A stretch of 64,000 nt of DNA from Clostridia bacterium (GTDB lineage Bacteria > Bacillota > Clostridia > Christensenellales > UMGS416): positions 62,001 to 126,000 of the forward strand of contig JAFGUF010000042.1 of NCBI GenBank assembly GCA_016938675.1, written 5' to 3'. The number at the start of each line of letters is the position of its first letter. Positions within the stretch are counted from its first letter, which is position 1. Position numbers and translations under genes: made by a program. Shown in pieces: positions 1 to 64,000 of the stretch. Under the pieces are notes generated by a model. That model had not been told where the DNA came from, did no database searches, and worked only from the letters and a program-made list of their open reading frames with translations.

Positions 1-73
1 ATTTCTCTCCTTCCTCTTGGGTTATTGTTCCGTTGCTAATCATGTCCAGTATTTTTCTTGTTTCTTCGCTCAT
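1..73 (-). CDS. YvlB/DUF4097-like protein, N-terminal fragment (runs off window)
   Basis: Only the first 24 codons are inside the window, starting at an ATG at 73 and reading toward position 1. The peptide begins MSEETRKILDMISNGTITQE, which looks like the short SHOCT-like helical hairpin found at the N-terminus of YvlB/DUF4097 adhesin-type proteins. An SD AAGGAG (87-82) overlaps the stop codon of the upstream DUF2089 gene, so the two genes are almost certainly cotranscribed. The same DUF2089-YvlB pairing is common in Firmicutes. The rest of the protein is not visible, so the family call rests on the N-terminus and the context. Confidence 0.65.
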   Translation of the reverse strand, partial: MSEETRKILDMISNGTITQEEGEK

Positions 74-85
74 CGTATTGTCTCC

Positions 86-460
86 TTACATTTTTCTAAT
101 TAAGTCTGCTGCTTCGTCAGCTGTGATTTCTCCGTTTTCCAGACGGGCAAATATTTTCTGTCGTTCGGCTTTTATCTCATCCCTAGACATAGTCGTATCC
201 AGCCCTAGGGCAGTTATTATTTTATCCAGCCGGCTTTTGACAGTGGGGTAGGATATGCCTAATGCTTTTTCCATCTCTTTTATGCTTCCTCTGCATTTTA
301 GGAATGTCAGCACAAAATATGCATCTTCCTGATTGAGATTGCAGAAGTCACAGCCGTGGAAGTGTCCGTTGAGACCTGCACCGCACCTCTTGCAAGTAAG
401 TGTGGTGATTTCGTATTCGCCCTGGCATACAGGGCATGTTGTTGGCGCCGTTCTTATCAT
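86..460 (-). CDS. DUF2089 family zinc-ribbon/HTH regulator
   Basis: This 124-residue protein has an N-terminal zinc ribbon with CPVC (about residue 8) and CKRC (about residue 23), followed by CDFC. A helix-turn-helix-like segment follows around residues 55-85 (GSIKEMEKALGISYPTVKSR). The C-terminus (ENGEITADEAADLIRKM) is a SHOCT-like hairpin that resembles the start of the next gene. The layout matches DUF2089 proteins, which are presumed transcription regulators. The ATG at 460 has an AGGAGC SD. A promoter TTGACA-N17-TATAAA lies upstream. The gene is followed after 12 nt by the YvlB-like gene. The DNA target is unknown; autoregulation of the pair is plausible inference. Confidence 0.85.
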   Translation of the reverse strand: MIRTAPTTCPVCQGEYEITTLTCKRCGAGLNGHFHGCDFCNLNQEDAYFVLTFLKCRGSIKEMEKALGISYPTVKSRLDKIITALGLDTTMSRDEIKAERQKIFARLENGEITADEAADLIRKM

Positions 461-490
461 TTTTTGCTCCTAAAATTAACTTATGCTATA

Positions 491-519
491 TTTATACCAC
501 CATTTATTGATTATGTCAA
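491..519 (-). promoter_or_regulatory. Promoter of the DUF2089-YvlB pair
   Basis: On the minus strand TTGACA (519-514) is followed by a 17-nt spacer and TATAAA (496-491), about 31 nt upstream of the DUF2089 start codon at 460. The AT-rich DNA just upstream (541-580) contains repeated AATATTGA and ATTAAT words that could be regulator sites, but I see no clean dyad. Confidence 0.6.
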
Positions 520-704
520 TAGTTATATTAAAATAATTAATATGAATATTGATTAAATTAATATTGAGATTAATATAATCAAGGTTTACGCAAATATTTA
601 CTGTTTACAGAATGAATATGCTTAATTTTATTGGTTTTTGATTTTTAAAGAGATTATGGAGTGCTATTGCAATTATGTTGCATTGAAATATACAACATAT
701 TTAA

Positions 705-733
705 TTGACACGAATTGACAGTTAACCTATAAT
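705..733 (+). promoter_or_regulatory. Consensus vegetative promoter upstream of comM
   Basis: TTGACA (705-710), a 17-nt spacer and TATAAT (728-733) match the SigA consensus fully. A second TTGACA lies inside the spacer at 715-720. The predicted leader to the comM ATG at 787 is about 47 nt. The remainder of the 461-783 gap is AT-rich and shows no gene. Confidence 0.75.
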
Positions 734-786
734 AAATTTAAGTTTATATGAAATAGTATTAGCTTAATAAATATTGGAGCACATTG

Positions 787-2322
787 ATGCTGGCAAAAAT
801 AAATAGTCTAGGTTTCGAAGGAATAGAAGGATACCATGTGGTGGTCGAGGTAAACATCGCAAACGGCATCCCCGCCTTTGACGTAGTCGGCCTTCCGGGA
901 GCAACCATCAAGGAATCCCGCGAAAGAGTGAAGGCCGCTATCATGAATTCCAAACAGTTTTTCCCCATTAAAAGAATAACAGCGAATCTCGCGCCCGCCG
1001 ACAGAAAAAAAGAAGGCGCTGTTTATGATTTGCCGATTGCCCTTGGCGTGCTTTGCGCCGGCGGCACCATTCAGGCAGATTTATCAGAGAGCTGCTTTAT
1101 TGGCGAGCTTTCACTGGACGGCAGTGTGCGCGGAGTTGTCGGGGCAATAGCCATGCTTGTTGAGGCTGTGCGGCAGGGATTCAAAAGGATATACATCCCC
1201 AGTGAAAACAAAAACGAGGTTTCCTGCGTGGCCGGCATAGAAATAGTGCCGGTTGATAATCTTGTGCAGATAATTGGCATATTAAACGGGCAGATAAATG
1301 CTGTGCCGATGGAAACGGTTGAATACAAAAAGCTAATAGAAAAGAGCGAATCAAATATTGATTTCTGCCATATAAAGGGGCAGTTCCTGGCGAAAAGAGC
1401 CATGGAGATAGCCGCCGCTGGCGGACACAATGTGCTGATGATTGGCCCTCCGGGCTCAGGCAAAACCATGATGGCGACAGCCCTTGCCGGCATTATGCCG
1501 CCGATGTCATTCGACGAAGCGCTGGAAGTGACTAAGATACACAGCATTGCCGGGGTGCTCGACAAGGAACAGGGGCTGATATTAAAGAGACCTTTCCGCT
1601 CGCCTCACCATACATCATCATCAATTGCATTAACCGGAGGAGGCAGCAAGGTGCGTCCGGGCGAAATAAGCCTTGCTCACAACGGCGTACTCTTTTTGGA
1701 CGAATTCCCCGAATTTCAGCGTCCGGTGCTGGAAGCACTGCGCCAGCCATTGGAAGACGGCGTGATAACGGTATCCCGAGCATCGGGCACTGCTGTATTT
1801 CCATCAAACATTATGCTGGTCGCCTCGATGAACCCATGCCCCTGCGGACACTTTGGGTCATCGACAGGGCAGTGCACCTGCAACAAGAGCCAGATAGCAA
1901 GGTATCTAGGCAGGATAAGCGGCCCGCTGCTGGACAGGCTGGATATACATGTAGAAGTTGATGCTGTGCCATTTATGCAGCTTAGCTCATCGGATATGGA
2001 GGAAACGAGCGCTGAAATATTAAAGCGGGTTGAAAAAGCACGGGAAATACAGAGGGAAAGGTACAAGGGCGAGGGGATATTCTGCAATTCCCAGCTTGGG
2101 CCGGAGCAGAAAAACAAATATTGCAAAATAGACGACGAAGGCATGGAGATCCTTAAGCAGTATTTCAAGAAGCTATCAATGTCTGCAAGGACATATGACA
2201 GAATAATAAAAATAGCCAGGACTATAGCAGACCTAGAAGGTGCGGAAAGCATAGCTCAGCAGCACCTTCTGGAGGCTCTGCAGTATAGGACGCTGGACAG
2301 GAAGTATTGGATAAATGGCTGA
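787..2322 (+). CDS. comM: YifB/ComM-family Mg-chelatase-like AAA+ ATPase
   Basis: This 511-residue protein has the YifB/ComM layout: an N-terminal Lon-protease-like domain (about 1-165) and a Mg-chelatase-type AAA+ domain. The Walker A motif is GPPGSGKTMMA (about residue 220) and the Walker B motif is GVLFLDEFPEF. A CPCG...CTCN cysteine segment follows. ComM homologues act as hexameric helicases that extend branch migration during natural transformation and recombination. The start could be the TTG at 784, but the GGAG at 776-779 is better spaced for the ATG at 787. The stop overlaps the dprA start by 8 nt, so the two DNA-processing genes are probably translationally coupled. Family assignment is firm; the role in competence here is inferred. 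Confidence 0.93.
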   Translation: MLAKINSLGFEGIEGYHVVVEVNIANGIPAFDVVGLPGATIKESRERVKAAIMNSKQFFPIKRITANLAPADRKKEGAVYDLPIALGVLCAGGTIQADLSESCFIGELSLDGSVRGVVGAIAMLVEAVRQGFKRIYIPSENKNEVSCVAGIEIVPVDNLVQIIGILNGQINAVPMETVEYKKLIEKSESNIDFCHIKGQFLAKRAMEIAAAGGHNVLMIGPPGSGKTMMATALAGIMPPMSFDEALEVTKIHSIAGVLDKEQGLILKRPFRSPHHTSSSIALTGGGSKVRPGEISLAHNGVLFLDEFPEFQRPVLEALRQPLEDGVITVSRASGTAVFPSNIMLVASMNPCPCGHFGSSTGQCTCNKSQIARYLGRISGPLLDRLDIHVEVDAVPFMQLSSSDMEETSAEILKRVEKAREIQRERYKGEGIFCNSQLGPEQKNKYCKIDDEGMEILKQYFKKLSMSARTYDRIIKIARTIADLEGAESIAQQHLLEALQYRTLDRKYWING

Positions 2323-3415
2323 ATACAGCGCGCAGGAGAAAGAATGGATATGGCTGGACAGCATACAGGGCATGAACCCTGTGTCATTTAATAAGCTGAT
2401 TAATTACTATCAGGATGTTGGCGTGACCATAACCTCCATAAAAAATGACATTAAAAAGCTAAGCTTTCTTACTGAGTATCAGAAGGAGCACCTTTTAAGA
2501 AGCCTGAATCAGGGATATGCTGACAGAGTCATGGAGCTATTAGAAAAGCACAATATTAAAGCGGTATCCATGATAAGCGAAGAATATCCGGAGAATTTAA
2601 AGCACATATACGACCCGCCGCCTGTTTTGTACTGCATCGGCAATGTTAAGCTGCTGAACCGAGACCGCATGCTTGGCATAATTGGCTCACGGACGCCCAC
2701 TAATTACGGAATAAAAACTGCGAAGAAAATATCCGAGGATTTGGCACGCAATGGCGTATGCGTGGTTTCCGGCATGGCGATGGGCATAGACGGAAGCGCA
2801 CACGAAGGCGCATTGAAAGCAGAGGGAGACACCATAGCCGTGCTAGGCTCTGGCCCCGAAATATGCTACCCCGAATGCAACAGGCACATATACAATAAAA
2901 TAAGGGAAACAGGGCTTATAGTATCCGAGCATATACCCACTGTGCAGCCGCTGCCTTTTCATTTCCCTGCACGCAATAGAATAATTACAGGCCTTTCAAA
3001 GGGCATACTGGTGGTAGAGGCGGCAAAGACCAGCGGCACATTGAAGACCATTGACCATGCACAGGATCAGGGCAGGGATGTTCTGGCTGTGCCGGGGAAT
3101 ATCACATCCGATAAAAGCTATACACCAAATCATCTTATTCAGGAAGGCTGCTCACTTGTTATAGACTACAGCGATGTTATGCAGTGGTTCGGCTGGCGGG
3201 AAACCGAAGGAGGCAAGGACAGAAGCATACATCTTGAAAGTATGGATATTCAGGAGCAGTCAGTGTATAATGTAATCGACAACAACGGCAGCAGGTTTGA
3301 TGAGATACAGTTCCGGCTGGATTATTCTCCTGTGCAGCTTATCAGCCTTTTATCAAGGCTGGAGCTGAAGGAATTGATTGTAAAGCTGCCGGGGAATAAA
3401 TACATTAAGACATAA
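2315..3415 (+). CDS. dprA: DNA-processing protein DprA/Smf
   Basis: At 366 residues this is a standard-length DprA. It has an N-terminal helical region, a Rossmann-like fold starting near LGIIGSRTPTNYG (about residue 125) with VVSGMAMGID, and a C-terminal winged-helix-like tail. DprA binds incoming single-stranded DNA and loads RecA during transformation. The ATG at 2315 lies inside the end of comM. The next gene, trmFO, follows after 9 nt. In many Firmicutes topA sits between dprA and trmFO; it is absent here. Confidence 0.94.
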   Translation: MAEYSAQEKEWIWLDSIQGMNPVSFNKLINYYQDVGVTITSIKNDIKKLSFLTEYQKEHLLRSLNQGYADRVMELLEKHNIKAVSMISEEYPENLKHIYDPPPVLYCIGNVKLLNRDRMLGIIGSRTPTNYGIKTAKKISEDLARNGVCVVSGMAMGIDGSAHEGALKAEGDTIAVLGSGPEICYPECNRHIYNKIRETGLIVSEHIPTVQPLPFHFPARNRIITGLSKGILVVEAAKTSGTLKTIDHAQDQGRDVLAVPGNITSDKSYTPNHLIQEGCSLVIDYSDVMQWFGWRETEGGKDRSIHLESMDIQEQSVYNVIDNNGSRFDEIQFRLDYSPVQLISLLSRLELKELIVKLPGNKYIKT

Positions 3416-3424
3416 AGGAACATA

Positions 3425-4738
3425 ATGCAGGAGATAACGATAGTCGGCGCAGGCCTAGCAGGCAGCGAAGCGGCATGGCAGCTGGCCGAAAGAAATATTA
3501 AAGTAAAGCTATACGAGATGAAACCCGTGAAGAGGACACCCGCCCACAGCCTGAATACATTCGGAGAGCTGGTGTGCTCCAATTCGCTGCGCTCAGATAG
3601 GGTGGAGAATGCCGCAGGGCTATTGAAGCAGGAACTACGTGAATTAAGCAGCCTTATTATGGAGGCGGCGGACAAAACAGCTGTGCCGGCCGGCGGCGCA
3701 CTGGCGGTAGACAGAGAGAAGTTTTCTGAATATATTGATGCAAAGCTGCGAAATCACCCCAATATTGAAGTGATAGAAGAGGAAATAATCAAAATACCGG
3801 ACGATGAATTCGTAATAATCGCAACTGGCCCGCTGACATCTGATGAGCTGGCGGAGGACATAGCAAGCAGATATTGCGGCAGGGAGTCAATGTATTTCTA
3901 TGATGCTGTTGCGCCAATTATAAACGCTGAATCCATAAACATGGAAATAGCCTTCAAGGGGTCAAGATACGGCCGGGGCGACGACTACGTAAACTGCCCC
4001 ATGACAAAAGAGCAGTACTATGCATTTAACAATGCGCTGATTGCCGCGGAGACAGCGGACATAAAAGGTTTTGAGGAAAAGAAGGTATTTGAGGGCTGCA
4101 TGCCAATAGAATCTATGGCAAAAAGAGGGCCGATGACCATGGCTTTCGGACCGCTGAAACCCGTAGGCATAGATAACCCTCATACAGTTGAAAAACCATA
4201 TGCAGTGGTGCAGCTGCGACAGGACAACGCGGCAGGCACATTGTATAATATTGTTGGGTTCCAGACCAGATTGAAGCTTTATGAGCAAAGAAAAGTATTT
4301 TCCATGATTCCCGGGCTTGAAAATGCGGAGTTTTTCAGGTATGGTGTAATGCATAGGAACACCTATATTAATTCTCCAAAGCTTTTGGATACATCGCTGC
4401 AGCTGAAATCAAGAAAAGGGCTTTACTTCGCAGGGCAGATGATGGGCGTGGAAGGATATATTGAGTCCACTGCTGCAGGATTATGGGCGGCCATATGCGC
4501 GCAGCGGCAGATACATGGAAGTGAGCCAATGGAACCGGACGACACTACCGTTATCGGAGCGATAATAAAATATACCACCAATCCGGCAACGGAGATATTA
4601 AAGCCAATGAACGCCAATTTCGGAATCATGGCACCTCTTGAAGAAAAGATAAAAAACAAAAATGACAAAGCGCAGGCCTATGCAAAAAGGTCGATGGAGA
4701 GCATTGAGAGAATGAAGGCGGAAATTAACGTGCAGTAA
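3425..4738 (+). CDS. trmFO: Methylenetetrahydrofolate-tRNA-(uracil-54-C5)-methyltransferase TrmFO
   Basis: The 437-residue protein begins with the FAD-binding signature IVGAGLAGSEAAWQLAE and continues with KLYEMKP. The cysteines implicated in catalysis are visible in LVCSNSLRSD (about residue 53) and FEGCMPIE (about residue 225). TrmFO forms ribothymidine (m5U54) in the tRNA T-loop, using methylenetetrahydrofolate and FADH2 in the cytoplasm. The ATG at 3425 follows an AAGGAA SD. It lies in the expected neighbourhood, downstream of dprA and upstream of hslV, but the xerC/codV gene that usually follows it is missing. Confidence 0.95.
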   Translation: MQEITIVGAGLAGSEAAWQLAERNIKVKLYEMKPVKRTPAHSLNTFGELVCSNSLRSDRVENAAGLLKQELRELSSLIMEAADKTAVPAGGALAVDREKFSEYIDAKLRNHPNIEVIEEEIIKIPDDEFVIIATGPLTSDELAEDIASRYCGRESMYFYDAVAPIINAESINMEIAFKGSRYGRGDDYVNCPMTKEQYYAFNNALIAAETADIKGFEEKKVFEGCMPIESMAKRGPMTMAFGPLKPVGIDNPHTVEKPYAVVQLRQDNAAGTLYNIVGFQTRLKLYEQRKVFSMIPGLENAEFFRYGVMHRNTYINSPKLLDTSLQLKSRKGLYFAGQMMGVEGYIESTAAGLWAAICAQRQIHGSEPMEPDDTTVIGAIIKYTTNPATEILKPMNANFGIMAPLEEKIKNKNDKAQAYAKRSMESIERMKAEINVQ

Positions 4739-4783
4739 TCCGGCATTGATGCCGATTGCGCGAGGCAATAGAAAGGAACAACT

Positions 4784-5338
4784 ATGGACATAAAGGGAAC
4801 TACAATAGTAGCCGTAAAAAAGGACGGCATATGCGCGGTGGCCGGCGACGGCCAGGTTACCGTGGGACAGAGCACAATAATGAAGGCAACAGCTCACAAG
4901 GTGAAGAGAATATATAATGACAAGGTAGTTACGGGCTTTGCGGGCTCAGTGGCGGATGCATTTGCGCTGTCTGAAAAATTTGAAGCTAAGCTGCAGGCAT
5001 ACAGCGGCAACCTAAAGAGAGCGGCTGTGGAATTGGCGCGTGACTGGCGCGGCGACAAGATATTAAGGAAACTGGAAGCATTAATGATAGTCGCCGACAA
5101 AACAGACCTTTTGGTAATATCCGGAGGCGGGGAGGTAATAGAGCCAGACGATGGCATATGTGCAATAGGCTCCGGCGGCAATTACGCACTGGCAGCTGCA
5201 AGAGTATTGAAGCAGTATTCTGCGCTTACAGCCGAGGAGATAGCAAGAGCTGCTATTGAAACGGCTGCGGATATCTGCGTATTCACAAATAAGAACATCA
5301 TTTTAGAGACAACAGGAGGCAATGATGAACAAGCATAA
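4784..5338 (+). CDS. hslV: ATP-dependent protease subunit HslV (ClpQ)
   Basis: This 184-residue N-terminal-nucleophile peptidase carries the HslV sequence [11 protein letters not shown] near its start, followed by GDGQVT and [12 protein letters not shown]. The catalytic threonine should be Thr6, exposed by removal of a five-residue leader (MDIKG). It is a Thr-type enzyme rather than the Ser-type ClpQ of Bacillus. HslV forms double hexameric rings that degrade proteins unfolded by HslU. The ATG at 4784 has an AAGGAA SD. The end of the gene overlaps hslU by 17 nt. Confidence 0.96.
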
Positions 5339-6713
5339 CATGACGCCCCAGGAAATAGTGCATGAGCTGGACAAATTTATAATTGGCCAGAGCGAGGCGA
5401 AAAAGGCCGTGGCGATAGCGTTGAGAAACAGGTACAGGCGCTCCATGCTGCCTGAAGAAATACAGAATGAAGTAACACCTAAAAATATTATTATGGTGGG
5501 CCCGACAGGAGTGGGAAAGACAGAGATAGCAAGAAGGCTGGCTAAGTTTGTCGATTCGCCATTTGTAAAGGTGGAAGCTACAAAGTTTACTGAAGTCGGC
5601 TATGTGGGCAGAGATGTTGAATCGATGGTGCGCGACCTTATTGAGACCGCCATCAGAATGGTGAAAGAAGACAAAGTACAGAGCGTTGAAAAGCAGGCAG
5701 ATGCACTTGCATTAAGAAGGCTGCTTAGAAAACTGCAGGGCAAAAAGGACAAGCCCCAAGGCAATGTGCTGGGCAATATATTTGGGAACAATCAGGTGCC
5801 CGGACAGCAGCAGCTGGAAGGCCCTGTAGACACTGAGGAAGAAAAGCAGCAAAGGCAGGATTTGTATTCACAGCTTGTGGCAGGCGATTTAGACGACAAG
5901 GAAATAGAAATAGAAGTTGAAGACAACGGCTCAGGCATGCAGAGCGTGCCCGGAAGCGGCATGGAAATAAACATAACCGAGATGTTCGGCGGCATAATAC
6001 CGAAAAAGTATAAAAAACGTGTAGTAACTGTAAAGCAGGCAAGAGAAATCTTCAAGCAGGAAGAGGCTGCAAAGCTCATCGATATGGAGCAGGTGAAGGA
6101 AGAAGCCATTGAGCTAACTGAAAAGCACGGCATTATATTTATTGATGAAATCGATAAAATAGCCGGCAGAGGCAGCCACGGCGGGCCTGACGTATCCAGA
6201 GAGGGCGTGCAGAGGGATATTCTGCCGCTGGTTGAAGGATGCACAGTAGCTACGAAATACGGCTCTGTTAAAACCGACTATATTCTCTTTATTGCGGCGG
6301 GGGCGTTCCATATCTCCAGCGTTTCTGATTTGATTCCGGAGCTGCAGGGAAGGTTTCCCATCAGGGTTGAGCTTGCCAGTCTCACAAGAGAGGATTTTCT
6401 GTGCATTCTAACCCAGCCAGAGAACGCCATAATAAAGCAATACCAGCATATGCTGAATGTAGATAACGTAAATTTGATATTCAAGGATGAAGCACTGGAA
6501 AAGATAGCTGACCTTGCATTCAACGTCAATGAAGTGCGGGAAAATATCGGCGCCAGAAGGCTGCATACTGTGCTTGAGCTGCTGCTCGAGGAGGTATCAT
6601 TCAACGCCAACGGCGAGCACCAGATGATAGATGTAGAGATAAATGAAGAATACGTGATGAAGCACCTGACAAAGCTTGTTAAAGAGGACAATCTGGAAAA
6701 ATATATTATATAG
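5322..6713 (+). CDS. hslU: ATP-dependent protease ATPase subunit HslU (ClpY)
   Basis: The 463-residue AAA+ unfoldase has Walker [10 protein letters not shown] (about residue 65), Walker [11 protein letters not shown] (about residue 270) and the sensor-2 segment [10 protein letters not shown] near the C-terminus. The inserted I-domain spans roughly residues 115-245 and is rich in Gln and Glu. HslU binds ATP, unfolds substrates and feeds them to HslV. The C-terminus ends in EKYII; family members use this tail to activate HslV. The AGGAGG at 5314-5319, inside hslV, fits the ATG at 5322 poorly and the ATG at 5325 slightly better. codY, the usual next gene in Bacillus, is absent. Confidence 0.96.
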
Positions 6714-6734
6714 ATAAAAAGATAGAGGCACAAA

Positions 6735-7865
6735 TTGAAATTTATAGCTACAACGGGATACTCATTGGAAGGCGTGCTCAACAGAGAACTTAAGTCATTG
6801 GGCATGAATGTGCTAGATGTATCAACATCCAGAGTAATGTTTGAAGGGGATCATGAAGACGGCTGCAGAGCAAGCCTAATGCTACGCTCTGCCGGCCGTA
6901 TTTTGCTGCAGGTAGCAAGCTTTGAAGCCATGAACTTTGACGAATTATTTGACGGAACATACTCCGTGCAATGGGAAAGGATAATTGAAGAGGGCGTATC
7001 GGCAACCGTGGTTGCGCGCAGCGTCAATTCCTCTCTGTTTTCCCAGAAGACCATTCAGTCAATAGTTCAGAAGGCGGTTTTTAAGCGCATATGCGACAAA
7101 CGCCGCATAAGGTATGTAAACGGCGAACCAAAATACCATATTGATGTATTAATTCATAAGAATATAGTTAGCATTTCAATAGATTTGGTCGGAGCGCCTC
7201 TGCATAAGCGCGGATACAGGGTGCTGAACCCGGAGGCGGCATTGCGCGAGACTTTGGCTGCGTCATTGGTGCTTTTAAGCGGATGGAAATTCGACAGGCC
7301 TCTCCACGATCCTTTCTGCGGCTCAGGAACGATACTGATTGAGGCTGCGCTTCTAGCGCGCAATATAGGCCCCGGCATGAACAGAAAATTCTTCTATCAG
7401 GATATTCCCTGGTGGCCGAACGCATCATGCAAGACAGCAAAAGAGCGCTGCAAGGATGAAGAATACAGAGGAGAACTTCCCCCCATAACAGGAGGCGATA
7501 TAGACGAAAGAGCGCTGCTGATGGCGGTAACGCATATAAAGAAGGCGAAGGTAGCAGGCGATGTGCAGGTGCGCACTGAAAAGGCAAAGAATATGCAGCT
7601 GGTAGGAGACAGAGGGCATATTATAACAAATCCGCCCTACGGTGAGCGAATGGCAAATAAGGATATGCTGCATACAATGTATTCTGAGTTTGCACAGGCA
7701 TGCAGAAGGTACCCGGGCTACTCCTGCCACATTATCACCTCATACGAACAGACACAGCCGATTTTCGGAAGAAAAGCAGATAAAAAAAGAAAGCTCTACA
7801 ACAGCAATCTTGAGACAATTTATTATCAGTTCTTTGGCAGTCTGCCAAGGCAGCAGGAGAAATAG
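6735..7865 (+). CDS. THUMP-domain class I RNA methyltransferase (YpsC/RlmL-like)
   Basis: This 376-residue protein has an N-terminal THUMP region (about 45-155) and a C-terminal SAM-dependent methyltransferase domain. The latter shows DPFCGSGTILIEAAL (motif I, about residue 194) and NPPYGERM (motif IV, about residue 298). This is the layout of the YpsC/RlmL-N family, which makes N2-methylguanosine in 23S rRNA or related changes; the exact target cannot be read from sequence. The TTG at 6735 is chosen because the protein start MKFIATTGYSLE aligns with the family and an AGAGG lies upstream. It is in a co-directional run after hslU. Confidence 0.88.
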   Translation: MKFIATTGYSLEGVLNRELKSLGMNVLDVSTSRVMFEGDHEDGCRASLMLRSAGRILLQVASFEAMNFDELFDGTYSVQWERIIEEGVSATVVARSVNSSLFSQKTIQSIVQKAVFKRICDKRRIRYVNGEPKYHIDVLIHKNIVSISIDLVGAPLHKRGYRVLNPEAALRETLAASLVLLSGWKFDRPLHDPFCGSGTILIEAALLARNIGPGMNRKFFYQDIPWWPNASCKTAKERCKDEEYRGELPPITGGDIDERALLMAVTHIKKAKVAGDVQVRTEKAKNMQLVGDRGHIITNPPYGERMANKDMLHTMYSEFAQACRRYPGYSCHIITSYEQTQPIFGRKADKKRKLYNSNLETIYYQFFGSLPRQQEK

Positions 7866-7870
7866 AATAG

Positions 7871-8740
7871 ATGTATCTATTAATGGTTTTTATAGTTGTG
7901 CTTGTTTTGTATTTCGGTGTAGGCATACTGGCAAGCAGAAAGCTGAAAGTCAGGAAATATAAAATAGCAGATGAGAAATCAGCCATGCTCAAGGGGCTGA
8001 AGATAGTGCTGCTTTCAGATCTGCACGGGCGCATAATTGGCGAAAAGCAGCAGGAACTGGCGGACAGAATCATGGAGCAAAGCCCGGACTTGGTGGTGTT
8101 TGCGGGCGATATGATAGACGCCTACGACGAAGACGCAGAGCCAGCCTCTGCGCTTGCCGCGAAGCTTGCAGGGAAAGTTAATGCTATTGCTGTGCGCGGC
8201 AACCATTTTTACAAGGCTGATGAAAAGACAAAAGCTGAAATGGAAGAGGCTTTTGATCAATACAAAGTAATTAGTCTAAAAAACAAAAAAACAATACTAT
8301 CCTATAAAGATCAATCAATTTTGATAGATGGGTATGATGACCCTATTGCAAAAGAGGGACAGACGGAAGACAGCAAGAAAAAACAATTGGAGAAAAATCG
8401 TAAAGTAATGGCGCAGTCGATAAAGGAAACTACTGCTGAAGAAAAAGGCAGCTTTGATTATAAAATCGCTGTATGCCATAGGCCGACGGAAGCTGATTTA
8501 TTCCAAAATGCTGGCTACAATCTTCTGCTATCCGGGCATACTCACGGCGGGCAGTTTGCTCTTCCTTTCGGCATTGAGCCCCTCGGCGATGAAGTAAGCC
8601 TTTTTCCACCGAAAAACATGCAGAGCGGACTTAGCATACATAAAAAAATGTCCCTAGTTATTACGTCGGGGATAGGATACTCCAACATAAAAATAAGGAC
8701 ATTTAAACCACCTGAGATTGTAGTTATTGAATTCGAATAA
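7871..8740 (+). CDS. Membrane-anchored metallophosphoesterase (YkuE/YaeI-like)
   Basis: The 289-residue protein starts with a hydrophobic helix (residues about 1-18). It then carries all the calcineurin-like phosphoesterase motifs in order: LLSDLHG, VFAGDMID, VRGNH, AVCHRP and SGHTHGGQF. The last motif with its second Gly is typical of the YkuE/YaeI group, some of which hydrolyse lipid-linked substrates. The substrate here is unknown. The ATG at 7871 has an AGGAG SD. The stop at 8740 directly abuts the stop of the convergent trpS gene at 8741, with no spacer and no visible terminator. Confidence 0.87.
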   Translation: MYLLMVFIVVLVLYFGVGILASRKLKVRKYKIADEKSAMLKGLKIVLLSDLHGRIIGEKQQELADRIMEQSPDLVVFAGDMIDAYDEDAEPASALAAKLAGKVNAIAVRGNHFYKADEKTKAEMEEAFDQYKVISLKNKKTILSYKDQSILIDGYDDPIAKEGQTEDSKKKQLEKNRKVMAQSIKETTAEEKGSFDYKIAVCHRPTEADLFQNAGYNLLLSGHTHGGQFALPFGIEPLGDEVSLFPPKNMQSGLSIHKKMSLVITSGIGYSNIKIRTFKPPEIVVIEFE

Positions 8741-9760
8741 TTAAGCTTTCGGCCTCGGAAGGTCTGCAAAGCCTACCTTACGCTTAACCTTCGAAAGCGT
8801 CTTATTTGCCACATAGCTTGCTTTCATAGCGTTGTTATACATTACGGAGTCAATGTATCCCTTGTCGCTTATCAGGTCATTGTAGCGCTTCTGAACGGGC
8901 TCAAGCGCCGCTATTACTGCATCTGCAACATTTTCCTTGAATGCGCCGTATCCGCCAAGGGCTGAAAGATCCTTAACGCTCTCATCAATTGTTTTTCCGG
9001 TCATTACAGAATATATTGTAATCAGGTTGCTTACGCCGGGCTTATTTTCCTCGTCAAAGTATATTTCATTATCAGAGTCTGTAACGGCTCTTTTTATTTT
9101 GCGCTTAATATCTTCAGGCTTATCCAGTATCAAAATATATGAATTCGGGTCATCGGATGATTTGCTCATCTTCTTAGTCGGGTCGTTTATGGACATTATG
9201 CGCGCACCGACTTCCGGAATCAGAATTTCAGGAACCTTAAAAGTAGGGGAGAAGGCGTTATTAAACCTAATAGCTACATCGCGGGTTATCTCAAGGTGCT
9301 GCTTTTGGTCTGCGCCGATTGGAACTAAATCCGTTTGATACAGCAGAATATCCGCAACCTGCAAAACAGGGTAATCCAAAAGGCCGACAACAACGCTGTT
9401 TTCGTTGCCCTTTGATTTCTCCTTAAACTGAATCATGCGGGAGAGCTCGCCCATATAGGTGAAGCAGTTTAGTATCCAGCAAAGTTCGGCATGGGCAGGC
9501 ACATGGGACTGCACATAAAGCGTGCTCTTGTCGGGGTCAAGCCCGCATGCTATTAGCAATGCTATCAGGTTGCGTGTTGCCTGTCGCAGCTCCGCCGGAT
9601 TCTGACGCACGGTGATAGCGTGCATGTCAACAACTGAATAGAAACACTCATACTCCTCCTGCAGAGCTACATAGTTGCGTATCGCGCCTATATAGTTGCC
9701 TATTGTCGGCGAGCCGGAGGGCTGAATGCCCGAAAAAACCACTTTTTTGTTATCTTCCAT
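8741..9760 (-). CDS. trpS: Tryptophanyl-tRNA synthetase
   Basis: This 339-residue class I aminoacyl-tRNA synthetase has the HIGH-like motif in PSGSPTIGNYIGA and the KMSKSS loop (about residue 195). It charges tRNA-Trp. The ATG at 9760 is preferred over an in-frame upstream ATG (9790) because GGAG (9770-9767) sits 6 nt before it and MEDNKKVVFSGIQ matches family starts. The gene is last in a tyrS-YigZ-trpS run on the minus strand. I see no T-box leader directly before it. Confidence 0.95.
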   Translation of the reverse strand: MEDNKKVVFSGIQPSGSPTIGNYIGAIRNYVALQEEYECFYSVVDMHAITVRQNPAELRQATRNLIALLIACGLDPDKSTLYVQSHVPAHAELCWILNCFTYMGELSRMIQFKEKSKGNENSVVVGLLDYPVLQVADILLYQTDLVPIGADQKQHLEITRDVAIRFNNAFSPTFKVPEILIPEVGARIMSINDPTKKMSKSSDDPNSYILILDKPEDIKRKIKRAVTDSDNEIYFDEENKPGVSNLITIYSVMTGKTIDESVKDLSALGGYGAFKENVADAVIAALEPVQKRYNDLISDKGYIDSVMYNNAMKASYVANKTLSKVKRKVGFADLPRPKA

Positions 9761-9783
9761 TTTAATCTCCTGATATTTATGCG

Positions 9784-10413
9784 TCAGCACATGTATTTTT
9801 CTTCTATTAATTTTATTTCATGTGTGCCGTTTGTTATTGCGCTTAATTGCCCTATGAAGCTATCGTAGTATTGATTCTTTATATGAACGTTAACGCTTAT
9901 TTTTTCATAATAGTTTTTTTCTTCTGCTTCCAAATCGGAGTTTTCCATCAGATAGGCTATCTTTCCGTCGTAATGGTAATCGTAGGTTATCTTGATCTCC
10001 TTGCCTAGCTCATATAGCGACGGCATGCCGTCGTCAATTGCCTCCGCTGCTGCAGATGAGAATGCCCTTGCCAGCCCGCCAACGCCCAGCTTTACGCCGC
10101 CAAAATACCTGACAACCGCACAGGTGACGCCCGTTAAATTCTTCATCTTGATAGCTGAAAGTATGGGTTTGCCGCCTACGGGCTCATGCCCGTCGTGGTA
10201 TTTCTGTATCTGGCTCTGGTATCCGCACACATATCCGTAGCATATTACGCTGCAGAGCGGATGATCATTCTTTATATCCTCTATAAACTGCAGCGATTCC
10301 TTTTCATCCATTGCCATTTTCGCGTAGCCTATAAAGCGGGATTTATTAATGACAATATCGCCGCTGCAGCCAGCCTTAGCAAGGGATAGAAAGCTTTCGG
10401 GAAGGTTCTCCAA
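9784..10413 (-). CDS. YigZ/IMPACT family protein (UPF0029)
   Basis: The 209-residue protein shows the YigZ/IMPACT signature around KSRFIGYA, HEPVGGKPIL and VVRYFGGVKLGVGGL (residues about 24-120), followed by a DUF1949-like C-terminal domain. In bacteria the family has no settled function; a link to translation is suspected from its ribosomal-protein-S5-like fold. The start is a TTG at 10413 lying directly after the tyrS stop, with AAGGA about 8 nt upstream. The stop lies about 24 nt before trpS. Placement between two tRNA synthetase genes supports a translation-related role, but this is inference. Confidence 0.85.
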   Translation of the reverse strand: MENLPESFLSLAKAGCSGDIVINKSRFIGYAKMAMDEKESLQFIEDIKNDHPLCSVICYGYVCGYQSQIQKYHDGHEPVGGKPILSAIKMKNLTGVTCAVVRYFGGVKLGVGGLARAFSSAAAEAIDDGMPSLYELGKEIKITYDYHYDGKIAYLMENSDLEAEEKNYYEKISVNVHIKNQYYDSFIGQLSAITNGTHEIKLIEEKYMC

Positions 10414-11631
10414 TTATATTATCCTTACTCTGTGAAATACCTTTTTGCCCTTCTGGATGATCAACTCGCCTGACTCAGGCAAAGCTACTGCGAAGTTGAC
10501 GTCATCAACTTTCTCGTCGTCTATGCGCACTCCGCCCTGCTGAATAAGCCTGCGGCCTTCGCCTAAGGAGGGAATTAACCCGCAAGCAAGCATGATGTCG
10601 GTTATTCTGCTTTTTTCCTCAAAGGCAGCTTTGCTTATTTCTGTTGTAGGTATTTCGCTCATGTCATTGGACTTGCCGAATAGTGCCTCAGCAGCTGACT
10701 GGGCTTTCTGCGCCTCTTCCTCGCCGTGGATTAGCTTTGTCACTTCAAATGCAAGTATCTTCTTGGCTTCGTTTATCTGTGCATCCTGCAGTGCTCCCAG
10801 GCGCCTGACTTCATCCATCGGCAAAAATGTCAGCATGGCGAGGCATTTTTCCACGTCAGCGTCGTCTACATTGCGCCAATATTGATAGAAATCATAAGGG
10901 GAGGTTTTGTCTGCGGAAAGCCAAAGCGCGCCGGCCTCGGTCTTGCCCATCTTTTTGCCCTGAGAATTGAGTAGCAGCGGGAATGTGCACGCAAAAGCAG
11001 GAGTCTGCTCCTTGCGCCTTATTAGATCCGCACCGGCTAGGATATTGGACCACTGGTCGTCGCCGCCCATCTGCAGCTTGCAGCCAAAGTGCTGGTTAAG
11101 ATAGAGAAAGTCATATCCCTGCATAAGCATATAGTTAAACTCAAGGAATGAAAGGCCTTTTTCCATTCTGGCTTTGTAGCATTCCGCGGTAAGCATTCTG
11201 TTTACGGAAAAGTGTACGCCAACATCCCTTAAAAAATCGACATAGTTTAGGTTAAGCAGCCAGTCTGCATTATTGAGCAGCATTGCCTTGCCCTCGCCGA
11301 ACTCCATAAAGCGGGAAAGCTGTCCTTTTATTTTCTCCGCGTTTTCTGCGATTTCTTCTTTAGTGAGCATCTTGCGCATGTCAGTTTTGCCTGTTGGGTC
11401 ACCCACCATTACTGTGCCGCCGCCAACCAAAGCGATTGGCTTATGCCCAGCTCTCTGCATGTGAGCCATTGCCATTACGGGGATGTAGTGCCCTATGTGC
11501 AGGCTGTCGGCAGTCGGGTCGAATCCGACGTAAAATGTCACTTTTTCTTTTTCGAGCATATCATATAGCTCGTCTTCAAAAGTGGTCTGTTTGATAAATC
11601 CGCGTTCCTTCAGCACATCAAAGGCATTCAT
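10414..11631 (-). CDS. tyrS: Tyrosyl-tRNA synthetase
   Basis: At 405 residues this is a full-length TyrRS. It has the class I motif LHIGH in [14 protein letters not shown], a KMSKS-type loop written KMGKTE (about residue 228), and a C-terminal S4 RNA-binding domain with [19 protein letters not shown]. It charges tRNA-Tyr. The ATG at 11631 follows AAGGACGG. A promoter lies 36-63 nt upstream. No T-box leader is present in the 128-nt gap. The downstream YigZ gene starts immediately after the stop. Confidence 0.96.
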
Positions 11632-11666
11632 AAATAAATTCCGTCCTTAAAACAATATTATTATAT

Positions 11667-11694
11667 ATTATACGTTGATAAAATAATTCGTCAA
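11667..11694 (-). promoter_or_regulatory. Promoter of the tyrS-YigZ-trpS operon
   Basis: On the minus strand TTGACG (11694-11689), a 16-nt spacer and TATAAT (11672-11667) form a near-consensus vegetative promoter. The leader to the tyrS ATG is about 30 nt, too short for a T-box element. Confidence 0.7.
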
Positions 11695-11759
11695 GGGAAA
11701 ATAGGACAGTAAATGATTTTAAAGAGGAATATATCAATAAATATAAGAAGGATAAGAGC

Positions 11760-13652
11760 CTATGAGGACATCTGTGCCCATTGCTCAACCTTGGCTTCCA
11801 GTGCATTTGCAAGCTCCGCATGCTCTATGCTCAGGGCACTGATTTCATCGGATGATAAATTGGCTGCATCAGAGAGGCGAAGCTGAACATTTTCAATTTT
11901 TGCCTCAAGTTTTTCAATTTCTGCCTCAATATCTTTGATGGCTTTAGCGTTTTGTTTTCTTTCCTTTTCGCTTTCGCGCATCTGCTTGAATTCCTTTGAA
12001 CGCTGGGTTTTGCTTTTTGAGTCAGCGTTTTCTTCGTCTCTTCGCATCATAGCAAGATGGGCAAGGTAGTCGTCCCAGTTGCCCGGATATGAGGTTAAAT
12101 TATCCTTTTCCATGTGAACAATGCGCGTTGCGATATTATTAATGAAGTACCTGTCATGGCTTACAAACAATATAGTTCCCGGGAAGTCGTATAGTGCGGC
12201 TTCCAGAACTTCTCTTGAATCCATGTCAAGATGGTTAGTGGGCTCATCAAGAATCAGGAAATTTGCCTTGGAGAGCATTAATTTTAGCAGCGACAGCCGC
12301 GCTCTTTCTCCGCCTGAGAGGCTGGATATTTCTTTCTCTATGTCGTCTCCGCGGAACAAAAACAAGGCAAGTGTGTCTCGCACCTGCTGGTGGGTAAGTT
12401 CCCTGTAGGCATCCCATACTTCGTCAATGGCTGTTTTATCAAGGCTCAGGTTCTGCTGGTGCTGGTCATAGTAGCCGATTGCAACCCCTGAACCCAGAAA
12501 GAAGCTGCCCTCTGATGGCGCAAGTTCCTTTGTGATGATTTTAAGCAGAGTTGTCTTTCCAATTCCGTTTTCGCCGATTATTCCTATTTTTTCGCCGGAA
12601 TTTATATGAAGGTCAATATTTGAAAAAATCTGCTTGCTGCCGAATTTCTTTGCTATGTTTTCGCACACCAATACGTCATCGCCGCTTCGCTTTGCGGTCT
12701 GGAATTTAAAATTAACGGTATGTTCCTTAAGAGGCTTATCAACTCTTTCTATCTTTTCTAGCCTTTTTTCCCTTGACTTTGCGGCCTTGAATGACTTTTC
12801 TCTGCCCCATTTTCTGTATCTCGCTATTATGGCTTCTTCCCTTTTTATGAGGTCGCGATTGGCGTTGTATTCCTTCATCATCTGTTCATAGCGCTCGTCG
12901 CGCTTCACCACATAGTCAGAGTAGCTGCCTGTATACTGGGTAAGTGTGCCCAACGATATCTCAAAAATCTGCCCGCAGACTTTGTCCAAAAAGTACCTGT
13001 CATGGGATACTACAATATAGGCAGTTGAAGAAGCATTAAGATAATTTTCAAGAAAGGATATGGCGCTCATGTCAAGATGATTTGTCGGCTCATCCAGCAG
13101 CAGGAGGTCGGGCCTGCTAAGCAGTGCACTGGCAAGGGCTATTCGTGCGCGCTGCCCGCCGGATAAGGTCGAAACCTGCCTTTCAAACATTTCCTCAGGA
13201 ATATTAAGTCCTGAAAGCACTGACCTAGCCTGTCGCTCAATGGCGTATCCGTCGGCCTCATTGAACTGCATATTAAGCAATTCATATTCATCTGCCAGCT
13301 TCTCCAAAGTATCGCTGTCTGCATCCGCCATCAGTCGCTCTGTTTCGCGCAGCTTTATTTCCAAAGCGTAGATGTCATCAAAAACAGACATAACCTGATT
13401 GAACACAGTTTTTTCACATGTGAAATCGGATATCTGGCTGAGGTAATTTATCTTGAGGCCTTTTTTATATGTGATGCTTCCGCCGCTTTTTGGCATTAAG
13501 TGCGATACTATTTTAAGCAGGGATGTTTTTCCGGCGCCGTTTGAGCCAACCAGCCCAATACGTGCGTCATCTTTCACCTGAAATGAAATGTTATTGAATA
13601 TCTCGTCTATTCCGAAATGAAGAGATAGATTGTCTGCTGATAATAATACCAT
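11760..13652 (-). CDS. ABC-F family ATPase (YdiF-like)
   Basis: The 630-residue protein has two ABC domains and no membrane segments. Walker A motifs are GSNGAGKTS (about residue 36) and GENGIGKTT. Signatures are LSGGQRAR and LSGGERAR, and both Walker B motifs read LDEPTNHLD. A charged linker lies between the domains and a coiled-coil C-terminal domain follows about residue 540. This is the ABC-F layout, whose members act on ribosomes. A YdiF-like housekeeping role is more likely than an antibiotic resistance one, but this is not proven. The ATG at 13652 has no SD, and TATAAT lies 7 nt upstream, suggesting a leaderless transcript. Confidence 0.92.
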   Translation of the reverse strand: MVLLSADNLSLHFGIDEIFNNISFQVKDDARIGLVGSNGAGKTSLLKIVSHLMPKSGGSITYKKGLKINYLSQISDFTCEKTVFNQVMSVFDDIYALEIKLRETERLMADADSDTLEKLADEYELLNMQFNEADGYAIERQARSVLSGLNIPEEMFERQVSTLSGGQRARIALASALLSRPDLLLLDEPTNHLDMSAISFLENYLNASSTAYIVVSHDRYFLDKVCGQIFEISLGTLTQYTGSYSDYVVKRDERYEQMMKEYNANRDLIKREEAIIARYRKWGREKSFKAAKSREKRLEKIERVDKPLKEHTVNFKFQTAKRSGDDVLVCENIAKKFGSKQIFSNIDLHINSGEKIGIIGENGIGKTTLLKIITKELAPSEGSFFLGSGVAIGYYDQHQQNLSLDKTAIDEVWDAYRELTHQQVRDTLALFLFRGDDIEKEISSLSGGERARLSLLKLMLSKANFLILDEPTNHLDMDSREVLEAALYDFPGTILFVSHDRYFINNIATRIVHMEKDNLTSYPGNWDDYLAHLAMMRRDEENADSKSKTQRSKEFKQMRESEKERKQNAKAIKDIEAEIEKLEAKIENVQLRLSDAANLSSDEISALSIEHAELANALEAKVEQWAQMSS

Positions 13653-13659
13653 AAAGATG

Positions 13660-13688
13660 ATTATATAATAAACACATGATTATTTAAA
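13660..13688 (-). promoter_or_regulatory. Putative leaderless-mRNA promoter of the ABC-F gene
   Basis: On the minus strand TTTAAA (13688-13683), a 17-nt spacer and TATAAT (13665-13660) end 7 nt before the ATG at 13652. Transcription would begin at or within one base of the start codon. No SD-like sequence lies upstream of this ATG. Confidence 0.5.
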
Positions 13689-13765
13689 GTTTTTATTGGA
13701 TTGTTTTTTAAAAATACATTTCCGTATAAAACAGTCAAATTATTGCACAGTATGATGCAAATAGC

Positions 13766-13794
13766 TTGTCTTTGCATATGCAATGTTATATAAT
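13766..13794 (+). promoter_or_regulatory. Promoter with a palindromic spacer, upstream of the ABC-2 operon
   Basis: TTGTCT (13766-13771), a 17-nt spacer and TATAAT (13789-13794) precede the ABC ATPase start by about 134 nt. The spacer holds the perfect 12-bp palindrome TTGCATATGCAA (13772-13783), a likely operator. A related half-site, ATGCAA, lies just upstream at 13755-13760. Confidence 0.6.
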
Positions 13795-13927
13795 TAACAC
13801 ATTAAAATAATAACACTAATTAGTAAAATAAAAGAATAATTACATATATTTTCTGTGCAGTGAATAGAGCATATAGGCTGCTTAATGAATGCGGAATTTT
13901 TAAGCGCATATGGAGGAAAGAGAATAA

Positions 13928-14572
13928 GTGACATCAGAAAAAAGCATAGCTGCTGAAAAATTTGACTTAAAGGCAACAAAGATTTGCAAATCCTATGGCG
14001 GAACAGAAGCCGTCAAGGATTTTAATTTGACTATTTTAAGCGGTGAGGTCTTTGGACTGATTGGCGACAACGGAACAGGCAAATCAACGATCATGAGAGT
14101 AATTGCGCTGATTGACAGGATGGATTCCGGCGAAATATTAATAAATGGCGTAGACGCGTGCGAGAACGCAAAGCATTACAGGACCAAGATTGGCTACATT
14201 CCTCAGGCGAATGCGTTGATAGAAGAAATGACGGCAATAGACAATTTAAAGCTTTTTTCTCTGCTTGATAATAAGGCGACGGCAGAAAAAATCGATGAAC
14301 TCTCCAAGGCTTTTGACATGGACAGATTCCTGCATAAAAAAGTGAAGCATTTATCCGGCGGAATGGCAAGAAGGGTTAATATTGCCGCAGGGCTTATTAA
14401 TTCGCCCAGCTTTATTGTAGCTGATGAGCCCTTCACCGGGCTTGATGCCACCCAGAGAACAAAGGTAATAGGCTACCTCGAAAATCTGGCAAAAGAAGGA
14501 GTAGGGCAGCTGATATCCAGCCACTATGCTCAAAATCTTGAATCATGGTCAAAAAGCATTATTACAATTTAG
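13928..14572 (+). CDS. ABC transporter ATP-binding protein
   Basis: This 214-residue ABC ATPase has Walker A GDNGTGKST (about residue 46), signature LSGGMARRV (about residue 141) and Walker B FIVADEPFTGLD. The expected H-loop histidine is in ISSHYAQNL. It should energise the two ABC-2 permeases encoded 1.7 kb downstream. The start is GTG at 13928, with GGAGG at 13912-13916, somewhat far away at 11 nt. The protein is short at the C-terminus for this class, ending soon after the H-loop. The substrate is unknown. Confidence 0.88.
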   Translation: MTSEKSIAAEKFDLKATKICKSYGGTEAVKDFNLTILSGEVFGLIGDNGTGKSTIMRVIALIDRMDSGEILINGVDACENAKHYRTKIGYIPQANALIEEMTAIDNLKLFSLLDNKATAEKIDELSKAFDMDRFLHKKVKHLSGGMARRVNIAAGLINSPSFIVADEPFTGLDATQRTKVIGYLENLAKEGVGQLISSHYAQNLESWSKSIITI

Positions 14573-14633
14573 TATGGATAGTTGTAGAGTGCTTTGATAT
14601 AGAAAAAACTATTATTACTTATAGGAGGAAGAA

Positions 14634-16307
14634 ATGGAAAACGAAATAAAGAACGAAATGAATGAGGGAACATCTCCAAAGAAAAAGTCAACCCTGACTT
14701 TTGTTGGGATAGCAGCAGCAGTACTGTTGGTATTAATAATTGTGGTATTTGCAGTGGTTAATTCACCAAAGTTTTTGATGGGAGTATTGATAGCCAATAC
14801 ACCGGATGCTGTTACAGATTTTCTTAAGGCAGGCACGGACGAAGAGCCTATGTATTTGACAGAATCACACCAGAGCGAGACAACAATCTCAATGAATGGT
14901 GAAGATTTTGGATTTGACGGAGATATTGAAGCAAAGATTATGTCCGCATATCAAAACGACACAGGTGACTTGGCAGCAGAGGTTGAAGTTGGACTGGGCG
15001 ACCTTGACGCTATAACAGGCGGGCTATACCTAAGCGGCAGCGAAGTTGCACTGATCAGCTCAGTATTGGCTGATAAATACATAGTTGACCTGGAATCAGC
15101 TGCTGAGCTCGGCAAGGATACAACACTTGAAGAAAGAATCAAAGGCCTGCTTGTATCTGATGAAGACGGCGAGCTTACTGACCTGATGAATAGAGTTAAA
15201 GACAAGATGCTTGAACTCAGGAAATTCGCATTGAAGGAACTCCCGAGGGCTACATTGGAAAAAGGCAAAGAGAAAATTGAAATATTCGGCGAAGACAAAA
15301 ATATGGCTTATGTAGAAGTTGCTATGGACGAAGACTATTTCAAGGACTGGGCAGAAATAGTTCTGGAGAAGCTGGCAGACGATGACGAGCTTGAAGATTT
15401 GATTGTTGAAATAGCAGAATATCTAAATGACGGCATTCTTGCAGATGACCCGATTGACACAGACGAAATAGACCTGAAAGACGCTATGGATGATATGCTG
15501 GATGAGCTTGATGACGTAGAAGTTGAAGTAACAGTCAGGATATACAGAGATGGATTTACACCTGTTGCCTATGAAGTCAGCTATCAGGATGACTACTCAG
15601 AAGGTGAAGCATTTGTTCTTTTCTACTTGTCAGGGGATAATTATCACGGAGCATTAGACGCAGACTTTGACGGCGAAAAAGCATACTACAATTTCTACAA
15701 CAACGGAAAAGAAATCGTAATGGCATATGAAATGGAAGACATGACATATGACTTAACATATACACAAACCGACAAGGGCGTCTATGAAATCGAAGGCTCA
15801 TATGATTACGGCTATATGGGACGCGGAGACATCGAAGGTGAGATGACAGAGAGCAAGAACCTCACTACACTTGAAATGACAGTAAAAAGTGAAGACGACT
15901 ATGGCATGGACATGAAAACAACAGTTGAATTCACAATGGAAATAGACGGTGACATTACTGCTATGGATGGCGAAATAAAAATAGCAGATGCCGGAGAAGA
16001 TGTAGCCAAGATTACTCTGCAGAGCGAAACAGAAGAAGTGAAGAAAAATAAGGAATACGCAACTGAAGGCTCTATAAAGATATATGATGTATATTCTGAC
16101 ATGGAGTATAAAATAGACTTTGAAAATTCATTAATCTACGGCGAGGATGCAGAGGCTAAACTGCCAAGCTGGTCAAAGAAAGATGATGTATACGCTGGAA
16201 TTTCCGATATGGAAGCGCTGGAAGACCTCTTTGATAAGCTCTCAGAAGATGCTGCAAATGGATTCGAAGAGCTGTATTCAGTGATAGTATACGGAGGCAT
16301 CTACTAA
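14634..16307 (+). CDS. Acidic membrane-anchored extracytoplasmic protein of the ABC-2 operon
   Basis: I do not recognise this 557-residue protein with certainty. Residues 1-19 are charged with a KKK stop-transfer cluster, residues 20-42 are a strong membrane helix, and the rest is probably outside the cell. The exported part is very rich in Asp and Glu and has alternating strand-like stretches late on (about 290-515), with no cysteine or enzyme motif that I can see. In layout it recalls large Clostridia proteins grouped as DUF6583, but that is from memory and unverified. The ATG at 14634 has an AGGAGG SD. The first permease starts 3 nt after the stop, so it likely works with the exporter as a partner, sensor or scaffold. 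Confidence 0.75.
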   Translation: MENEIKNEMNEGTSPKKKSTLTFVGIAAAVLLVLIIVVFAVVNSPKFLMGVLIANTPDAVTDFLKAGTDEEPMYLTESHQSETTISMNGEDFGFDGDIEAKIMSAYQNDTGDLAAEVEVGLGDLDAITGGLYLSGSEVALISSVLADKYIVDLESAAELGKDTTLEERIKGLLVSDEDGELTDLMNRVKDKMLELRKFALKELPRATLEKGKEKIEIFGEDKNMAYVEVAMDEDYFKDWAEIVLEKLADDDELEDLIVEIAEYLNDGILADDPIDTDEIDLKDAMDDMLDELDDVEVEVTVRIYRDGFTPVAYEVSYQDDYSEGEAFVLFYLSGDNYHGALDADFDGEKAYYNFYNNGKEIVMAYEMEDMTYDLTYTQTDKGVYEIEGSYDYGYMGRGDIEGEMTESKNLTTLEMTVKSEDDYGMDMKTTVEFTMEIDGDITAMDGEIKIADAGEDVAKITLQSETEEVKKNKEYATEGSIKIYDVYSDMEYKIDFENSLIYGEDAEAKLPSWSKKDDVYAGISDMEALEDLFDKLSEDAANGFEELYSVIVYGGIY

Positions 16308-16310
16308 GCT

Positions 16311-17558
16311 ATGAAATATTCGGGCGATAAGCCTAAGGTATTTTTAAAGCTTTTAAAGTTTGAGGCAAAAAGGTACTTTGCCAATATAACATTGCCAATA
16401 ATCGCATGTATTGTACCTATATTATTAATAACGACTATATTAGGATCTCTGCTCCCCGTGCTTTTCAGGGGAGCAGAGCTTAATAATATTAAAATAGCTC
16501 TTTTTAATGAAGACCCCACATATGAGACAAACATGATAATAAGGCACCTTGCGGAATCTGACTCCGTTGAGGACTTTGTAGAGATCGTGGAAGCAGACAG
16601 CCTGGAGGATGCGAAGGCTATGCTTATAACGGGTGAGGCGGCTGCAGCGCTGCACATCCCGCAAGGATTGCAGGAAGGCCTCTATCACGGAGAAAGCCAG
16701 ACGATTTATTATTACGCAGGGGACACAGAAAAGCAGCTGGCGCTTTTAATATATGACATGATAAAGAGCGGGCTGAAAAATATTAATCAGGCGCAAAAGA
16801 GCGCAGATATTGTGTACTATGCAATGCAGGATATGGGCTACAGCTGGGAACAGGCATCCGGAGAGTACTCTTCGATGGCAGAAAAGCTCTTTGTTAACAT
16901 AATCAGCCGATCCCAGATATACAGCGGATACAGCGAGGTAACCGCTACAGGGGACTATCTGAACATTGAATACTACTTAATATCAGCAATGCTGCTGTGC
17001 CTATTCTTTCTTGCCCTTCCGATAGCGGCGAAGATGAGCACAGACAGAGTATCGGGAGTGATGGACAGAGGCGGGTTTTATTTAAACAGCTTCGGCTATG
17101 TTTTGTCTAAGGTTATTGCAGGCAGCGCATTCCTTTTACTGCCGGCGGCGGTTACTTCGATATTTATCCTGGCAATTTCAGGGGCATTCAGCCTTTTCAG
17201 CGGTGAAGTGTGGCAGATTATCCTTTCAGTAGTTTTATCTGTTTTATACTTTGCTTCGGTAATGCTTTTTATAGGCTCGTTTTCAAGGTCTGCGACTGCC
17301 TCTATATGGATTGGCTTTTCTGCTGCGCTGATTATTTCAATGGCTTCCGGAATATTTATTCCAAGGAACCTAATGCCAAGAGGCATAGCGTATATTTCGG
17401 AATTTACTGGCCTTCCGGGAATAATTAAAATGTTCGGCTCGTCTTTATTCGGCGTAAAGAGCGAAGGAATAGCACTTGAGGCTATAAAAGTATCTGCAGT
17501 GTCCGCAGCAGCTTTTCTAGCCAGCTATATCAAAACAAGAAGGCGAATGAGCCTATAA
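16311..17558 (+). CDS. ABC-2 type permease, first subunit
   Basis: This 415-residue membrane protein has one N-terminal helix (about residues 22-48), a long extracytoplasmic segment (about 50-220), and then about six helices in the C-terminal half. This is the ABC-2 exporter layout. The start at 16311 is 3 nt after the preceding stop, with GGAGG at 16293-16297. The stop overlaps the start of the second permease (TAATG). It probably pairs with that protein as a heterodimer driven by the ATPase at 13928. The substrate is unknown. Confidence 0.83.
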   Translation: MKYSGDKPKVFLKLLKFEAKRYFANITLPIIACIVPILLITTILGSLLPVLFRGAELNNIKIALFNEDPTYETNMIIRHLAESDSVEDFVEIVEADSLEDAKAMLITGEAAAALHIPQGLQEGLYHGESQTIYYYAGDTEKQLALLIYDMIKSGLKNINQAQKSADIVYYAMQDMGYSWEQASGEYSSMAEKLFVNIISRSQIYSGYSEVTATGDYLNIEYYLISAMLLCLFFLALPIAAKMSTDRVSGVMDRGGFYLNSFGYVLSKVIAGSAFLLLPAAVTSIFILAISGAFSLFSGEVWQIILSVVLSVLYFASVMLFIGSFSRSATASIWIGFSAALIISMASGIFIPRNLMPRGIAYISEFTGLPGIIKMFGSSLFGVKSEGIALEAIKVSAVSAAAFLASYIKTRRRMSL

Positions 17559-18730
17559 TGAAAATGTTTTTAAAGATAATTAAATATAGGTTTATTGCAA
17601 GCCTTAAGCATCCTGTGGTGCTTATATGCCTCATTGGTGCGTTGATATGCTCCGCTGTTGTTGGGATATATGCTGATAAAAATGAATCAGATGATTATAG
17701 GTATCCGATAGCTGTAGTCGACGAGGACGGCGCAGAGTACGCAGATGAATTCATCAGCCAGCTTCAGGAAAATAATCAGATCAGTATACTGTTGACAGAC
17801 AGGGAGACCGCTTTGAAGTATGTTTCTACAGGCAGGCTGGATGGCGCATTTATTTTGCTGGATGGATTTACAGATAAAATTGAAGAAAATGATTTTACGG
17901 ATATCGTTGAATTTATATCACCTGAGGTGACAACCAGCGCGTACCCCGTAAGTGAGATAGTATCATCTGAAATACTGGATTTGTGGCTTATGCAGCTTGT
18001 TAAGAGCACGTTGCTTGAGATGCACGATAATCTTGGAGAGGCTGCTCAGATATCCTATGAGGAAGCTCTTAGCAGAATAGAAACGGACTATAAAGAAGAA
18101 GATATTATAACTATTGAGTACATAGGCGGCAGCGAAGTTCCCTATGAAAACCGTCAGGCCAGCCCCTTGGACAGGGCAGTTGGTGTATATGCTTCATTTG
18201 TCATATTTGCTGTTATGCTTTCGGGTGAGTGGATATTCAATATCAAAAAAAAGAGCCTCAAGAGCAGGTTCGAATCCCACAATATTGGCCTTCCAATGGT
18301 ATGCATGGGCTCGCAGATTGCCAGCATATTAATCAGCATGGTGTTTTTTGTTCCTCTTGTTGTTTTTCTTTCACTTTATATGCATACCGGAGTATCGGAA
18401 ACGGTTAATCTTTCTATGGGTATGCTTTTGTTTTCACTTGGGATATGCGCGATGGCTTTTGTTGTGAGCACATTGGTTGAAAACCTGACTCAGCTGGTCG
18501 TTGTAGGAACCAGTGTATCAATAATAAACATACTGCTGTCTTCGCTTGCAATGCCTTTGCCGGACTGGGCAGGCACAGCAAAAGGTGTAGCAAAAATATT
18601 GCCGGGTACTTATCTTCATGGGTGCTGGCATAATGAGTCAAAGCTTACTGCAATGCTTATAATATCCATTGGATGGCTGGCAGTCGGATACCTAGCTACA
18701 GTCTATATAAGCAGAACGGCAAAATCTTAA
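17558..18730 (+). CDS. ABC-2 type permease, second subunit
   Basis: The 390-residue protein repeats the topology of the gene before it: one N-terminal helix (about 15-38), an external domain (about 40-205), and about six C-terminal helices. It shares general ABC-2 features rather than close identity with its neighbour. The start codon overlaps the previous stop by one base, indicating translational coupling. It is the last gene of the exporter operon. No obvious intrinsic terminator follows in the 24 nt before the convergent lipoprotein gene. Confidence 0.82.
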   Translation: MKMFLKIIKYRFIASLKHPVVLICLIGALICSAVVGIYADKNESDDYRYPIAVVDEDGAEYADEFISQLQENNQISILLTDRETALKYVSTGRLDGAFILLDGFTDKIEENDFTDIVEFISPEVTTSAYPVSEIVSSEILDLWLMQLVKSTLLEMHDNLGEAAQISYEEALSRIETDYKEEDIITIEYIGGSEVPYENRQASPLDRAVGVYASFVIFAVMLSGEWIFNIKKKSLKSRFESHNIGLPMVCMGSQIASILISMVFFVPLVVFLSLYMHTGVSETVNLSMGMLLFSLGICAMAFVVSTLVENLTQLVVVGTSVSIINILLSSLAMPLPDWAGTAKGVAKILPGTYLHGCWHNESKLTAMLIISIGWLAVGYLATVYISRTAKS

Positions 18731-18754
18731 ATTCTAGATTAGTTAATTTGATTT

Positions 18755-19825
18755 TTAGCTATCAGGGAAAAGGTCACTGTATTCGAAATATCCTGAATCG
18801 ACAAGAACATTTATGTAATTCTCTTTTGTAACGAGAATTGGCTCGCATAAAAACGAAGGCACTTCAATAAGCCCGTTTGAGGTAGTATCATTAATTTCCG
18901 GTGATTCTCCATTTAGAATTGCGTCAACCATACTGCAGGTTATTTGAGCAAGCTGCTTCGGATCTTTAAGCAGCGTAGAATACTGCTTACCTTCAACTAT
19001 GTATTTTACGTTTTGAAGATCAGCATTCTGTCCTGTTATTATTGGATAATTGCTGATGGTGTACTTACCTGAGCTATTCAGCGCTGAGATGACTGCAAGC
19101 GCAATACTATCATTAGGGGAAAGCACTCCATTAAGTGAGAAGTTTCCTGAATAGTATTCTTCAAGAATGCGCTTCATTCTTTCTAGTGCAGGCAGTGCTT
19201 CACCGCGCTCATTGCACGCATCAGCCATTGTCGTCTCACCTGAAATTATTTTAATTTCGCCAGAGTTTATTAACGGCTTGAGAACGCTCATAGAGCCTTC
19301 ATATATATTCACCGCATATTCGTCTTTAGGCGATCCTGTGAAAATTTCAATATTATAGGGCGCGTTACTTTTTTTTCGAATTCCTTCAACTAGTGATTCA
19401 GCTTGCTGCACCCCGATGAGATAGCTGTCGAAAGTTGCAAAATAACTAATGCAGCTGGTGTTTTTGGGAAGCCTGTCATATGCGATTATTTTTATATCGG
19501 CATCTGCAAGTGAGCATAATACATCATCCATTCCTGTTGCTTGCACCGGAGCAATAATTACAACATCAAAACCGTATTCAATACTTTGGGAAATTTGTTC
19601 AAGCTGGAGTTCATAATCTTTATTAGCATAAAAAGTGGTTACTTCGTATCCTTCACTACCAAGGATTTGTTCAATTTCTTCTGCATCTTTCACCCAGTGG
19701 CCGCTTTCAAGGCAAGGCATAAATACACCTATACTTGGGGTATCATCTTCATATACAGAACTGCACCCCGCAAAAAAGGAAACTAAAATACACAATGAAA
19801 ACAATAATGCTAATTTCCGCTTCAT
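18755..19825 (-). CDS. Sugar-type periplasmic-binding lipoprotein (Peripla_BP_4 class), orphan
   Basis: This 356-residue protein has a lipoprotein signal ending in FFAGC (Cys21). It then shows the class I periplasmic binding fold seen in ribose/xylose/ChvE-type proteins, with GVFMPCLESGHW, VVIIAPVQATGM, and later GVLSPNDSIALAVI and ITGQNADLQNVK. It should bind a small solute outside the membrane. The ATG at 19825 is preferred over an upstream in-frame ATG because AGAGGC precedes it and the signal peptide then starts with MKRK. No ABC transporter ATPase or permease for import is adjacent, so it may serve a distant transporter or a sensor. Confidence 0.85.
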   Translation of the reverse strand: MKRKLALLFSLCILVSFFAGCSSVYEDDTPSIGVFMPCLESGHWVKDAEEIEQILGSEGYEVTTFYANKDYELQLEQISQSIEYGFDVVIIAPVQATGMDDVLCSLADADIKIIAYDRLPKNTSCISYFATFDSYLIGVQQAESLVEGIRKKSNAPYNIEIFTGSPKDEYAVNIYEGSMSVLKPLINSGEIKIISGETTMADACNERGEALPALERMKRILEEYYSGNFSLNGVLSPNDSIALAVISALNSSGKYTISNYPIITGQNADLQNVKYIVEGKQYSTLLKDPKQLAQITCSMVDAILNGESPEINDTTSNGLIEVPSFLCEPILVTKENYINVLVDSGYFEYSDLFPDS

Positions 19826-20111
19826 GATCAGCCTCTTTTTTTTGTTATCTAGCAAATAAAAACAATAATAATATACACACATTTAAACAAAATAACACAC
19901 TCAAAATTAAAAGTTTACAATTAGAGGAAATATATGACAATAATAATTATTTGTAGAACCGATATCGTAAATTAGGAGTTTTTAATCATTAGCGTAGAAA
20001 TATTTATAATCTATATAAAAGGGTATGATAAATAAAAGCTATCATTGCACTGAAAGCAGAAGAATTTGACAGAGTGAGTGGCTATTTTAAGAAATCGGTT
20101 TTTACGCTTTG
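19826..20111. other. Intergenic region without a recognised gene
   Basis: This AT-rich 286-nt stretch separates two minus-strand genes. A short open segment at about 20035-20105 could encode some 25 residues but lacks an SD and a recognisable family. I see no convincing terminator or RNA. Confidence 0.4.
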
Positions 20112-20867
20112 TTAACCGGATACAATATCAAATATTATCTTAATAAGTATGCCAAGCAAAACAATATAAAGAAGTGGGCGGATAATTTTTTTTCCGTTTT
20201 TTATGGCCAGATGTGAGCCGATATAGTTGCCTGCGATTCCAAAAACAGCGGCAGGGATAGCAAGCTGATAGAATACCTGCCCGTGGATAATAAAAATAAT
20301 CAACGCGGACACATTTGACGCAAGGTTAACTACCTTTGCATTGCCCGAAGCCTCCTTCAGCATAAATCCGCAAATTACCGTGTAGAGTATAATAAGGAAT
20401 GTGCCTGTGCCCGGCCCCACCAGCCCGTCATACATGCCGATTACAAAGCCTATAATGACTGAATAGATATATAGCCTTGCCCCGGATATTAATTCCTTTG
20501 ACTCATTCAGCTTGAAAAAGGAGCTTAATAGAACCAGTGGAATAACGCCGAGTATTACGTATTTCAATGACTCGCCAAGTAAAATAGCGATGTTCGCGCC
20601 GATGCTGGAGCCTAAAAAAGCAGCAGCAGCTGAAGCAAGAGCTACCTTAATATGGATATTTCCGGATTTAAAATAATTTATGACCGAAAAAAGAGTGCCG
20701 GAACTGGCCGAGAATTTATTGGTGCCGGCGGCTGCAGCAGGGGGCAGACCTACAGCCAGATAAACAGGTAGGGAGATAAGGCCGCCTCCGCCTGCAATGG
20801 AGTCAATAAATCCCGCTAGAAAAATAAGCGGGCACACTACTAAATAAGTGATAAAAGTTATTTGCAT
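20112..20867 (-). CDS. TSUP family membrane transporter (YfcA/TauE-like)
   Basis: The 251-residue protein has about eight hydrophobic segments. It carries the family features GFIDSIAGGGGLISLP near the N-terminus and AAAGTNKFSASSGT (about residue 45). TSUP proteins move sulfur-containing or organic anions such as sulfite, sulfoacetate or related acids; the solute here is unknown. The ATG at 20867 has AAGGAT about 9 nt upstream, and this SD overlaps the end of the methyltransferase gene before it. The two genes are probably one transcript. Confidence 0.88.
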   Translation of the reverse strand: MQITFITYLVVCPLIFLAGFIDSIAGGGGLISLPVYLAVGLPPAAAAGTNKFSASSGTLFSVINYFKSGNIHIKVALASAAAAFLGSSIGANIAILLGESLKYVILGVIPLVLLSSFFKLNESKELISGARLYIYSVIIGFVIGMYDGLVGPGTGTFLIILYTVICGFMLKEASGNAKVVNLASNVSALIIFIIHGQVFYQLAIPAAVFGIAGNYIGSHLAIKNGKKIIRPLLYIVLLGILIKIIFDIVSG

Positions 20868-20872
20868 CTATA

Positions 20873-21424
20873 CTATCCTTTTTTATATGCCGTTATCTTG
20901 AATGTATTATCTGAAGTTTCGAGCTGAGCTGAGATAAAACCTGCTCTATCAAGCAATTCAAGATAATAATCTGCGTCCTGCTCAATGTATCTGACGCCGT
21001 ATCCGGTATTAACCTCATGATTCGGAAAAGTTATATTAAGTTGTATTACAAAGGCGTCATAGTTGCCGGTGTTTTCAGGGATGACTGCATCCCAAATAAC
21101 CAGCCTGCCGCTGGGCTTAAGCACCCTGTGTATTTCGGAAAGCACACTTTTTCGTTGTGATTTATCAATGTACATCATCGTAAAAAATGAAGTAACTGTA
21201 TCAAAAGTATTTTCTTCAAATTTTAAGTCTGCAGCATCCATTAGCATTTTGGTGCAGATGGCGGGGGATTCATCCAGCTCGTCCTGCCTATTGTCTATGG
21301 CTGTTACTCTTTCACCAAAGGCCAGGCCTATTATGCCCTCGCCGCCGCCTCCGATATCCAAAATACTGCCGTTGAGTTCATCATTAATAATAATTTTCTG
21401 TACTTCTGTTTCGTATATATTCAT
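20873..21424 (-). CDS. Class I SAM-dependent methyltransferase (Methyltransf_11 type)
   Basis: This 183-residue protein has motif I as ILDIGGGGEGIIGLAFG (about residue 20), an acidic residue in TAIDNRQDEL, and LKPSGRLVIWD (about residue 108). It resembles small soluble methyltransferases of the Methyltransf_11 family. The substrate is unknown. The start at 21424 has no SD; TAAAAT sits 7 nt upstream, suggesting a leaderless mRNA. A TSUP transporter follows after 5 nt, so the pair may handle a common small molecule. Confidence 0.8.
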   Translation of the reverse strand: MNIYETEVQKIIINDELNGSILDIGGGGEGIIGLAFGERVTAIDNRQDELDESPAICTKMLMDAADLKFEENTFDTVTSFFTMMYIDKSQRKSVLSEIHRVLKPSGRLVIWDAVIPENTGNYDAFVIQLNITFPNHEVNTGYGVRYIEQDADYYLELLDRAGFISAQLETSDNTFKITAYKKG

Positions 21425-21431
21425 ATATGCT

Positions 21432-21437
21432 ATTTTA
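21432..21437 (-). promoter_or_regulatory. Putative -10 element of a leaderless methyltransferase mRNA
   Basis: TAAAAT (21437-21432 on the minus strand) lies 7 nt before the ATG at 21424. No SD is present, and the -35 is weak. The spacing is the same as for the ABC-F gene and the lipoprotein at 42716. Confidence 0.35.
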
Positions 21438-21627
21438 GCAGGAATTATTGGGATAATCTATAGTTTTATTTCAATCAAGATAGGGCATGTTTTTCCTGAT
21501 TATAGGACGATTCAAGTGTAAAAATCGCTGAAAAGATGCATTTTTATGCATTAAACAACATAATATTAAGTTTTTATACATAATAACCTTAAAAAATATA
21601 GCTATTAATATTTTATACAAGTATTTA

Positions 21628-21656
21628 TTGAATAAAACGCGGTATTTTGGTATACT
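21628..21656 (+). promoter_or_regulatory. Promoter of the ornithine oxidation operon
   Basis: TTGAAT (21628-21633), a 17-nt spacer and TATACT (21651-21656) are well placed, giving a leader of about 83 nt to orr. The rest of the 21425-21745 gap is AT-rich. A small hairpin-forming ATGCATTTTTATGCAT lies at 21536-21551. Confidence 0.6.
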
Positions 21657-21745
21657 TTTTAATGTAAAGATATTATTTTTTATCGTGAATTTGAAAGGGC
21701 TGAATTTTACGTAAAAAGCCATTTCAAGTTAGAATTGGACTAAAA

Positions 21746-22810
21746 ATGTATCCAAGAGTAGTAATCAACTTAAGCAGATTTGAAACCAATGTTAAACTGG
21801 TAAAAAATCATTTGGACAAAATCGGCATAGGCATATTCGGGGTCAGTAAGGTTTTCTGCGCTGACTCAAATCTCGTTCATATATTCGTTAAGAATAATCT
21901 TGATGGAATTGCAGATTCCAGAATTCAAAATCTGAAAAAAATGCAAAACCTTCCCCTGAAAAAAGTACTATTGCGTATTCCTATGCATTCGGAAATTGCG
22001 GATACTGTAAAATATGCGGACATATCACTCAATTCAGAAATAAGCACTTTAGAATTACTGTCAATTGAAGCCCTGCGGCAAAATAAAACGCATGGTGTAA
22101 TTATTATGCTTGATTTAGGAGACCTTCGCGAAGGCTATTTCGATGAAAATGATTTTTTCGAAGCAATGGACAGGGCTATTGCCTTTGAAGGAATAGAAGT
22201 ACTGGGCATCGGAACAAATCTTACGTGCTTCGGGGCGGTTATTCCGAAATTTAACCACATGGCAAAGCTTATCGAGATGAAGCACAAAATCCAGTCAAGG
22301 TATGGCATCAGCCTGAAATACATTTCAGCAGGCAACTCCAGCAGCTATTACTTGACAGAACAGGGCAGATTGCCGGATGAAGTAAACAATCTAAGGATCG
22401 GCGAGATATTTGCGGTGGGCAGGGAGACCTCGTTTGGCAGGAAGGTGGAAGGCGCAGAGGAAGATGTATTTGTGCTGGAAGCGGAAATAATTGAACTTAA
22501 AAAAAAGCCATCCGTACCGATAGGCGAGCAGGGCATTGATGCATTCGGACAAAAGCCGGTATACACAGATAAAGGCATAATGAGTCGCGCAATATGTGCC
22601 GTTGGAAGGCAGGATGTTGATATCGCGTCATTAATGCCATTTGATGAAAAAATCGAGATAATCGGCAGCAGCAGCGACCATGTAATACTGGATGTTACAC
22701 AATCGGGAACGAAATACAAAGTTGGTGACATCGTGAAATTTCACTTGAAATACGGCGGAATACTTTCAGTCATGACTAGCGAATATGTTGAAAAAGTATA
22801 TATTGAATAA
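21746..22810 (+). CDS. orr: Ornithine racemase, PLP-dependent
   Basis: This 354-residue protein belongs to the alanine-racemase-like fold III PLP family. The PLP lysine is Lys35 in GIFGVSKVFCAD. It is assigned as ornithine racemase, which makes D-ornithine for the aminomutase, because it heads a cluster with ord, ortAB and oraSE. The clostridial enzyme described from C. sticklandii is similarly placed. The ATG at 21746 has only a weak SD (TTGGAC). The domain C-terminal to about residue 235 is the beta domain that shapes substrate choice. Sequence alone would only say amino-acid racemase; the context makes it ornithine. Confidence 0.92.
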   Translation: MYPRVVINLSRFETNVKLVKNHLDKIGIGIFGVSKVFCADSNLVHIFVKNNLDGIADSRIQNLKKMQNLPLKKVLLRIPMHSEIADTVKYADISLNSEISTLELLSIEALRQNKTHGVIIMLDLGDLREGYFDENDFFEAMDRAIAFEGIEVLGIGTNLTCFGAVIPKFNHMAKLIEMKHKIQSRYGISLKYISAGNSSSYYLTEQGRLPDEVNNLRIGEIFAVGRETSFGRKVEGAEEDVFVLEAEIIELKKKPSVPIGEQGIDAFGQKPVYTDKGIMSRAICAVGRQDVDIASLMPFDEKIEIIGSSSDHVILDVTQSGTKYKVGDIVKFHLKYGGILSVMTSEYVEKVYIE

Positions 22811-22835
22811 TTTTTAAAAAGAAGGATGTAGTGCT

Positions 22836-23876
22836 ATGGAGAATGTAAAGGTTGCAATTTGGGGCTTTGGCGCAATGGGAGCAGGTATGGCGAAAATGCT
22901 GCTCAGAAAAAGTGGAGTGGATATTGTCTCCGTTTGTGATGTGCACCCTAACAGGGCAGGCAAGAGTGTTGCAAAAGTTTTAGGCTGCGAGAAATATGAC
23001 GATGTAATAATTGAGCCTGATATCGAAAAATCATTGGCAAATGTAAAACCCGATATATGCCTTCTGGCGACTGATTCATTTACAAAGGGAGCATTTGAAA
23101 AGATGAAACTGCTCCTTCATAAGAAAATAAACGTAATTACAACAGCAGAGCAGATGGCATACCCTAAGGCCAACGAGCCGGAACTTACCGCAAAGCTTGA
23201 CGAAATAGCAAAGCAAAACGGAGTGACCGTATTAGGAACTGGCATTAACCCGGGGCTTATTATGGATCTTCTGGTAGTGTGCCTGACTGGCTGCATGGAG
23301 GATGTTGAGCATATTGAGGCAAAGAGAGTAAACAGCCTTTCTCCATTCGGCGAAACCGTAATGCATGAGCAGGGCGTAGGCATAACAAAAGAAGAATACG
23401 AAAAAAGAGAAAAGGACGGCACGCTGGCAGGGCATGTAGGCTTTGCGGAAAGCGTAAACATGATAGCCGATGCTATCGGCTGGAAGCTTAATAAATTTGA
23501 GCAGCAGATGAAGCCCATATTAACAACTGTCTACAGGAAATCGCCCTACGGATACGCAGCGGCAGGCAACTTAGCAGGCATAAACATGACAGGGCAGGGA
23601 TATGTGGACGGTGAAGTGAAAATTGACATGATTCACCCGCAGCAGATAGAGCCGGAAATGGAAGGAACGCATACAGGCGACTACATAAAAATAAAAGGCT
23701 CTCCTGAGGTGAACATGGCTATAAATCCGGAAGTAGACGGAGGCATAGGCACAATAGCAATGTGCGTAAACATGATACCCCATGTAATTAATGCAAAACC
23801 GGGGCTAAAAACAATGATAGACCTGCCGGTACCAAGAGCCATAATGGGCGACATGAGGGACTTTATAGACAGGTAA
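22836..23876 (+). CDS. ord: 2,4-diaminopentanoate dehydrogenase
   Basis: The 346-residue protein begins with an NAD(P)-binding fold (VAIWGFGAMGAGMAKMLL) and has a DapB-like C-terminal half, with GTGINPGLIMDLL at about residue 135. In the ornithine pathway Ord oxidises (2R,4S)-2,4-diaminopentanoate to 2-amino-4-oxopentanoate and ammonia, making NAD(P)H. The ATG at 22836 has an AAGGATG SD. It lies 25 nt after orr and 21 nt before ortA in the conserved order of the pathway. Confidence 0.93.
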   Translation: MENVKVAIWGFGAMGAGMAKMLLRKSGVDIVSVCDVHPNRAGKSVAKVLGCEKYDDVIIEPDIEKSLANVKPDICLLATDSFTKGAFEKMKLLLHKKINVITTAEQMAYPKANEPELTAKLDEIAKQNGVTVLGTGINPGLIMDLLVVCLTGCMEDVEHIEAKRVNSLSPFGETVMHEQGVGITKEEYEKREKDGTLAGHVGFAESVNMIADAIGWKLNKFEQQMKPILTTVYRKSPYGYAAAGNLAGINMTGQGYVDGEVKIDMIHPQQIEPEMEGTHTGDYIKIKGSPEVNMAINPEVDGGIGTIAMCVNMIPHVINAKPGLKTMIDLPVPRAIMGDMRDFIDR

Positions 23877-23897
23877 AGACGCAAAGGAAGTGAATAT

Positions 23898-24194
23898 ATG
23901 AAAGCAAAAAAAGGCGACTGGGTAAGAATATATAATGTTGTGCTAAAGCCCGAAGAGCGGGCTGAAAGCCTGCCTGAAGATACAAAAAAAGTGCCTCTTG
24001 AAATGTGGGACAAAGGCTTCCTTATGGATGAATACGCAGCTTTGGGAGACATAGTTGAAGTAGAGACCATAATAGGCAGAAAGATATCCGGAAAGCTTCT
24101 TGAAATAGCTCCGAATTTCGATATCAATTTCGGCACAGGTGTAACAGAGACCATGTACATCGGCAGACAGCTTAAAGAATTGATAGGTGAATGA
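23898..24194 (+). CDS. ortA: 2-amino-4-ketopentanoate thiolase, alpha subunit
   Basis: This 98-residue protein matches the small OrtA subunit in size and position. It starts MKAKKGDWVRIYNVVL and ends with a small beta-rich segment (DFDINFG-like at about 78). OrtA and OrtB together cleave 2-amino-4-ketopentanoate with CoA to give alanine and acetyl-CoA. The ATG at 23898 has an AAAGGAAG SD. The SD of ortB overlaps the end of this gene. The assignment depends strongly on context, because the protein has no catalytic motif of its own. Confidence 0.9.
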   Translation: MKAKKGDWVRIYNVVLKPEERAESLPEDTKKVPLEMWDKGFLMDEYAALGDIVEVETIIGRKISGKLLEIAPNFDINFGTGVTETMYIGRQLKELIGE

Positions 24195-24195
24195 T

Positions 24196-25611
24196 ATGGC
24201 AGATAAAAACAGCTATCAGAATGTAATGGCACGCAAAAATGAGATCATGAAAAGTGCTGTGGGAATAGACTATGAGGAGTTCGAGAGCGGCTCGATAGCC
24301 TTTGATTATGAGCGTATGATGAAAGAGGCTGCCTATAGCCTGGATGAAATAGTGAAGATACAGCGTGAATATTCAGTAGGGAATACTCCAATAATTGAGC
24401 TAAAAAATCTAACAAAGGCAGCGCGAAAATTAGCGCCCGCAGGCAAAGGCGCCCGTATCTTTTTGAAAGATGAAGCTACAAACCCATCGGGCAGCTTCAA
24501 GGCGCGCAGGGCATGCGTCAGCGTATACCACGCCAAAAAGCTGGGATATAAGGGCGTGATTGCGGCAACCAGCGGCAACTATGGCGCAGCTGTGGCCAGC
24601 CAGGCGGCAATGCACAACTTAAAGTGCATAATAGTTCAGGAATGCTATGATTCCCGCCAAAAAGGGCAGCCGGAGATAATAGAAAAGGCAAGAAAGTGCG
24701 AGGCGTATGGGGCAGAAGTCATTCAGCTGACAGTTGGGCCGGAGCTTTTCTATGAATTTTTAAAGCTGCTTGAGACCACAGGATATTTTAATGCATCATT
24801 ATATACGCCTTTTGGCATAGCGGGAGTTGAGACGCTCGGCTATGAGATAGCGCAGCAGTTCAGAGGCCTTATCGGCAGAGACCCGGATGCAGTCGTGTGC
24901 ACCAATGCAGGCGGCGGCAACCTGACAGGTACAGCAAGAGGATTAATAAAGGCTGGCGCAGTAGGCACGCAGATAGTAGGCGCAAGCGTAAACCTAAAAG
25001 GGCTGCATATGGCGAGCGATACGCAGTTTAACAGGAAATCATTTACCACCGGGCATACAGGCTTTGGAATACCTTTCTCCACATTTCCGGATAGATCCGA
25101 TGTGCCGCGCTCTGCCGGACGTCCATTAAGATACATGGATAGGTATGTAACCGTAAATCAGGGCGAAGTATTCTATATAACGGAAGCCTTGGCGCAGATA
25201 GAGGGCATGGAGAGAGGCCCGGCAGGCAATACATCTTTGGCGGCGGCTTTTTCCATAGCGCAGGAGATGGATGAAGATCAGGTAATTATTGCGCAGGAAA
25301 CTGAATACACAGGCGCAGGCAAGCACCTGCAGCCGCAGCTTAGCTTCGCAAAGGAAAACGGAGTAGAGCTATTAATCGGTGACCCAAAGGATGAAGTCTG
25401 CGGACAGAACATTATCCTGCCTAAAACGCCGGACTTGATAAAGGCAGTTGACCTAGATATGGATAGCTTAAGAGCTTCATATATACGAAATGCCGTATCA
25501 AAGGCAGACAGTATTAGTGACAGTGATATAAAATTCCTTGCTGAGGATACAAAAACCACGGAAGCATTCGTAAAAGATATAATTGAAAAAATAGGCGGTA
25601 CGCATCAATGA
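24196..25611 (+). CDS. ortB: 2-amino-4-ketopentanoate thiolase, beta subunit (PLP)
   Basis: This 471-residue protein has the fold II PLP layout of threonine-synthase-like enzymes, with the PLP lysine in NPSGSFKARRA (about residue 97) and a glycine-rich phosphate loop in TNAGGGNLTG. With OrtA it performs the unusual PLP-dependent thiolytic cleavage that yields D-alanine or alanine and acetyl-CoA. The ATG at 24196 is preferred to the upstream GTG at 24187 because AGGTGA lies 5 nt before it. The stop overlaps the oraS start (ATGA). Confidence 0.93.
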   Translation: MADKNSYQNVMARKNEIMKSAVGIDYEEFESGSIAFDYERMMKEAAYSLDEIVKIQREYSVGNTPIIELKNLTKAARKLAPAGKGARIFLKDEATNPSGSFKARRACVSVYHAKKLGYKGVIAATSGNYGAAVASQAAMHNLKCIIVQECYDSRQKGQPEIIEKARKCEAYGAEVIQLTVGPELFYEFLKLLETTGYFNASLYTPFGIAGVETLGYEIAQQFRGLIGRDPDAVVCTNAGGGNLTGTARGLIKAGAVGTQIVGASVNLKGLHMASDTQFNRKSFTTGHTGFGIPFSTFPDRSDVPRSAGRPLRYMDRYVTVNQGEVFYITEALAQIEGMERGPAGNTSLAAAFSIAQEMDEDQVIIAQETEYTGAGKHLQPQLSFAKENGVELLIGDPKDEVCGQNIILPKTPDLIKAVDLDMDSLRASYIRNAVSKADSISDSDIKFLAEDTKTTEAFVKDIIEKIGGTHQ

Positions 25612-25964
25612 AAAACTATTTAAAGAGAGAAGACGATTTTGAAAAAAGAAGGCAGCATCTGGCAGCCTTAAGTGATGAAGAGCTTAATGAAAGGTTCTGG
25701 GAGCTCTTAGAAAAGACAGTTGACCCGATGCTTGACATGGCAAGAACCCATACAACCCCCAGCATAGAGCGCAGCGTGCTCTTAAGAATGGGATTTTCCA
25801 GTATTGAGGCTAAACCTCTGGTACAGATGGCCATTGACCGTGAGCTGATATCAAAGGGCGTAGGCCACCTTGTTTATAAAGTATCTAAAGAAGAAAATAT
25901 ACCTGTAAGACAGGCTGGTCTTGAGATGCTAGAGGGCATGCACTGGGATGACCTGAAATTTTGA
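25608..25964 (+). CDS. oraS: D-ornithine 4,5-aminomutase, S subunit
   Basis: The 118-residue protein matches the small subunit of the adenosylcobalamin- and PLP-dependent D-ornithine aminomutase. It starts MKNYLKREDDFEKRR and is mostly helical. The partner OraE follows 12 nt later. Its start overlaps the ortB stop by 4 nt, so it is probably translated by coupling. OraS has no cofactor motif of its own and is needed for assembly and activity of the complex. The call rests on size, sequence character and position. Confidence 0.92.
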   Translation: MKNYLKREDDFEKRRQHLAALSDEELNERFWELLEKTVDPMLDMARTHTTPSIERSVLLRMGFSSIEAKPLVQMAIDRELISKGVGHLVYKVSKEENIPVRQAGLEMLEGMHWDDLKF

Positions 25965-25976
25965 TAGGAGATTGCC

Positions 25977-28175
25977 ATGAAAAACTACGAAATTAATGAA
26001 AAACTTGATATAAAAGATATTCTTTCTGATATAGAAAATTACCGTCCCAGAAGGCGCGGGTGGACGTGGAGAAAAAAGATTGAAAATCTTGAAATGGGCG
26101 GACATACATATCATGACTGCTCAGAGCCATTGAAAAACAGCATCGGCATACCAAGCGCTGTGCAGTATTTTGATAATCTTGATCCCCAGCCGGATGCCGT
26201 AATAACAACGGAAATAGCATCAGGAAGATTCGAAGATGACATCAGGCGTATGAGGATGAGTGCATGGCACGGAGCGGACCACATCATGGTGATACGCACG
26301 GCAGGCCAGAGCCACTATGACGGGCTTATTGAGGGAACGCCACAGGGCATAGGCGGAATACCCGTAACCAGAAAACAGGTGCGCTGCCATAGAAAGGCGC
26401 TGGACTTTATAGAGGATGAAGTGGGCAGGCCCATCAACTACCATTCGTATGTATCAGGCGTGGCAGGTCCTGAAATAGCCGTAATGTTTGCAGAAGAGGG
26501 CGTAAACGGAGCTCATCAGGACCCTCAGTACAATGTATTATACAGGAACATAAACATGGTGCGCAGCTTCGTGGATGCAGCTGAGAGCAAAAAGGTGATG
26601 GCTTGGGCGGACATGGCGCAGATAGACGGCGCTCACAATGCAAACGCAACAGCTAGAGAAGCATGGAAGGTGATGCCTGAGCTTATGGTGCAGCACGGAA
26701 TCAACTGCATGTTCTCATATAAAGCTGGAATGAAGAAAGAGAATATTTGCCTGTCAACTGTTCCGCCGTCTGCGGCTCCGCTGCCATGCACAAAGTATGA
26801 TTTGCCGTACGCTGTTGCGCTGCGTGATTTTTTCAAAGGCTATAGAATGAGAGCACAGCAAAACACGAAATATATCACATCCTCATCAAGGGAAGCGACT
26901 GTAACCCACGTACTGAATATGATGATTTCGAAGCTGACAAGCGCTGATATACAGTCAACTATAACGCCAGATGAAGGCAGAAATGTGCCTTGGCACATGT
27001 ACAATATTGAAGCCTGCGACACGGCAAAGCAGACAATGGTTGCGCTGGATGGGCTGCTTGAGATGGTTGAGCTAAAAGACAGCGGATACCTAAAGGAAGA
27101 AATAAGAGAGCTAAAGGAAAGAGCAGTGCTCTACTTAGAAGAGCTTCTTGACCAGGGCGGATACTTTGAAGCTGTGGAAAAAGGATTTTTCGTAGATTCC
27201 GGCAAGTACCCGGAAAGACACGGCGACGGCATAGGCAGAAAAATAGACGGCGGTATCGGAGCGGGCACAGTATATAAAAGGGACATTGACTATATGGCTC
27301 CCGTTACTGCGCACTTCGGCTACAATAATGTGGCGCAGTATGATGAAAAGGCGGTGGATGACCCCGCGAGACTGATAGACGGCTGTACACTCGAAAAGCC
27401 TGATAAGATAATATTTATAGATGAATTAGACAGCGAAGACAACGTTGCTAACCGAATGAAAGAAGCGGAAAAATATCGAAATAGCAATTTTGTTAAACCG
27501 GAAGTTGAATGGCTGGCCGACGGTACTGTGGTTGTAGAGATATTCCTACCGACGGATAAGAGGACAGCGGAGTTTGCAGCGCTGGAGATTGCAGGCAAAA
27601 TGAACATAAAAAATCCTGAGGTAATCCACATTGAGGTGCTGCACCCATCGGAGGGCACAAGGCTGCAAGTGAAGGGAAAAGTTGACATAGATGTTGACAT
27701 CACAAAGCTGAAAATGCCTGCAGAGCCAGTGGTGCTTAATGATGATGAGCTATGGGAGGCAATCGAAAAGCGGCCAATGAAGGTAGTAGCGGCTACAATA
27801 GGCAGCGATGAGCATTCTGTTGGTCTACGCGAAATAATAGACATAAAGCACGGCGGAATAGAGAAATGGGGCATTGAGGTGGAATACCTAGGCACATCCT
27901 GCCCGGTTGAGAAGCTGGTAGATGCCGCAATTGAGACAAACGCCGAGGCAATACTTGCATCAACCATAATAAGCCACGATGAAGTGCACTATCAGAACAT
28001 GAAGAAAATCCATGATCTATGCGTGGAAAAGGGCATAAGGGACAAAGTGAACATAGTTTGCGGCGGAACACAGGTAAGCAACGAAATGGCGGTGAAGACC
28101 GGCGTTGATGCAGGATTCGGACGCGGAACTAAGGGCAAGCACGTAGCGACATTCTTGGTTACACACAGGAAATAA
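25977..28175 (+). CDS. oraE: D-ornithine 4,5-aminomutase, E subunit
   Basis: At 732 residues this is the large catalytic subunit. The C-terminal cobalamin-binding domain has the DxHxxG motif as DEHSVG (Asp611 and His613), which gives base-off/His-on binding. The long N-terminal TIM-barrel-like part binds PLP. The enzyme moves the terminal amino group of D-ornithine to C4, forming 2,4-diaminopentanoate by a radical mechanism. The ATG at 25977 follows a TAGGAG SD. A MutL/GlmL-like reactivase gene comes next. Confidence 0.95.
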   Translation: MKNYEINEKLDIKDILSDIENYRPRRRGWTWRKKIENLEMGGHTYHDCSEPLKNSIGIPSAVQYFDNLDPQPDAVITTEIASGRFEDDIRRMRMSAWHGADHIMVIRTAGQSHYDGLIEGTPQGIGGIPVTRKQVRCHRKALDFIEDEVGRPINYHSYVSGVAGPEIAVMFAEEGVNGAHQDPQYNVLYRNINMVRSFVDAAESKKVMAWADMAQIDGAHNANATAREAWKVMPELMVQHGINCMFSYKAGMKKENICLSTVPPSAAPLPCTKYDLPYAVALRDFFKGYRMRAQQNTKYITSSSREATVTHVLNMMISKLTSADIQSTITPDEGRNVPWHMYNIEACDTAKQTMVALDGLLEMVELKDSGYLKEEIRELKERAVLYLEELLDQGGYFEAVEKGFFVDSGKYPERHGDGIGRKIDGGIGAGTVYKRDIDYMAPVTAHFGYNNVAQYDEKAVDDPARLIDGCTLEKPDKIIFIDELDSEDNVANRMKEAEKYRNSNFVKPEVEWLADGTVVVEIFLPTDKRTAEFAALEIAGKMNIKNPEVIHIEVLHPSEGTRLQVKGKVDIDVDITKLKMPAEPVVLNDDELWEAIEKRPMKVVAATIGSDEHSVGLREIIDIKHGGIEKWGIEVEYLGTSCPVEKLVDAAIETNAEAILASTIISHDEVHYQNMKKIHDLCVEKGIRDKVNIVCGGTQVSNEMAVKTGVDAGFGRGTKGKHVATFLVTHRK

Positions 28176-28192
28176 CAAAGCAAAGGCATAAT

Positions 28193-29554
28193 ATGAAAGC
28201 TGATGTACTGGTAGCGGAAATTGGCAGCACAACAACGGTTGTCAATGCATTTAATATTAAAGATAAATCCGAATTTTTGGGCTCCGGGCAGTCGCCCACA
28301 ACTGTAAATGAGGGCGATGTAAATATCGGGCTTAAAAATGCTGTCGATGACCTATGCAAAAAGCTCGGTGCGGATAAAATGCAATACGATGAGCTTCTGG
28401 CGACAAGCAGCGCAGCCGGCGGGCTCAAGATGACGGTTCACGGGCTGGTATACGACATGACAGTGCGTGCCGCAAAGGAGGCTGCTCTTGGTGCAGGCGC
28501 AAACATACATATGATAACTGCTGGCAGGCTGACGCGCACCGACCTTGAAAAGATCAAGCAGATTAGGCCGAATATTATGCTGCTGGCAGGCGGAGTTAAC
28601 TATGGTGAAAGGGAAACAGCCATATATAACGCCGAGCTAATAGCGGGGCTTCATCTGGATGTGCCTGTCATCTATGCTGGCAATGTGCAAAATCAAGATG
28701 AAATAAGGCTGATATTCGAGGGAAGCAAGGCAAAACTTTATATTGTTGAAAATGTATATCCTAAAATTGACCAGCTGAACGTCGAGCCCGCCAGAAAAGT
28801 CATACAGGATGTATTCGAAGAGCATATAACGCATGCGCCGGGGATGGGCAGAGTGCGTGATATGGTGAATGGAAACATCATACCTACCCCTGCAGGAGTG
28901 ATGGAGGCGACGAAGGTTATTGCTGAATTTTTAGGTGATGTCGTCACCGTTGATGTAGGCGGAGCTACAACGGATATACACTCCGTAACAGAGGGCAGTG
29001 AGGAAATATCAAGGCAGCTTATATCCCCTGAGCCCCATGCTAAAAGAACAGTAGAAGGCGACCTAGGCGTTTATGTGAATGCATCAAATCTAATAGAGAT
29101 GGCAGGAAGAGATGAGCTGAAAAAAGCTCTTGCAGTAAATGACGAAGAGCTGGATGAAATTATTGCCGAACATATGCCTATACCTATAACAGATATTGAT
29201 AAGAAATTTACTGAGATTTTAACATCAACAGCATGCAAACTTGCAATGCAAAGGCACGCAGGTGAATTTATTGAGCTTTTCTCAACGGCCGGCAAAAGGA
29301 CCATTGCGCAGGGCAAGGACTTAACTGCCGTTAAATATATAATAGGCACAGGAGGCGCGCTGACGAGGCTTCCAGGAGGTTATGGCATACTTAGAGGTAC
29401 GCTCTTAATGAGCAAAGGGCTCAAGCTGATGCCCAAAGATACAGCAAAGGTATTGCTGGATGCTGACTATATTATGGCTTCATTAGGGGTGCTTAGCAAG
29501 AAATACAAAGAAAAAAGTATTGAGCTTCTTAAGAAAAGCTTAAGGATAGATTAA
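28193..29554 (+). CDS. MutL/GlmL-like protein, probable OraSE reactivating factor
   Basis: This 453-residue protein has an actin/hsp70-like ATPase layout. It shows VAEIGSTTTVVNAF at the N-terminus, and DVGGATTDIHSV (about residue 255) and GTGGALTRLPGG (about residue 385) as later phosphate-binding loops. It belongs to the MutL/GlmL family often found beside B12-dependent mutases. The likely job is to exchange inactive cobalamin on OraE, inferred from position. The ATG at 28193 is 17 nt after oraE. The operon terminator follows at 29584. Confidence 0.88.
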   Translation: MKADVLVAEIGSTTTVVNAFNIKDKSEFLGSGQSPTTVNEGDVNIGLKNAVDDLCKKLGADKMQYDELLATSSAAGGLKMTVHGLVYDMTVRAAKEAALGAGANIHMITAGRLTRTDLEKIKQIRPNIMLLAGGVNYGERETAIYNAELIAGLHLDVPVIYAGNVQNQDEIRLIFEGSKAKLYIVENVYPKIDQLNVEPARKVIQDVFEEHITHAPGMGRVRDMVNGNIIPTPAGVMEATKVIAEFLGDVVTVDVGGATTDIHSVTEGSEEISRQLISPEPHAKRTVEGDLGVYVNASNLIEMAGRDELKKALAVNDEELDEIIAEHMPIPITDIDKKFTEILTSTACKLAMQRHAGEFIELFSTAGKRTIAQGKDLTAVKYIIGTGGALTRLPGGYGILRGTLLMSKGLKLMPKDTAKVLLDADYIMASLGVLSKKYKEKSIELLKKSLRID

Positions 29555-29583
29555 GGAATTTTTATCGCTTCTCCACTGCTCTG

Positions 29584-29614
29584 CTGCCTCTTACGTTTTG
29601 GGAGGCAGTTTTTT
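29584..29614 (+). terminator. Intrinsic terminator of the ornithine operon
   Basis: CTGCCTC (29584-29590) pairs with GAGGCAG (29602-29608), followed by a run of six T (29609-29614). It lies 30 nt after the last stop codon of the orr-to-GlmL run. Confidence 0.85.
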
Positions 29615-29743
29615 AATGCAATTAATATGTTGACTTTTGCATCGAAGTGAACACAATTAGAATAGTTGATGAAAACCAAAGTGCACTTTAATTTTGATAA
29701 TCCTTTCTAAATGTGTATAGCTATTTAATGAAGAATATAACCC

Positions 29744-29796
29744 TTGACAAATATGAGTAAATAGATTACCCTTAAATACGAGTAAAGCGCTTGCTC
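29744..29796 (+). promoter_or_regulatory. BlaI-type promoter with two operator dyads
   Basis: TTGACA (29744-29749) is followed at 17 nt by a weak TACCCT -10. Two matching 17-bp dyads, each GAGTAA-N5-TTRCYC, lie at 29755-29771 and 29780-29796, with centres 25 bp apart. The first covers the promoter spacer and -10, the second the expected start site. They are probable binding sites for the BlaI-type repressor encoded at 29836. Confidence 0.6.
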
Positions 29797-29835
29797 ATAA
29801 TTACGCTATGGAGAAATAGCAAAAAGGAGCCGACT

Positions 29836-30216
29836 ATGAAAGAATATCCCAGTCTGTCATCAAATGATAAGGTAATTATGGATCTGGTTTGGGAAGATGG
29901 CGAGGCTAGCACGGCGTCTATATTGGAGAAACTGGAAGGAAGCGAAAACTGGACAAGGCATACCGTGAAAACATACCTTCTAAGGCTTGAAGAAAAGAAG
30001 TTGCTTCAAAAGGTGCAGATAAGCGCCCGCAAAATCAAGTTTCTTCCCGCAATTTCAAAGGAAGAATATCTTGCAGGGGATGCCAGCCAGTATTTAAACA
30101 GCCACTTCAAGGGCCTTAAACATATGGTGGCCAGCTTTGTAGACAATGAGATGATATCCGATGAGGAGCTGGACGATCTGGAAAAATACATCAGAGAAAT
30201 CAAAGATAACAGATGA
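29836..30216 (+). CDS. BlaI/MecI family transcriptional repressor
   Basis: This 126-residue winged-helix protein has the family start (LSSNDKVIMDLVWEDGEAS), the recognition region ENWTRHTVKTYLLRLEEKKLL, and a C-terminal dimer helix (SDEELDDLEKYIREI). BlaI/MecI proteins repress their operon until cleaved after signalling by an M56 membrane protease, which is the next gene. The ATG at 29836 has an AAGGAG SD at 29824-29829 and is preferred over an upstream in-frame ATG. No beta-lactamase gene is nearby, so it likely answers a different cell-envelope signal. Confidence 0.9.
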   Translation: MKEYPSLSSNDKVIMDLVWEDGEASTASILEKLEGSENWTRHTVKTYLLRLEEKKLLQKVQISARKIKFLPAISKEEYLAGDASQYLNSHFKGLKHMVASFVDNEMISDEELDDLEKYIREIKDNR

Positions 30217-30226
30217 GGATAGTTAA

Positions 30227-31663
30227 ATGAACTTTATGAAAACCATACTGGAGTTGTCTGTTTATTCATCCATAATGATACTTGCAGTTCTAGCGCTTAA
30301 AGCGGCATTCAATGGCAAGATAAGGCATAGAATAGTTATTTGGATGTGGATGCTTGTTCTGCTGAGGCTGATAATTCCGATTACAATAAATTCTCCGCTG
30401 CATTTCGACAGTTTGCTGCAAAAAAACACTGCTAACGAAACAGATGGAACAGACATATTCACTGGGGAAGCAGCAGAAACACACGCAACGGAAGAAAATT
30501 TTCACTTTGAAGATACTGTACCTTCAGCTGAATCGGACATAAATGGAAACAACGCTGCAAATGAAGCATTGCCAGAGAACAACCCTGCTAAAGGAAGCCT
30601 TTTGCAAAAAACTATTGAATTTGCGGAATCAATCTCTCTATTGATGTATGTTTTGGTTATATGGATAGCAGGAGCAGCTATATCCGGCTTGATTAATCTG
30701 TGGAGCTTTATTTCGTTCAATGGGCTGATGAAGCAGTGTGCCCCAGCAGAAGGAGTGATTGACCAAGCGGTGCAGGACATTAAAGCTAGGCTTAAAATGA
30801 AGCAAAGAGTAAAGGTTATTGTCTGCAGCTATGTTGGCGCGCCAATGACATTCAGACTGCTGGAGCCAACAATTATACTGCCCAAAAGCCTGACAGGCAG
30901 GATATCCGAAGACAAGCTGAATATGATACTGCTGCATGAATTGTGCCACATTAAACGAAAAGACATATTCTTCAATATTCTTTGGATGTTTGCGAAGATT
31001 GTTCACTGGTTCAATCCGCTTGTATGGATTGGATACAACGGCTATGTTGAAGATATTGAGCTATCCTGCGATGAAATGGTTAACAGGTATCTTGATGCAG
31101 AGCAGAGCTTCATCTATTCCCAGAGCTTAATAGACGTAATAAGGTTTTCACGAAACACAGGTTGGCTTCCGGCTGCATTATCCTTTTGCGAGGATAAGAG
31201 CAAACTGAGAAAGCGAGTTGAAAATATGCTGAAACCACAGAAAAAACTTAAATCTGCAGGAGGCATTTCTTTGTTTCTTGCACTCATAATGATATTTACA
31301 TGCTTTACTACTGCCTGCCAGCCCACGCCGCAGGAAGATATTGTGCAGAATAAAAACGACGGTGAGCTTGAAGCTGCTATTATGGAGACAGCTGCGCCTG
31401 ATGAAACACAGGATACAGACAATAAATCCGTATGGATAAAAGATGAGCTGAGTAATGATGCAGGAACAATAAAAATAGACATTGATGCACGGGTTGAGCC
31501 GATCAGTGAGGAGAAAATAACGATAGCAAGGCTGGAACCATACAGCTTTACAGAGCCTGAAATGGCTGCAATGACTGAGGTGTTTTTCGGCGGAGAGGTA
31601 ACATATTATGATTATCTAACATCCACAAAGGCTGACTATGAGAATAATATAATATACCTGTAG
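30227..31663 (+). CDS. M56 (BlaR1/MecR1-like) membrane metalloprotease, ended by an in-frame TAG
   Basis: The 478-residue product has hydrophobic helices at about 5-28 and 37-53, then a long Asn/Glu-rich loop (about 65-130), a helix (about 137-160), and the zinc site HELCH (His237-His241). A last membrane helix follows at about 342-362. This is the sensor-protease layout of BlaR1, paired with the BlaI repressor upstream. The ATG at 30227 has a GAGG SD. The frame stops at TAG 31661-31663, yet it continues open in the same frame to 32680. The extension looks like the rest of the external sensor domain, so the protein may be truncated. Confidence 0.85.
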   Translation: MNFMKTILELSVYSSIMILAVLALKAAFNGKIRHRIVIWMWMLVLLRLIIPITINSPLHFDSLLQKNTANETDGTDIFTGEAAETHATEENFHFEDTVPSAESDINGNNAANEALPENNPAKGSLLQKTIEFAESISLLMYVLVIWIAGAAISGLINLWSFISFNGLMKQCAPAEGVIDQAVQDIKARLKMKQRVKVIVCSYVGAPMTFRLLEPTIILPKSLTGRISEDKLNMILLHELCHIKRKDIFFNILWMFAKIVHWFNPLVWIGYNGYVEDIELSCDEMVNRYLDAEQSFIYSQSLIDVIRFSRNTGWLPAALSFCEDKSKLRKRVENMLKPQKKLKSAGGISLFLALIMIFTCFTTACQPTPQEDIVQNKNDGELEAAIMETAAPDETQDTDNKSVWIKDELSNDAGTIKIDIDARVEPISEEKITIARLEPYSFTEPEMAAMTEVFFGGEVTYYDYLTSTKADYENNIIYL

Positions 31664-31675
31664 CAGCGACTGACG

Positions 31676-32680
31676 TTGGATGATAATGAGCTGTTAGTAC
31701 TTTATGAAGATAAGGATATTACAGATGTTGATGAGATAAAAGCTCATATTAACAAAGTAATTGAGGAATTGAAGACCCGGGCCGCTTCTGCCCCGGAAAA
31801 AAGTGATGTGATCGAAAAATTTGAGAGCAGAACGGAAAAGTGGGGCGGATTTTACGCAAAAGTTGACTATGGGCAAGACCATATGGGATATGTTTCCTAT
31901 GATGAGCCTTTTGCAGGCAGGGAAACATTTTTCTGCAGCGCCTATACCGACATGGGAAATGATTTAGCCGTGTCCTTTGATGTAGATACAGATGCGGAAG
32001 ATTTTGATGCGGCAAAAAGCAACGCTCAGGACTTAATAACAAGGATGGGAATCGAGGGCGTAAGGCTGGGCGATATACACACGCTTTCGAATGAAGGAAA
32101 CCTATATTATGTATTCTGCTTTGAGCGCATAGTGGGCGAAAGAACAATAGACTATTCCTTCGATGACGGCGGATATACAGACGACTATGAGGCGACGATC
32201 ACTGTACCTTACGAAAAGATAGAGGTTTGGATGAACGGGACAGAGCTAGCAAAATTTTATTGGAGAAACCCACACAGAGTAATAGACATTGTTAATGATA
32301 ACGCCGCAGTTCAAATAGATTATTTTAAGGCTTTGGAACTAGGCATAAACCAGATATACGCAAAGTACGCTTACCTGCAGAATCCGGAAAGGACGGAAGA
32401 AGTATTAGTTACAATTACAAGCATAGAATTTGACATGGTAAGGTTGAAAGAAAAGGACAGCGAATACTATATTTCAGTACCTGCATGGAAAATATACGGT
32501 GACGCATACGAAAAGCGGACACAAGAAATGATTGATTATTTGACTGAACTTTCTGAGGAAGATACCAATAGCAATATTGACATAAGCGAATATATATCAC
32601 TGACACAATATACCGGGCCTAATATAGTAACAGTTAACGCTTTGGACGGAAGTATAATAGACATGGGCAAAGGTTATTGA
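31676..32680 (+). CDS. C-terminal sensor-domain part of the M56 protein, separated by an in-frame TAG
   Basis: This 334-codon stretch is in exactly the same frame as the M56 gene, with only TAG and four sense codons (CAG CGA CTG ACG) before its TTG. It has no SD of its own. The end of the upstream part (FTEPEMAAMTEVFFGGE...) and the start of this part (KVIEELKTRAASAPE) read as one extracellular domain. It resembles, from memory, domains called DUF6034 in clostridial M56 proteins. The joined frame would give 817 residues. One CAG-to-TAG change would explain the break. It may be a pseudogene fragment, a reinitiated product, or a readthrough extension. Confidence 0.6.
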   Translation: MDDNELLVLYEDKDITDVDEIKAHINKVIEELKTRAASAPEKSDVIEKFESRTEKWGGFYAKVDYGQDHMGYVSYDEPFAGRETFFCSAYTDMGNDLAVSFDVDTDAEDFDAAKSNAQDLITRMGIEGVRLGDIHTLSNEGNLYYVFCFERIVGERTIDYSFDDGGYTDDYEATITVPYEKIEVWMNGTELAKFYWRNPHRVIDIVNDNAAVQIDYFKALELGINQIYAKYAYLQNPERTEEVLVTITSIEFDMVRLKEKDSEYYISVPAWKIYGDAYEKRTQEMIDYLTELSEEDTNSNIDISEYISLTQYTGPNIVTVNALDGSIIDMGKGY

Positions 32681-32709
32681 TATTAAATCCACATATCTCC
32701 CATAAAAAG

Positions 32710-32737
32710 AAAGAGCCTTCCAATGGGAAGGCTCTTT
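32710..32737 (-). terminator. Intrinsic terminator after serC
   Basis: A perfect 12-bp stem, AAAGAGCCTTCC (32710-32721) and its complement (32726-32737), encloses a 4-nt loop. The minus strand continues with a T-rich tail (TCTTTTTATG), so it mainly ends the serA-serC transcript. It may also slow transcription coming from the M56 gene. Confidence 0.82.
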
Positions 32738-32747
32738 CGGCGAGTAT

Positions 32748-33830
32748 TTATTTATTTTCTTTTTCGAAAGTTTTCATACAGTCAACCAGTTTTTCGACGC
32801 CTTCAATCGGCATAGCATTGTATATGCTGGCGCGCATTCCGCCGACGCTTCTATGGCCCTTAAGGCTGACGAGTCCGTTATCTGAAGCAAATTTAATGAA
32901 CTTCGCGTCCAGCTCATCATTGCCTGTTACAAACGGCACATTCATCAGAGAACGGTCTCTCTTTACAACAGTTCCCCTGAACAAACTGGATGAGTCAAGG
33001 TAATCATATAAAAGAGCTGCCTTTTTTTCGTTTATTTTTTGGATGGCGCTTATTCCGCCTTGTTTATCTATCCAGTCAAATACTTTGCCTGCAACGTATA
33101 TTGCGAATGTAGGAGGAGTATTGAACATGGAACCCTTGTCTGAGTGTGTTTTGTAGTCGAGCATTGTAGGCGTTGATGAAGGCGCATTTCCTATCAAATC
33201 CTCGCGAATTATAACGATGGTTACGCCTGCAGGGCCGATATTTTTCTGCGCTCCTGCGTATATCACCGCGTAGTCTGACACGTTAATAACCTCAGAAAGT
33301 ATGCAGGAGGACATGTCGGATACAATTGGGAGGCCGTTTACATCAGGCAGTTTATTGAACTTTGTGCCGTAGATTGTGTTATTGCTGGTTATATGCACAT
33401 AATCAGCATCTGGCGTAAACATAGATGATGAAAGCTCCGGTATATAGTTAAATGTTTTATCTTCTGATGAGGCGACAATGTTTGCCTCGCCCAGCTTTTG
33501 AGCCTCCTCGATAGCCTTCTGTGACCATGCACCGGTGTTTACAAAATGTGCTTTCCTATTCTTTGTCATCAGGTTATAGGGAACCATGGCAAACTGAAGA
33601 GAAGCACCACCCTGAAGGAAAAGCACTTTATAATTTTCGGGTATCGACATTATTTTTCTTAAGGATGCTTCAGCGCTGTCGATAATAGCCTGATAGGTTT
33701 TTGACCTGTGGCTCATTTCCATAACGGACATTCCTGATGAGCTGTAATTTACCAGTTCCTTCTGCACTTCTTCCAGAACCTCAAGAGGCAGGCAGGCAGG
33801 GCCAGCAGAAAAATTGAATACACGTTCCAT
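32748..33830 (-). CDS. serC: Phosphoserine aminotransferase
   Basis: At 360 residues this is a standard SerC, a fold I PLP aminotransferase. It begins RVFNFSAGPACLPLEVLEE and has the PLP lysine in YAGAQKNIGPAG. It converts 3-phosphohydroxypyruvate and glutamate to phosphoserine and 2-oxoglutarate. The ATG at 33830 has a GGAGG SD. It follows serA by 39 nt, so serine synthesis steps one and two are encoded together. No serB phosphatase lies nearby. A strong terminator closes the operon. Confidence 0.95.
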   Translation of the reverse strand: MERVFNFSAGPACLPLEVLEEVQKELVNYSSSGMSVMEMSHRSKTYQAIIDSAEASLRKIMSIPENYKVLFLQGGASLQFAMVPYNLMTKNRKAHFVNTGAWSQKAIEEAQKLGEANIVASSEDKTFNYIPELSSSMFTPDADYVHITSNNTIYGTKFNKLPDVNGLPIVSDMSSCILSEVINVSDYAVIYAGAQKNIGPAGVTIVIIREDLIGNAPSSTPTMLDYKTHSDKGSMFNTPPTFAIYVAGKVFDWIDKQGGISAIQKINEKKAALLYDYLDSSSLFRGTVVKRDRSLMNVPFVTGNDELDAKFIKFASDNGLVSLKGHRSVGGMRASIYNAMPIEGVEKLVDCMKTFEKENK

Positions 33831-33869
33831 AATTATTCCTCCAAATTAGTATTGTAAATGTAAGTAGTT

Positions 33870-34778
33870 CTAGAGATTTTCCTTAACTATATTGACTATT
33901 TCCCCGCCGATTCTTTCCTGTGCTTCACTGGTGGATGCGCCGATATGCGGGGTAAGTGATACTTTAGGGTGAGTATAGAGCCTTTCATTTTTAGTGGGCT
34001 CTTCTGCGAATACATCAATTGCGGCAGCACTCAATCTGCCTGAGTCGAGAGCGTCAAGCATGGATTCTTCGTCAACAACTCCTCCGCGCGCACAGTTAAT
34101 AAGATAAGCGCCTTCTTTTACTATTTCAAACTGCTCTTTTTTCAATACTGCGCCTGCTGATTTATCAAAAGGAATGTGCAGAGAAATGAAATCCGACTGC
34201 TTAAGCAGATCATCCAGCTGCATATAAGTGTAATCAGAAAAGCCGGGCTTTTCTCCGGAACGATTGGTATATAATACTTTCATTCCAAGAGCGTGGGCTC
34301 TTTTTGCTGTTTCCTGCGCAATCCTTCCAAACCCAATTAGCCCTAGCGTCTTGCCGCTGAGCTCAATTCCTGTGTATTGTTTTTTGTTCCATTGCCCTTC
34401 GCGCATTGTTACATTTGAACTGTAGATATACCTAGCCAGTGCGAACATATGCCCGATGGCAAGCTCCGCAACTGCGGCAGATGATGCGCCGGGTGTGTTT
34501 GCCACTTTTATTCCTTTTTCTTCTGCATAGGATACATCAATGTTATCAAGCCCTACGCCGGCTCTTACGATAAGCTTTAGCTGATTTGTTTCAAGTGCAG
34601 CATCTATTATTTCTTTTGTTATTTTGGTTGCGGAGCGTACTATTACCGCATCATGGGATTTAATTTGATTTTTGAGTTCATCAATTTCATAATGTTCATT
34701 TGTAAGGTGGTGCCCAAGTTTCTCTAATTCATCTACCGCTGATTTGTCCATACCGTCGGCGATTAAAATCCTTGCCAT
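33870..34778 (-). CDS. serA: 3-phosphoglycerate dehydrogenase, short form without ACT domain
   Basis: The 302-residue D-2-hydroxyacid dehydrogenase has the NAD-binding motif GLIGFGRIAQET (about residue 146). The catalytic Arg is in NCARGGVVDE, and the catalytic His in PHIGAST. Pairing with serC supports 3-phosphoglycerate as the substrate. Compared with the long SerA of Bacillus, it lacks the C-terminal ACT and ASB domains, so serine feedback through an ACT domain is unlikely. The ATG at 34778 follows AGGCAGG. Confidence 0.9.
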   Translation of the reverse strand: MARILIADGMDKSAVDELEKLGHHLTNEHYEIDELKNQIKSHDAVIVRSATKITKEIIDAALETNQLKLIVRAGVGLDNIDVSYAEEKGIKVANTPGASSAAVAELAIGHMFALARYIYSSNVTMREGQWNKKQYTGIELSGKTLGLIGFGRIAQETAKRAHALGMKVLYTNRSGEKPGFSDYTYMQLDDLLKQSDFISLHIPFDKSAGAVLKKEQFEIVKEGAYLINCARGGVVDEESMLDALDSGRLSAAAIDVFAEEPTKNERLYTHPKVSLTPHIGASTSEAQERIGGEIVNIVKENL

Positions 34779-35340
34779 AATTCCTGCCTTTCATCTAAAA
34801 AAATGTATTTGTTATATATTTTTTCGGATATTACAACCTTATATATTTGCATACCGAAACTGATTTAAACTCCGCGAAAACTATGCTTTCAATAGCTGCA
34901 TTAGTGCCTGATTTAAGGCACAGATATAGCCCTTTTATTAGACATAATAAGTCTACTCCCGCGAAATGCAATTATCAAGAAATAAACGGAAATCGCCATA
35001 ATTAATAAATATACTTAAACGAAATTGGATTTTTACTTAATTAAATTAGGCAAAATCTTGCTTACACATAATTGCCTTACAATAAGAATTATGCCACAGC
35101 AAAAAAAAGAAACCGTACAGAAAAATGCCAAGACAAAAGTGCTAGGAAGGCGCTTAAATTAAGTATGGATTTAATTCTACAGATGAGCAGATAGCATTGT
35201 AAATAAATAGTCATTATTATAAAACAAGCAGGCTTTATTCAATGCTGTAAATATGAGAAAATAAGGCATACATCAGCTTGCCTTTTTGCTTATTCAATAG
35301 GATAGTTTGGCTAAAAAATATATAGTATTTTAATTTTACG
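34779..35340. other. Long intergenic region without a recognised gene
   Basis: This 562-nt stretch is AT-rich and has no ORF I can support on either strand. It contains short inverted repeats: GTGCCT-N6-AGGCAC (34905-34922) and TAGAC-N7-GTCTA (34938-34954). No tRNA-like or known riboswitch shape is apparent by eye. It may hold a small RNA or decayed DNA. Confidence 0.5.
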
Positions 35341-35715
35341 TTACTTTCGCCAGAATGTTGCACATTCCTGTTTGTCGGCAATATTAAACTCTATTATTCT
35401 TTTCAGCAGCTCGTAGTCAATTGGCTTATTCCAAGGCATCTGAATTAACTGAGTTGTTCGGCTAAGGCCGGACTTTTCTATTTCATCTACAAAGATATCC
35501 ATTGCTGCTTTTTCCGGCGCAACAGCTATATGTTTTTTATATGAGCTGAAGCCTATAATGAATGTGCCGTGGTCTGTAAACATAGGCTGGTTCCATGCGA
35601 TTTTTGTGCCTAACTGCGGAAACTGATCGGAAACCCAAGCCAGTAATTCCTCCATTTTAGCTCTGTTTTCGATGTCTTCTATTTTTTGTATATATTCAAT
35701 GAATGATTTATCCAT
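35341..35715 (-). CDS. DUF1801 / YdhG-type iron-chaperone-like protein
   Basis: This 124-residue protein shows the DUF1801 pattern: a helical start, TKIAWNQPMFTDHGTFIIGFSSYKKHI in the middle, and MPWNKPIDYELLKRII near the end. The Bacillus relative Fra (YdhG) is a frataxin-like iron chaperone; whether this one binds iron is not visible from the sequence. The ATG at 35715 has an AGGAG SD. It stands alone between two long AT-rich gaps. Confidence 0.85.
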   Translation of the reverse strand: MDKSFIEYIQKIEDIENRAKMEELLAWVSDQFPQLGTKIAWNQPMFTDHGTFIIGFSSYKKHIAVAPEKAAMDIFVDEIEKSGLSRTTQLIQMPWNKPIDYELLKRIIEFNIADKQECATFWRK

Positions 35716-36091
35716 AAAAAATCTCCTGTAAATTAAAATTTCTCTAGTAATATAGATTAATTATAGCTTATTTCGGCTATAATGCAATATTTTGAAAATG
35801 AATAGCCTACACTGGATTTGGATTTAAAGCAAAAGTGCTCTATGATAAATAAAAGGTGCTGCAGAAAAATTCAGCGTAAAATAGCATAAGTGTAAAACGC
35901 AGACAGCAAAGCATAATAAACACTTGCGTTAATTAAAAAAGCAGGTAAAATTATTAATAAACACAATTGCACAAGGAAAGCCAAGGCGCTACTAATGAAT
36001 ATCACGTGGTTGCAAAACAAAAATTGAGTTGTGCATTGGATGGCTTTGGCTGAAAACTGAGTAAATCATTATTAAACTTTAGGAGACAAAA
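35716..36091. other. Intergenic region before the GH3 gene
   Basis: This 376-nt AT-rich gap holds divergent upstream DNA for the DUF1801 and GH3 genes. I see no clear consensus promoter or operator by eye, and no ORF with an SD. Confidence 0.45.
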
Positions 36092-38143
36092 ATGCTGACT
36101 GAAACACAGCTTCATGATCTGCTTGAGCAGATGAATCTGGAAGAGAAAATCGGAATGGTTCACGGAGACGAGATATTCCGTACAAAGGGAGTAAAAAGAC
36201 TTAATATTCCACCGCTTAGAATGTCCGACGGGCCGATGGGTGTCCGCCGTGAATTTTTGGGCAAGACGTGGGGATGGCACATAAAGGGCGATGACATGGT
36301 GTCGTATTTTCCTTCTAATTCCGCGCTAGCAGCTACCTGGAACACAGAGCACGCATATCTTTTTGGCAGGGCTTTGGGTGCGGAGGCAAGAAGCAGGAAC
36401 AAGGACGTTATACTGGCACCGGGAATAAACATAATCAGAAGCCCGCTCTGCGGACGAAACTTTGAATATATGAGTGAGGATCCATACCTTATTAAAAAGA
36501 TGGCGGTTCCCTTGATTAAGGGAATACAGGAAAATGACGTGGCTGCATGTGTCAAGCATTTTGCCGTGAACAATCAGGAGACTGACCGCCTGAAAGTGAA
36601 TGTGGAGGCGGACGAGCGCAGCATGGAAGAAATATATTTTCCGGGCTTTAAGGCTGCTGTACAGGAAGGCAAAAGCAAGACCATAATGGCTGCTTATAAC
36701 AGGCTAAGAGGTGATTATTGCTGCGAGAGCACATACCTGCTGCAGGAAGTGCTAAGAAAAAGGTGGGGCTTTGAGGGCGTTATTATTTCGGACTGGAACG
36801 CTTGCCATTCCACAGAAAAGGCAGCCAGAGCTGGCCTGGATATTGAGATGGCCGTATATACAGATTTTGATAAATACTATTTCGCTGATAATCTATACAA
36901 TATGGTATCAAGCGGCGAAATACCAGAGGAAATAGTTGATGAAAAAGTGATGCATATACTTAAGCTGATGAACGAGCTTAATATGCTGGACGGCACAAGG
37001 CAGACAGGAGAGCGCAACACAATTGAGCACCAAGTATACACCTTGAAAACAGCTGAAGAGAGCATTGTACTGCTAAAGAATGAAAAAAATATTCTTCCGT
37101 TAGATGCTAGGAAAATTAAATCATTGGCTATTGTCGGCGAAAATGCAATCATAGCTCATTCAGAGGGCGGAGGCAGCGCGGAGATAAAGGCTCTGTATGA
37201 GCATACGCCATTTACGGGAATAAGCATGTACCTGGGAGGAGCCTGTGAAATAGGCTACGCCAGAGGGTATACCAGCGACGAAAACGCAGACAGGCATGTA
37301 AGGTTTGACTTAAGAGAAGAAGCTAAAAGAATAGCGTCTGCATATGAGACAGTAATATTTGTTGGCGGACTGAACCATCGCCACGATGTGGAGGGAAAAG
37401 ACCGCACAGAATACCAGCTGCCATACGAGCAGGATGAACTGATAAAAGAGCTATGGTGTATCAATGAAAACCTTGTTGTAGTCAATATGAGCGGAACAGC
37501 AGTCGACCTGAAAGTGGCATCAGAGTGCTCCCGCGCACTTCTTCAGACATGGTATAACGGCATGGAGGGCGGAAGGGCATTGGCAAACATTCTATTTGGT
37601 GATGCCAATCCATCCGGTAAGCTGCCCTTTACATTTGCAAAGGAGCTAACTGACTACTCATCCCATTCAATAGGCGAATTCCCCGGTGTTAAGGATGTAA
37701 ATTATACTGAATCCATATATGTAGGATACAGGCATTTTGATGCAAGAGACATAGCACCAATGTATGCTTTCGGCTATGGACTCAGCTATACCGAATATAA
37801 ATACAGCAATATAAAAGCAGATGTTAAAAAAGACAGTGTGATTGTAAGCTGCGACGTAGAGAACACAGGCAATGCAGACGGCAGGGAAGCAGTGCAGCTG
37901 TATATTCATGACAAGGTATCAGAGGAGAACAGACCTATTAAGGAACTGAAAGGATTTGAAAAAATTGACCTAAAGATGGGTGAAAGTAAATCAGTTCAAT
38001 TTACTCTATTAAGGGATGACTTTTCATATTTTAATTCAACCAAGGGTAGATGGGTGATGGAAGCTGGAGAATTCGACATCTTAATTGGCGCATCCAGCGA
38101 TGACATCAGGCTAGAAACAACAGTAGAAATTAAAAATATATAA
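36092..38143 (+). CDS. GH3 family beta-glycosidase, cytoplasmic
   Basis: The 683-residue protein has an N-terminal GH3 barrel with the nucleophile Asp234 in GVIISDWNA. An alpha/beta sandwich follows with GGGSAEIKAL (about residue 353), and it ends with a fibronectin-III-like domain (about 575-683). No signal peptide is present, so it should act in the cytoplasm on imported oligosaccharides or glycosides, probably beta-glucosides. The ATG at 36092 has a GGAG SD. No sugar transporter or regulator is adjacent. The gene is followed by a bidirectional terminator. Confidence 0.92.
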   Translation: MLTETQLHDLLEQMNLEEKIGMVHGDEIFRTKGVKRLNIPPLRMSDGPMGVRREFLGKTWGWHIKGDDMVSYFPSNSALAATWNTEHAYLFGRALGAEARSRNKDVILAPGINIIRSPLCGRNFEYMSEDPYLIKKMAVPLIKGIQENDVAACVKHFAVNNQETDRLKVNVEADERSMEEIYFPGFKAAVQEGKSKTIMAAYNRLRGDYCCESTYLLQEVLRKRWGFEGVIISDWNACHSTEKAARAGLDIEMAVYTDFDKYYFADNLYNMVSSGEIPEEIVDEKVMHILKLMNELNMLDGTRQTGERNTIEHQVYTLKTAEESIVLLKNEKNILPLDARKIKSLAIVGENAIIAHSEGGGSAEIKALYEHTPFTGISMYLGGACEIGYARGYTSDENADRHVRFDLREEAKRIASAYETVIFVGGLNHRHDVEGKDRTEYQLPYEQDELIKELWCINENLVVVNMSGTAVDLKVASECSRALLQTWYNGMEGGRALANILFGDANPSGKLPFTFAKELTDYSSHSIGEFPGVKDVNYTESIYVGYRHFDARDIAPMYAFGYGLSYTEYKYSNIKADVKKDSVIVSCDVENTGNADGREAVQLYIHDKVSEENRPIKELKGFEKIDLKMGESKSVQFTLLRDDFSYFNSTKGRWVMEAGEFDILIGASSDDIRLETTVEIKNI

Positions 38144-38190
38144 ATGTAGACATTACTTTCATAAGAAAAATAATTTAACAAAAGATATTT

Positions 38191-38220
38191 TAAAGGCTGC
38201 CCGTTTAAAGGCAGCCTTTA
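38191..38220. terminator. Bidirectional terminator between the GH3 gene and argF
   Basis: A perfect 11-bp stem, TAAAGGCTGCC (38191-38201) with GGCAGCCTTTA (38210-38220), has an 8-nt loop. It lies between the convergent stops at 38143 and 38234. AT-rich tails follow on both strands. Confidence 0.75.
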
Positions 38221-38233
38221 TATGTTTACTTAA

Positions 38234-39226
38234 TTATTTTAACGTCGCGTAGATAACGGCTTTTATAGTATGCAGCCTGTTTTCTGCCTCATCGAATACT
38301 ACCGACTGTTTTGATTCAAAAACTTCATCGGTTGTTTCCATTTCAGTTATGCCGAATTTCTTCGCGATATCCGCGCCCACTGTCGTTTTAGTGTCGTGGA
38401 ATGAGGGCAGGCAGTGCATAAATATAGCTGTATCTTTTGCGTTTGCCATCATCTGCGAATTCACCTGATATGGTTTTAGGAGCTTAATGCGTGTTTCCCA
38501 TACGCTCTCCGGCTCGCCCATGGATACCCAGATGTCAGTATATATTACGTCTGCGCCTGTGGTGCCTTTTTTTACATCGTCAGTCAATGTAATTGTTGCT
38601 CCGGTTTCCTCTGCGATTTTTTTAGCTTTGGCTACAAGGTCGTCAGCAGGGAATAATTCCTTAGGGGAGCACGCAGTGAAATTAAGGCCCATCTTCGCGC
38701 AGGCAACCATCAAAGAATTGCCAAGGTTGTTTCTGGCGTCTCCCGCATATGTGAAGTTGATGCCCTTAAGCGTTCCGAACTTTTCCTCTATGGTGAGTAA
38801 ATCTGCCAGCATCTGCGTAGGATGGAACTGATCTGTAAGGCCGTTCCATACGGGAACACCGGCAAAGTCAGCAAGCTCTTTAACTAAATCCTGGCTATAG
38901 CCTCTGTATTCTATTCCGTCATAAAGCCTGCCTAATACACGTGCTGTGTCGGCTATGCTTTCTTTTTTGCCCATCTGGGAACTGCCTGGGTCAAGATAAG
39001 TGACGCCCATGCCCAAATCCATTCCGGCTACTTCAAATGAGCATCTGGTTCTTGTAGAGGTCTTCTCAAATAGAAGCACGATATTTTTGCCTTCAAGGTA
39101 CTTATGTGGTGTTCCGCTTCGCTTCATTGCCTTAAAGTCTTTTGACAGGTCCAGCAGATAACGTATTTCCTGAGGAGTAAAATCCAGCAGTGTTAAAAAA
39201 TGCTTTCCTCTAAGATTTATTCCCAT
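38234..39226 (-). CDS. argF: Ornithine carbamoyltransferase
   Basis: This 330-residue OTC has the carbamoyl-phosphate site STRTRCSF, the ornithine region FHPTQMLAD, and the HCLPSFHD motif near the C-terminus. It interconverts ornithine plus carbamoyl phosphate and citrulline. The second ATG (39226) is preferred: AAGGAG (39240-39235) is 8 nt from it but only 2 nt from the upstream ATG at 39232. Divergence from arcC suggests a catabolic role, with reversal of the reaction, although argG and argH elsewhere in the window allow a biosynthetic role too. Confidence 0.95.
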
Positions 39227-39397
39227 ATGCATTTCTCCTTGTATAATGTATTAGTAACTCTAACGTTTAGAGTCGCCTTGAGCCTGTTTTGCTTGACTGA
39301 AAACAAGCCTCGGCTTGTTGCTTTGTTATTAATTGTGGCGAAGATTTCATTTCATAAAATCACCATTAGTAATTTATAAAAATATGTATTGATTATA
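39227..39397 (-). promoter_or_regulatory. Long structured 5' leader of argF
   Basis: On the minus strand a TATAAT (39397-39392) with a weak -35 (TTACTA, 39420-39415) suggests a leader of about 158 nt. It contains AACAAGCC/GGCTTGTT (39319-39302) followed by four T. The second arm can pair instead with a downstream CAAGC. A 17-bp dyad with arms ACTCTAA and TTAGAGT lies nearer the gene (39273-39257). This could be an attenuator or regulator site. I cannot place it in a known riboswitch class. Confidence 0.4.
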
Positions 39398-39647
39398 TCA
39401 TAGGATTGATTAAATAGTAACAAATGGCACGAAAAATAATTCAAAGTTTATCCTTGTGTAATTTATTAAGGAATACTACGGGCCATCCTGATTAATCTAA
39501 TGAATATGCATGATATTTATTTCGTAATTAAAGTATTATTGCCATTACACGATTAAATGATATAAAATTAATGTATATTGACAACAACCATTTGAAAGAT
39601 TAAAGGATCATTAATTATATAAAGAAAAAAGCAAGGAGGATAGGCAT

Positions 39648-40607
39648 ATGGAGCATCATCATGATATTCCAAGGGCGGTTATAGCCCTCGGCGGGAATGC
39701 GCTGGGCAATACGCCTGAAGAGCAGAAAATAAAGGTGAGGCAGGCAGTGAAGCCATTAATTGAGGTAATAAAGGCGGGAAATGAAATAATAATCAGTCAC
39801 GGTAACGGCCCGCAGGTGGGCATGATCAACCTCGCGTTTGAGGAGGCCTCAAAGGCCAATGACAAAGTAGTGGCCTTTGACCTGCCGGAGTGCACGGCTA
39901 TGAGCCAGGGATACATAGGATATCATCTGCAAAACGCCTTGCAGGCCGAAATATTCGAGCAGAAAAAGCCATGGTATGTGGCTTCCGTTGTCACGCAGAT
40001 AGAGGTGGATAAAAACGACTCCGCATTCGAAAACCCCTCAAAGCCAATAGGCAGCTTCTACAGCAAGGAGGAAGCGGAGGCTATGATGGCTGCGGATCCC
40101 TCGCTGGTGATGAAAGAGGACGCAAAAAGAGGCTACAGGCGCATTGTGCCTTCACCAAGGCCCATTCGAATAATTGAAAAAGAATCAATAGAAAGCATGC
40201 TGGATCATAAATTTATAGTTGTCACCTGCGGCGGAGGCGGAATACCTGTCGTCCGGCAGGATGATGGCAGCTACATTGGTGTGCCGGCAGTTATAGACAA
40301 AGATTATGCATCAGGACTTCTTGCAGAGGCTGTATTCGCTGACTATTTCTTTATCCTTACAGCAGTTGACAGGGTATCGTTGAATTATGGCACGCCGGAG
40401 CAGGTTGATTTGGAGAAAATGACAGTAGCCGAGGCGGAAAGGTACGCCGCAGAAGGGCACTTCTCAAGGGGAAGCATGCTGCCAAAGGTTCAGGCGGCAG
40501 TCAACTTCGTAAAGGGCGGCAAGCACAGGAAGGCACTTATTGCTTCGCTGGATAAAGCGCCTCTTGCTTTAAAAGGAGAAAGCGGCACTTTAATTTATAA
40601 CGGATAA
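39648..40607 (+). CDS. arcC: Carbamate kinase
   Basis: The 319-residue protein has the amino-acid-kinase start VIALGGNALGNT, the segment ISHGNGPQVG and VVTCGGGGIPV (about residue 195). It makes ATP from carbamoyl phosphate and ADP, the energy step of arginine fermentation. The ATG at 39648 has an AAGGAGG SD. A TTGACA at 39578-39583 may be its -35, but the -10 is weak. It lies divergent from argF and upstream of the deiminase-like gene. Confidence 0.95.
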   Translation: MEHHHDIPRAVIALGGNALGNTPEEQKIKVRQAVKPLIEVIKAGNEIIISHGNGPQVGMINLAFEEASKANDKVVAFDLPECTAMSQGYIGYHLQNALQAEIFEQKKPWYVASVVTQIEVDKNDSAFENPSKPIGSFYSKEEAEAMMAADPSLVMKEDAKRGYRRIVPSPRPIRIIEKESIESMLDHKFIVVTCGGGGIPVVRQDDGSYIGVPAVIDKDYASGLLAEAVFADYFFILTAVDRVSLNYGTPEQVDLEKMTVAEAERYAAEGHFSRGSMLPKVQAAVNFVKGGKHRKALIASLDKAPLALKGESGTLIYNG

Positions 40608-40638
40608 TCAAAAATTAATTTACAAAAATGCGGATATA

Positions 40639-40667
40639 TTGACAAAGGTAAATGCATCTTGTATACT
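40639..40667 (+). promoter_or_regulatory. Promoter of the deiminase-like gene
   Basis: TTGACA (40639-40644), a 17-nt spacer and TATACT (40662-40667) form a strong promoter just after arcC. Transcription should begin near 40674, before the terminator hairpin at 40695. The leader to the gene at 40763 is about 89 nt. Confidence 0.72.
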
Positions 40668-40674
40668 TAAATCC

Positions 40675-40770
40675 GTGAAAAGAACCGCATGTACGGGGAG
40701 TATTAAGTTAACGCTTAATGCTCCCCTTTTTACTTTTTATATGCTTTTTTCGGGAGGGATTTATGCATAG
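40675..40770 (+). CDS. Possible leader ORF of the deiminase-like gene
   Basis: A 31-codon frame starts with GTG at 40675, exactly 7 nt after the -10 element, and ends with TAG at 40768-40770 inside the start of the next gene, in another frame. It spans both arms of the terminator hairpin. There is no SD, so it could only be read from a leaderless 5' end. It has a single Arg codon. It could couple translation to antitermination, but it may also be chance. Confidence 0.3.
   Translation: MKRTACTGSIKLTLNAPLFTFYMLFSGGIYA
40695..40730 (+). terminator. Intrinsic terminator or attenuator between arcC and the deiminase-like gene
   Basis: A 13-bp stem, from GGGGAGTATTAAG (40695-40707) and CTTAATGCTCCCC (40714-40726), contains one G-T pair and a 6-nt loop. 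Four T and then a T-rich tail follow. It ends arcC transcripts, and since a promoter lies upstream at 40639 it also sits in the leader of the next gene. Confidence 0.78.
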
Positions 40771-41614
40771 GACATACGTGAATTCGGCGACTGGAATATT
40801 GAAGAAGGTTTTGCTTAGCGCACCTTCATACCTGACACTTGAGCCTATTGATAAGATTTCTATCGATTGGCTTGAAAAAGGCACGGAAATAGATAGGGTG
40901 AAGGCCGCAGAGGAGCATGCACAGCTCATTGAAATATATAAAAGCAATGGCGTGGAAGTGGAAACAATTGAACCTGTTGAAGGACTATCCAGCATGACAT
41001 ATTCAAGGGATTTCGGATTCAACCTTAAGGAAGGCTATGTGCTTGGAAGATTCAAGGAAAACGTACGCCGCCCTGAAACTGAAAAGTACAGAGAAAAGCT
41101 TGAAGAGCTTGATATACCTATGATTGCATGCTGCACCGAAGGGTATCTGGAGGGCGGAGATTTCTGGCAGCTGGATGAAAGGACGCTTGCTGTAGGCATG
41201 CTGCAGCGCTCTGACGAAATGGGGATAGAAAACATAAGGCGACAGTTGAAATTCTTTGGCTACGAGATAATTGAAGTTGAGGCAAAAGAAGAATACCTGC
41301 ACCTTGATATGATATTCAATATTGTAGGAGAAAAAACGGCAGTTGCCTATTGGGACGGGCTTCCGAAGCATTTTAAGAATTATTTATCAGAGCATAATTT
41401 TGATATTATAAAAATCGAAGAAGAGGGTGTATTCAGGCATTTTTGCAATCTGCAGGCGCTGGGCAACAAGCGTGTAATATCGCTTAAAGCGAATTATGAA
41501 GTCAACTGCAGCCTGCGCGAGAGAGGCTTTGAGGTCTTCGAGCTGGACTGCACGGAAATACTCAAGGCAGGCGGAGGGCCCCACTGCATGACATTCCCGC
41601 TGATGAGAGAATAA
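40763..41614 (+). CDS. Guanidine-modifying hydrolase, short arginine-deiminase/DDAH-like
   Basis: This 283-residue protein belongs to the arginine deiminase/dimethylarginine hydrolase/amidinotransferase fold. The catalytic set is visible: Glu130 and Asp133 in EGGDFW, His180 in HLDMIF, and Cys275 in GGGPHCMTFPL. Normal ArcA is about 410 residues, so this is the short form, and DDAH-like or other substrates are possible. Its place next to arcC and argF supports arginine deiminase activity (arginine to citrulline and ammonia), but this is inference. The ATG at 40763 has a GGGAGG SD and is chosen over an upstream in-frame ATG. Confidence 0.82.
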   Translation: MHRTYVNSATGILKKVLLSAPSYLTLEPIDKISIDWLEKGTEIDRVKAAEEHAQLIEIYKSNGVEVETIEPVEGLSSMTYSRDFGFNLKEGYVLGRFKENVRRPETEKYREKLEELDIPMIACCTEGYLEGGDFWQLDERTLAVGMLQRSDEMGIENIRRQLKFFGYEIIEVEAKEEYLHLDMIFNIVGEKTAVAYWDGLPKHFKNYLSEHNFDIIKIEEEGVFRHFCNLQALGNKRVISLKANYEVNCSLRERGFEVFELDCTEILKAGGGPHCMTFPLMRE

Positions 41615-41624
41615 AAAAGTTTAA

Positions 41625-41648
41625 AAAAAAGCCCATATGGGCTTTTTT
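41625..41648. terminator. Symmetric bidirectional terminator
   Basis: Six A, the palindrome GCCCATATGGGC (41631-41642) and six T make a terminator that reads in both directions. It lies between the convergent deiminase-like and lipoprotein genes. Confidence 0.85.
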
Positions 41649-41663
41649 GATATAGTCAAAATT

Positions 41664-42716
41664 CTATTTCCTATCATCAACTGTTATGTATCCCTTGCCT
41701 ATAGATGAGAGGTATTCCATGGCTTGTCTTTTTATTTCCTCTTCAAGAGTTGAGGTATCGTCAAGATCTTCAAGCGCGGCCTGCGTATCAAGGAAGGGCA
41801 GCACTTTTCTTATATTTACTTCGGTATACTTATTATAGCTGGACTGCTCCGCGAATTTCATATCTGTAAGCGCCCAGAACCCGCCCTCTACCCAGGAATA
41901 GACCAGCTGAACAGGCACTACTTCACCGTATCGAGGATAAAAAGAGATGCTTCCATCAAGTTCATCTTCCAAATACTCATATCCGGAGTAGGAGAGCAGC
42001 ATATATATTTTATACTGCTGGTCTAAATCAAGCGTTGAGTATCTGGTATAGCTTATAAATACTGCGTCAGCATATCCGTACATAAGATATAGCATCGTTT
42101 TTATGTCATGATCCAGCCTCAGCTCTATCATTTCAGGCCCCTTTGAGGGTGACCAGTCTATAAGCGGCTCTATGAGTGAATTGCATGTTTCAGTGATGTC
42201 AACGTCTGCATCGCCCATATTCCAAAGCGTCGCCTCTATTGAATAATAAACATATTCCGGAAAGCGAAAAACAGGGCTGTCTTTGTCCTGCCTTGCGAAA
42301 ATTGTGCCATCTGATGCCAGCTCAATTTCCAGCTCTTTTTGATTTGAGTCATTATAAACGGTTATTTTGTTATTGAATTTCTGCTTGAATTCGTAGTCTA
42401 CTATATTGTCCGGATTGTTATATGCCTCCATAATCAGCTGCGGCAGAATCTCAACCTGGCTCAGCCTCAGCTTTTCGCCGTATACAGGATTTATATCAAT
42501 ATAATACTCTGTGTAGTCTGACGCTACCTGCGGGTCATCGCCCCAGAATCTTTCCTCGACGTTCTTTACGTGGGGGATAGTGTAATCCAGAGGTTTTTCC
42601 ATCAGCCTTGACACATCTATCTCGCCGTCTATACATGAGGAAAACAAAAATGCCGCCGTAAATATAATAAACAAAGACAGAGCTTTGCTATATGTTTTAT
42701 TATTTTTATTTTTCAT
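41664..42716 (-). CDS. Lipoprotein of unknown function
   Basis: I do not recognise this 350-residue protein. It has a lipoprotein signal peptide ending in FLFSSC (Cys28). The remainder is acidic and rich in Tyr, Asp and Glu, with no enzyme motif that I can see. The start at 42716 has no SD; TTGACA-N17-TAGAAT ends 7 nt before it, giving an essentially leaderless mRNA. It is a single-gene unit ended by the symmetric terminator. It is probably an envelope protein. Confidence 0.78.
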   Translation of the reverse strand: MKNKNNKTYSKALSLFIIFTAAFLFSSCIDGEIDVSRLMEKPLDYTIPHVKNVEERFWGDDPQVASDYTEYYIDINPVYGEKLRLSQVEILPQLIMEAYNNPDNIVDYEFKQKFNNKITVYNDSNQKELEIELASDGTIFARQDKDSPVFRFPEYVYYSIEATLWNMGDADVDITETCNSLIEPLIDWSPSKGPEMIELRLDHDIKTMLYLMYGYADAVFISYTRYSTLDLDQQYKIYMLLSYSGYEYLEDELDGSISFYPRYGEVVPVQLVYSWVEGGFWALTDMKFAEQSSYNKYTEVNIRKVLPFLDTQAALEDLDDTSTLEEEIKRQAMEYLSSIGKGYITVDDRK

Positions 42717-42723
42717 GATTGTA

Positions 42724-42752
42724 ATTCTATATTGTTATTATTTTAATGTCAA
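42724..42752 (-). promoter_or_regulatory. Promoter placing transcription start at the lipoprotein ATG
   Basis: On the minus strand TTGACA (42752-42747), a 17-nt spacer and TAGAAT (42729-42724) lie 7 nt before the ATG at 42716. This is the best supported leaderless-type start in the window, because the -35 is consensus and no SD exists. Confidence 0.65.
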
Positions 42753-42822
42753 GCACATGAATAAATAAGAACTAAACAAATTCGAAACAATTTGTTAACA
42801 ATTAATACCAGGGTAAATTGCC

Positions 42823-42851
42823 TTGAAAAATATATGAAAATGTAATACAAT
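42823..42851 (+). promoter_or_regulatory. Promoter of the FmdB-like gene and murA
   Basis: TTGAAA (42823-42828), a 17-nt spacer and TACAAT (42846-42851) precede the zinc-ribbon ATG at 42898 by 46 nt. Confidence 0.6.
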
Positions 42852-42897
42852 ATATTCTGCGTGCAGAGGCAAGGGCTCTGCGCAACAGGAGAAAACT

Positions 42898-43095
42898 ATG
42901 CCGATACTAAAATACAGGTGCAATGACTGCGGCAATATATTTGAAGAGCTTGTATTGAGCTCAGATGCGAAAGTGCATTGCAGTGCATGCAAAAGCAATA
43001 ATATAATAAGACACTATCAGGGCAAGTGCTATACTTCGCCTTCCGGAGGCGGTTCATGCAGCGGAAGCTGCTCCGGCTGCAGCGGCTGCTCATAA
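42898..43095 (+). CDS. FmdB-type zinc-ribbon protein with a Cys/Gly/Ser tail
   Basis: The 65-residue protein has the FmdB zinc-ribbon start MPILKYRCNDCGNIFEEL with a second Cys pair CSACKS. The last 20 residues are a low-complexity tail of Gly, Ser and Cys, with a CSGC-type repeat that ends in Ser. The FmdB family is thought to regulate or assist other enzymes, but its function is not settled. The ATG at 42898 has an AGGAG SD. murA follows after 33 nt and may share the transcript. The tail could bind metal. Confidence 0.8.
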   Translation: MPILKYRCNDCGNIFEELVLSSDAKVHCSACKSNNIIRHYQGKCYTSPSGGGSCSGSCSGCSGCS

Positions 43096-43128
43096 GAGAA
43101 GCCAATTAAAAGTAAGGAGAACTAATCC

Positions 43129-44379
43129 TTGGAAAGCAAAATAATAATAAAGGGCGGCAAGCCCCTAATAGGCGAAGTTACAGTAAGCGGCGGCAAAAAC
43201 TCCGCAGTTGCTATAATACCGGCAGCTTTGATGTCTGACGATGTTTGCTATATTGAAAATATTCCTTTAATTGAGGATGTATTCGTACTGAAAAAGATGA
43301 TGGAACATCTTGGCGCGGATGTAACAATTGAAGGAAACACTATGAGAGTAGACCCTAAGGGAGTATCCAACTGGATAGTGCCCGACGACCTAGCCAGAGA
43401 AATGCGTGCCAGCTATTACCTGATGGGTACGCTGCTTGCCAAATTCGGCAAGGCGCAGGTAGTATTCCCGGGCGGATGCAACATAGGCTCAAGGCCGATG
43501 GATCAGCATCTTAAAGGCCTAGGCTCACTGGGAGCAAAGATTGACTTAATCGGCGGAGTGTACGTGTGCAGCGCTGAAAAGCTTAAAGGCTGCGAAATAT
43601 ACATGGACGTTTCAAGCGTAGGGGCTACTATTAACCTGATGCTGGCAGCAGCAAAGGCAGAAGGCGTGACAACCATAGTAAATGCCGCAAGAGAGCCGCA
43701 CATAGTTGACCTTGCCAACTTCCTTTCAGCAATGGGCGCCACAGTAAAGGGCGCGGGTACACCGACAATCAGAGTAAAAGGAGCGCAGAAGCTGAAAGGC
43801 TGCAGGTACTCCATACTGCCTGACCAAATAGAGACCGGCACATGGATGGCGGCGGCGGCAGCAACCAGAGGAGACATAAAGATTAATGGGTGCATTCCTT
43901 ACCATATGGAATCAGCTTCAGTAAAGCTCGCTGAAATGGGCATTGAAGTAATCGAAGGCGAAGATTACATAAGAGTCAAAGCGCTAAACAGGCCGAAGGC
44001 GGTTCATATACAGACCCTTCCTTATCCGGGATTCCCAACTGATCTGCAGCAGCCCTTCACGGTGATTCTATCTACCGCAAAAGGCACATCAATGGTAATA
44101 GAAACAATATTTGAGTCCAGGTTCAGGCATGTTGATGAGCTGAGAAGAATGGGCGCGAATATACAGATAAGCGGTGATGTAGCCGTAATAATGGGAGTTG
44201 AGAAGCTCTCAGGCGCGGAAGTAGTGGCATCTGACCTACGAGCGGGAGCAGCGCTGATTGTAGCCGGAGTAATGGCTGAGGGTACAACAGTTATATCCAA
44301 CACCAAATATATTGACAGAGGCTACGAAAACATAGTTGATAAGCTAAAAAGTGTCGGTGCTGATGTAAGCCGCACATAA
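43129..44379 (+). CDS. murA: UDP-N-acetylglucosamine 1-carboxyvinyltransferase
   Basis: This 416-residue enolpyruvyl transferase has Lys23-Asn24 in SGGKNSAVAI and the active-site Cys117 in FPGGCNIGSRP, which is the residue attacked by fosfomycin. A PGFPTDLQQPF motif lies at about residue 301. It makes UDP-GlcNAc-enolpyruvate, the first committed step of peptidoglycan synthesis. The start is TTG at 43129 with an AAGGAG SD. The Cys form predicts fosfomycin sensitivity at the target level. Confidence 0.95.
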   Translation: MESKIIIKGGKPLIGEVTVSGGKNSAVAIIPAALMSDDVCYIENIPLIEDVFVLKKMMEHLGADVTIEGNTMRVDPKGVSNWIVPDDLAREMRASYYLMGTLLAKFGKAQVVFPGGCNIGSRPMDQHLKGLGSLGAKIDLIGGVYVCSAEKLKGCEIYMDVSSVGATINLMLAAAKAEGVTTIVNAAREPHIVDLANFLSAMGATVKGAGTPTIRVKGAQKLKGCRYSILPDQIETGTWMAAAAATRGDIKINGCIPYHMESASVKLAEMGIEVIEGEDYIRVKALNRPKAVHIQTLPYPGFPTDLQQPFTVILSTAKGTSMVIETIFESRFRHVDELRRMGANIQISGDVAVIMGVEKLSGAEVVASDLRAGAALIVAGVMAEGTTVISNTKYIDRGYENIVDKLKSVGADVSRT

Positions 44380-44396
44380 AATATTAATTTATTAAG

Positions 44397-44424
44397 TTGT
44401 AAATACATTTTATAGTGATATAAT
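44397..44424 (+). promoter_or_regulatory. Promoter of the prepilin-like gene
   Basis: TTGTAA (44397-44402), a 16-nt spacer and TATAAT (44419-44424) lie 33 nt before the ATG at 44457. Confidence 0.55.
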
Positions 44425-44456
44425 ATAGTAAGGATAGCTCATCAAGGAGTGATAGA

Positions 44457-44831
44457 ATGCGAAATAAAGGATTCACATTAGTAGAATTAATTGCAGTAAT
44501 AGCAATAATAGTTATTGTTGCTTCTATTGGTGCGCCTGCTTATTTTAATTCACTTCACAGAAAAGAAATGGAAGCCGATGAAATGGCCGCCTACCAGCTG
44601 ACTGACTCAACTGAATCCTATGCGCTGGTAACAGGCAGAAGCCTTGATTCTGCGTCTTCGAACTTTATTTTTTCTGATTGTTATTTGAGCGGTTCTTTAG
44701 ATGCTGACCTTATGATGGACAAGCTTATGGAGAACGGTTTTCTGCTTTCCCGTCCGGTGATACAGAGCAAAAATGCTGAGTTCATCTGGGATACCAGTAC
44801 GCGAAAATGGAAAGTTAAAGAAATTGAATGA
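44457..44831 (+). CDS. Type IV prepilin-like protein, orphan
   Basis: The 124-residue protein starts with a class III signal: MRNKGFTLVELIAVIAIIVI, cut by a prepilin peptidase after Gly5 and methylated on Phe6. A hydrophobic helix spans about residues 7-28. The rest is a short unrecognised globular domain. Such proteins assemble into pili, secretion pseudopili or DNA-uptake filaments. No pilus assembly genes are adjacent, but comM and dprA elsewhere in the window would fit a competence link. The ATG at 44457 has an AAGGAG SD. Confidence 0.85.
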   Translation: MRNKGFTLVELIAVIAIIVIVASIGAPAYFNSLHRKEMEADEMAAYQLTDSTESYALVTGRSLDSASSNFIFSDCYLSGSLDADLMMDKLMENGFLLSRPVIQSKNAEFIWDTSTRKWKVKEIE

Positions 44832-44876
44832 CCTTTGTCACATATTGACAATTTATAAATATTATTAGTAATTGAT

Positions 44877-44892
44877 GCCGCTTTTTAGCGGC
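44877..44892. terminator. Weak hairpin after the prepilin-like gene
   Basis: GCCGC (44877-44881) and GCGGC (44888-44892) form a 5-bp GC stem with the loop TTTTTA. The tail is only partly T-rich. It may end the prepilin-like transcript. Confidence 0.35.
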
Positions 44893-44973
44893 GTTATTCA
44901 CATTTTAAGAACAGTTATCCACAATAATTGTTAATAAGCCGGTGTAAAACCTGTTAAAATTTGCACAAAACCT

Positions 44974-45663
44974 TTATTTAGGGGCTTTTCTTTTGTCAAT
45001 GTGGTTTTTAACTTTTATGTAGGCGAAAATCACGGATGCAGCTGAGGCAAAAATCAAAATCCATGCCCAAGTTGGCATATTAAGCCCGTTAGCGCCTATT
45101 AGCGCAGATACAATCAGCCCGGGCGGACGTGCAGCAACCATTGTCAGCATGAAAAATCCCCATGACATGCCGGAAATACCTGCTATAAAGCATATTATAT
45201 CATCAGGGAAAAATGGCAGAAGAATAATCAGCACAAAAATAATTTTTTTGTTGGTGTTAATCGTATCCAAATGTTCAGATACTGTTTCCTTGCCCAGTAT
45301 CCACTCGACAAAAGGACGTCCGAAAATACGCGCTATTGCAAATGCAGCAGCAGAACCTAGTATAATTGCTACTGATGAAATAAGAAATGCATTCCAGAAG
45401 CCAAAAAGCGCGCCGCCTGCAAGGGTCGTGATATTGCCGGGAATTGGGGAGATAATTACCTGAAGAAACTGGATGACGCCGAAAATAACAGGAGCTAGCG
45501 AACCATAGCTTAAAATATACTCCTTCAGCCTTTCCGCATCCTTAAACAGGCTGAAAAAACTGCTGTCTTTTCTTAGCAGTAAAATAGCTGATATTACAAG
45601 CAGTATGATAAAAGGAAAAATAATTTTCTTTATGGTATTTGTTTTTAAATTAAATTTCTTCAT
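44974..45663 (-). CDS. TVP38/TMEM64 (DedA-like) membrane protein
   Basis: This 229-residue protein has an N-terminal helix (about 13-28) and several further hydrophobic segments. The SNARE-associated/TVP38 pattern is seen in VIQFLQVIISPIPGN, followed by a glycine-rich helix (GGALFGFWNAF) and LPFFPDDIICFIAG. Relatives act as lipid scramblases or flippases, including undecaprenyl-phosphate carriers in some DedA proteins; the exact role here is unknown. The start at 45663 has no SD, and TACAAT lies 8 nt upstream. Confidence 0.85.
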   Translation of the reverse strand: MKKFNLKTNTIKKIIFPFIILLVISAILLLRKDSSFFSLFKDAERLKEYILSYGSLAPVIFGVIQFLQVIISPIPGNITTLAGGALFGFWNAFLISSVAIILGSAAAFAIARIFGRPFVEWILGKETVSEHLDTINTNKKIIFVLIILLPFFPDDIICFIAGISGMSWGFFMLTMVAARPPGLIVSALIGANGLNMPTWAWILIFASAASVIFAYIKVKNHIDKRKAPK

Positions 45664-45671
45664 ATACTAAT

Positions 45672-45677
45672 ATTGTA
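45672..45677 (-). promoter_or_regulatory. Putative -10 of a leaderless TVP38 mRNA
   Basis: TACAAT (45677-45672 on the minus strand) lies 8 nt before the ATG at 45663. No SD is present. No good -35 is visible at 17 nt, so the call is weak by itself. Confidence 0.3.
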
Positions 45678-45711
45678 CTTAAAAAAAACCAAATTAAAAC
45701 AAAAACTTTTT

Positions 45712-45774
45712 TTGCACGGCATCTTTTTATGTAGTATAATAGCCATTGACAAAATTAAATTGTCCAATTAGAAA
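45712..45774 (+). promoter_or_regulatory. Two tandem promoters of the propeller-CvpA pair
   Basis: TTGCAC (45712-45717)-N17-TATAAT (45735-45740) is followed by TTGACA (45746-45751)-N17-TAGAAA (45769-45774). The second spacer includes a short dyad with arms GACAA and TTGTC, a possible operator. Both point to the gene starting at 45805. Confidence 0.55.
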
Positions 45775-45804
45775 TTAAGAGTAACTTGAAACGAGGAAAA
45801 CCAG

Positions 45805-46911
45805 TTGCGCTATACGACAAAGAGAAAAATACTCAGATACATGTTCTGGCTGTTTCTTGCAGCAATGATTGTTCTGCTTAATATATGGCTTATTTTTGTG
45901 GTTAAGCCAGTTACAAGGCTGGAAAAAGACCTTATAGAGCTTGATGTGTCCATATATTCCAGGGTTTATCCCTATGAAAACGGACTCATAGTAATTGATC
46001 AGCGAGACCTTATCAGTTTTGATTTAAAGGGCAGGGAGCAGTTCCGGGTTGTTCTCCCGGAGTTTGACATGGAGGCTTCGCGAAAAGGAAATGTTACTGT
46101 TGTGTGGAGCTCTACTAATTCGCAGATTTACAATGAGGACGGGGTGCTCATACTGGAAAAACCGCTTTATACAGAACAAAGCAAAATACTATTCGGAAGA
46201 ACCGGTGAAGACTATTTCGCTCTGGCAACTTTGGAAGAGGGCCAGTATAAGGCGCGCATATATGACTATGAGTCAAATGACATTGATGACATGCTGTTTC
46301 CATCCCAGAGCATACTCAATATAGGATTCTACGGAGACTCGGGCAATCAGCTCTGGGCGCTGCTTTTGGATTCGCACGGCACTATAACGATATCCAAGGT
46401 AAGGACAGACCACCCCGGCAAATCTATGACGGGAGCTATTACGATTCCTAACCAGGTGTGCTATGCTACAATGCCAATGGAGAGCATGGTATATGTTGTT
46501 GGTACTCATCAGATTCAGGCATACTCATATACAAGCGTACTAAAGGAAGAAATCTTAGTTTACGGCTGGACGATGCAGGATTATATACCTGGCGAAGGCA
46601 GCGATATAGCTTTCCTGATGGGGACTAACCAGACTACAGACTACGACTCGCCTGTATCAGCGCTGTGGTATATAGGCAAGGATAATGAGCAGTTCAGGCT
46701 ATCAATGCCGACAGGGATAATGAAGGCGTATATGTCCGATGACTATATTTACGCATTTTCCACACAGGGCATTAATGTATATGAAATCGGGAAAACGAGC
46801 AGAAGCTTTCAAAAGCTATCCTTTGATATTGTAGATGTGCCTGCAGTTATTCGGGGCAAAGCCATAGTAATACAGAGTGAAGAGCATTTTTATCTGCTGC
46901 CAATGGAGTAG
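45805..46911 (+). CDS. Membrane-anchored beta-propeller-like protein (DUF5711-type)
   Basis: The 368-residue protein has one N-terminal membrane helix (about 12-32) after a basic start. It then shows repeated strand patterns such as ENGLIVIDQRDLISFDLKGREQ and FSTQGINVYEIG, as in a beta-propeller placed outside the membrane. I believe it falls in the group called DUF5711, but have not verified this. The start is TTG at 45805 with a GAGG SD. The CvpA-like gene starts 18 nt after the stop, so the two may form an envelope unit. Confidence 0.75.
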   Translation: MRYTTKRKILRYMFWLFLAAMIVLLNIWLIFVVKPVTRLEKDLIELDVSIYSRVYPYENGLIVIDQRDLISFDLKGREQFRVVLPEFDMEASRKGNVTVVWSSTNSQIYNEDGVLILEKPLYTEQSKILFGRTGEDYFALATLEEGQYKARIYDYESNDIDDMLFPSQSILNIGFYGDSGNQLWALLLDSHGTITISKVRTDHPGKSMTGAITIPNQVCYATMPMESMVYVVGTHQIQAYSYTSVLKEEILVYGWTMQDYIPGEGSDIAFLMGTNQTTDYDSPVSALWYIGKDNEQFRLSMPTGIMKAYMSDDYIYAFSTQGINVYEIGKTSRSFQKLSFDIVDVPAVIRGKAIVIQSEEHFYLLPME

Positions 46912-46929
46912 GGCAGGAAGGGCAAAGGG

Positions 46930-47637
46930 ATGAACTATATAGATATATTTGCGGTATTAATCATACTTGTCGGAATACTCGTTGGCTATAACCAGGGGTT
47001 TCTTAAAAGCATCTTTAATATAGTTAATATAATTATTTCTATCTTAATCGGATTGGTTTTTTACGGAGCTGTCACAAAGGATATTACTGCGAATCCGCAG
47101 ATAATGCCTACCGTTATACATTTCAGTGAAGCATCAGAGATGCTGGGCGGAATAGAAGTAGAAAAAATATCCGTATATGAAAGAACTCTGGATGACATAA
47201 AAATTATAGTAAATGATGCAGACCTTCCATATCCTGTTGCTGACCTGCTGCTTAAAAATATTGAAGACCAGGCTTTTGCCGGGCTCGGCTATTACACCTT
47301 GGGCGATTATCTGGAGCAGACCATCGGAAGCATGACAATTAATTATGTCAGCTTCGTAATAGTCTTTTTCATTGTCTTTCTTGTTTTTATGGTGCTTATT
47401 AGTATATCTGACTATGTGTTCAGTTTCCCGGTGCTGCATAGCATGGATTCGGTAGCGGGAGGCATCGGCGGATTTGCTCAGGCGCTTTTGCTGCTCAATA
47501 TAGTGTTCCTGGCTATACCAATGATTCTTACATTCCTGCCATTTAAGGAGCTTGTAGACATGACGCAGGGTTCGTGGTTCTCAAAGATATATTATTTTCA
47601 CAATCTTTTAATTAAGCTTTTAAGAGGCGCAATATAG
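46930..47637 (+). CDS. CvpA family membrane protein
   Basis: The 235-residue protein has the CvpA start: YIDIFAVLIILVGILVGYNQGFLKSIFNI, with a helix, a short glycine turn, and a second helix. An external loop (about 48-130) precedes two more helices (about 137-160 and 180-208). CvpA was linked to colicin V secretion, and newer work relates it to envelope integrity. The precise job is unknown. The ATG at 46930 follows an AAGGG. Its stop is 4 nt from the stop of the convergent Sua5/TsaC gene. Confidence 0.85.
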   Translation: MNYIDIFAVLIILVGILVGYNQGFLKSIFNIVNIIISILIGLVFYGAVTKDITANPQIMPTVIHFSEASEMLGGIEVEKISVYERTLDDIKIIVNDADLPYPVADLLLKNIEDQAFAGLGYYTLGDYLEQTIGSMTINYVSFVIVFFIVFLVFMVLISISDYVFSFPVLHSMDSVAGGIGGFAQALLLLNIVFLAIPMILTFLPFKELVDMTQGSWFSKIYYFHNLLIKLLRGAI

Positions 47638-47641
47638 CAGC

Positions 47642-48685
47642 CTAACCCACATCAATTACATTGTGATTAGCCGCCTTAAGCAGGCGGTTCATTATTGCCG
47701 CATTTAGGCCCTCTGTTTCGTAGTATTGTACGTATGCTTTCTTATAGCCGCCTTTATCAATTTCCCTTAATGAATTAAAAAGATTCTCGGCTATTGACTC
47801 AGGATGATGAACAGAGCCTAGAATAATTTTATCAAAAGGGTAGTTTTTGGCGTGCTCCTGGCAGCACAAGACTACTGCGCTGATTCCGTCAACATTATCT
47901 TTAAGGATAGCCCTGTTTACATATCGGGATACTGCTATATCGGTGCCTTTTACTATCTCTATCTCCGCATCCGGAGCATAATGCCTGTGCTTGACGCCCG
48001 GAGACTTGGCAACGGCGCCTTTTTTAAGTGGGTCAAGGACGGCCTCATCCATGCTGACCTCTCCAATTAATTCTGCAATCATTTCACGGGTAACAGCTCC
48101 CGGCCGCAATATGCACGGCGGGTCAACGCTGACATCAAGAACAGTAGATTCAAGGCCGATGTCGCAGCTGCCTCCATCGACTATTATGGGTATACGCCCC
48201 TCCAAATCCTCAAATACCTGCTGGGCACTGGTGGGTGAGGGCTTACCGGAAATATTAGCGCTGGGCGCGGCAAGGGGCAACTGGCACTCTTCTAGTATGC
48301 TGAATGCTACAGGGTGTGCTGGCATCCTTATGGCTACTGTATCGAGGCCGCCTGTTATTACATCGGACACTGCCTTTTTCTTATGCAGCACCAATGTCAA
48401 AGGCCCCGGCCAGAATTCATCCATCAGCTGCTTTGCCTTTTCGCTGACGTCTTTGGCAAGCAGAGAAACCTGAGACTGATCATAGATGTGTACAATTAGA
48501 GGATTATCCGACGGCCTTCCCTTCGCAGTGAATATTTTCTTCACTGAACGTATATTAAGCGCGTTTGCAGCGAGGCCGTAAACGGTCTCTGTGGGTATGG
48601 CAACGATCTCCCCCTTTTTTAAAAGTTCGGAGGCTTCAATAATTGTATCATAGCCGATGCCTAATATTTTCGTATCATATTTCAT
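47642..48685 (-). CDS. L-threonylcarbamoyladenylate synthase (Sua5/YwlC type)
   Basis: This 347-residue protein has the TsaC domain at the N-terminus (GEIVAIPTETVYGLAANAL and KGRPSDNPLIVHI) and a C-terminal Sua5 domain from about residue 240 (SPGVKHRHYAP). It makes threonylcarbamoyl-AMP from threonine, bicarbonate and ATP for t6A37 of tRNAs. The ATG at 48685 has an AGGCG SD and lies 7 nt after the asnS stop. Two translation genes therefore share an operon. Confidence 0.93.
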   Translation of the reverse strand: MKYDTKILGIGYDTIIEASELLKKGEIVAIPTETVYGLAANALNIRSVKKIFTAKGRPSDNPLIVHIYDQSQVSLLAKDVSEKAKQLMDEFWPGPLTLVLHKKKAVSDVITGGLDTVAIRMPAHPVAFSILEECQLPLAAPSANISGKPSPTSAQQVFEDLEGRIPIIVDGGSCDIGLESTVLDVSVDPPCILRPGAVTREMIAELIGEVSMDEAVLDPLKKGAVAKSPGVKHRHYAPDAEIEIVKGTDIAVSRYVNRAILKDNVDGISAVVLCCQEHAKNYPFDKIILGSVHHPESIAENLFNSLREIDKGGYKKAYVQYYETEGLNAAIMNRLLKAANHNVIDVG

Positions 48686-48692
48686 GTTTCGC

Positions 48693-50087
48693 CTAGAAAT
48701 CAGCAGTGTTAACTGTGCGTGGGAACGAGATAACGTCCCTAATATTGGTCATTCCTGTTAGGTACATGATTGCCCTTTCAAACCCGAGCCCATAGCCTGC
48801 GTGGCGGGCTGTGCCGTATTTTCTAAGGTCCATGTACCACCAGTATGGAGCTTCGTCAAGGCCAAGTTCTTTCATTCTCGCATCCAGCACATCAGGGCGC
48901 TCTTCACGCTGGGATCCGCCGATTATTTCGCCCACGCCCGGAACTAAAAGATCCATAGCCGCAACTGTTTTCCCGTCATCATTCAGCCTCATGTAGAATG
49001 CTTTGATTTCTTTAGGATAGTCGGTTACGAATACGGGGCACTTGTATACCTGCTCTGTAATGTACCTTTCGTGCTCGGTCTGCAGGTCGCTTCCCCATGT
49101 TACGGGGTATTTGAATTCAACGTCCGCCTTTTGAAGAATATCAACAGCTTCCGTGTATGTAATTCTGGCAAAATCAGAGTTCGCTACATTTTTAAGCCTG
49201 TCCAAAAGGCCTTTGTCAATGAATTTATTAAAGAAGTCAATTTCCTGCGGTGCATTTTCAAGAACATAATTAATAATGTATTTCATCATTTCTTCTGCAA
49301 GCTGCATATCATCCTGAAGGTCTGCGAACGCTATCTCCGGCTCTATCATCCAGAATTCTGCCACGTGTCTTGCGGTGTTGGAATTCTCCGCCCTGAAAGT
49401 AGGCCCGAATGTATAGATATCGCCGAAAGCCATTGCATAGGTTTCGCCGTTTAGCTGTCCACTTACAGTTAGGTTGGTCTCTTTGCCGAAAAAGTCCTGC
49501 GAATAGTCAATCTTGCCTTCAGCTTTGGGCGGATTTTCCATATCAAGGGTCGTAACACGGAACATTTCGCCTGCGCCTTCGCAGTCGCTGCCAGTTATAA
49601 TCGGAGTATGAACATATACAAAGCCCTTCTGTTGGAAAAACTGGTGTATCGCAAATGCGGCCAGTGAGCGCACGCGGAAGACGGCATTGAATGTGTTTGA
49701 CCTTGGGCGAAGATGGGCAATAGTGCGAAGGTATTCAAAGGTGTGTCTTTTTTTCTGCAGGGGGTAGGACGGGTCGCTTGTGCCCTCAATCTCTACACCT
49801 TGTGCCTTTATTTCAAATGGCTGTGCCGCTTCGGGAGTTAAAACAAAGAGTCCCTCAACTATAACAGCGGAGCCAATGCCTAATTTAACAATAGCTTCGT
49901 AATTACCCACTAAAGATGGCTCAAGCACTATCTGAACGCCGTCAAACATTGAGCCATCGCTTATTACCATAAATGAAAAGTTTTTGGATTCACGAAGGGT
50001 TCTGATCCATCCGGCAACAGTCACCGTTTTATCGGAATATTCCTTTTGGTTTTTGCTCAGATTAGTAAGCTTAATTATATTTTTCAT
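48693..50087 (-). CDS. asnS: Asparaginyl-tRNA synthetase
   Basis: At 464 residues this class IIb synthetase has an N-terminal OB-fold anticodon-binding domain (about 15-115) with [18 protein letters not shown]. The class II core has motif 2 ([21 protein letters not shown]) and motif 3 ([13 protein letters not shown]). The AsnRS-type signature is distinguished from AspRS by its overall length and the C-terminal segment. The ATG at 50087 has a GAGGTGA SD. A Sua5/TsaC gene follows. Confidence 0.95.
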
Positions 50088-50207
50088 AAATTCACCTCAT
50101 ATGATTATATGTTTATTTGCACGTAAATGATTATAACATATTTTTTCTGAAATTTGTTATCAGATTAAGGATATTTATGCATTAATAATGGTTTGCCAAG
50201 CAAAAAG

Positions 50208-50236
50208 TTGACTAAGTAGTTTTATGATAATATAAT
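50208..50236 (+). promoter_or_regulatory. Promoter of lpdA
   Basis: TTGACT (50208-50213), a 17-nt spacer and TATAAT (50231-50236) precede the ATG at 50266 by 29 nt. Confidence 0.68.
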
Positions 50237-50265
50237 CATTTAAACAGCAAAAAAAGGAGCAGGCT

Positions 50266-51654
50266 ATGGTATATGATTTAATAATAATTGGTGGTGGCCC
50301 GGCCGGATACACGGCGGCCGAAAGAGCCGGAGAAGCAAAGAAAAAAGTGCTGCTTATTGAGAAAGCAAGCTTAGGCGGAGTATGCCTCAATGAAGGCTGC
50401 ATTCCGACAAAAACCCTGCTTTATTCAGCAAAGCTCAAAAATCACGCTGAGAACGCAAAAAAATACGGAGTTGATATTGAAGCGGCATCAATTTCATTAA
50501 ATCATAAAAAAGTAATGGCACGCAAAAACAAGACCGTTAAAAAGCTGATTGCAGGCATAAAGATGAGGCTGGATGGCTTCGGTGTCGAGATGATCTCAGC
50601 AACTGCTGAAATCAGGAGTAAATCTAATGATGGATTTGAAATTGCAGCAGGTGATACTGTTTATAATGGCAAAAACATACTTGTGGCAACTGGTTCAAGC
50701 ACTGTAATTATTCCTATTGATGGAATGAGTGAGGCAATTGATAGCGGATTTGCGATAACTAGCAGAGAAGCCCTAGAACTAGGCGAGATACCCGAGAAGC
50801 TTGTAGTCATAGGCGGCGGCGTAATAGGACTAGAAATGGCATCATATTTTCAAAGTGCTGGCAGCAGCGTGAAAGTTATTGAAATGCTTGATAAAATAGC
50901 CGGAGCTACAGATAATGAAATAGCTGAAATACTAAAAAAAGAGTGCGAGAAAAAAGGAATAGAGTTTGTACTGGGAGCTAAAGTGACCAAAGTATCACAG
51001 GGAGAAGTATCTTATACAAAAGAGAACAATGAATACTCAGCAGAGTGCTCAAAGGTGCTTCTATCAGTCGGCAGGCGACCAAATATAGGCGGCCTCGGGC
51101 TTGAAAACATCGGAGTAAACACAGAGAAATCAATCCTTGTAGACGAATTTATGAAGACCAATATTGATGGAGTGTACGCGGCAGGCGATGTGACGGGAAA
51201 ATCAATGCTGGCGCACACTGCATACAGGCAGGCCGAGGCTGCGGTCAACAATATGCTGGGCATAGATGATAAAATTAATTATAGTACTATTCCTTCAGTA
51301 ATATACACAGACCCTGAATCTGCGAGTGTAGGAGTTACATTGAATCAGGCACTGGGAGATGGGCTGAAAGCCAAAGAAAAAACAATATCAATGAACTATT
51401 CCGGCAGGTACATGGCGGAAAATGAAGCCGGTCAGGGCATAGCGAAGATAGTATATGAAGAGGACACTCGCGTACTGCTGGGAGTCCACCTTTTAGGAAG
51501 CTACGCATCGGAGATAATATATGGCGCCGGAATTATGATCGAGCAGGGCTTTACACTGGATGATATTAAAAGACAGGTATTCCCACATCCCACGGTTGCC
51601 GAAATAATCAGAGAAGCGGTATTTTCAATAGAAAGTGAAGGTGAAGAACCATGA
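50266..51654 (+). CDS. lpdA: Dihydrolipoyl dehydrogenase-like flavoprotein
   Basis: The 462-residue protein has FAD-binding GGGPAGYTAAERAGE, the redox disulfide Cys40-Cys45 in GGVCLNEGCIPTK, an NAD-binding GGGVIGLEMASYF (about 185), and the C-terminal active-site pair in FPHPTVAEIIREA. It should reoxidise dihydrolipoyl groups of an E2 or glycine cleavage H protein. No such partner is adjacent, so it is a stand-alone copy, possibly shared by several complexes. The ATG at 50266 has an AAAGGAG SD. The stop overlaps the next gene by 4 nt. Confidence 0.9.
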   Translation: MVYDLIIIGGGPAGYTAAERAGEAKKKVLLIEKASLGGVCLNEGCIPTKTLLYSAKLKNHAENAKKYGVDIEAASISLNHKKVMARKNKTVKKLIAGIKMRLDGFGVEMISATAEIRSKSNDGFEIAAGDTVYNGKNILVATGSSTVIIPIDGMSEAIDSGFAITSREALELGEIPEKLVVIGGGVIGLEMASYFQSAGSSVKVIEMLDKIAGATDNEIAEILKKECEKKGIEFVLGAKVTKVSQGEVSYTKENNEYSAECSKVLLSVGRRPNIGGLGLENIGVNTEKSILVDEFMKTNIDGVYAAGDVTGKSMLAHTAYRQAEAAVNNMLGIDDKINYSTIPSVIYTDPESASVGVTLNQALGDGLKAKEKTISMNYSGRYMAENEAGQGIAKIVYEEDTRVLLGVHLLGSYASEIIYGAGIMIEQGFTLDDIKRQVFPHPTVAEIIREAVFSIESEGEEP

Positions 51655-52436
51655 TAAAAAAGATAAAGAATTCAGATGCTGAGCCTGTGCTTAATTTCTT
51701 AAGCAGAGAACCGGGATTCAACCTTTTTGCTATTGGTGATATTGAGAAATACGGATGCCAGGGAAAGAATGTTGAAGTATGGACAGACAGCCAGGAAGGC
51801 GAAATTATGGGCGTTCTTGTGCGATATCACAAGTCTTTTCTTGTCTACTATTCTCAAAAGGATGCTGACGTAACAGACTTTCTGGATGTTATAACAAAGC
51901 ACCCTGTTGAAACGGAAGTAATAAGCGGCAAAGACTGGGTTATTGAAAAGATAGCGAAACTGGTTGAGTATAAAAAGCATAAGAAGCTATATTTCTGCCA
52001 GCTAGAAAAGCAGATTGACGAAAGCGAACTGAACACAGAGGGCGTCATTATAGCATCGCCTGAGGATGCGCAGGGCATATGCGACCTGCAGAACACTATA
52101 GATGAATTTTTAAGTGAAGTTGAAAAGGACCATGTAGAGAAAAACATAAGGGAAGGTTTCAGCAGGGTATACTGCATTAAAAATGAAGATGGTGATATAG
52201 TAAGCATGGCTCAGACATCGGCGGACACATCATCGGCCGCCATGATAGTTGGAGTGTGTACACATATTGACTACAGAAAGCAAGGGCTTATGCGCAAGGT
52301 GATGACAAAGCTTTGCTACGACCTCCAGCAGGAGGGCAAGCTGACCTGCCTGTTCTACGACAATAAAGACGCCGGAAGGATATACCACAGTATCGGATTT
52401 GAGACGATAGGAATGTGGCATATGCTACAGCTATAG
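51651..52436 (+). CDS. GNAT family N-acetyltransferase
   Basis: The 261-residue protein has a C-terminal GNAT domain (about 130-261) with the acetyl-CoA-binding segment VGVCTHIDYRKQGLMRKVMTKL (about 200). The preceding half (about 1-120) is a second, degenerate GNAT-like fold. The acceptor is unknown. The ATG is coupled to the end of lpdA (ATGA), so the two are cotranscribed, though a functional link is not obvious. Confidence 0.83.
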   Translation: MIKKIKNSDAEPVLNFLSREPGFNLFAIGDIEKYGCQGKNVEVWTDSQEGEIMGVLVRYHKSFLVYYSQKDADVTDFLDVITKHPVETEVISGKDWVIEKIAKLVEYKKHKKLYFCQLEKQIDESELNTEGVIIASPEDAQGICDLQNTIDEFLSEVEKDHVEKNIREGFSRVYCIKNEDGDIVSMAQTSADTSSAAMIVGVCTHIDYRKQGLMRKVMTKLCYDLQQEGKLTCLFYDNKDAGRIYHSIGFETIGMWHMLQL

Positions 52437-52446
52437 CTTATAAAAT

Positions 52447-52471
52447 AAGCCGGATAATAATTATCCGGCTT
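52447..52471. terminator. Bidirectional terminator between the GNAT and RCC1 genes
   Basis: A perfect 11-bp stem, AAGCCGGATAA (52447-52457) with TTATCCGGCTT (52461-52471), has a 3-nt loop. The minus-strand tail TATTTTATAAG and the plus tail CAATCTTTAT are moderately T-rich. Confidence 0.75.
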
Positions 52472-52513
52472 CAATCTTTATATGGACGAAATTGAACTTA
52501 CTTGGGGTATTTA

Positions 52514-53590
52514 TCAATCCCAATTCACATCGAAATCACAAACTACAGATCCGTCATCCTTTAGAGCAATCACTGAATAGCCGCTGTAATCAAAATCAAC
52601 AATGTTCGTCCAGCCCGATACATCTAGGCTGCTGTCGGTTGTCAGCATTGTGCCGTCATTTAAAAGAGCAACAATATGGTATTCGCCTGCAATAATTTTT
52701 TTAACATTTGACCACTTTGTTACATCAGAATTCATATATGCGCTTTCTCCTGCAAATAGCATTGTGCCGTCGCTTTTTACCGCTGCTGTATATGTCGGGC
52801 TGCAGTCAATCTGAATGACATCATCCCAGTCCTCTACATCGCACTGTCCGTATTCATTTGATCCGGAAGCGACAACCGTTCCGTCAGTGGTCAGGCCGAT
52901 AATATGAGAGCTATAGCCTTTTGCGTCAACTATATTATCCCAATCAGGGTTTGTGTATTCAGGAGTCATTGTAACTATGCCGTATGCCGTGTTAACGGTG
53001 CCGTCTTCATTGATACCCACCAAAGCCTCTAAACTATTGCTTCCCGTGCCTGCAAGCATACTAACTTTTTCATTGATTTTAGTTGTCCCATCCCAATCGT
53101 CGATATCTTCATTGTATTTTATATAATTGTTTGTAGTGAGTACTTTGTTATCTTTCGTTATTGCTGTCATAGAGTAAAGGCATGTTTCTACGCTCTTAAC
53201 GTTAGTCCATTGTCTATATTCATAGAATACATCACGGTCGGATGTTGCGGTACTAATTAAAGTGCCGTCGTTTTTAACGCCGACAATACGAGCAAAGCAG
53301 ACACAGACATCAGATATATCCTGCCATTCATTTATTTCATTGGGGTCAAATCCTATTGTGAAATCTCTTCCGGCATATGCCAAAGTTCCGTCATCTCTAA
53401 GCGCGACAAAATAATACCTTGAAGCATATACATCAACAATATTTGTTTCATCAGATAGATTTTTAAACTGTTGAGTAGATAATAAATACATTATCTGAGG
53501 AAAAAGCAGCAAAATAACTATTGTGACTACTGCAGTAATAGACACGATAATACCAATAATTTTAATTGTTTTTTTTGAGGGTTTTTTCAT
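52514..53590 (-). CDS. Membrane-anchored RCC1-like repeat protein
   Basis: This 358-residue protein has one N-terminal helix (about 10-33), then about eight repeats of an RCC1-like unit. Each repeat has a strand ending in a VALxxDGT-type motif, for example FVALRDDGTLAYAG, GLTTDGTVVASG and ALLNDGTMLTT. The repeat set should form a beta-propeller outside the membrane. RCC1 folds bind proteins or polysaccharides; the partner is unknown. The start at 53590 has an AGGTGG SD, and a consensus promoter lies upstream. It is a lone gene. Confidence 0.85.
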   Translation of the reverse strand: MKKPSKKTIKIIGIIVSITAVVTIVILLLFPQIMYLLSTQQFKNLSDETNIVDVYASRYYFVALRDDGTLAYAGRDFTIGFDPNEINEWQDISDVCVCFARIVGVKNDGTLISTATSDRDVFYEYRQWTNVKSVETCLYSMTAITKDNKVLTTNNYIKYNEDIDDWDGTTKINEKVSMLAGTGSNSLEALVGINEDGTVNTAYGIVTMTPEYTNPDWDNIVDAKGYSSHIIGLTTDGTVVASGSNEYGQCDVEDWDDVIQIDCSPTYTAAVKSDGTMLFAGESAYMNSDVTKWSNVKKIIAGEYHIVALLNDGTMLTTDSSLDVSGWTNIVDFDYSGYSVIALKDDGSVVCDFDVNWD

Positions 53591-53627
53591 GTTTGTGCCA
53601 CCTGAAAGAGTAGTAATAATTTAAGAA

Positions 53628-53656
53628 ATTGTATCACATAAAAATGATGATGTCAA
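53628..53656 (-). promoter_or_regulatory. Promoter of the RCC1-like gene
   Basis: On the minus strand TTGACA (53656-53651), a 17-nt spacer and TACAAT (53633-53628) lie 37 nt before the ATG at 53590. Confidence 0.68.
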
Positions 53657-53787
53657 AAAATATAAAAATGACGAATGTTATCCAGTGAATTCAACTGAAT
53701 AGCTGCAAAATGTACACTATTTAGGTATTTCAATGTTTAGCAAGATTTTAATAAATCAAATAAAAATAATAAATAATAAAAAAGGTA

Positions 53788-53815
53788 TTGTATTTTATGC
53801 AGAAATATGTATAAT
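53788..53815 (+). promoter_or_regulatory. Promoter of argG
   Basis: TTGTAT (53788-53793), a 16-nt spacer and TATAAT (53810-53815) precede the argG ATG at 53859 by 43 nt. I see no clear ARG-box operator next to it. Confidence 0.6.
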
Positions 53816-53858
53816 TATAAAAAGGAATTGATTTTATTCATAATACGCGGAGGAAACA

Positions 53859-55067
53859 ATGGCAAAAGAAAAAGTAATTTTAGCATATTCGGGTGGACTG
53901 GACACCTCTATAATAATTCCATGGCTTAAGGAAAACTATGATTTTGAAGTGGTTGCCATGGCTGCTGATGTCGGCCAGGGCGAGGAACTAGCTCCTCTTA
54001 ATGAAAAAGCTTTAAATTCAGGAGCAAGCAAGCTATACATTGAAGACCTGACAAAAGTATTCGCAGAAGAATACATATTACCGACATTAAAAGCTGGTGC
54101 AAAATATGAGGGAAAATATCTCTTGGGCACATCATTCTCAAGGCCGATCATAGCAAAAAGGTTGGTGGAGATAGCTGAAAAGGAAGGCGCGACAACCATA
54201 TGCCACGGCTGCACAGGCAAGGGCAATGATCAGGTTCGCTTTGAGCTATCCATAAAGGCATTGAATCCGCATATTAAAATAATTGCGCCATGGCGCATAT
54301 GGGATATAAAATCCCGCGAGCAGGCAATTGATTACGCGAAAGAGCGCAATATTCCGCTGCCTGTTACAAAGAAACGCCCCTACAGCATGGATAGGAATAT
54401 ATGGCATCTCAGTCACGAGGGTGCTGACCTTGAAGACCCGTGGAACGAGCCGCACAGCGACCTTAACCTGATATGCAAAAATATTGAGGATGCGCCGGAC
54501 AAAGCAGAATATGTAGAGATTGAGTTTGACAAGGGAATACCTGTATCAGTAAACGGAGAAAAGCTGGAAGCAGTTGTATTAATAACTAAGCTAAATGAAA
54601 TAGGAGCAAAGCATGGAGTAGGCGTTCTGGACATGGTAGAAAACCGTCTTGTCGGAATGAAATCAAGGGGCGTTTATGAAACCCCTGCAGGAACAATTCT
54701 ATATGAAGCACATGACCTGCTGGAATCTATAACATTGGATAAAGACACATTGCATTACAAGCAGAAGATGGCATTGGAATTTGCAGACCTCGTTTACAAT
54801 GGCAAATGGTATACGCCGCTTCGTGAAGCGCTGTCAGCATTTGTTGATGAAACGCAGAAGACCGTATGTGGCACAGTGAAGCTGAAGCTCTACAAGGGTA
54901 ATATTGTACCTGCGGGCATAAAATCACACTACAGTCTGTATTCTGAGGAGTTCGCTACATTTGGTGAGGATGAAGTATACAACCAGAAAGACAGCGAAGG
55001 GTTCATCAACCTCTATGGATTGCCTATGAAGGTAAGCGCGCTGATGAAAGAGAAGATGGCAAAGTAG
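53859..55067 (+). CDS. argG: Argininosuccinate synthase
   Basis: At 402 residues this is a standard ArgG. It begins with the ATP-pyrophosphatase motif [16 protein letters not shown] and contains the citrulline/aspartate region [15 protein letters not shown] (about residue 115). It joins citrulline and aspartate with ATP to argininosuccinate. The ATG at 53859 has a GGAGG SD. argH follows after 103 nt, with a hairpin between them. No argF lies adjacent; the only OTC in the window is about 15 kb upstream. Confidence 0.96.
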
Positions 55068-55113
55068 ATGGCAAGCTTTGCTTGATAGACAACAGATTAT
55101 ATAATATACTTAA

Positions 55114-55136
55114 AGGACTATCCCATGGATAGTCCT
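55114..55136. repeat. Hairpin between argG and argH
   Basis: AGGACTATCC (55114-55123) and GGATAGTCCT (55127-55136) form a perfect 10-bp stem with a 3-nt loop. No T-run follows on the plus strand, so it is more likely a stabilising or processing hairpin than a terminator. Confidence 0.5.
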
Positions 55137-55170
55137 AAATAAAATGTAAACTAAAAAAATGGAGGATATT

Positions 55171-56559
55171 ATGAGCGATAAAAAACTGTGGGGAGGCAGG
55201 TTCACAAAGAGCACAAACGCCGCTGTGGACGATTTCAACTCATCCATTAGGTTTGATCAAAGGCTTTATTATTTCGATATAATGGGGTCTATTGCCCATG
55301 CTGAGATGCTGGGGAAGCAGAACATAATATCATCTGAGGATGCAGAGAAAATAGTAAACGGACTTAATGAAGTGATGAAGGATATCGAAAACGGCACTGC
55401 TGAGTTTGATATATCCGCTGAAGATATCCATATGAATGTAGAAAAACTGCTGACAGAAAGGATTGGCGAGCCGGCAAAGAAACTCCATACTGCGCGCTCC
55501 AGAAACGACCAGGTGGCAGTGGACAGCAAGATGTACACCAAAGATATCGCAGGCAAAATAAAAAAGCAGCTTGTTGAGCTGATTGCAGTCTTTACGAAAA
55601 TCGCGCAAGAAAATCTTTATACTATAATGCCGGGCTATACCCATATGCAGAAGGCACAGCCCGTTACACTGGCCTTTCATATGATGGCATATGTGGAGAT
55701 GTTTAAGAGAGATATACATCGCATAGAAAATACTATTGAAAACTGCTCGCAGATGCCTTTAGGCAGCGGAGCTCTGGCAGGGGTTACCTACAATATTGAC
55801 AGAGACTACACTGCTAAAAAGCTAGGATTTGCTGAGCCTACATTAAACGCGATGGACAGCGTATCAGACCGAGACTTCGTGCTGGACTTTATATATTCAG
55901 CCAGTGTTGTTATGATGCATCTATCGAGATTTTCTGAGGAAGTTATTCTGTGGTCGACGGATGAATTCGGCTTTATAGTATTAGACGATGCTTACTCAAC
56001 AGGCTCAAGCATAATGCCGCAGAAGAAAAACCCCGATGTAGCGGAATTGATAAGAGGAAAAACCGGGCGCGTATACGGCGACCTGATGGGCACTCTTGCA
56101 ATGATGAAAGGGCTGCCTCTTGCATACAATAAGGACATGCAGGAAGACAAAGAGAGCCTTTTTGACGCATACGACACGGTGTCATCATGCATATTTATGT
56201 TTACTAAAATGATAGAGACTGCAAAGTTCAACAAAGATAACATGGCGCAGGGAGCGGAGGGCGGATACACCAATGCAACAGATGTAGCCGACTACCTAGC
56301 TAAAAAGGGAGTGCCCTTCAGGAGCGCACATGAAATCGTAGGAAAGCTGGTATTATTCTGCATTGAAAATAATATTACGCTATCTCAGGTTTCAATGGAG
56401 CAGTACAAGCAAATATCAGAGCATTTTGCAGAAGACATATATGAAGCTATAAATACAGTGAACTGCGCGAAGCAAAGGAAATCCTACGGTGGGCCAGCGC
56501 CGGAGAGCGTGCAGAAGATGATAGATGCAACAGAGAAGTACTTAGAGGGCTTAAAATGA
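55171..56559 (+). CDS. argH: Argininosuccinate lyase
   Basis: The 462-residue enzyme has the fumarase/aspartase-type signature GSSIMPQKKNPD (about residue 280) and TARSRNDQVA (about residue 108). It splits argininosuccinate into arginine and fumarate. The ATG at 55171 has GGAGG (55161-55165) 5 nt upstream and gives MSDKKLWGGRF, the family start; an in-frame ATG at 55159 lies before the SD and is rejected. The stop overlaps the next gene. Confidence 0.95.
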   Translation: MSDKKLWGGRFTKSTNAAVDDFNSSIRFDQRLYYFDIMGSIAHAEMLGKQNIISSEDAEKIVNGLNEVMKDIENGTAEFDISAEDIHMNVEKLLTERIGEPAKKLHTARSRNDQVAVDSKMYTKDIAGKIKKQLVELIAVFTKIAQENLYTIMPGYTHMQKAQPVTLAFHMMAYVEMFKRDIHRIENTIENCSQMPLGSGALAGVTYNIDRDYTAKKLGFAEPTLNAMDSVSDRDFVLDFIYSASVVMMHLSRFSEEVILWSTDEFGFIVLDDAYSTGSSIMPQKKNPDVAELIRGKTGRVYGDLMGTLAMMKGLPLAYNKDMQEDKESLFDAYDTVSSCIFMFTKMIETAKFNKDNMAQGAEGGYTNATDVADYLAKKGVPFRSAHEIVGKLVLFCIENNITLSQVSMEQYKQISEHFAEDIYEAINTVNCAKQRKSYGGPAPESVQKMIDATEKYLEGLK

Positions 56560-57746
56560 AACTGCCACAATCAGAAATAAAAAATAGAATAGATCAATTC
56601 TATAAATTAATGAACGAAAAAGCTCCGGGCTGGGATATTGCAGTCATATTCGACAGGGTGAACCAATATTACTTTACCGGCACGATGCAAAACAGCGTTC
56701 TGATATTCCTGCCTAGCGGCAGAGCTCACTACTTTGTAAGGAAAAGCTATGCAAGGGCAATGCTTGAATCCGGCTTCCCTGACATACGACAGATGAATAC
56801 TTTCAGAGACATAGTAACAGTGCTGGGAGACAAGAAGCTAGAAAACGGATATATAGAAAAGTCAAAAGTTCCAATCGGCCTCTTTGAGATGCTGAATAAA
56901 TATCTTAACATCGAAAATGTGCAGTCGCTGGATGAAATATTAAGTTACCAGCGTTCAATAAAATCACCCTATGAAATTGAAATCATGAAAGAAGTCGGGG
57001 CAAGGCACAATAAATTTGTGCGAGAGATAGTGCCAGGTTTGCTTAAAGAGAGAATGAGTGAGCTGGAGCTTGCATCCTTATATGGATATGAGATGATTAA
57101 ATTCGGGCATCAGGGCATACACCAGTTTAATATGTTTCAGGCGAATCCTTCATCAGGGGAGATTGCCTTCGGGGATAATTCCATGTACCCATCCTCTTTT
57201 GACGGGCCGGGCGGCACAAAGGGAATATACCCTGCACAGCCCAAATTCGGCAGTGCGGAAAGAACACTGCAGCCTGGTGATTTGGTTTATGCGGACTGGG
57301 ATTTCACAATGCAAGGATATCATACGGACATTACGCAGATTTATATGTTTAAGGGCAAAATAAGCGACGAGATAAAGGCCGCTAATGATGCATGCATAAA
57401 AATAAAAAAGCTGGCATCTGGCATGCTGAAGCCCGGAGCTATACCCAGCGACATATACAATGCGGCAATTGATATTCTGGATAAAAAATACCTGAATCAT
57501 TTCATGGGTGCCAACGGAGAGAACGTAAAGTTTATAGGCCACGGACTCGGACTGTGCGTGGATGAACTTCCCGTAATTGCCCCTAAATACAACGTGCCGC
57601 TTGAGGCAAATATGACAATTGCTATCGAACCGAAGATATCTATAGAGGGAGTAGGCTTGGTTGGCGTCGAAAGCACATATATAGTAACCGAACACGGAGG
57701 CGAATGCATAACAGGAGAAACTGATGAAATCATTGAGGTCTTTTAA
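56556..57746 (+). CDS. M24 family Xaa-Pro aminopeptidase-like protein
   Basis: This 396-residue protein has the creatinase-like N-terminal domain and the pita-bread catalytic domain. The metal ligands are visible: two Asp in YADWDFTMQGYHTDITQ, His in GHGLGL, and Glu in IEPKISIEG and GVESTY. It should release N-terminal residues next to proline, or cleave Xaa-Pro dipeptides, in the cytoplasm. Overlap with argH (ATGA) and with the next gene (TAATG) shows one transcript; a peptide source of arginine is a possible link. Confidence 0.9.
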   Translation: MKLPQSEIKNRIDQFYKLMNEKAPGWDIAVIFDRVNQYYFTGTMQNSVLIFLPSGRAHYFVRKSYARAMLESGFPDIRQMNTFRDIVTVLGDKKLENGYIEKSKVPIGLFEMLNKYLNIENVQSLDEILSYQRSIKSPYEIEIMKEVGARHNKFVREIVPGLLKERMSELELASLYGYEMIKFGHQGIHQFNMFQANPSSGEIAFGDNSMYPSSFDGPGGTKGIYPAQPKFGSAERTLQPGDLVYADWDFTMQGYHTDITQIYMFKGKISDEIKAANDACIKIKKLASGMLKPGAIPSDIYNAAIDILDKKYLNHFMGANGENVKFIGHGLGLCVDELPVIAPKYNVPLEANMTIAIEPKISIEGVGLVGVESTYIVTEHGGECITGETDEIIEVF

Positions 57747-58729
57747 TGACTAAAAATCAGGAAATATTACAACTTGCAGAAAAATACGGCTTTGATGAGT
57801 GTGAAGTGATCAGCGCAGAGCCTTTTTTGCAGTATAAAAAAGATTTTGAAAAGAGCAGCTATGCGGAAGACTCAGATATAACATATGACCCGAAAGCATA
57901 CAAGAAAGACGCAGATAAAATAGTAGTGCTGCTCAAGGCTTACAATCCATATGATGAAAGCTATTTTACAAGTGACCATATTTACGTAGATGCCTATTAT
58001 GTAGCAGGAAACGAATGCTACTTCAGCGCAAAGAATATGGCGGAAGAAATAAGCGGATGGAGATATGCCGCTTATGCATCCCCCAGAATTTCGTTCAGGC
58101 ACTGTGCCTATAGGGCCGGCATGGGAAAAAGAGGCATGAGCGCCCTGCTTATAAACGAAAAATACGGCTCTTACGTCCATATACAATGCTTATTGACAAA
58201 TGCACCTTTGGATATAACAAAGAACATAGAAAACACAGAGATATGTGATGACTGTGAAAGCTGCACTCTGTCATGCAAGGGCGGAGCAATGCAGGGCAAC
58301 GGATTTGTTGACATAAATAAATGCGTACGACACTATATGCCTGCAAAAAGGTATGTTCCGGAGCATATAAGAAAAATGGTTGGAAGCAGCTTTATAGGAT
58401 GCACAGACTGCCGTGTAGCCTGCCCGCATAATCTAAAAATAGCGAAGGTTAAGCCGCCGCAGGATTTGCTGGACGCATGCTATATCCCAGTGCTGGCAGA
58501 CAGCGAACATGAAAATTATAAAAAGAGCTTCAATACATTGAGAAACTACATTGGCACGAATGAGATAAAGAAAATGAAGCTTATAAAATCAGTTGTTATT
58601 GTAATAGGAAATACAAAAGACAAAAAATACCTGAAAATTCTGGACAAATTGAAGAGCAGAAATGACGATAAAGACCTGCTTGAGTATATCCATTGGGCTG
58701 AAAATGAAATATTAAAAGCAGCGATATAA
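57746..58729 (+). CDS. QueG-like double [4Fe-4S] cluster protein
   Basis: The 327-residue protein has two ferredoxin-type cysteine clusters: CDDCESCTLSCKGGAM (about residue 170) with a later CVRHYMPAK, and CTDCRVACPHN (about residue 222). The N-terminal part resembles the cobalamin-dependent reductase region of QueG, the epoxyqueuosine reductase, but is shorter than usual. A reductase or electron-transfer role is likely; true QueG activity is unproven. The start overlaps the stop of the M24 gene by one base. Confidence 0.78.
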   Translation: MTKNQEILQLAEKYGFDECEVISAEPFLQYKKDFEKSSYAEDSDITYDPKAYKKDADKIVVLLKAYNPYDESYFTSDHIYVDAYYVAGNECYFSAKNMAEEISGWRYAAYASPRISFRHCAYRAGMGKRGMSALLINEKYGSYVHIQCLLTNAPLDITKNIENTEICDDCESCTLSCKGGAMQGNGFVDINKCVRHYMPAKRYVPEHIRKMVGSSFIGCTDCRVACPHNLKIAKVKPPQDLLDACYIPVLADSEHENYKKSFNTLRNYIGTNEIKKMKLIKSVVIVIGNTKDKKYLKILDKLKSRNDDKDLLEYIHWAENEILKAAI

Positions 58730-58790
58730 TGCTACGATTTAATGTCTTAATGTAATCATTAATAAAATATTAAAAATTCAAAAAAAATGT

Positions 58791-58818
58791 TTGTTTTTAT
58801 AATCAAAAAGTGTATATT
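58791..58818 (+). promoter_or_regulatory. Possible promoter of the zinc-ribbon/phosphoesterase pair
   Basis: TTGTTT (58791-58796), a 16-nt spacer and TATATT (58813-58818) lie 29 nt before the zinc-ribbon ATG at 58848. A shifted TATTAT at 58815 is an alternative -10. Confidence 0.4.
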
Positions 58819-58847
58819 ATATGTAGATTATTTTGGGAGGTATTATG

Positions 58848-59177
58848 ATGGCTTTTGAACTGTGTCCTCGATGCAAGCTAAACTATGTAAAGCCTGGGAT
58901 GAAATACTGCAAAATTTGCATGAATGAATTTAAAGACATCGAAGATGACGGCGAGGTCTGCCCTGTATGCGGCGAGAATGTTCTTGATGACGGCGAGGAC
59001 ATCTGCTCATCCTGCCTGGAGCACCGGATGGAAATGAGCGGGTATTCAATTGAAGAGGAGGGCCCTGAGGAAGAGGCAGACACCGACAGCGATGAGTTCG
59101 ACGGCATGAGGCTGGTTGACATTGATGATGACGCACCTGAAGACGTAAAGGAAGATTTTGATACTGAATCAGAATAA
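58848..59177 (+). CDS. Small zinc-ribbon protein with an acidic tail
   Basis: This 109-residue protein has three Cys pairs: CPRC near the start, CKIC, then CPVC with CSSC, enough for two zinc ribbons within residues 1-60. The rest is an acidic Asp/Glu tail. I do not recognise the family. The ATG at 58848 is chosen because GGAGG (58836-58840) is 7 nt upstream; ATG 58845 is possible. The phosphoesterase gene begins inside its end, so the two are coupled. Confidence 0.75.
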   Translation: MAFELCPRCKLNYVKPGMKYCKICMNEFKDIEDDGEVCPVCGENVLDDGEDICSSCLEHRMEMSGYSIEEEGPEEEADTDSDEFDGMRLVDIDDDAPEDVKEDFDTESE

Positions 59178-59877
59178 AAAAAGAAAAGTGTTTGCAATTG
59201 CCGACCTTCACCTGTCTGGCGGACAGAATAAGCCAATGGGTATATTTGGGGAACATTGGGATAACCACTGGGATAAAATAAAGGAAAACTGGATAAAAAA
59301 GATAAGTGATGACGACATCGTTATTATCCCCGGCGACATATCATGGGCAATGAGCCTTGATGACGCAGGGGAAGACATAAGAGAGCTTAATGATCTGCCG
59401 GGAAGGCAGATTTTAATTAAAGGCAATCATGACTATTGGTGGTCGTCATATTCAAAGGTCAGCGAAGTGCTTTCTGATAAGCAGATTGCTATTCAAAACA
59501 ACAGCTGCAAAATATCAGATATAGTTATCGCGGGAACGCGCGGCTGGGTGTGCCCGAATTCTCAGGAATTCAAAGAGCAGGACGAAAAAGTATATAAAAG
59601 AGAAGCAATCAGACTGGAGCTTTCTCTGCAGGAGGCAGAAAAAAAAGCGGATAAAAAATCCGCTTTGATTGTAGCTATGCACTTTCCGCCGTTTGCACTT
59701 GATAAGGAACCGACTCTTTTTACAGAGATAATTGAGAAGTATTCGCCGGATTGCGTTGTCTTCGGGCACATTCACTCGCCCAAAATTGCAAAGAGCCTTG
59801 AAGGCGATATAAACGGGATAAAATATGTTATGGCTGCGTGTGACAGCATAGATTTTGATCCTGTTAGGATTCTTTAA
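59158..59877 (+). CDS. Metallophosphoesterase (predicted phosphohydrolase)
   Basis: The 239-residue protein carries the calcineurin-like motifs in order: IADLHLSGG, IIPGDISWAM, LIKGNHDYWW, VAMHFPPF and VFGHIHSP. It has no signal peptide and is likely cytoplasmic; the substrate is unknown. The start is probably TTG at 59158, with AAGGAAG just upstream, giving a 20-nt overlap with the zinc-ribbon gene. A GTG about 30 nt further in is a less likely start because it would remove the first residues of the domain. Confidence 0.85.
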   Translation: MILNQNKKRKVFAIADLHLSGGQNKPMGIFGEHWDNHWDKIKENWIKKISDDDIVIIPGDISWAMSLDDAGEDIRELNDLPGRQILIKGNHDYWWSSYSKVSEVLSDKQIAIQNNSCKISDIVIAGTRGWVCPNSQEFKEQDEKVYKREAIRLELSLQEAEKKADKKSALIVAMHFPPFALDKEPTLFTEIIEKYSPDCVVFGHIHSPKIAKSLEGDINGIKYVMAACDSIDFDPVRIL

Positions 59878-59964
59878 TATTTTCAATTCGCAATCTAAAC
59901 CGAATTACATTCATTGCTTGGTGAGCAATATAGTATATGCAATTTAATCAATGCCTATATAATA

Positions 59965-61263
59965 CTACATTTCCTTTTTGTCAGTTTTTTTATGAGTAAA
60001 TTTCTTCTCACCCGTTTTATATGGCTCAATATAATTATAATCTCCCTTAAGCACATATTTATATGTCAATAGCCCTTCAATGCCTACAGGGCCACGGGCA
60101 TGAATCTTCGATGTAGATATGCCTACCTCTGCGCCGAAACCATAAACAAAGCCATCCGCAAAGCGGGATGAAGCGTTTATGTATACGCCTGCGCTGTCAA
60201 CAAGGCTGACAAACATATCCGCGCTTTCCTTATTTTCAGTTAATATTACATCGGTATGGCCAGAGCCATGTGTGTTTATATGCTCTACGGCTTCGTCCAA
60301 TCCTTTAACTACTTTGATTGACAGAATGTAGTCAAGGTATTCAGTATCCCAGTCTGCGTCTTTTGCCTCATCAATTTGTATATACTTTCTGGTTTCGCAG
60401 CAGCCCAGAAGGCGCACATTCTTTTGATCCATTGCGCTTTTAAGTAAAGGAAGAAATTCGCCGGCTATCTTTTCGTGAACCAGCAGCGTCTCCATAGCGT
60501 TGCATACGGCGACATACTGCGTTTTTGCGTCAACGCAAACGGGTATTGCTTTATCAATATCAGCGCTTTCATCCACGAACACATGGCATATGCCGTCTGC
60601 ATGGCCGAGAACCGGGATATTTGAATTATCCATAATATATTTTACGAAGCTGTTGGAGCCTCTTGGAATTATCAAATCAATATACTTATCAAGAGATAAC
60701 ATTTCTGATACATCGTCTCTGGTTTCCATCAATGATATCCATCCCTCAGGCAGCCCGCTGGCTGTGGATGCGTCCCTTATGATTTCAACTAGAATTCTGT
60801 TTGTGTTTTTCGCTTCGCTTCCGCCTTTTAGCAGCACCGCGTTTGCCGATTTAAGGCATAGAGACGATATCTGAACCAGAGCATCCGGGCGGGACTCAAA
60901 AATTATGGCTATTACGCCGATAGGGCAGGATATCCTATAAAGGTCAAGGCCAACATCCAGCTCTGTGGACATCTGCACTTTTCCGAGCAGGTCCTCCATT
61001 TTAGCCAGAGCTTCAAGTCCTGCAATTACTTCACTTAGTTTGCTATCGTTAAACAGTAGCCTTTTTAAAAGTGGCTTATCAAGGTTTGCTGCTTCAGCAG
61101 CCTTTATGTCCGCTTCATTTGCCGCAAAAATCTTGTCTTTTTGTGTATTAAGCGCTTGAGCAATTGCAAGGAGAGCTTTTTTCCTAATGTCAGCAGAAAG
61201 CGCAGCTACCTTTATGGCTGCTTTCTTCGCACCTGATGCCTTTTCTAGAATTTTTTTATCCAT
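59965..61263 (-). CDS. proA: Glutamate-5-semialdehyde dehydrogenase
   Basis: The 432-residue aldehyde-dehydrogenase-family protein has the ProA features: PIGVIAIIFESRPDALVQI (about residue 105), LLKGGSEAKNTN, and the catalytic Cys in VAVCNAMETLLVH (about residue 258). It reduces glutamyl phosphate to the semialdehyde in proline synthesis. The ATG at 61263 has a GGGGAA SD and is preferred to an upstream in-frame ATG. The kinase gene proB is not adjacent, although the two are often together. Confidence 0.94.
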   Translation of the reverse strand: MDKKILEKASGAKKAAIKVAALSADIRKKALLAIAQALNTQKDKIFAANEADIKAAEAANLDKPLLKRLLFNDSKLSEVIAGLEALAKMEDLLGKVQMSTELDVGLDLYRISCPIGVIAIIFESRPDALVQISSLCLKSANAVLLKGGSEAKNTNRILVEIIRDASTASGLPEGWISLMETRDDVSEMLSLDKYIDLIIPRGSNSFVKYIMDNSNIPVLGHADGICHVFVDESADIDKAIPVCVDAKTQYVAVCNAMETLLVHEKIAGEFLPLLKSAMDQKNVRLLGCCETRKYIQIDEAKDADWDTEYLDYILSIKVVKGLDEAVEHINTHGSGHTDVILTENKESADMFVSLVDSAGVYINASSRFADGFVYGFGAEVGISTSKIHARGPVGIEGLLTYKYVLKGDYNYIEPYKTGEKKFTHKKTDKKEM

Positions 61264-61542
61264 TTTATTCCCCGATATTATAATATTTATTAAAATGAAT
61301 ATTATCACATCAGGCAAAAATCTGCAAATAAATATGCATTGCTGAGAAAGAAAGCCTGTAATTAGTAAGGTTAATATTTTTTATTCTCAGCTAGACTAAG
61401 ATGATTTCCTTTTTAATTGAAAATTAGTATAAAATAATGTAAAATATGTTGATGAGCTTTTTCAATAGTATTATAAGGCTTGCTTAAAGATTACAAATGT
61501 TTTATAATATTATTAATTTATTGTTACACAAAAGAGATGATA

Positions 61543-62130
61543 ATGCAGACAAAAAAAATATTGCTGGCGTCAGGTTCACCCAGAAGGAAAGAACTTCTTG
61601 CAAGAATGGGCCTTGAATTTGGCATTATGCCTTGCGACGCTGAAGAAAAATATGACCCTGAGATGAATCCCTCGGAGATCGCCAGATATCTGGGAAGGCT
61701 GAAGGCTGAAATCGTGAACAAAATGGTTGACGGCTATGTAGTCATCGGCGCTGACACCATAGTGGTGGTGGACGGGCATATTCTGGGAAAGCCGACAGAT
61801 AGGCATGAAGCATACAGCATGCTTAAAAAGCTAAGCGGCAGCTGGCATGAAGTTATAACGGGCGTTTGCGTATTTGACGGCGAGGAATGCATTACAGATC
61901 ATGTGATTACGAGAGTTCATTTTGTTGAAATGACCGAAGGCGAGATAGAAGAATATATAAATACAGATGAGCCATATGATAAGGCTGGTGCATACGGAGT
62001 GCAGGGCCTCGCAGGAATGTATATTGACTCAATCGAGGGGGACTACTACAATATTATGGGCTTTCCCATGGCAAAAATCCGCAGCATGCTCAAAGAGGTA
62101 TCTGCCATGGACGGCGTGAAAGGACAATAA
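61543..62130 (+). CDS. maf: Maf family nucleotide pyrophosphatase
   Basis: This 195-residue protein has the Maf motif ILLASGSPRRKELLA at the start, IGADTIVVVDG and GKPTDRHEAYSMLKKLSG. Maf proteins hydrolyse dTTP/UTP or modified nucleotides and are tied to septum control. The ATG at 61543 is preferred because it gives the family start and has a weak SD (AGAGATGA). It lies 8 nt before mreB. The usual radC between maf and mreB is missing. Confidence 0.92.
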   Translation: MQTKKILLASGSPRRKELLARMGLEFGIMPCDAEEKYDPEMNPSEIARYLGRLKAEIVNKMVDGYVVIGADTIVVVDGHILGKPTDRHEAYSMLKKLSGSWHEVITGVCVFDGEECITDHVITRVHFVEMTEGEIEEYINTDEPYDKAGAYGVQGLAGMYIDSIEGDYYNIMGFPMAKIRSMLKEVSAMDGVKGQ

Positions 62131-62138
62131 ACCGCAAA

Positions 62139-63131
62139 ATGAAGTATGATCTGGCAGTAGATTTAGGCACGGCTAATGTAGTTATTTATATAGTGGGAGA
62201 AGGCGTTGTTTTAAGAGAGCCTTCTATTGCCGCTGTAAGCTCCAGAGGACGGAGAAAAGTGGTTGCCGTGGGGCTTGAGGCATCGAGAATGCTTGGCAAG
62301 ACCACTCAAGAAGTGCAGGCTGTGCGGCCGCTGCGCGACGGAGTGATAGCGGATTTCAGAGTGACAGATGAAATGCTTAAACTATACGTCGAGAAAGCAT
62401 TGAGGTCTAAAAACGCGTCCAGAAAAGGGCATAATATGGTTATATGTGTGCCCTGCGACATAAACACAATGGAACAGCAGGCAGTAAGGGAAGCCGCAAA
62501 AAGGGCAGGCGCGAGAACCGTCCTGATAGCGGAAGAGCCAATCGCAGCCGCAATCGGCGCAGGAATGGACATAAGTGAGCCAAGGGGCTCAATGCTGATA
62601 GACATAGGCGGCGGAACAAGTGACATAGCTGTAATATCAATAGGCGGTTTAGTGTGTGCCAAGTCGCTTCGCACGGGCGGAGTGAAGATGGACGATGCGA
62701 TAGTGTCATACATGAGAAGAACATACAACATGATAATAGGGGATAAAACAGCAGAAAGCATAAAAATTGAAATAGGCACTGCAATGCCCGAAAGCAGCCT
62801 GAAATCAATGCTGGTAAGGGGCAGGGATAATGTATCAGGCATGCCGATGAGTGTTGAGGTGACATCAAGGGAAATATGCACGGCGATGGACAAGTGCCTT
62901 ACAGATATATTTGATTCTATAAGGGAAGTGCTGCAGGAGACGCCGCCTGAGCTTATTGCGGACATAATGGAAGACGGAATTATGCTTGCTGGCGGAGGAA
63001 ACCTTCTTGAGGGGATGCCCGAAAGAATAACATATGAAACCGGAGTGAAAACGGTGCTCGCAGAAAGCCCGATGGACTGCGTTGCAATTGGCGCGGGTAT
63101 AATTGCGCAAAGAGTATCCGGCAGAAAATAG
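62139..63131 (+). CDS. mreB: Rod-shape-determining protein MreB
   Basis: The 330-residue actin homologue has phosphate 1 DLAVDLGTANVVIYI, phosphate 2 DIGGGTSDIAVIS (about residue 155), and the adenosine-binding LAGGGNLLEGM near the C-terminus. It polymerises at the inner membrane and guides peptidoglycan synthesis to give rod shape. The ATG at 62139 is 8 nt after maf, with only a distant AAGGACA as SD. It is followed by mreC. Confidence 0.96.
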   Translation: MKYDLAVDLGTANVVIYIVGEGVVLREPSIAAVSSRGRRKVVAVGLEASRMLGKTTQEVQAVRPLRDGVIADFRVTDEMLKLYVEKALRSKNASRKGHNMVICVPCDINTMEQQAVREAAKRAGARTVLIAEEPIAAAIGAGMDISEPRGSMLIDIGGGTSDIAVISIGGLVCAKSLRTGGVKMDDAIVSYMRRTYNMIIGDKTAESIKIEIGTAMPESSLKSMLVRGRDNVSGMPMSVEVTSREICTAMDKCLTDIFDSIREVLQETPPELIADIMEDGIMLAGGGNLLEGMPERITYETGVKTVLAESPMDCVAIGAGIIAQRVSGRK

Positions 63132-63154
63132 CCTTAAATAAGCGGAGGAAACAA

Positions 63155-64000
63155 GTGAGAAAAAATGCTAATTTAATCGCATGGATAATGATGGCGGTCG
63201 TATTCATAGCAGGAATAGTAATATATATTAATACTTTCGGCGGGAAAAGATATCCTGAACAGATGACTGAAGAGCAGGCATACAAACTGATGCAGCAAGA
63301 AGAGCCTGACACATCTGAATATCTTTCAAGCGGAACCACTGTATTTGAAGATATCGCTAACAATGCTGTTACAGGAGTGGCGGCAGGTACATACTACGCA
63401 GCTGACGGAGTAAAAGGATTTTTCCAAAGGCTTTTTAACCCTAAAGAAGCAGATGCGGAGATTCAGGCGCTTAAAGAGCAGGTGCAGGTGCTGGAAACAG
63501 AGCTGGCATTTGCTGAGGCAGTTAGGCAGGAAAATGCAAGGCTGCAGGAATTGCTTGGCTTTGCTGAGGAATATCCCCAGTACGAATATGTGCATGCAAG
63601 AATAATAGCGAGTGACCCAAACAGCTGGTTTATGGAGTTTACAATAAACCGCGGCGCAAATCAGGGAATTGTAGTGAATTCAGCTGTAGTCAACGAGGAT
63701 GGGCTGGTCGGAAGGATAATTGAAGTATATCCGAACTCATCAAAGGTGCTTACAATAATTGACCCCCAAAGCGCAGTGCCTGTGGTGGCGCAGCGTTCGC
63801 GCGACAACGGAATAGCAAAGGGCAGCATTAACCCATATACAGAATATCCTGAAATTAAGATGAGCTATCTTTTAAATGATGCTGACTTAGTGCCGGGCGA
63901 TACGATAGTATCTTCATCTCTGATGGGAATTTTCCCAATGGGCATAGTAGTCGGCGAGGTAAAGGAAGTCGTAAGGCAGGACAGCGCGGAAAAATATGCA
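63155..64000 (+). CDS. mreC: Rod-shape-determining protein MreC (runs off window)
   Basis: The visible 282 codons give an N-terminal membrane helix (about 8-27), a coiled coil (about 95-135, with ALKEQVQVLETELAFAE), and the beta-rich MreC domain with GIVVNSAVVNEDGLVGRI. MreC links MreB to cell-wall enzymes outside the membrane. The start is GTG at 63155 with a GGAGG SD, 23 nt after mreB. The end lies beyond 64000. Confidence 0.95.
   Translation, partial: MRKNANLIAWIMMAVVFIAGIVIYINTFGGKRYPEQMTEEQAYKLMQQEEPDTSEYLSSGTTVFEDIANNAVTGVAAGTYYAADGVKGFFQRLFNPKEADAEIQALKEQVQVLETELAFAEAVRQENARLQELLGFAEEYPQYEYVHARIIASDPNSWFMEFTINRGANQGIVVNSAVVNEDGLVGRIIEVYPNSSKVLTIIDPQSAVPVVAQRSRDNGIAKGSINPYTEYPEIKMSYLLNDADLVPGDTIVSSSLMGIFPMGIVVGEVKEVVRQDSAEKYA

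Follow-up and report, generated by a model that had tools for sequence, protein, structure and literature searches.

Layout of the locus

The window, which is the whole 64,000-nucleotide stretch of DNA that was analysed, contains a two-gene BlaI/BlaR1-type operon. The repressor gene (29836-30216) comes first, next an M56 protease gene (30227-31663), and then 338 open codons in the frame of the protease gene. The features of the locus and the evidence for each are as follows.

29744..29772, + strand: promoter-like TTGACA-17-TACCCT of the operon, recognized by eye and absent from the output of a generic scan
29749..29798, + strand: two 25-bp direct repeats (72% alike) with an imperfect palindrome at 29780-29796, from repeat analysis
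29836..30216, + strand: intact BlaI/MecI-type repressor gene (Penicillinase_R; PF03965, E 3e-24, match 29836-30213)
30227..31663, + strand: M56 (BlaR1-like) protease ORF of 478 aa ending in TAG (PF05569 on residues 6-333, E 8.1e-50)
30935..30949, + strand: HELCH motif of the protease, from the sequence
31256..31318, + strand: last membrane helix, ending in the lipobox FTTAC (31304-31318), from helix prediction and alignment
31283..31657, + strand: N-terminal part of the DUF6034 sensor domain (PF19499 profile positions 7-129, 41.5 bits, cut-off 27)
31661..31663, + strand: in-frame TAG inside DUF6034, within a predicted helix, from the sequence, the genome profile match, the alignment and the model
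31664..32680, + strand: rest of the frame, the C-terminal part of DUF6034, ending in TGA (Pfam match 32081-32677; PF19499 profile positions 302-481, 76.8 bits; coding-like codon usage)
32709..32738, no strand assigned: hairpin between convergent genes, terminator-like on the - strand, from a hairpin scan

The PF05569 match on the M56 ORF scored 170.1 bits against a cut-off of 31, and the domain carries the HExxH of its family as HELCH, which we take to be the zinc-binding motif of the protease. The adjoining gene with its PF03965 match is the BlaI/MecI-type neighbor typical of a BlaR1/MecR1-type protease. The repressor also matched the NCBIfam BlaI, MecI and CopY models, in every case below the cut-off.

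A similar promoter layout was seen by eye before blaI in six other loci (L100, L101, L131, L135, L136 and L137). By position and symmetry, the repeats at 29749-29798 are a probable BlaI-type operator. The palindromes before blaI in the window and these six loci, likewise compared by eye, vary from locus to locus and are of the GAGTAA-, GAGGTAAA-, CGGTGAAA- and GACGTAA-type, as if the repressors have different operators. The operator-like repeats and the shared promoter layout with differing palindromes would fit a set of separate self-regulated circuits. The region has two terminator-like sites where shuffles give 2.4 on average, and the hairpin at 32709-32738 is not significant alone. The neighboring genes at 25977-29554 match a MutL-family protein (PF13941) and domains of D-ornithine/lysine aminomutase together with a B12-binding domain.

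The same arrangement is known from the BlaI-BlaR1 and MecI-MecR1 systems of Staphylococcus and Bacillus (MEROPS M56), in which a repressor gene precedes a membrane M56 protease with HExxH, a C-terminal domain follows the last helix, and operator-like repeats lie before the repressor gene. The window locus differs from BlaR1 and MecR1 in that its sensor is DUF6034 instead of a penicillin-binding domain, and in that its copy is interrupted. No transpeptidase domain, the mark of a penicillin-binding sensor, was found in the C-terminal half at E 0.1, and the NCBIfam BlaR1 model gave the protease 152.8 bits against a cut-off of 400, below equivalog level. If the system works like BlaR1 as described in PMC9834060 and PMC7593790, the M56 protease would be switched on when its sensor receives an extracytoplasmic signal, and by the same analogy it would then cut the repressor and open the operon. 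The repressor would be cytoplasmic, and its partner would be a zinc protease of the membrane, joined to an extracytoplasmic DUF6034 sensor through what looks like DUF6034's own lipoprotein signal peptide.

The in-frame TAG and the domain that spans it

The initial annotation ended the M56 ORF at the TAG of 31661-31663 and the same frame at the TGA of 32678-32680, and these coordinates were confirmed. It further read the two halves as one extracytoplasmic domain. This is borne out by PF19499, which matches before and after the TAG with successive parts of the profile (7-129 and 302-481), and by a single genome-level DUF6034 match (profile 7-481, 118.6 bits) that crosses the stop with exactly one TAG inside. 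The window copy is the only stop-containing match among the 11 DUF6034 matches listed for the source genome. A model of the joined domain (31316-32677), built from five sequences, has low confidence overall (mean pLDDT 54.1). The stop lies at position 116 of the model in a helix of residues 105-118, and the mean pLDDT for residues 111-120 is 87. A solved relative of the domain was not found by sequence at E 1, and the open-access literature searched gave no paper on DUF6034. Two YycI chains were the best PDB matches (E 3.2e-3 and 1.5e-2), with TM-scores of at most 0.23; YycI was rejected as a fold relative on such weak values and is at most a lead.

The downstream half has the properties of a coding sequence. 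From base composition, the chance probability of a 338-codon open run is 2.6e-10. The codon score of this half is 0.287 bits per codon, compared with -0.98 and -1.22 for the other two frames of the same strand, and it lies inside the range of 0.14-0.47 for the other window genes of at least 200 aa. GC3 is 0.42 before the stop and 0.41 after it, and the codon scores are alike on both sides. At least 60 open codons followed the stop in 34 of 338 sampled ORFs, usually as the next gene, and 11 of these 34 post-stop frames, the window's included, have no start with a Shine-Dalgarno site by a simple rule. An open frame after a stop is thus not rare by itself, and the present case is real because homology to DUF6034 is found on both sides. 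The case is a warning that open frames after stops need a homology test.

The same simple rule confirmed the annotated absence of a Shine-Dalgarno start in the half after the stop, and the TTG at 31676 does lie 12 nt past it. Reinitiation at this TTG, by which the second half would be made as a separate protein, has the nearby start codon in its favor, but there is no Shine-Dalgarno site, the product, half of an exported domain, would lack a signal peptide and stay in the cytoplasm, and all five intact relatives compared encode one protein. Little or nothing supports this option of the initial annotation, and we consider it hardly credible.

UAG is an ordinary stop in this genome. TAG ends 78 of the 338 sampled ORFs, beside 203 ending in TAA and 57 in TGA (404 kb in all, the window together with 340 kb outside it, and the interrupted M56 ORF counted among the 78), and it ends 16 of the 55 window ORFs. 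Release factor 1 scored over its cut-off. A genome-wide reassignment of UAG, which had already been judged unlikely from the sequence, was ruled out by these counts and by the presence of release factor 1. Pyrrolysine was ruled out as well, with no PylS match over the cut-off in the source genome; the same model gave one match over the cut-off in 14 control genomes. ARAGORN called no tRNA with a stop anticodon (CTA, TTA or TCA) in the loci covering 48 tRNA matches, so that the pair of PylS and CUA-anticodon tRNA that marks UAG recoding was not found in a tRNA set that is incomplete. This incompleteness follows from the lack of any called tRNA-Ile in the source genome, and a suppressor could lie in the missing part.

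Homologues at the stop column and the likely origin of the break

Thirteen homologues were aligned with MAFFT: five intact M56-DUF6034 fusions, the downstream part of a second copy on contig C4 of the source genome, and seven stand-alone DUF6034 proteins of contig C2. All are distant, with about 15-33% identity to the window over the two parts, and the alignment is approximate and loose at the stop column. The collection compared holds no congener, and its search may omit the source genome's own or very near records. Within these bounds, the column of the stop holds a sense residue in all 13 (K in 4, E in 4, and G, D, S, L and R in 1 each). The CAG ancestor that was proposed for the TAG gains no support here, as Gln occurs at this loosely aligned column in none of the 13. 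The intact fusions are one on contig C26 of the same genome (818 aa) and four from MAGs (L131, L135, L136 and L137; stop-to-stop frames of 851-895 aa). Reading of the translations placed a BlaI-like ORF before each of the five. None of them is split into two proteins at the same place, the arrangement that the initial annotation had named as speaking against its reading. A pattern search of the contig collection with the full joined protein confirmed none of 29 matches as a relative. An alignment-based search confirmed 246 of 248 stretches, and the best 80 of the 246 were examined.

The most probable reading is that the protease-sensor gene of a two-gene BlaI/BlaR1-type operon carries a recent nonsense mutation inside the sensor, with a 478-residue product and a remainder that is not usefully translated. 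The recent pseudogene, one of the options first listed for this locus, is the one that is best supported. Codon usage is normal and the 338 codons hold no further stop, which speaks for a recent origin. A stop would arise from 150 of the 3042 single changes that the downstream half can undergo, and the absence of any gives a rough bound of less than about 0.06 per site for the neutral divergence since the break. An undamaged half means either that the break is recent or that the half is still selected. The TAG is presumably a true recent mutation of the source strain. Translation would end after residue 478, and the truncated product would keep the complete M56 domain, the last membrane helix and the lipobox, with only about the first 115 sensor residues. 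Such a protease is presumably inactive or deregulated.

A precedent for this mutation is found in the same genome. Three BlaI-M56-DUF6034 loci were found there, and only the one on C26 is uninterrupted. At the C4 locus (L100; G000:C4:1-6000), the BlaI-like ORF is intact and the M56-DUF6034 gene is broken by a frame change before HExxH, its first part lying in a different frame from HExxH onward. The stop could also be an assembly or sequencing error, or a minority polymorphism of the sampled population, at an intact gene. The assembly is in 45 contigs, the downstream frame is otherwise undamaged, and the C4 sister locus also has one isolated lesion. However, the window M56 gene has no other sign of error, and substitution errors are rare in a consensus sequence. 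We regard an error or polymorphism as unlikely, and less likely than the recent nonsense mutation.

The undamaged downstream half is also expected of a functional read-through product, and this counts against the mutation. In that alternative, productive UAG readthrough would yield small amounts of full-length sensor protease of 817 residues, and the stop would tune or switch the system. The intact, coding-like half would fit it, as would the RNA structure and a second DUF6034 gene with one TAG, in genome G102. As a precedent, Belinky et al. (2021, PMC7918605) report bacterial genes that have in-frame stops and dN/dS below 1, and read them as a sign of frequent readthrough. The window resembles those cases in having a single TAG in an otherwise intact frame, and differs in that its stop is common to none of the homologues compared. 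A stop conserved among relatives, as programmed UAG recoding would have it, was seen in none of the 13 distant homologues, and the G102 stop lies elsewhere, at codon 28. PylS over its cut-off and a called stop anticodon are lacking here and in G102 alike. Three stretches at the stop gave RNA-folding z values of -2.10, -1.97 and -1.15, with 8, 6 and 26 of 200 shuffles at least as stable; the first two stretches are of 100 nt each, around or after the stop. This is a weak structure and is not convincing. Readthrough as a switch, which the initial annotation had raised, is thus left with little or no support from homologues, suppressor tRNA or RNA structure, and we consider it improbable.

The second interrupted gene lies in a genome of a different family (L210; G102:C5:105800-108400). 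It is a stand-alone DUF6034 gene with one TAG directly after its lipoprotein-type signal, a place different from that of the window TAG, and is otherwise open. It came from 121 DUF6034 match rows, with at most three candidates scored per genome and the window's own row outside the set. Six copies in these rows appeared broken (1 TAG, 4 TAA, 1 TGA). In three of the four TAA rows the stop proved to be the normal end of the gene, and the remaining TAA row and the TGA row are both below the cut-off. G102 is therefore the only clear full-length internal stop among the 121 rows, with no comparable TAA or TGA case seen there. Two TAG cases in DUF6034 are weak evidence against the mutation. The M56 profile search gave two over-cut-off rows with a stop inside, G405 (TAG) and G464 (TGA).

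The truncation could also be selected, if the short protein functions as an M56 protease that has no sensor. Some M56 proteins among the best 80 of the 246 loci, such as L143, L153, L166 and L177, do stop only a few residues past the last helix, but about 115 residues of half a domain are still attached to the window protein. The rest of the frame is also undecayed, so the truncated state is not old if that rest is unused. Selected truncation appears very improbable.

The lipobox at the junction of protease and sensor

The last membrane helix of the window protease ends in FTTAC, and FTTAC or FTSAC is found at this junction in the other 6 rows of alignment A1 and in 8 of the 9 best loci from the alignment-based search. 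The segment has the form of a lipoprotein signal, as it is hydrophobic, ends in the lipobox Cys and has no charge just before it. Leu is commoner than Thr at lipobox position -3. Past the Cys, the sequence is similar to the beginning of the mature protein in some stand-alone DUF6034 copies. Seven such genes form an array on contig C2 (L099; G000:C2:12800-32000), all with lipoprotein-type starts, and transporter-like ORFs, named from reading the translations, lie between and after them. These proteins share with the window the domain and the signal-peptide and lipobox start, some with nearly the same first residues (CQPTP...), and differ in being encoded by separate genes without a protease.

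The frequency of the motif was measured in the best 80 of the 246 M56 loci, retrieved with a query that included the motif. At least 100 residues follow the last helix in 59 of them. A strict lipobox was present at the end of the last helix in 23 of the 59 and absent in 36, and the most hydrophobic earlier helix ended in one in only 1 of 59. Shuffled controls averaged 1.1 (maximum 6 in 500), and those with charges kept in place averaged 4.1 (maximum 11). The FTTAC/FTSAC form accounts for 9 of the 23 and three more are near-identical to each other, so the independent cases are fewer than 23. Carriers include the window (31304-31318), L130-L137, L140 and others. A sample across the phylum was drawn by the M56 profile alone. 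Thirty loci were fetched and 29 were given after the source genome's own was dropped; 11 lacked the motif used and 2 were short, which left 16 tested. The lipobox was present in 3 of the 16, two of them alike, and absent in 13. None of 16 control helices had it, and shuffling gave 0.18 on average (maximum 3 in 1000). Type I signal peptidase sites were set aside as evidence: of the 36 M56 proteins that lack a lipobox, 28 have a loose AXA, but the count is uncontrolled.

A comparable junction is known from Staphylococcus aureus BlaR1, where, according to PMC9834060, the type I signal peptidase SpsB cuts the linker after the last helix at Gly331. Where that linker holds an SpsB site, the window linker holds a lipobox, a putative type II counterpart. 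The S. aureus sensor is shed, whereas the sensor of the window family would be anchored by lipid if the lipobox is read in this way. No paper with both BlaR1 and lipobox was found in the open-access literature searched, and the titles and abstract openings seen there held nothing on an internal lipobox in M56 proteins.

From these sequence patterns, we tentatively propose, with slightly more doubt than belief, that in intact members the last helix serves as a lipoprotein signal peptide. The conserved Cys of the sensor would receive the lipid, signal peptidase II would release the sensor, and the sensor would stay anchored beside the protease as a separate lipoprotein. If this is true, the window TAG leaves the protease otherwise complete and costs it no more than the larger part of the lipoprotein moiety. 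The stop itself has an ordinary look: it breaks one gene of a regulatory family present in several copies. With a lipobox conserved at the junction, some sensors of this family may have processing by type II signal peptidase built in. Through the family, repressor proteolysis of the BlaI/BlaR1 type reaches a sensor domain of unknown function, and this matters more than the stop.
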